In this document: piece by piece, positions 1-20,654 of the stretch
Layout of the letters: the number at the start of each line of letters is the position of its first letter
Position numbering within the stretch: the stretch's first letter is position 1
Assembly: GCA_910592205.1 (NCBI GenBank)
Contig: CAJVPJ010000622.1
Span: forward strand, 1 to 20,654
Length of the DNA stretch: 20,654 nt
Source of the DNA: Paraglomus occultum
Taxonomy: Eukaryota > Glomeromycota > Glomeromycetes > Paraglomerales > Paraglomeraceae
Reading direction: 5' to 3'
Program-made: the position numbers and the translations under genes
Notes under the pieces: generated by a model
Told to the model about the DNA's origin: nothing
The model's input: only the letters and a program-made list of their open reading frames with translations
Database searches by the model: none

Positions 1-617
1 TATACAGTAAGCTATTACAAATTTTGTTGTATGCGTTTATTTGCACGTCAAAGTCTTGAATATTTGTATATTATATGATAGATAATGGGTGTCAACAATG
101 CGATGAAGACTTGGAACGATACCCGCAACAAACCAAAAACTCAGTAAAAAGTACACGCATATTAATTTAGAAAGAGATATACATTCACACTGTTTCTTGC
201 GGCCTCTTCAAAATAATAAACATTACGAGGAAGCAACAGAATCAACTTTTTGCTGTCTCGTGTTGGACGCGTCAATATGTTGGATCAGATTTCAATTACG
301 TGAATTTTGTCCACGGAATAAATTTGTTCTTCTTCTTCTTAGACTGGTGATGCTATGCAATGAAAGTTGGCGCATAACGTAACAAGCTATGGCACGATCA
401 TCGATCAAATCTTCTCTTTGTTATTGGTTATGACTATTCCACGACATTGTGAAGCCCGATCATTCACTATTTGTCCTTGCACCCTGAATGTCGAGAACGG
501 CCTCGTGCATGATTTTATCGTTAAGAACGTTACATGCAGGGATTAAGGAAACTATCGAATGTGGATCAGAAGAATCCTACGTTGTTAATGGAGCGGAATG
601 GGTTGAATTCTGGTTGT
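1..617. other. Gene-less AT-rich stretch
   Basis: I see no convincing gene. The open frames are short, lack family signatures and have no plausible splice partners. There is no tRNA-like GTTCRA box or rRNA-like block. It is best read as accessory or intergenic DNA leading into the minisatellite that starts near 618. Confidence 0.5.
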
Positions 618-785
618 GCTCCAGTGGAGTACTCCAGGCTGACACTCCGGAGTGGAGTACTCCAGGTTGACACTTCGGTGTAAATGCTCCAGGTTGGCCC
701 CTCCGGAGTGGAGCACTCCAGGTTGACACTCCGGTATAGACGTTCCAGGTTGGCCCTCCGGAGTGGAGCAGCTCCGGAGCACATA
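618..785. repeat. Minisatellite, about 28-bp period with palindromic cores
   Basis: CTCCAGG or a close variant recurs at 632, 660, 687, 716, 743 and (as CTCCGG) 772, giving spacings of 28, 27, 29, 27 and 29 bp. The alternation suggests a dimeric unit of about 56 bp. Units carry the perfect palindromes TGGAGTACTCCA and CACTCCGGAGTG, so each copy can form small hairpins. Overlapping open frames on both strands translate the repeat and show no domain, so I do not call them genes. Confidence 0.9.
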
Positions 786-1691
786 CAGGCGTTTTTGATC
801 ATTCTGCAACAAATTCTTTACCATTGCCCGCTTTGGAGAATGCTGCTAAAACACGTGTTTCAAGGCAGCTTGAATCACCAATATTTACGAGTTTACGGAT
901 TATCGATCAAATCAAGTTCCGTGACCGAAAAGAAATGTCTTCAATCAATTTTTCAAATGCAGTATTTTTCTTAGTCGTCTGGTATTTAACACAAGTCGTA
1001 AACAATAACTCGTCCAACAAATCCAAACATGTGATGAAACTATAGCTAGTCCTAAAGTTTCTTCCTTTTCTCCGTCGTTCCTGTCATCGTCATCTCGTCG
1101 CCGTCTTCCAAAAACTCTATTAAATACTTCGAATCCATATTGATATTCTCTCTTCGTTATGTTTAGAGATGATTCGGGAAGGGTCCGTATCATTTCATCG
1201 ACAATCATTTCGCCGCAACAGTTCATTTCGCCGACAATTAATTACCTAAAAAGGATAGTTTCGAAATAATGTTGGTAAACATTTTGATTGTCGGTGAGTA
1301 TGTTATGGTGGTAGCCTTGTCTCCCTTATTAGGTGTGTAATGTAGTATTTCAGTAGACTTACCAAAATGGTTCCTGTTTAAGCCAGTAACCATTATCGGA
1401 AAAACAATAAATTATGGATCTATAATAAGCTTTTGTTTTTGGTCTATATAAGGAAACAAGAATAATTTGTTGCAGCAGTGATTTGGGAACAAGAAAAGGC
1501 ATCTTCTATTTACTATTTTCGAACATCAGACAATGAGACATGGAAGTCTTTATTTCAGCTTCTTCTATTACTCGTCAGATTTTTCTTTTTGCTGCCATTG
1601 GGTTTTTGTTGTCAATTGTCAAAGCTTCAGAAAAGTTTTCGTAGACAATAGCTTTATTCAATGCAACCACAGTGACTGGCACTATATAAGA
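786..1691. other. Intergenic stretch with a short CATTTCGCCG-type repeat
   Basis: No gene is supported. A minus-strand ATG frame at 1226-945 (93 aa) holds an Arg run followed by Asp residues but matches nothing I know. Its first codons lie inside the short repeat CATTTC(G/A)(C/T)CG, seen at 1191, 1206 and 1224 (spacings 15 and 18 bp). The repeat may belong to the edge of a decayed mobile element. Confidence 0.45.
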
Positions 1692-1858
1692 TTCGCCATT
1701 GTATGCGTTTCCGCCTTTCAATATGAGATTGTATGTGTTTCGCCATTGTATGCGGTTTCGCCTTTCAAAATGAGATTGTATGTTTCGCCATTGTATGCGT
1801 TTCCGTCTTTCAATATGAGATTGTATGTGTTTCGCCATTGTATGCGTTTTCGGTTCCG
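1692..1858. repeat. Minisatellite, about 46-bp period
   Basis: TTCGCCATTGTATGCG begins at 1692, 1739, 1784 and 1831 (spacings 47, 45 and 47 bp). The intervening part reads roughly CCTTTCAATATGAGATTGTATG. Three full units and one partial unit are present, differing by a few substitutions and 1-2 bp indels. Because the period is not a multiple of three, the long frames crossing it (1533-1892 plus, 1907-1575 minus) are by-products of the repeat rather than genes. Confidence 0.9.
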
Positions 1859-1994
1859 CCATTCGAATACTGACAACCATAAACATATTTAAAGACATAT
1901 TCCCCACAGCTCATTTATTATTCAAAATCGTAAACTCATAAACTCGTTCCTATGCTAACACCACCGCCACCACTACCGACAATACCACAAAAAG

Positions 1995-2756
1995 ATGCAA
2001 GCGAAAAGAGGCCTTCAGCTCTCCCAAAGAACTCTTCGTACAAACGTAAGACCTTATTGGAACGAAAAAGTCGCGGCATGGTCTCAGAAATTGTGGTTAC
2101 CTATTGTGCCGCGACTTCATCCACTCCCCACATACTACAAAACTCATGGTTCTCGTCAACAATGCGACTTCCGATGAGCACGAACTTTCCCAAGATATTC
2201 CTGCAGTCAAGCAAGGAAGAAGAGTCACCCGACGAGAACCCCACTCTCCAACCAAAGGTGTAGGCAAAATTGGCCAATACTACATTGGACGAATTATTCG
2301 TCTGTGTCAACACATGGATAATCTACGTCGACCAAGGACAAACTGGCGGCCTCTAGTTCAAAGCGTAGGAAGAAGCAGGCCTTGCGACTCGATACGGCAA
2401 TCTTTTGAATGCGACGAAGAATCAAACGCCTACAAAGCGAAGAGCGTCGCAATTTTCACTCGCAAATTTGTTGTCATCATTATTCCTCCTTTTGAGGTAT
2501 CAAATATGGTAAACCGAAAAACACGAAAGATATCACGCAAAGCCGTTCGTAAAATGCTCTGTTGGGGCCACTATCAATGTCGCCAACGTCTTGTGGCTAA
2601 GGCAGAAGAACTAGGGGTGGGAACATTCAAAAAATAGGAGGGTCCGAGATGTACAAATGCCAAAATTGCGGAACTGTAATGGGTCGAGATGAAAATGGCG
2701 CTCGGTGAATCTTTCTCCGGGCATTGCTTGATGGAGCCTTGATTCTCTCCGGAGAT
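1995..2756 (+). pseudogene. Decayed Fanzor / TnpB-like (OrfB) nuclease remnant
   Basis: Pieces of one protein lie in order but in different frames. An N-terminal piece (about 1995-2120) reads LRTNVRPYWNE and SQKLWLPI. The next (about 2125-2260, another frame) has NSWFSSTMRLP. The third (about 2260-2620, third frame) has IGRIIRLCQHMDNL, IIPPFEVSNMVNRKTRKIS and MLCWGHYQCRQRL. The last (about 2621-2756, back in the first frame) has EMYKCQNCGTVMGRDENGAR then FLRALLDGAL. These match the tail order of eukaryotic TnpB homologues: RuvC-II-like region, helical WGHY-RQRL block, zinc ribbon, RuvC-III-like DxNGAR. The segment for RuvC-I and the first CxxC half of the ribbon is missing, at least three frame changes occur, and a TGA (2706-2708) follows NGAR. 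The element is dead as a nuclease. Family assignment is from remembered motifs. Confidence 0.72.
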
Positions 2757-2789
2757 CATGCAGAAAATAGTAGTAATTAGTTACAATCC

Positions 2790-3805
2790 TCCCGAACAAG
2801 ATCACAGATTCTACCAGTATATGATTACCTGGCCAGGGAATTTGAAATAAATTATTCGACTAACAAAGCGGTTTATTAGAGACTGAGAGAAAAGGACCTA
2901 ATATAGACGATGAAGTTTGCTGAGTGTAACTACGTAAGTAAGCCAAACAAACCCGACTAACAATTGGAGACAAACAACAGTTGATAAAAGATAAAGAAAT
3001 ATTCTTTCGCTAATAAATATAAAGGAATTATTTTATGATAGCTGGTTGACGTCAGGTGATACGTACAGTCGCGGTGAAGTGGAGATGATGGAGAGGCCCT
3101 GATATGTCGACACCCGTTAGCGTTTTAGTTTTGTTCCTGCCTGCTGTCCGCGAAGCGGTTTAAGGCGTACAATCTCCGTGCGACATTAATATAACGTAAA
3201 TTACAATTATAATAACCAGGCATAACCGACAGAGAGAAGGGAAGACTATAAAGTTTGTTTTCTTTTCCTGTTATTGGATCTTGTGCGATGCCGTCGTATG
3301 CTCCGTAAACTTCGGTTATTCTTTAGACAAATACAATTCCAAGATATAGAGCTAATTGATGACGTCGTCGCTCGAACGACCCCACCGACAAAACGTTATT
3401 TATGTAGTTCGGAACGCTGTTATTATAGACGTTCCATTTATGGCCCAAAGAACCTCGGCCAACGTAAATAACAGAAATATGAACACGTGCTGCGTGCGAA
3501 GAAATATTCGTCTGCAGCACGCCCCAACATACTGTAATAGTCTTCCGATCATATGCATTTGTGGATCACGAGAACATGTTCGCTGAGTTAATATTAATAT
3601 TAATAGTAATAGTGAATAAGATTTAGTCCGAAAGCGTTATATGGTGTAACAGCAAAAAAGCTATCGTTCACTGGTCAAAAGTGCAAATCAATCACATGAA
3701 TGAATATTCATAAAGAATGTGAATAAAGTTTCCTCGCGATAGAAGTTGATTGAGAATCTCCAGATTACCTTAAACGTTCTAGCGTTGAATTGGTTCGACT
3801 CGGAT
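2790..3805. other. Intergenic stretch between the Fanzor remnant and the Tudor gene
   Basis: No gene recognised. Small overlapping frames at 3274-3586 on both strands lack domains and splice support. A small stem (CCGC, loop GAA, GCGG) lies near 3150, and AT-rich TTAATATTAATATTAATAG near 3587-3605. The last few hundred bases should contain the promoter and 5' UTR of the Tudor gene, but no individual element can be named. Confidence 0.4.
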
Positions 3806-5944
3806 ATGAGCCAGCCAATCGAATCGACCGTCGTCGACGACGGAGCTGTGGCTCGTGAGGACGTTGAGCATCCCATAACAGCAACCAACAATATTGAGAC
3901 TAATGGCCATTTTAAAGAAGCCATGCCACTTACAGAACACTCTCTTAGTTTGCTTGCGTCTACAGAATCAAAGAAGAACGAAAATATTAAACAGAATTTC
4001 CTTCATGATCAAACTATTAATTCGACCCTAGACTTTGATTCAGATTCAGATTTATCGAGTCTGAGTTCTTTGGAAACTCTCAGTTCGAGTGGTCTAGAAA
4101 GTTTGGCGGCGGAAACTTTTGAAACCGTCACGTTAAGCCCTAAAGTATCGGCGCCAACCAATGATACAATCGTCCGTCAGCCTCGGCGAGGAAAACGTGT
4201 TCGTGGGGATAAATCCTATTCAAACAATCGGAGAACAAGCGCACGTGTCATCCACCGCGTAAATGCTTTGGAATCAACTTCAAAACGGCGTTCTAAACGA
4301 ATTCGTACTGGAAGGCGTAAACTTGCTCAAGCTAATGCTGGCTCTGAACAAGCATCGCCTTTAGCAGAAAAGAAGCATTGCGATAGTTGTCGCACAGTTC
4401 ATCTCGATGTTATTCAAGTTTATGATCTTTCTTTATGCTCATATTGCCGTGGTGTATTTTACGATAACATCGGTATAAGACGATCTAGATGTGGTGGTCA
4501 ATCCAGATTTGATCAATTTAAACGCGTTAAAGTACTCTGTCGCGATAGGAAGTGGTACCCAGGAGTAGTGATGGAGTATAAGCAGGAACGGTTTAAAGTG
4601 CATTTTGAAGGATGGGATGAGATCTATGATGAATGGATACCGACAAATAGCCGAAGAATGAAAGACGTAACATTAGAAGAATTTTTCGGAGACCAACAGT
4701 CATCCGATGATGTTTCCCCGCCCAAGGCTGCAGAAATCAACCCTGTATCTGACATTGAGATAGACTCGACAGATCGTGAGCTCACCCCAACAACAGAGGT
4801 ACAGTCGACTGGCACAGATGATCGGACGTCTCAGCCTCGGCGAGGAAAACGTGTTCGTGGTGATAAATCCTATTCAAACAATCAGGGAGCAGACAAACGC
4901 GTCAATGGTTTAGCGTCAACGCCAAAGAGACTTTCTAAACGAATTCGTACTGGAAGGCCTAAACTCGAATATAGTGCTCAGGTTAATGCTATCCCCGAAC
5001 AAGCGTCGACTTCAGCAGAGAAGAAACTATGTGATAGTTGTCACGCAATACACCTTGATGTTCTTCAAGTCTATGACCTCTCTTTATGCTCATACTGCCG
5101 TGGTGTGTTTTACGATAACATTGGTATAAGACGATCTAGATGTGCTGGTCAATCCAGATTTGATCAATTTAAACGCGTTAAAGTGCTCTGCCGCGATAAC
5201 AAGTGGTATCCAGGAGTAGTTATGGAGTATAAGCAGGACCGTTTTAGAGTGCGCTTTGATGGATGGGACGAGAGCTACGATGAATGGATACCAACAAATA
5301 GTCGAAGAATGCGAGACGTAACGCTGGAAGAACTTCTCGGACTCCAACAGTCATCCAATGACGTTCCAGCGCATAAGACTGTAGAAACAGAGACTGAATC
5401 TGAGGTTGAGATAGATTCGACAACAGATCTTCAGCTCATCACAACACCGGAAGCACAGTCAACTGGCAGTGATGACCAGACATCCCTTCCGGCTCCTCTG
5501 ACCCCTAGCTCTACTGATGATAGTTTCGATTGGCGTGAACTCTATCTTAGACGCAGTCCGCGTAAACGTGGTCATAAAAATAAAGCTCCTTTCAGATACG
5601 ACGAAGACAGTTTTACGAATCAAGCGGAACTTAAAGCTCGGTTTCGTCCTGGTGCCAAGGTGGAAGCCCGCGATAAATGGAGAGAATGGCATTTCGGTCA
5701 GGTTATACAAGCAAAGGGATATCGTGTGTTGATACACTATGATGATCTCCCAAACATTTATGATGAATGGATCGATATGAACAGTGAACGATTGAAGGGC
5801 GGATACGAGCCGGGAGAGGGGCCCGATGACGATGAATGCGACAGGAAGAAGAACGTTGGCAAAACAAAGGCTACTCAAGAAGAGGATTGGGAATACGTGA
5901 AAGATGGAATTAAATATAGCACTGGACGAACTAAATGTGTGTAA
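3806..5944 (+). CDS. Triple Tudor/chromo-barrel chromatin reader with duplicated C4 finger
   Basis: Single-exon gene, 712 aa from the first in-frame ATG. The frame stays open a further 60 bp upstream, back to a TAG, without another ATG. The N-terminus is acidic and Ser-rich. Two consecutive copies follow of: basic QPRRGKR / KRIRTGR stretch (AT-hook-like in copy 2, TGRPK), C4 finger (C192, C195, C211, C214; then C410, C413, C429, C432) and a Tudor-like barrel (about 236-290 and 454-508) with the hallmark WYPG-x-V, GWDE-x-YDEWI and aromatic positions. A third barrel (about 612-666, ending YDEWI) lacks the finger. The family resemblance is to Tudor-knot/MBT-like readers of the PHF20 kind, which bind methyl-lysine; binding here is inferred. 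It probably acts in the nucleus. It is co-oriented with the methyltransferase gene starting at 6139. A downstream splice joining the two genes cannot be fully excluded. Confidence 0.88.
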   Translation: MSQPIESTVVDDGAVAREDVEHPITATNNIETNGHFKEAMPLTEHSLSLLASTESKKNENIKQNFLHDQTINSTLDFDSDSDLSSLSSLETLSSSGLESLAAETFETVTLSPKVSAPTNDTIVRQPRRGKRVRGDKSYSNNRRTSARVIHRVNALESTSKRRSKRIRTGRRKLAQANAGSEQASPLAEKKHCDSCRTVHLDVIQVYDLSLCSYCRGVFYDNIGIRRSRCGGQSRFDQFKRVKVLCRDRKWYPGVVMEYKQERFKVHFEGWDEIYDEWIPTNSRRMKDVTLEEFFGDQQSSDDVSPPKAAEINPVSDIEIDSTDRELTPTTEVQSTGTDDRTSQPRRGKRVRGDKSYSNNQGADKRVNGLASTPKRLSKRIRTGRPKLEYSAQVNAIPEQASTSAEKKLCDSCHAIHLDVLQVYDLSLCSYCRGVFYDNIGIRRSRCAGQSRFDQFKRVKVLCRDNKWYPGVVMEYKQDRFRVRFDGWDESYDEWIPTNSRRMRDVTLEELLGLQQSSNDVPAHKTVETETESEVEIDSTTDLQLITTPEAQSTGSDDQTSLPAPLTPSSTDDSFDWRELYLRRSPRKRGHKNKAPFRYDEDSFTNQAELKARFRPGAKVEARDKWREWHFGQVIQAKGYRVLIHYDDLPNIYDEWIDMNSERLKGGYEPGEGPDDDECDRKKNVGKTKATQEEDWEYVKDGIKYSTGRTKCV
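4178..5487 (+). repeat. In-frame 654-bp direct duplication inside the Tudor gene
   Basis: CAGCCTCGGCGAGGAAAACG occurs at 4178 and again at 4832, an offset of 654 bp (218 codons). The copies stay aligned through the basic stretch, the C4 finger, the Tudor barrel and the acidic tail ending STGxDDxTS. Copy 1 is about 4178-4831 and copy 2 about 4832-5487. Finger and barrel are nearly identical at the nucleotide level. The linker between basic stretch and finger and the acidic tail have diverged most, which points to selection on the folded parts after a unit duplication. Confidence 0.93.
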
Positions 5945-6138
5945 ATGTATCTGTCTATTTAATTTTTGGTTAACACTAGAGTAATATGTCATATTGTTTG
6001 GTAAAACTGTCTTTCTTTTTTGAGCCGTTAGCTTTGTGGCTTTCCGAAATTCTTTGTCTTTTATTTCTTCCTTACGGGGTCTCATTGGTCTTCATCCGTT
6101 CTTTGTTGAGTATTCGTTAACTGTCGTCGATCTTGCTA

Positions 6139-9100
6139 ATGAGTCACCGATGGCGTACGGCTATGACGTGCCTTTTTATAGACTTGAAACAATGGTGTAT
6201 TTACTGTAACCAATGTAACATCGTTATCAAGCAGTTCAGGTAAATCGTGTATTTTTTTTTTTTAATTTTTTTCCTTCATTCATTTTCGTTCATCTGAAAC
6301 TTTATTATCTGGGCAAACAGAGTTTATTGCACATACTGCGAACGACCTTCGGATGGATATGACTATCAAAGTTTCGATCTGTGTTTATGGTAACTATTTA
6401 ATGATTAGGTCTTAAATTTAGTTTGGATTGAAATGTCGAGAATTATACGTTTTCATGCATAATATCTCACTATAAATACTTTTCAGGTGCTATGCTCACA
6501 ATTTTCCCGACTTTCATGACCACCCTCGTTGTTCATTTGCCGTGCAGACAGTAATAGGCGATCAAGCGCCACAGATTACCTCAAAAGGAGATCTCGTTTC
6601 TACATTTGAAAAAGACATGGTTGATGAAACTTATTCCACTGCACATCTTGACTTATTAAATAGTACTAAACCACTCGTAGGAGATACAGGGTATATGTAC
6701 TTGAAGGCGTGGAAATCAAGAAGAATATGTGGGTTTTGTAATGACGACGATGACAATCATCTTGGTGGATTTATTGGTCCATATCCCTTTATCTCATGTG
6801 CGGCTACGCGCCACGGTGAGCGGAAGAAGATTTTCTGGAGCCATTACGCGTGTGCCAAGTACTCTCCAGAGGTGTTCCAGTCAAAAGATAATATATGGTA
6901 CAACGTGACTACTGCTTGGCGGCGTGGAAGAGGAATGGTATGTATATTTATTTTGTCCCCAGAATGATCATACGTCACCTGTTTATATTAACGAGACGCA
7001 TGCTTACAAAAATTAACAACTTGTGCAGAAATGTAGCAAATGTAAAGAAAGGGGCGCAACTATAGGTTGTTTTGAGCCCAAATGCACTAGGAGTTTCCAT
7101 CTTCCATGTACGGATAAGCCACTTGAACATTTTGAGATGGGCGTTATTTTCTATTGCCCAACGCATGAAGCATTCTACGACAAGAGAGGTATATATTAAG
7201 TGAAATTATCTGGTATGTGCGCGTTAAGCTTGTTATATAACGTACGTATTTTTAACATGAACCTTAGATGAATATAACGAGCTTTTTCGATGTGACGTAT
7301 GTGCACAAGAAATGGATACAGACAAATGGTGGACGTGCAAGCCTTGCAGCACACGCTTTTTTAATTCTTTCGATTTATGTCCCAAGGTTAATTTTACTTG
7401 AAGCGAGTAAGAACTCGATGCAAAATTCATCCTGCTCACATTAATTGTTATTGAATAGTGTTATACTGGCCAGTTTCCTGAACACGAGCATGCCAAGGAA
7501 TCGTTTGAAGAAATATGTAAGTCAATCGGCTGCTTTTATTTCAAAGATCGCATTGACTTTGTAAAATTAAAGACGTAAATAATAGCATTACAGAAGATTA
7601 AAGATGAGAGAATAACCAGGCAAGCAAAAATCGCGGTTGCCAACCAGAAAGCACGGGCTACAGGTACTTGCGAATAGTTTAATAGGCCATTGTGATCGTG
7701 TTGACTAATATACTGTTTCCGTAACAGGAATGCGCAAAAAACCAAAACAGTTTCCGCAGAAAAAAGAACGTATTCATTGTTCATATTGTTGGTCGGAAGA
7801 ATCTTCCCGATGGCGCAAAGGTAGATATTCGAATAATTTATTGTGGTTGATCTTCATATATCTTACGACTTTTTTATCTTTACTAGGTTATGAAGGAGTT
7901 TTAATGTGCGAGGATTGCTTTGAAGTAGCCCTTGTAAATAACTCTGCCTCTGATTCTCAATTGGGTACTGAATATGTGACCTCTTTCGAAGATTATATCC
8001 ATGCACCATACCTTACACGTACATCAGTAGCCGCCAGTAAATTTGACAACTCGAAATCACAAGCTCGCTATTTAGACAACTATGAACCATTAGAAAATCA
8101 ATTATTCTCTCTTCCCTTTGATTCATCGTATTTTGACATTCCCGGACGAGCCCCGCGGTGGGCCACACATAGTGGAACGGATTACCATGGTACATGGCTT
8201 CCACAGACTGTACGTCGAGCGTTACAGCGTTATACTCGAAAGAACGATAGAATACTGTCAAATTTCCTCGGTCGTGGGACGGATGCTATCGAATGCTTTT
8301 TACTATCCAGACGGTGTATTGGAATTGATATAAATCCGGCTGCTGTTGCGTTGTCACAACGTAATTGTTCTTTTGCAATACATCCCGGAAAGGGGATCAC
8401 CGCTGAGCATCGACCAATTATCGTACAGAGTGACTCTCGCGAATTGAGGGGCAGTCTATTTGAAGATGAGAGCTTTGATCACGTATTGAGTCATCCTCCA
8501 TACAAGAACTGGTAAGCGAAAAAAACAACAAAGATTTGTGTAGTCGACATTACGACATATTTACACTTTCGTTTTGATCATCCTAGTGTTGAATATTCAA
8601 CCCATATTGATGGAGATCTGTCGAGATTTGCTAATTCGAAAGATTTCAACCTCGAAATGCAAAAGGTAGTTGACGAGTCTTGGAGGTATGCATATGAAAT
8701 AATTGTTGTCAGTTGTCATTATTATTGACATACGATCGAGCTCATATGATGTACATATATTTGCGCCAGGCTATTAAAGCCAGGCCGTAGAATTACACTA
8801 GGAATCGGCGATAATCGCGAGCAATGCTTCTATATTCCAGTTAGCTTTCAATTGATTCGCGAATATATAAATCGAGGTTTTCTCCTCGAAGAATTGGTAT
8901 TTATTGTTTCAGGTTATACCTAATTTGAAGCAAGCGACGAAACTGTAATGATAATTTCCCTATCGACTATTATCTTCTTAGGTGGTGAAGCGCCAAAGAT
9001 ACTGTTCTGCCTTTGGACTTGGGACGTACCTGTGTACACAATATGACTTTTTGATGTTTACGCATGAATTCGTTGCTACTTTGAAAAAGGTCGACCGGGA

Positions 9101-10347
9101 GAGTAATGATAGGATGCTATTAAACTCAAGTATGGTTTTATTACCGATATGTCTACTTGCACGAATTCTCTTATTCGGAATGTTAATATTTTAAAATCTT
9201 TTTAGCAAGCATGGATTACTCTAGAGTATTGGGAGTTGTCAACTTCTCGAGGACCGTACGAGAAATACCCTCTTTACCCATTGCGCGAAAGAGTGTAGTA
9301 ATGGGAACAACGTGGACGTTCAAACCTACAGCTAAACATGATTTTGTGCTTCTCTGCACGTCGAGAATGGTAGAACGTTTTGGCAGAGATTCGGCCAATT
9401 GGGAAGAAATCAAAATAGAATTTAAAAATATAGAGGTAAGGACAATTTGACACAGAGTTGTAATTGCAGGCGATTTCATTAATTTAACTGGTTTTACCTT
9501 ACCAGCAACCAACAAATGATAACGGCCAAACAAGCATCATACAGGAAATCGGTAGGATACCAAGACATAAAGTACTAAAGACCGTTGAAGGCGACTTTTT
9601 TGATTATTGACGCATCCCGGTTTTCACATAGTGCCAATGATTATTGAAGACGAGAACATTCCGGAATACGAGCGAGCACGCCTGAAAAGAATACAAGAAA
9701 ATCAAAAAATGCTTCTCTCATTGGTAGTTCCGATCCTATCTGCAATTCTCATAAATGTATTAACACTAAAATATCCTTTTCAATCACAGGGTTTAATATC
9801 AGATCTAAGTGAAGAGTCAGATGATCTTTCTCACGTCGAAAAACTACTTTCTCTCGAAGCACTCCCACCACCGACACCGATAGCACTTATTGTCATTCCT
9901 CACATCCCCAACTCTGTTCTCATCAATCATGACATAAAAGACTATCGCTTGGCGACTATGCATCTTGCTCGTGAATCATACGAGAAACTTCCTCCGTCTG
10001 GATTCCTTATAATAGGTACTCAAGACGTGCGTACAAGAGATAATAAATTATGGCCATTGGGATTGTTAGTGTTGGAAGATGTGAAGGCTGTGGTTGGGGA
10101 AGATAAGATGCCATTAAAAGAGTTAGTCATTACTGTTCCCGAGGGATATGCCAAAGATAGGCGGAAGATTACATCATATGAAGAGTATTCCGAGGAAAAG
10201 TGTGTTCTGGATGAAGAAAACGTTCCCGAGTTGCCAATTGTGCATGTAAGTTTTCGGTGAATCAATAATTTGACACTTGTATCTGTATATTTGTTAATGG
10301 TTTCTTTTGTACAGGCATGCTATCTCGTATTCATGAAACTTCGATAA
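6139..10347 (+). CDS. ZZ-ePHD-ZZ-C4 finger protein fused to a bacterial-type DNA methyltransferase and a degenerate second MTase half
   Basis: Seventeen exons: 6139-6239, 6321-6389, 6487-6937, 7029-7188, 7268-7386, 7459-7516, 7586-7663, 7728-7820, 7887-8511, 8587-8685, 8770-8896, 8982-9129, 9206-9435, 9506-9551, 9632-9723, 9790-10245, 10315-10347; all phases agree, 994 aa. Domains: ZZ (C23, C26, C37, C40, C55, C58, H67/H69); extended PHD (knuckle C138, C141, H176, C179; PHD C209, C212, C221, C226, H231, C234, C250, H253); ZZ (C269, C272, C284, C287, C298, C301, H309, H311); C4 finger (C363, C366, C384, C387); amino-methyltransferase with SAM motif FLGRG (503-507), GIDINP and catalytic HPPY (579-582, spanning into an exon end), then LLKPGRR and YDFLMFTHE. 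Residues 813-832 resemble the YExxRLxxIxxN stretch of WDR76-type proteins. The tail (about 863-994) is MTase-like but has HIPN where HPPY is expected. Likely role: chromatin-targeted DNA N6-adenine or N4-cytosine methylation. Start ATG follows an in-frame TAA at 6118; the 5' end is the least certain part. Confidence 0.8.
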
Positions 10348-10602
10348 TAATGAATTGGAACTTAGAAACCATTTTAGAATTGCAAAGTGAGATAAAAAAA
10401 AAACATCTATAATTGATAAAAGTTCATTTTTTTAATGAAATAAACTAATTGCTTGAATTATATATAACTTAAATTATCCCTGATGTCTAATACTATATAC
10501 AAAAAGAAAACGGTTAAAGAGAGAAAAAAGCTTTAAAAAACCATCCCAAAGAAAATGACAAAACGTTTCTACTTTACTTTAGTGTCCAATCCAAAACCTT
10601 GT
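10348..10602. other. Convergent intergenic spacer
   Basis: AT-rich spacer between two genes that point toward each other. It contains A-runs and AAATAA/AATTA-rich stretches that could serve as 3' processing signals for both. No open frame of note. Confidence 0.5.
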
Positions 10603-11251
10603 CTAGTTAAAAAAGAAAATCCCGAACTTTGCTTTTTTGTACAACAGCTCAATAATCACGGCCCAGAAAACAATCCAAGCGGCCATCAAAAGAACCTTTA
10701 AATCCCATCCATGGTATTCACCAATCCGAATTGGCGCTTCATCCTTGCGATAATATCTGACTTCTGGTGAGTTATTGAATTTAACAACACGCATCGGCCC
10801 GGTTCTACGTGGTTTCGTTACGTTTTTATATGGAGTGACCAAAATGTCACCATACTGCTCCCAAAAGAAGTCGAGGTGAGCGGGTTGACGAAACTCGAGA
10901 AAGCTGACTCCTCTAGATAGCGCATTTTTCGGTAAAATGACGGGTTCAATGCTGTTCCAAAAGTCTCCTATTGCACTGTCATCTGAGAAGTTCGGCCGAC
11001 GTTTTTTATGGAACGCTGGGTCCCGTTTCAGTTTTGGTGGCGTATGATTGAGAGGGGAATTGATACAGCTTTTTTGGGGAGCTTGTTCAAAGAAAGTCTC
11101 TACTTCCTTTTCCCACATAGCAAACATGTAGAAAAACTCTTTCGATAGTTCCCTCAGGGTACTTTTATTGTTCTTTGTGTACGAAATACCGAACAGGAAA
11201 TCTTGCTGGTGGTAAAGCTCCCGAATTGAAAGAGTTGTTTCATTGGAGAAT
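10603..11251 (-). CDS. Tail-anchored protein with RVxF-like motif, function unknown (3' exon)
   Basis: A minus-strand open frame ends at a TAG (10603-10605). The last exon codes for about 215 aa. No ATG lies at its start, and the minus-strand sequence just upstream is TTTTTTGCTTCTTCCTATAAG, a typical pyrimidine-rich acceptor, so a short 5' exon (needing a phase-2 donor) lies beyond 11251; I could not place it with confidence. The protein has a central Trp/Phe-rich region (GDFWNSIEPV, HLDFFWEQYGD), then RVVKF followed by NNSPEVRYY, which resembles a protein phosphatase 1 docking motif. It ends with one hydrophobic segment (VLLMAAWIVFWAVIIELLY) and a short basic tail, so it may be tail-anchored. 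I do not recognise the family. PP1 binding and membrane location are inference. Confidence 0.62.
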
Positions 11252-11279
11252 CTTATAGGAAGAAGCAAAAAATTTTTTT

Positions 11280-12460
11280 AGTATTTCTTTTTATGGATAG
11301 TCTTTCTCTGCGAGGGCGCGTTAATGTTTTAGACGGTAAACAATGCTTTGCATGTGAAAGAAGATTAATCTTTTTTTTTTGGTTTAATGTAACCTTGGAC
11401 TGTATAAATCATTACGAGTGATGATGATTTAGGCAGTTATGGTTTCCTCATCTCTGCATGATCCGGCTTGTTCAACTACCTTTTTGGCAAATGGGCAGAG
11501 GCATTGATTTTTGTTCATCTATTATGATTTCATTGGTATAATGACCTTTTACGCATCGATTGTATGGCAGAATGTGCACTTAACTATATACGTGCAAGTA
11601 TTTTGAATACTGGTTGCATGAGGGCGAGAGAGGGCGGTGTAGCCCATTAATTAAGATGTCATATATTAATGTTACGAAAAACCCCAGATCATGAGACCAT
11701 GAGAAGATGGTGAATATTGCGTCCCAAACATGCTCTGAAGGGTTCCACGGAGAATGTCTACACTCGCACTGATATTGCGCGAAAAGCAGCTAGTATTATT
11801 ATTATTGAGATAGTAAAGAGTTAAACGATCCAGATTATCACTATTTACCTTCGCGCCAATACTACGCGATCAGCCAATAAGTATGGTGATCGCCCACTCA
11901 ATCGTGTCCGTTGAACTCGCTAGTGTAGAAGTTATTTACGCTTTAAAATAATTACCTCGCCCATCTATGATCGCAGATAAGGTTATACAGATATTGATAT
12001 GGTGTAATTCTCAAAATCTATACACAAATACTTTTCTTCGACACCCAATGATCATGGCTATGTAACGACGAATACAACATCATATGCGCACGAGTAATTA
12101 TCAAAATCGACAATGCTCTTTGGCATGGAATGGTTCATTCATGTCTTTGATGCAACGTTACATGGTTATGTCCCAAATTCAAAAAAGTGAAATGTTTCCC
12201 GTTTGTAGATGCGAGCGTCATGGGTGCATGAACTGAACCTTCAAACGCTATTCCGTAAGTATAAAGCGTAAGTCATAATATCCGAATGACTATCTTGGTA
12301 TTGTGGACCGAACGAACATTATAGCGAAATAATGAAATAATCAATGATCACTTACAACAATTATAATCGCGAGGGTCGTGACTATATAGATGGTGCTTAT
12401 GATAAAAAGGAACGACTATAATATTGTATTCCAGCAATTATCGTCCAAGACAGTCATGAA
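11280..12460. other. Gene-poor AT-rich stretch
   Basis: No gene, tRNA or repeat array recognised on either strand. The left 150 bp probably hold the missing first exon and promoter of the minus-strand gene ending at 10603. Confidence 0.45.
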
Positions 12461-12688
12461 ATGGATTGTACTCTAAATGGTGAGAATGATAAAGAAACTT
12501 TTCAGAGAAGAACAATTACTGAGAATAAGTCTGCTTCCGAGGTTTATGAATTAGTAGATTTTCAGATTCAGGAAGAGCAACAGAAACAAGTAGAAGTTTT
12601 TCCTAAACAAACTAGTTGTACTATTTCGTCCCACTCCTTTCCAGGGTTTTTCGAAACGGGAGATACTTGTGAGAAACCAGTTAGGTGA
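12461..12688 (+). CDS. Short hypothetical open frame, 75 aa
   Basis: ATG-started frame rich in Glu, Gln, Thr and Ser, with no domain, membrane segment or signal peptide. It could be a small gene, one exon of an unrecognised spliced gene (a GT at GTT AG|GTGATGG near its end could be a donor), or chance. Surrounding DNA is AT-rich and offers no neighbour that supports it. Confidence 0.22.
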   Translation: MDCTLNGENDKETFQRRTITENKSASEVYELVDFQIQEEQQKQVEVFPKQTSCTISSHSFPGFFETGDTCEKPVR

Positions 12689-14690
12689 TGGTTGTCAATC
12701 CGAATAAATCTTTTGTGTAGTAGAAATTTGACTGATCTTAATTGCCACTACAGCTTGACAAGTTGTGGATTAAATACTTATTATTTGTAAGCTGTGGGTA
12801 TCTTTTTGCATAACTCGAGTTATTAAAATAAACAGTAAAGTTATTGATTTTGTTTGAGCCTCCATCAGTTGTTGGTTTTTTGTCAATAACACTACAGTGT
12901 ATTAGCATGTCAAAATAAAAAACAGTATTTATTCTTGAATATTAGAAAACAGGCTTTATTTATAAATTTGTGAGATATCAGCCATTTTTCGACTTTCTTT
13001 ACAACTGCCGAGAGAAAGACGTTATTTTCTTCTGGAACATGTTTAATGCTTTTATTGATGGCATTGTAAATATGACGCATTTTTCCTTTGCTACTTAATA
13101 CGAAATATACAATCGCGGGTTGCAAATTCTGTCAGAAAATTGTTTCGTATTTTGCAATGTTAATGATGCGATAGAATAATGAAAAAAGCGGTCTAGAAAT
13201 TGCTCTTACATATATTTACGGTGTATACTTTATAGCACACGTCAGAATTTTAAAAATTGTGCCAAGCCAAGCATTCGTGTTAAGATTGTTCGAGTGGTTA
13301 ATCAAGTTTTCGATGCTATAAACTTGATCTAATTTGACCAAACGATTGAACAAAAACCCGCTAATCACTCTAGCAAGTGCCAATAAAAGTGTATTTTTGA
13401 CCATTTTATTCAATCTATAAAATTTATATGACATTATTCCACCGCCGCAAAGCCGTTTTCATTATGCCATTGAAGTTCTGATAGTTAGAAATCGAACATT
13501 TAAAACACAAACAGGAACAATTACCTACTACCGAGATTTCGATAAACTAACTAAGGAAAAATTAGCCTTAGAAAATAGTTTGCAATCTTAATAATCTGTT
13601 GGAACTTTTTTTTACCCTTTATGTTGAACTAAAGTGAATAGTCAGTCAATCGCTATTTATAACCTGCCATAATAATAGTATTGATGTAACTTTGTAATTA
13701 ATTTTTTGGCTACTCAAAGGTATTGGTGAAGCAAAGTATTACGTGTAAACCTATTCAGAGCTTTATTTGACTCTACAAACCATTAGATATTTTATAACTC
13801 TATATATCAATAATGTTAATGATATTTTCGCGCTCAATGTGTATGATGACAAAGAACAGAAATCAAAAACGGTTTAAATTTACACCGCGTAATTTTATTT
13901 TGGTAGTTTCTAATGTATCTCGTTTACAAGTATATCGATATTACATAACATTATCGAGTAGATTAAATGTAAAAACAGTCGTTATTGCACTCGAAGTGTA
14001 GCAAGCTCGCATACAAATTGTATATAATAGTATTGAGTACGCATCTCTTCAATGACGTGCATGCTAATATTTTCCAATAATATTGAGTAATTCTTATCAA
14101 TATTCACGTCAATGCCGTCACCGTGTTTATACAAAACAACTGCCTTGTGGCAGCCTAGCACAATAATACGTCTTCCTAACAAGCGTCTCTAATACTAACT
14201 GCAAACACATTAAGTCTTTCTCACTGAAGTCTACAGTAAATATAATACTAATACTGCTGATTGTTTGCTGAATCAATTAACTAACATGTTTGCTATCGAA
14301 GAGATTTATTCCAATAAAAGTATATTTTGATACCGTGACAACTGAACAAATGAGACTAGACACTTGCCGGAAATAATTTTGGCAGGTGTAATTAAAGCTA
14401 CTTTTTACTAAAAATGGTGTTGGCACGCTGATCGCTCGCTATGATCGTCAATTACATGCGGGGGATTGGATAGATTTTCATTTCTTTGGCATATGAATGA
14501 GAAGATTCAATCATTCCTTATTTGTACATATCTTGTTTATCATTATAACAAACCTGTAAATCAACAGGCCAACTTTGTTTACCGCTACTGCAACCCTCTC
14601 CATATACGAGGACAGTAACCAAAGTTTACTTGACAGTTACTTCTCCTTGTGCACGACGTATACCCGAAAACTCGCGCTTCGTGAGGCGTC
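12689..14690. other. AT-rich stretch with weak minus-strand open segments
   Basis: No confident gene. Three minus-strand segments look slightly more protein-like than background: 14182-13982 (RRIIVLGCHKAVVLYKHGDG start), 13434-13216 (hydrophobic LLLALARVISGFLF) and 13125-12910 (preceded by a good acceptor, CTGACAG). The phases I tried do not join them into one reading frame. They may be remnants of a decayed spliced gene or unrelated chance frames. Confidence 0.3.
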
Positions 14691-14736
14691 TAATAGATAC
14701 ATAGATACATAGATATAAATATATAAATATATAGGG
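14691..14736. repeat. Short AT-rich microsatellite-like run
   Basis: Repeats of ATAGATAC / ATATAAAT occur just upstream of the first Nur1-like gene, ending about 15 bp before its ATG. It may lie in the 5' UTR or core promoter. Confidence 0.6.
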
Positions 14737-14750
14737 GGTAGATTAGAACA

Positions 14751-16281
14751 ATGACAGATGTGTTTGGCCAGCTCGACAGTCCTCCCGTTTACAATGAACA
14801 AAATATGTGGTCGAGATTGATGAATGCTCCTACAGAGTGGCTGATAAACACTTTGGAAGATTATGAAGGGGTTGAATGGGATGATTTGTCATTGAAAATG
14901 AGGTGAGCAAGGGCGATTGTGATGATTAGGGAATAGAAAGTGGGCGAGCTATTGAACAAGCTTGTTACACTTGGGGAAATCGATCTACAGAGCGAGGCCA
15001 AATTATTTTACTAACCGCGATAATGTAATTTATTATTGTGTTAGTTGGATAACAGCTGGTATGTTAAATAGCGCTCTTATTGCAATAAAATTCGCGTATT
15101 GTTCTGATCAAACTGGAATGGGGAGATTCGATGACGGCTTGGTAGGTGGATAACATGAATAGGAAAAAACTGTTTAGTTTGTTTGGAGACGGTTTGTTGA
15201 TGAAATGTCCCATTTCGCTAGTTATGGTTCACAGAAGCTGGACTCATAGCGATAAGCTGCATCAATGCGCTTGCTGTATTTATGGCAACGAAGACATATC
15301 GAATGTTTAACCATGACAAAGACGTGAGTACCAAGCTTTTATAGATACTGACAATTGCAAGTAGTCAATCTGGGGGAGGGGGAGTTACTTATTCCTCGAA
15401 CTGATTGTCCGATAGCTGATCTATCGTTAATTAAAATATCACCTCAGTCTCAACCAATATCCCAAAACGTTCGACTTGTCGATAAGAACCAAGTAAATCC
15501 AGACTGGACTCACTCTGGACTAGGAGCTTGTCTGTAAGAGTCTCTTGCTATCATACCGACCCTCTTTTGCTTTACGATTACGACTCTGTTTCACCCTATT
15601 CAAATACAGAGCATTGGCCATGCGATACGTTTTTAAGTCAGCACATCGACACATCAGCGAGGATGCCGTATGGGAATTAAGCATGTGGAATCCGTCTTCA
15701 TTCACGCTGAATCTATTTATGTAATTAATTACGCTGATTGATCCTTAGAATAGTTGTGAGATTGAAGTGACTCACTTGACCCACATTACTCAGATTCTTC
15801 TCTCCAGTGCAAGCTCTTGTTCTTCACGGGATAGACAAAGATAATTATCAGTACTATTTGATAGTGGCGGCAGTAGTCTGTATGCAGGTAATGACATCAG
15901 GCAGATACGGTTAATTGTCACGCAGCAACTTACCGTTGTCGCTCGCAGTGAATCGATCGAACGGATCATTTACGATACGCGTCTATATATACTCTTTGCT
16001 CATATGCTCTATGCTTTATCATTTTTTTGTCTCTGCAGGTGTACGTCTTAATTAACACATATATTAACCATCTTCAAGACAAACAAATAGTTTTTGAGGA
16101 AGTGTCATACGAATACAATTATAAATTCGTATATCCGCGTATAATCAAGCATAATGTATCACGTCAATGTCAGACCGAAGATTTTCAGACTGATTGTCCC
16201 GAAATACAGACAACAGACACAGCTGATACTGAATCAATCTCTTCTGATGATACACAGTCCACCATCGGTACTCCTGAATAA
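14751..16281 (+). CDS. Nur1-like (DUF2418) nuclear-rim membrane protein, copy A
   Basis: Seven exons: 14751-14902, 15045-15141, 15222-15323, 15448-15533, 15610-15720, 15794-15887, 16039-16281; 294 aa. It matches the fungal nuclear rim protein 1 family: an N-terminal WSRLMNAPTEWL and LEDYEGVEWDDL helix, two membrane segments (about 54-70 and 86-104), RMF after the second, the signature VWELSMWNP (166-174), two more membrane segments (about 178-224 region, FSPVQALVLHG), then EEVSYEYNYKFVYPR (234-248) and an acidic Ser/Thr tail. In yeasts Nur1 partners the LEM-domain protein Heh1/Lem2 at the inner nuclear membrane and supports rDNA and heterochromatin silencing; that role is inferred here. Compared with copy B it carries one extra intron (15534-15609) and several longer introns. 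Confidence 0.85.
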
Positions 16282-16744
16282 GTATGGTAATGTGGGTGAT
16301 GTATTTCGAAGGACTATGTGGTGAGTAATGGGAATGAGTAAGCGAATGTATAATATTTATACCGTGACTGGCAAGAAAATGAGCATATCATTTGTAAATA
16401 AAATCAATGGCACTCTGTTTTGGCTTTCTCATATATATATATTTTTTAAGGCGTACTGCGCACAACATAGTGAAAAAAAATAAATAAAAATTCTTGAACA
16501 TCTTCAAATGATCTCAATGTCAAAGGAAAAATTACGTAATAGTAACAATAGGAAAGGCGCATTTCAACATTTAATAATGATATATTGTAGATGATAAACA
16601 AATAAACCGCAAGTTGTGACACAACTCCTAAGCGTGACGCAGTTGACGCGCACGCGACTAGAAGTAAACATTTCTTTAAAAGCATAAATAAATTTTGTTT
16701 GCGTTCCTTTGCACTAATTATCGCTTTGAATTCTTGTCAGTACG
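16282..16744. other. Spacer between the tandem Nur1-like genes
   Basis: Contains the 3' UTR of copy A (AATAAA near 16398, inside GTAAATAAAATC) and the promoter of copy B. A minus-strand frame at 16685-16446 has no domain and is not called. Confidence 0.5.
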
Positions 16745-18021
16745 ATGGATGAGCATCCATACGAAAGTACTTTACATCCTGGAATGGATAGACGAGGTTC
16801 CACATGGTCAAATGTAATCGACTCACCCGCAGACTGGGCTACTTCGTTCTCAGAGGACTATGAGGGCATGGCATGGGTGAAACTCTCTACCAAATTGAGG
16901 TGCTCGAGAATAATAAAGTCGTTAGAGAATAACACGAAAGATCGATTTATTAATAACATTTATCTTTACACTGTAACAGTTGCATGGCTGCGGGAATGCT
17001 GAATTCTGCATTTTTGCTGATAAAGTATTTGCATAGCTTTGAGTATTCTATATCACCACATTATCAGAAAAAAGAGTATCAGCGGACTACGCTTTCTTCA
17101 TGGGTACGCATTCTGTGTCGAAATTATTGATATCCGGTACGCGATGCTAATACTAATCAATATTTGATAGTTAACTCTGGCAGAAATGGCGCTAGTTGCT
17201 ATAAGTCTTTTAAATGCTGTGCTTGTGGTTTTACCTACAAAATCGTATCGAATGTTCTTACATGATAAGAACGTGAGTAGTTCTTTATACTTTCTACTAT
17301 GTTTGTTAATAATCGTCCTATTAACGTAAGAGTAATATTAGTCTCCTCCACAGTCATCACATGCTTATCTTGTAGACAGGGATGTTATGTTTGCCAGAGG
17401 AGTAAAGGAATGTGTACGCGTTGCAATGAACAAGTTGAGAATAAAGAAGTCACATGAGGAAGAAGAAGAAGATGTTGTATGGGAATTGAGGATTTGGAAT
17501 CCTTGGCAATTTAACTGGAATCTGTTCATGTATTTACATTGACACGACTTGAAAGTGGAAGCGCGTTTTGAAAACAAGTTTCTAACAGTTTACGATAATG
17601 ATCAATGATTAGGTTATTTTCTCCTGTGCAGTCTTTCGTTTTGTACGGCGTGAACGAAGACAATTATCATTTTATGATACCGTTGGCGGCATCAGCTTGT
17701 TTACAGGTATATTAATAACAGCGTTGAATATTTTATATTTAGTGTTTATACTAATACTGACATTTTTTCTAGTTATGTTTTCTCGTTCATTTGTATAACG
17801 GTTATACTCGTGACAGGAAAGCATTGTACGAAGAAGTTGCCTACGAATATGACAAACAATTTGTCTATCCAAACGTTGTTAAAATCAGGGCCGAAAAGCA
17901 GATTCAGACCGAGGAAGAACAACCATGGGACAAATTTAACATCATATCAAGCTCATCAGAAAGACACGATATAATGAGACGACTAGAACACAAAAACAGG
18001 AAACAGAGCACTGGATTATAA
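16745..18021 (+). CDS. Nur1-like (DUF2418) nuclear-rim membrane protein, copy B
   Basis: Six exons: 16745-16899, 16980-17103, 17171-17272, 17354-17529, 17613-17706, 17773-18021; 299 aa. It aligns along its length with copy A: TWSNVIDSPADW and EDYEGMAW, SCMAAGMLNSAFLLIKYL (first membrane segment), LTLAEMALVAISLLNAVLVV (second) with YRMF, the signature VWELRIWNP (169-177), LFSPVQSFVLYG, membrane segment ending ACLQ-LCFLVHLY, and YEEVAYEYDKQFVYP (236-250). Exon 3 (102 nt) and exon 5 (94 nt) have exactly the same lengths as exons 3 and 6 of copy A. The tail is basic rather than acidic. The role, membrane location and partnership with LEM-domain proteins are inferred from the yeast family. Confidence 0.87.
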
Positions 18022-18370
18022 AGACAATTTATTACGAGACGAAAATCCATCCCAATTATACATTTTTATAAATTTACTTGTTTTAATCCAATACATTTAA
18101 ATAATTGCTTTTGTTATCCAATTGAATTTATTATCATAATTACACTCACGTTGGTGACGTGTATGAATTGAAATTCTTAGTTAGCCGTCAACGGCATAAA
18201 CGAATTATAAACAGCAATCACTTTAGCAAGTGGCCACTGTCTCTTAACTTTTGAATGTCTTGCTTGAATTAAGTCCCAACTCAACGCACCACAAACATCA
18301 ACTTACACCAATCGCATAACGCATAAGCTATTAATCATTTCATATTCGGTCATCTTGCCGAGGTCATATT
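18022..18370. other. Convergent spacer
   Basis: AT-rich DNA between copy B and the minus-strand gene that ends at 18371. It should hold both 3' UTRs. No open frame or repeat seen. Confidence 0.5.
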
Positions 18371-19837
18371 CTAATACCTAGAAAATTTACCCACGTCGAA
18401 GCTCTTGTTGGGCCACCTGATACTACGATTATTAGTCAAATGATCAAGTTCATTCAGAAAGTCAACCACAGGTGACACACCCTTTGGCTTGCTGGGGTGG
18501 TATCCGTCGTTCAGAAGAACCGTTTGGCGACTCGAAGAGAGCTCGACTTCATCATATTCATCGACTGAGGTACTATCGGCAAAATCTGGAGGACTAATAG
18601 TAAACACGTTGAAATTTTCGCTTGCGAAAGATGACCCCATGACAGATTCCAATCTAGACAAAATGTCAGACAACCCATCCACATCAGTGGACACTACTTG
18701 CTCCACTTGCTCTTCAACAAGAACAAAAGTCGGACTATGAATATCAATAGCCAAACGTCTCAGCATATGCTCGACTTCATCTCTGCTCATGCCAACCGGA
18801 AACAGTACTCGCAATTCTCCATTCATAATTCTGACTTGGAACTTCCCATGTCCGAGCAATAACCTCAGAATAGTCAATGCGTTCAGAATATGGTTGTATC
18901 TCGTTTGAAAAATGTCGTTGAGATTACGAACGAAAGCAGAGTCCAATGGTATATTACGCGTTTCATTGTTTATCGGGTTGTTCATGATCGTGATCATAGA
19001 ATCAATAGATTCACTCACGAGCGACTCAACATCCAATTGACAAAGTTTAATTGACATTTGAATCTGTGTTAAGGTTACCAAAACTGGAGAGTCATCGAAA
19101 GATTCTTGATAAACAACTAGGCTGTCATCAAACTCTGATTCAACGTCCTCGTTTGCCTTTTCACAAGCTGGCAATTCCTTGACAACAGACGTTCCAAACG
19201 GTACAACGTTCCTCAGATTGAACGTATCAAAACTAGCAGTCTTCTTGGAAGCTTCCACAGAACTCTTGGTTGCTTTCTTTTCGAATTCTTCGTACTGCAT
19301 AATCCGATCCTTCATATCCTGTTTCTCCATCCATCGAGTACCAAGTTTATTGGGAAGGGCAGCGAAAGGTTTAGCGTAGAATTGCGAGAGGCTCCCATTG
19401 ACAGTCGCAGCATTGTTTATGGCTTTAGCACCACAGGTAAAGTTACGTCTGATTGAATATCTGAAGGCATCTCTCATGCTACAGTGTCGCATGTATACTG
19501 CGCTAGTAAGCAAAGTATTGCCGGGATGTTTCTGAAAGAGGCTAAGCCTCTCGATTGGAATATAAGCATGTTTATATAATGGATTGACAGAGTTTGCAAT
19601 GGGAAAAGCCTTCTTGATCAACTCGAAAAGTTTATTGTCTTCGCGAACTTGCTGACCACTTTTGTGTGGTTTAAAAGATTGTTGGAATGCTACTAACTGA
19701 TGTTGTATGTTACTAACTTGACCCAGGTTATTTGCGCGCACTTTTGGCGCAGTATTGTTAAAAGTAGGGACTTTGGCCCAAAGGGACGCCGCTAAGCGAC
19801 CCACGGGTTCTGTCCAAGTTTTTATTTTAGGCAGCAT
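18371..19837 (-). CDS. Conserved-looking 488-aa protein, possibly mitochondrial, function unknown
   Basis: Single-exon minus-strand gene with an ATG start and TAG stop. No ATG-independent extension is needed. The N-terminal 170 residues are basic and poor in acids, including MRDAFRYSIRRNFTCGAKA, which looks like organelle-targeting sequence, although it lies internally (about 120-140). A middle section is acidic (ESEFDDSLVVYQESFDDS). The C-terminal third contains helices and a segment reading GELRVLFPVGMSRDEVEHML, close in pattern to a small domain of fungal proteins sometimes named casein kinase II beta-2 or left uncharacterised; that link is from memory and weak. The tail is low-complexity and Ser-rich. 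No catalytic motif is visible. Confidence 0.75.
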   Translation of the reverse strand: MLPKIKTWTEPVGRLAASLWAKVPTFNNTAPKVRANNLGQVSNIQHQLVAFQQSFKPHKSGQQVREDNKLFELIKKAFPIANSVNPLYKHAYIPIERLSLFQKHPGNTLLTSAVYMRHCSMRDAFRYSIRRNFTCGAKAINNAATVNGSLSQFYAKPFAALPNKLGTRWMEKQDMKDRIMQYEEFEKKATKSSVEASKKTASFDTFNLRNVVPFGTSVVKELPACEKANEDVESEFDDSLVVYQESFDDSPVLVTLTQIQMSIKLCQLDVESLVSESIDSMITIMNNPINNETRNIPLDSAFVRNLNDIFQTRYNHILNALTILRLLLGHGKFQVRIMNGELRVLFPVGMSRDEVEHMLRRLAIDIHSPTFVLVEEQVEQVVSTDVDGLSDILSRLESVMGSSFASENFNVFTISPPDFADSTSVDEYDEVELSSSRQTVLLNDGYHPSKPKGVSPVVDFLNELDHLTNNRSIRWPNKSFDVGKFSRY

Positions 19838-20489
19838 CGTGAAGCCCGAGCCGCAAGTACTCGAATGTTACTAACTTGTCCTTCTGCCAGACAAAATGAA
19901 AATTGAAATCAGCGATATAATGTTAGGGAACCCGCCAATATATAATAACTCCGGCATTATTAATGTTACTGGCCCGTGCCCACGCACAAATGCTACTACG
20001 CATTCTACATTACCATAAAAGTTCTCTCACGTGGTTTGAAGGTAATGTAAATGAGTTTCGCTAGATGATAGATGCATATTTATTTATCCAGATCTGCTGA
20101 CTTCGGCAAGAAAAGCACTTTATCAATCCGATCATCCGTCAGACGTGACGGGTAATCTCAGCCGATCGTCCACTGAAATGTCCTTCTCGCGATTTACTCC
20201 AGCACTCGAACTTCCTTTGTTTATAGTCACACGTCTGACAACTCGTTTTATTTGGATTTGATCTGTCATGTGATAAAAATAGACGAGCATGCAATTCACA
20301 AATTGATCGATATTAATATTTCAACTAGATCGATATTAATATTACAAGTCAAAGCTCGAAAAACCGATAGCACTTGAGAATGTGTTCACTTCTGCGTGTT
20401 GGGACATTGTGCAAAGAATGTGTTTAATACCGATATTGTGTAACAAATGAATCTTTGCTATTGGTTATATTAATATCGGTGTATTATTA
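19838..20489. other. Upstream region of the minus-strand gene, with short AT repeats
   Basis: It should contain the promoter of the gene that starts at 19837. GATCGATATTAATATT occurs twice, at 20305-20320 and 20328-20343 (23-bp period). TAATACCGATATT (20425-20437) is nearly inverted by AATATCGGTGTATTA (20472-20486). No open frame is supported. Confidence 0.55.
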
Positions 20490-20654
20490 CAGTCAGGACT
20501 CGATATAGTAAAGTCGAGGTTTTTCTTCACTACAGTCAAGACTCGATATAGTCAAGTCGACGGGACGGGGGTTTTTCTTGACTATATCGAATCTTTACTA
20601 TACCGAATATTCTCGTTATAGTAAAGTTTATATATACGTGGCATAAATCTTTAC
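20490..20654. mobile_element. Terminal repeat of a pogo/Tigger-like DNA transposon, running off the window
   Basis: CAGTCAAGACTCGATATAG at 20533 follows TA, and a near copy CAGTCAGGACTCGATATAG lies 43 bp earlier at 20490. Inside, TCGATATAGTCAAG (20543-20556) is perfectly inverted at 20577-20590 around a GGGACGGGGG loop, and CTTTACTATA (20593-20602) is inverted at 20617-20626. CAGT(C) ends next to TA with 'CGATATA' subterminal repeats are characteristic of pogo/Tigger-family elements, whose transposases resemble CENP-B. No transposase is visible before the window ends, so this could be a MITE or an element edge. Confidence 0.6.

Follow-up and report, generated by a model that had tools for sequence, protein, structure and literature searches.

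The window analysed here, the whole 20,654-nt stretch of Paraglomus occultum DNA, carries on its forward strand a spliced gene in which predicted chromatin-reader modules precede a methyltransferase domain. Between 6139 and 10347, 17 GT–AG-bounded exons give a frame that is open throughout and encodes 994 aa; the 16 introns, all GT–AG, are 64–97 nt in size. The preliminary description had proposed this 17-exon model, with one intron within the codon following HPPYKN, and both points hold. It had also placed the gene start at ATG 6139, a limit that needs revision because an upstream exon with MBT/Tudor repeats (3806–5936) very likely belongs to the same gene. Since this three-repeat exon seems to be part of the gene, the true start is probably 3806. 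Splicing out 5937–6181 gives a single open frame of 1690 aa, and the protein thus has at least 994 aa and probably 1690 aa. An Rfam search of the window gave no match. The features, with the evidence for each, are as follows:

3806–5936, + strand: probable first exon; of its three MBT/Tudor-like repeats, two lie in an internal duplication (PF02820, relatives)
5937–6181, + strand: proposed intron between the MBT exon and finger 1, GTGTGT...TATAG, the weakest splice of the model
6196–6532, + strand: zinc finger 1, ZZ-like, CIYCNQC...YCTYCE...DLCLWC...HDH (relatives keep the Cys/His pattern); limits set by eye, exons to 6239, 6321–6389 and the start of 6487–6937
6722–7166, + strand: extended PHD (ePHD), exons 6487–6937 and 7029–7188 (PF13771, PF13832)
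7291–7491, + strand: zinc finger 2, ZZ-like, exons 7268–7386 and 7459–7516 (Cys/His spacing by eye)
7778–7918, + strand: C4, GATA-like finger, CSYC...CEDC, exons 7728–7820 and 7887–8511
8069–9098, + strand: catalytic amino-methyltransferase domain, exons 7887–8511 to 8982–9129 (PF01555, relatives)
8264–8278, + strand: motif I FLGRG, SAM binding (conserved residues)
8492–8503, + strand: motif IV HPPY, catalytic (conserved residues)
8512–8586, + strand: intron in the Cys codon immediately after HPPYKN (spliced-frame check)
9286–10344, + strand: non-catalytic methyltransferase-like half, exons 9206–9435 to 10315–10347 (hhalign)
10345–10347, + strand: stop codon (spliced-frame check)

The MBT exon could instead be a separate gene in P. 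occultum, which would reduce the reader part to the fingers and the ePHD. This arrangement would agree with the ORF that holds the exon (3743–5944), which terminates in a stop, with the weak donor of the 5937–6181 splice and with the annotated P. brasilianum model, where MBT and finger parts are joined differently and finger 1 is skipped. It is nevertheless quite unlikely, as MBT and PF01555 occur within one protein in many lineages (16 of 67 proteins in the first relative search and 26 of the 37 proteins new in the later one), and in the relatives P0004 and P0061 MBT runs directly into the same finger 1. One spliced frame holds the ePHD and the methyltransferase whether or not the MBT exon belongs to it.

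Several of the N-terminal modules resemble histone readers. On the open frame, PF02820 (MBT) scores 66.3 bits over three stretches, above its cut-off, and an internal duplication (4324–4623 and 4975–5274, 86%) lies within this exon. By sequence, the MBT region matches L3MBTL3, L3MBTL1 and PHF20L1 in the PDB, and the MBT/Tudor repeats likely add readers of histone methyl-lysine. The extended PHD named in the preliminary description is borne out by two models (PF13771, 41.5 bits, cut-off 29.1; PF13832, 28.2 bits, cut-off 27), and its PDB matches by sequence are KMT2D and PHF6. The C4 finger is likewise present and GATA-like; a GATA match in the relative P0008 is sub-threshold (E 0.0011). The two fingers described earlier as ZZ are ZZ-like by Cys/His spacing only: the Pfam ZZ model does not hit the window protein even with the E limit at 5, in a search where HMMER filters drop most weak matches, and in the relative P0066 a ZZ match (E 0.0079) falls below the cut-off.

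PF01555 (DNA methylase) matches the catalytic domain with 48.5 bits on the 994-aa protein and 46.8 bits on the 1690-aa protein (cut-off 26.7), in keeping with the bacterial-type assignment first made from the motifs, and a generic Methyltransf_11 match is barely over its cut-off (21.9 vs 21.2). Neither MT-A70 (PF05063) nor N6_Mtase (PF02384) matches the window protein in Pfam at E up to 0.1; with HPPY as motif IV, the domain is thus not of the MT-A70 type, as had been proposed. PF01555 enzymes carry motif I in the form FxGxG and motif IV in the form [DNSH]PP[YFW], and the FLGRG and HPPY of the window domain agree with both. Of 48 aligned eukaryotic-type domains, that of the window included (48 of 57 domain cut-outs, those of 240 aa or longer, were taken), 47 have HPPY and the remaining one has HLPY; because it is so kept, the motif has not arisen by chance. 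Across 38 eukaryotic-type and 79 prokaryotic rows, F503, G505, G507 and T508 of motif I and the H, second P and Y of motif IV are invariant, and the first P is found in 37 of the 38 and all of the 79. In total, 47 columns, the SAM and HPPY residues included, are common to both sets at 90% or more.

The order of these motifs is not the beta-type order of the PF01555 profile (IV before I), since the SAM motif I precedes HPPY. Accordingly, the profile end (144–220) aligns with residues 406–534, ahead of motif IV, and in the relative P0005 the profile start (2–145) aligns with the later part. The DNA methylase structure 2zie aligns with the catalytic profile in two pieces of reversed order, the second of them weak (12.8 bits).

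A second methyltransferase-like half, missing from the preliminary description, follows the catalytic domain. This C-terminal part of about 250 aa aligns with the C-terminal half of prokaryotic relatives (hhalign probability 97.4, E 1.2e-11; 51 of 54 eukaryotic parts, those under 420 aa, and 21 prokaryotic ones) and also with the catalytic domain (probability 61.6–84.8). The two-half build occurs in many prokaryotic relatives, and some of them (e.g. P0102 and P0105) are without the second half.

All organism-named relatives found in two relative searches come from early-diverging fungi, with identities from 97% down to 32% in the first of them, and family members are found in Mucor lusitanicus (P0017), Phycomyces (P0009) and Rhizopus microsporus (P0192). 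To judge from these sequences, the gene is common to early-diverging fungi rather than peculiar to a single species. In the trees, the eukaryotic domains group as a single clade; the label ‘eukaryotic’ on 12 metagenome rows was assigned in the present analysis. The introns, the named relatives over this range of identity and the single eukaryotic clade rule out contamination, and the earlier view of a long-settled, spliced eukaryotic gene is upheld.

Prokaryotic relatives (79 rows) share the HPPY core and are 35–44% identical to the window domain. They resemble the modification component of type II restriction systems. The 80 loci studied were the top-scoring ones for a two-half query, a choice that favours two-half proteins, and the gene was recovered by pattern at 70 of them. 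A downstream ORF of at least 90 aa is found at 64 loci; 59 of these lie on the same strand and were scanned (the 5 on the opposite strand were left out), and 42 of the 59 lie within 20 nt of the methyltransferase gene or overlap it. About 11 of the 59 match nuclease models (7 DpnII, 3 DUF6996/6997 [PADLOC type II REase] and 1 PDDEXK_11), a raw count in which the assignment to 11 different proteins follows from neighbour groups and single scans. The other 48 have no recognised nuclease. For two further downstream groups (25 and 12 of the 59), the two members tested from each match no Pfam model above cut-off and nothing in PADLOC. Upstream same-strand neighbours (PADLOC, 46 of 48) show scattered defence-model matches, each family having a single member among the 25 of 34 families listed.

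In a rooted tree, the eukaryotic domains stand beside the prokaryotic set on a long branch and are not nested in it; the tree carries long-branch warnings. Nine long-branched eukaryotic rows were dropped beforehand, as were 35 of the 70 prokaryotic loci; of 11 outgroup rows added, 4 served as root and 5 fell among prokaryotic rows. Because the tree sets eukaryotes beside prokaryotes, transfer and its direction rest on distribution. Recent acquisition from the fungus's own endobacteria was rejected: of the six PF01555 matches in the assembly, five contain in-frame TGA, and these five loci, at 31–34% GC, match the window domain weakly (best E 0.04). A viral donor is not supported: on viral contigs, none of 95 pattern matches is a relative by the fungal profile; with the prokaryotic profile, 4 of 19 pattern matches are relatives (L101–L104).

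The window protein and its relatives fairly likely represent a chromatin-directed DNA amino-methyltransferase of early-diverging fungi. DNA is favoured over RNA or protein as the substrate because of the resemblance of the prokaryotic relatives to modification enzymes from type II restriction. Motif I before motif IV is also the order of TRM11/Trm-G10-like RNA enzymes, and a domain of that kind might methylate RNA, with the chromatin modules placing it at transcribed genes. The second-best PDB match is a tRNA N2-guanine (m2G) methyltransferase (5e71, E 3e-9; the DNA methylase 2zie has E 7.6e-12), and the prokaryotic relative P0147 is named ‘TRM11 family’ by NCBI, its best NCBIfam match being the tRNA-type TIGR01177 (45.9 vs 42.2 bits for the DNA model). 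However, TIGR01177 reaches at most 46 bits where its cut-off is 316, and in two prokaryotic relatives UPF0020 falls well behind PF01555 (27.0 vs 101.5 and 33.7 vs 101.7 bits). In addition, the best NCBIfam model for P0087 and P0102 is a DNA adenine methylase, no THUMP domain is listed in the Pfam scan of relatives, and type II restriction nucleases adjoin part of the prokaryotic loci. An RNA substrate is thus unlikely.

Enzymes of the HemK family, with [N/D]PPY, modify proteins. A HemK2-like enzyme acting on a chromatin protein rather than nucleic acid would have histones brought to its active site by the reader modules, and the PrmC model does match P0102 (E 3.5e-7, 29.9 bits). All HemK/PrmC matches are nevertheless far under their cut-offs (29.9 vs 199.1 bits in this case), the window domain reaches only E 0.008–0.07, and the restriction nucleases beside part of the prokaryotic relatives speak against this substrate as well; protein methylation is very unlikely. 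A reader or scaffold that has kept the fold but lost catalysis is equally improbable: the C-terminal half is already non-catalytic, but the SAM and HPPY residues are as strictly kept across the sampled fungi as in prokaryotes.

For a DNA amino-methyltransferase, the HPPY site would methylate an exocyclic amino group, with N4 of cytosine and N6 of adenine about equally likely. The reader modules may dock the enzyme on nucleosomes bearing particular histone marks, and the second half may aid DNA binding or choice; it would then correspond, within one chain, to the pairing in Mta1/Mta9 or METTL3/METTL14. The catalytic part would go back to a modification enzyme that belonged to a type II restriction system of prokaryotes and was acquired a single time, before the known early-diverging lineages separated.

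A close parallel is the bdelloid rotifer N4CMT, which is also a PF01555 amino-methyltransferase of prokaryotic origin with a histone-mark reader attached, and whose spliced gene has been retained in a eukaryote (PMC8885841). As described there, N4CMT has its catalytic motif before the SAM motif (permuted), SPPY and a C-terminal chromodomain, whereas the fungal family has SAM motif I first, HPPY, N-terminal MBT, ZZ-like and ePHD modules and a second half, and occurs in a far wider group of species. Pfam finds no chromodomain at the C-terminus of the window protein. The fungal HPPY enzyme is predicted to work like N4CMT, yet it is a separate family by its sequence. The prokaryotic HPPY methyltransferases (L002–L081; P0087, P0098, P0102, P0113 and others) have the same core and many have the second half, but no chromatin modules were seen in them and, unlike the fungal protein, part of them adjoin type II restriction nucleases.

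Robust 6mA is found in early-diverging fungi, among other eukaryotes (PMC12695648). The Mucor 6mA writer MetB is likewise a prokaryotic-type DNA methylase acquired by these fungi, but it has PF02384 with a target recognition domain and an AAA6mACA context, and chromatin readers, present in the fungal HPPY protein, have no mention in the available parts of its description (PMC11258239). Deletion of metB leaves 25–30% of 6mA (PMC11258239), and a further 6mA writer in Mucor is therefore possible. Mta1/Mta9, of MT-A70 type with 6mA at ApT, also pair one active with one inactive methyltransferase unit, but differ in PF05063, DPPW and separate chains plus P1 (PMC11258239, PMC13297926). Within the accessible text, the literature on fungal DNA writers names these MT-A70 enzymes and MetB and has no mention of the HPPY family, consistent with the earlier claim that it is undescribed; a literature search pairing HPPY with DNA methyltransferase found a single paper, on mites.

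Tentatively, and with somewhat less than even confidence, the family can be proposed to form, alongside Mta1 and MetB, a third system for modifying DNA bases in early-diverging fungi, and it may be the first 4mC writer in fungi. In this view, an enzyme of restriction-modification origin entered chromatin before the lineages split; it carries an inactive partner half of its own and is directed by MBT, ePHD and ZZ-like modules, through which histone state would be copied into DNA. The family unites a restriction-type methyltransferase and histone readers in a single chain, in a fungal group with robust 6mA, and the predicted DNA mark could be sought in existing long-read data. If active, it would be a widespread enzyme that reads histones and writes DNA, and the rotifer N4CMT would join it as two examples of a general route rather than stand as a curiosity.

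Removal of 16 GT-AG introns (64-97 nt each) from positions 6139-10347 leaves a single open frame of 994 amino acids that ends at 10347, and one intron interrupts the Cys codon directly after HPPYKN, so that the many-exon structure and the split codon reported in the preliminary description are both borne out. The 994-aa protein matches the Pfam family PF01555 (N6_N4_Mtase) at 48.5 bits against a cut-off of 26.7, whereas neither MT-A70 nor PF02384 is matched at E up to 0.1; the domain is thus PF01555-like and not MT-A70, as had been proposed. A generic Methyltransf_11 match barely exceeds its cut-off (21.9 versus 21.2), and the NCBIfam matches of the domain all fall far below theirs. HPPY is present in 47 of 48 aligned eukaryotic-type domains, including the window's, and the remaining one has HLPY. 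Forty-seven columns are common at 90% or more to both 38 eukaryotic-type and 79 prokaryotic rows, among them residues of FxGxGT, the DIN of the second SAM strand, HPPY, GDxR and HE. The conservation of HPPY and the SAM region across both sets argues for a working enzyme. Motif I precedes motif IV in the window domain; PF01555 has the order IV before I, and the window domain and its relatives align to its profile piecewise, with the pieces in reversed order. The rotifer enzyme N4CMT, as described, differs from the window domain in placing motif IV before I (PMC8885841).

The frame at 6139-10347 stands, but the gene probably extends beyond the start first assigned to it, into an upstream MBT exon. 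An open frame at 3743-5944 contains three MBT/Tudor-like stretches (PF02820, 66.3 bits in Pfam), and the first MBT copy resembles L3MBTL3, L3MBTL1 and PHF20L1 in a PDB sequence search. A 1650-aa protein of Paraglomus brasilianum (P0001), 97% identical to the window protein over the part searched, carries MBT, extended PHD (ePHD) and PF01555 in a single chain. MBT and PF01555 occur together in 16 of 67 proteins of the first relative search, P0001 counted, 15 of these having ePHD too. In a later search the pair is present in 26 of the 37 newly found proteins, 24 of them with ePHD as well. A single splice, 5937-6181, links the MBT exon to the downstream frame to give 1690 amino acids, and in two relatives (P0004 and P0061) the last MBT repeat runs directly into the same finger 1. 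This splice has a weak donor (GTGTGT), and finger 1 is omitted from the annotated P. brasilianum protein, whose parts are joined otherwise; a gene start at 3806 is therefore only probable. The MBT exon is internally duplicated, with about 650 nt from start to start and 86% identity over a 300-nt block, and both copies are also present in P0001:

Window 4177-5274: internal duplication in the MBT exon, blocks 82-88% identical

Elsewhere the window has short tandem arrays at 623-775 and 1692-1849 (periods 28/56 and 47 nt) and, at 18371-19867 on the minus strand, a 498-aa frame, the second longest stop-to-stop frame, to which no Pfam model aligns at E up to 0.1.

Between MBT and catalytic parts, the ePHD previously recognised is upheld by PF13771 and PF13832, both above cut-off in Pfam, and its sequence resembles the ePHDs of KMT2D and PHF6. 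The two fingers described as ZZ have their Cys and His residues spaced in a ZZ-like way, and many relatives conserve finger 1, but the window protein yields no ZZ match at E up to 5, with program filters that discard most weak matches; one relative (P0066) has a ZZ match at E 0.0079, below cut-off. The C4 finger is GATA-like, with a sub-threshold GATA match in another relative (P0008).

A search with the domain alignment yielded 138 proteins, with prokaryotic 'DNA methyltransferase' entries among the best 120 of them, and a genome-collection scan found at least 566 relatives among 595 matching stretches, in very many phyla including archaea. The best 80 prokaryotic loci, L002-L081, were kept; 79 prokaryotic rows share 35-44% identity with the window domain, and the gene was recovered in 70 loci, with stop-to-stop open frames of 391-626 aa. 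In 65 loci the HEY motif could be located, and at least 120 aa follow it in 64 of these, in a set whose ranking by a two-half query favours two-half proteins; some prokaryotic relatives lack the second half (e.g., P0102 and P0105). In a single hhalign comparison, the fungal C-terminal part aligns with the prokaryotic second half (probability 97.4, E 1.2e-11). Against the catalytic domain the second half gives a weaker alignment (probability 84.8 on the prokaryotic side, 61.6 on the fungal side), by which it is probably a degenerate copy of that domain, lacking HPPY and the SAM motif. Most simply read, the two-half enzyme passed as a whole into the fungal gene. Relatives of the prokaryotic HPPY enzyme also occur in a viral collection, one on each of four contigs (L101-L104).

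Every organism-named protein in both relative searches comes from an early-diverging fungus, and the fusion also occurs in several metagenome proteins. The groups represented are Glomeromycotina, Mortierellales, Mucorales, Umbelopsis, Kickxellales, Harpellales, Dimargaris, Zoopagales, Basidiobolus, Neoconidiobolus, chytrids, Hyaloraphidium and Paramicrosporidium. Neither Dikarya nor any further named eukaryote was found in sources including nr, UniRef and EukProt, searched by shared short words, with the best 8000 candidates scored in the later search. A quick tree of 117 rows sets all 38 eukaryotic rows on one side of a branch (100*), and the 29 kept in a careful outgroup tree of 84 rows, in which the bootstrap was unsettled and long-branch warnings were raised, form one clade (100/99). 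Within this clade the latter tree joins the window to Diversispora and Entrophospora (100/98); Mucorales (100/100) and Kickxellales (99/95) form groups of their own, as do a set of chytrids together with one further row (100/98). It departs from taxonomy in part, placing Thamnocephalis with Benniella (95/61, unstarred), and Clydaea (P0054) lies apart from other chytrids in the 117-row tree. The eukaryotes of the 84-row tree do not fall within the prokaryotic set but stand as its sister on a long branch. The distribution is most simply read as one old acquisition from prokaryotes; direction and donor are not given by the tree.

Older comparative work reportedly deals with eukaryotic adenine methylases. 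Among the best-ranked matches in the open-licence literature, judged by title or abstract start, no treatment of this family was found. In Mucor, where MetA, MetB, MetC and Mta1 were examined, 6mA falls by 70-75% when MetB is lost, and symmetric sites are undetected without Mta1; the available part of that study mentions no PF01555 protein and no test of the remaining 6mA in a metB mta1 double mutant (PMC11258239). A 2026 review names Mta1/Mta9 and MetB as 6mA writers (PMC13297926), MetB is given as an alternative route (PMC12695648), MT-A70 was surveyed in arbuscular mycorrhizal fungi (PMC8298701), 5mC enzymes are the topic of another article (PMC7862722), and the 4mC methyltransferases of Marchantia and Adineta are mentioned beside a PF01555 search of three protists that gave no hits (PMC12344493). 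The main-text portion of a study of transfers into 44 early-diverging fungi contains no DNA methylase (PMC11291939).

The window assembly has one copy of this PF01555-type domain, one MT-A70 match and five C5-methylase matches. Five of its six PF01555 matches contain in-frame TGA, the sixth being the window's, as do four of seven PF02384 matches. GC content is 30-34% at the TGA-bearing loci versus 38-41% at the other three PF02384 loci. In-frame TGA and low GC together suggest a Mollicutes-type endobacterium in which TGA codes for Trp; the TGA-bearing PF01555 loci are not close to the window domain. The three PF02384 matches without internal stops are possible fungal MetB-type genes of Paraglomus occultum. 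One locus, L085, has TAA and TAG stops besides TGA.

L082-L086, L089-L091, L094 (contigs C1268, C16, C393, C539, C89, C853 of the window assembly, G000): TGA-bearing methyltransferase loci
L092, L093, L095 (contigs C260, C682, C415 of G000): PF02384 matches without internal stops

Whether the substrate is DNA or RNA can be weighed from several profile matches. The nearest PDB entry to the domain profile is the putative DNA methylase 2zie (E 7.6e-12), followed by the tRNA m2G methyltransferase 5e71 (E 3e-9). Two prokaryotic relatives score about 101 bits with PF01555 versus 27-34 bits with UPF0020. Among three relatives scanned with NCBIfam, P0087 and P0102 score best with a DNA adenine methylase model and P0147 with the tRNA-type TIGR01177, each far below cut-off. 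Taken together, the PDB, Pfam and NCBIfam matches lean toward DNA and are not decisive.

It is mainly the neighbours of the prokaryotic genes that favour DNA over RNA or protein. A downstream ORF of at least 90 aa is found in 64 prokaryotic loci, on the same strand in 59, and 42 of these 59 overlap the methyltransferase gene or sit within 20 nt of it. By Pfam, seven of the 59 carry a DpnII nuclease, one carries PDDEXK_11 and three carry DUF6996/DUF6997, for which PADLOC gives a type II restriction enzyme. In our judgement, a recognised nuclease partner in about a fifth lies far above the share expected of an ordinary gene. Two further neighbour groups (e.g., L034:7563-8129 and L078:1459-2793), one with 25 members of about 110-195 aa and the other with 12 members of about 400-460 aa, take the position that restriction nucleases have elsewhere. 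Two members of each, scanned singly, had no Pfam match above cut-off and no PADLOC match; both groups are candidate new restriction nucleases.

The core of the preliminary description (spliced frame, PF01555, ePHD and HPPY) is confirmed, with the gene probably longer upstream and softer labels for the fingers; its interpretation is partly supported. The best reading of the sequence, and a fairly likely one, is that this gene of early-diverging fungi encodes a chromatin-linked, restriction-type DNA methyltransferase.
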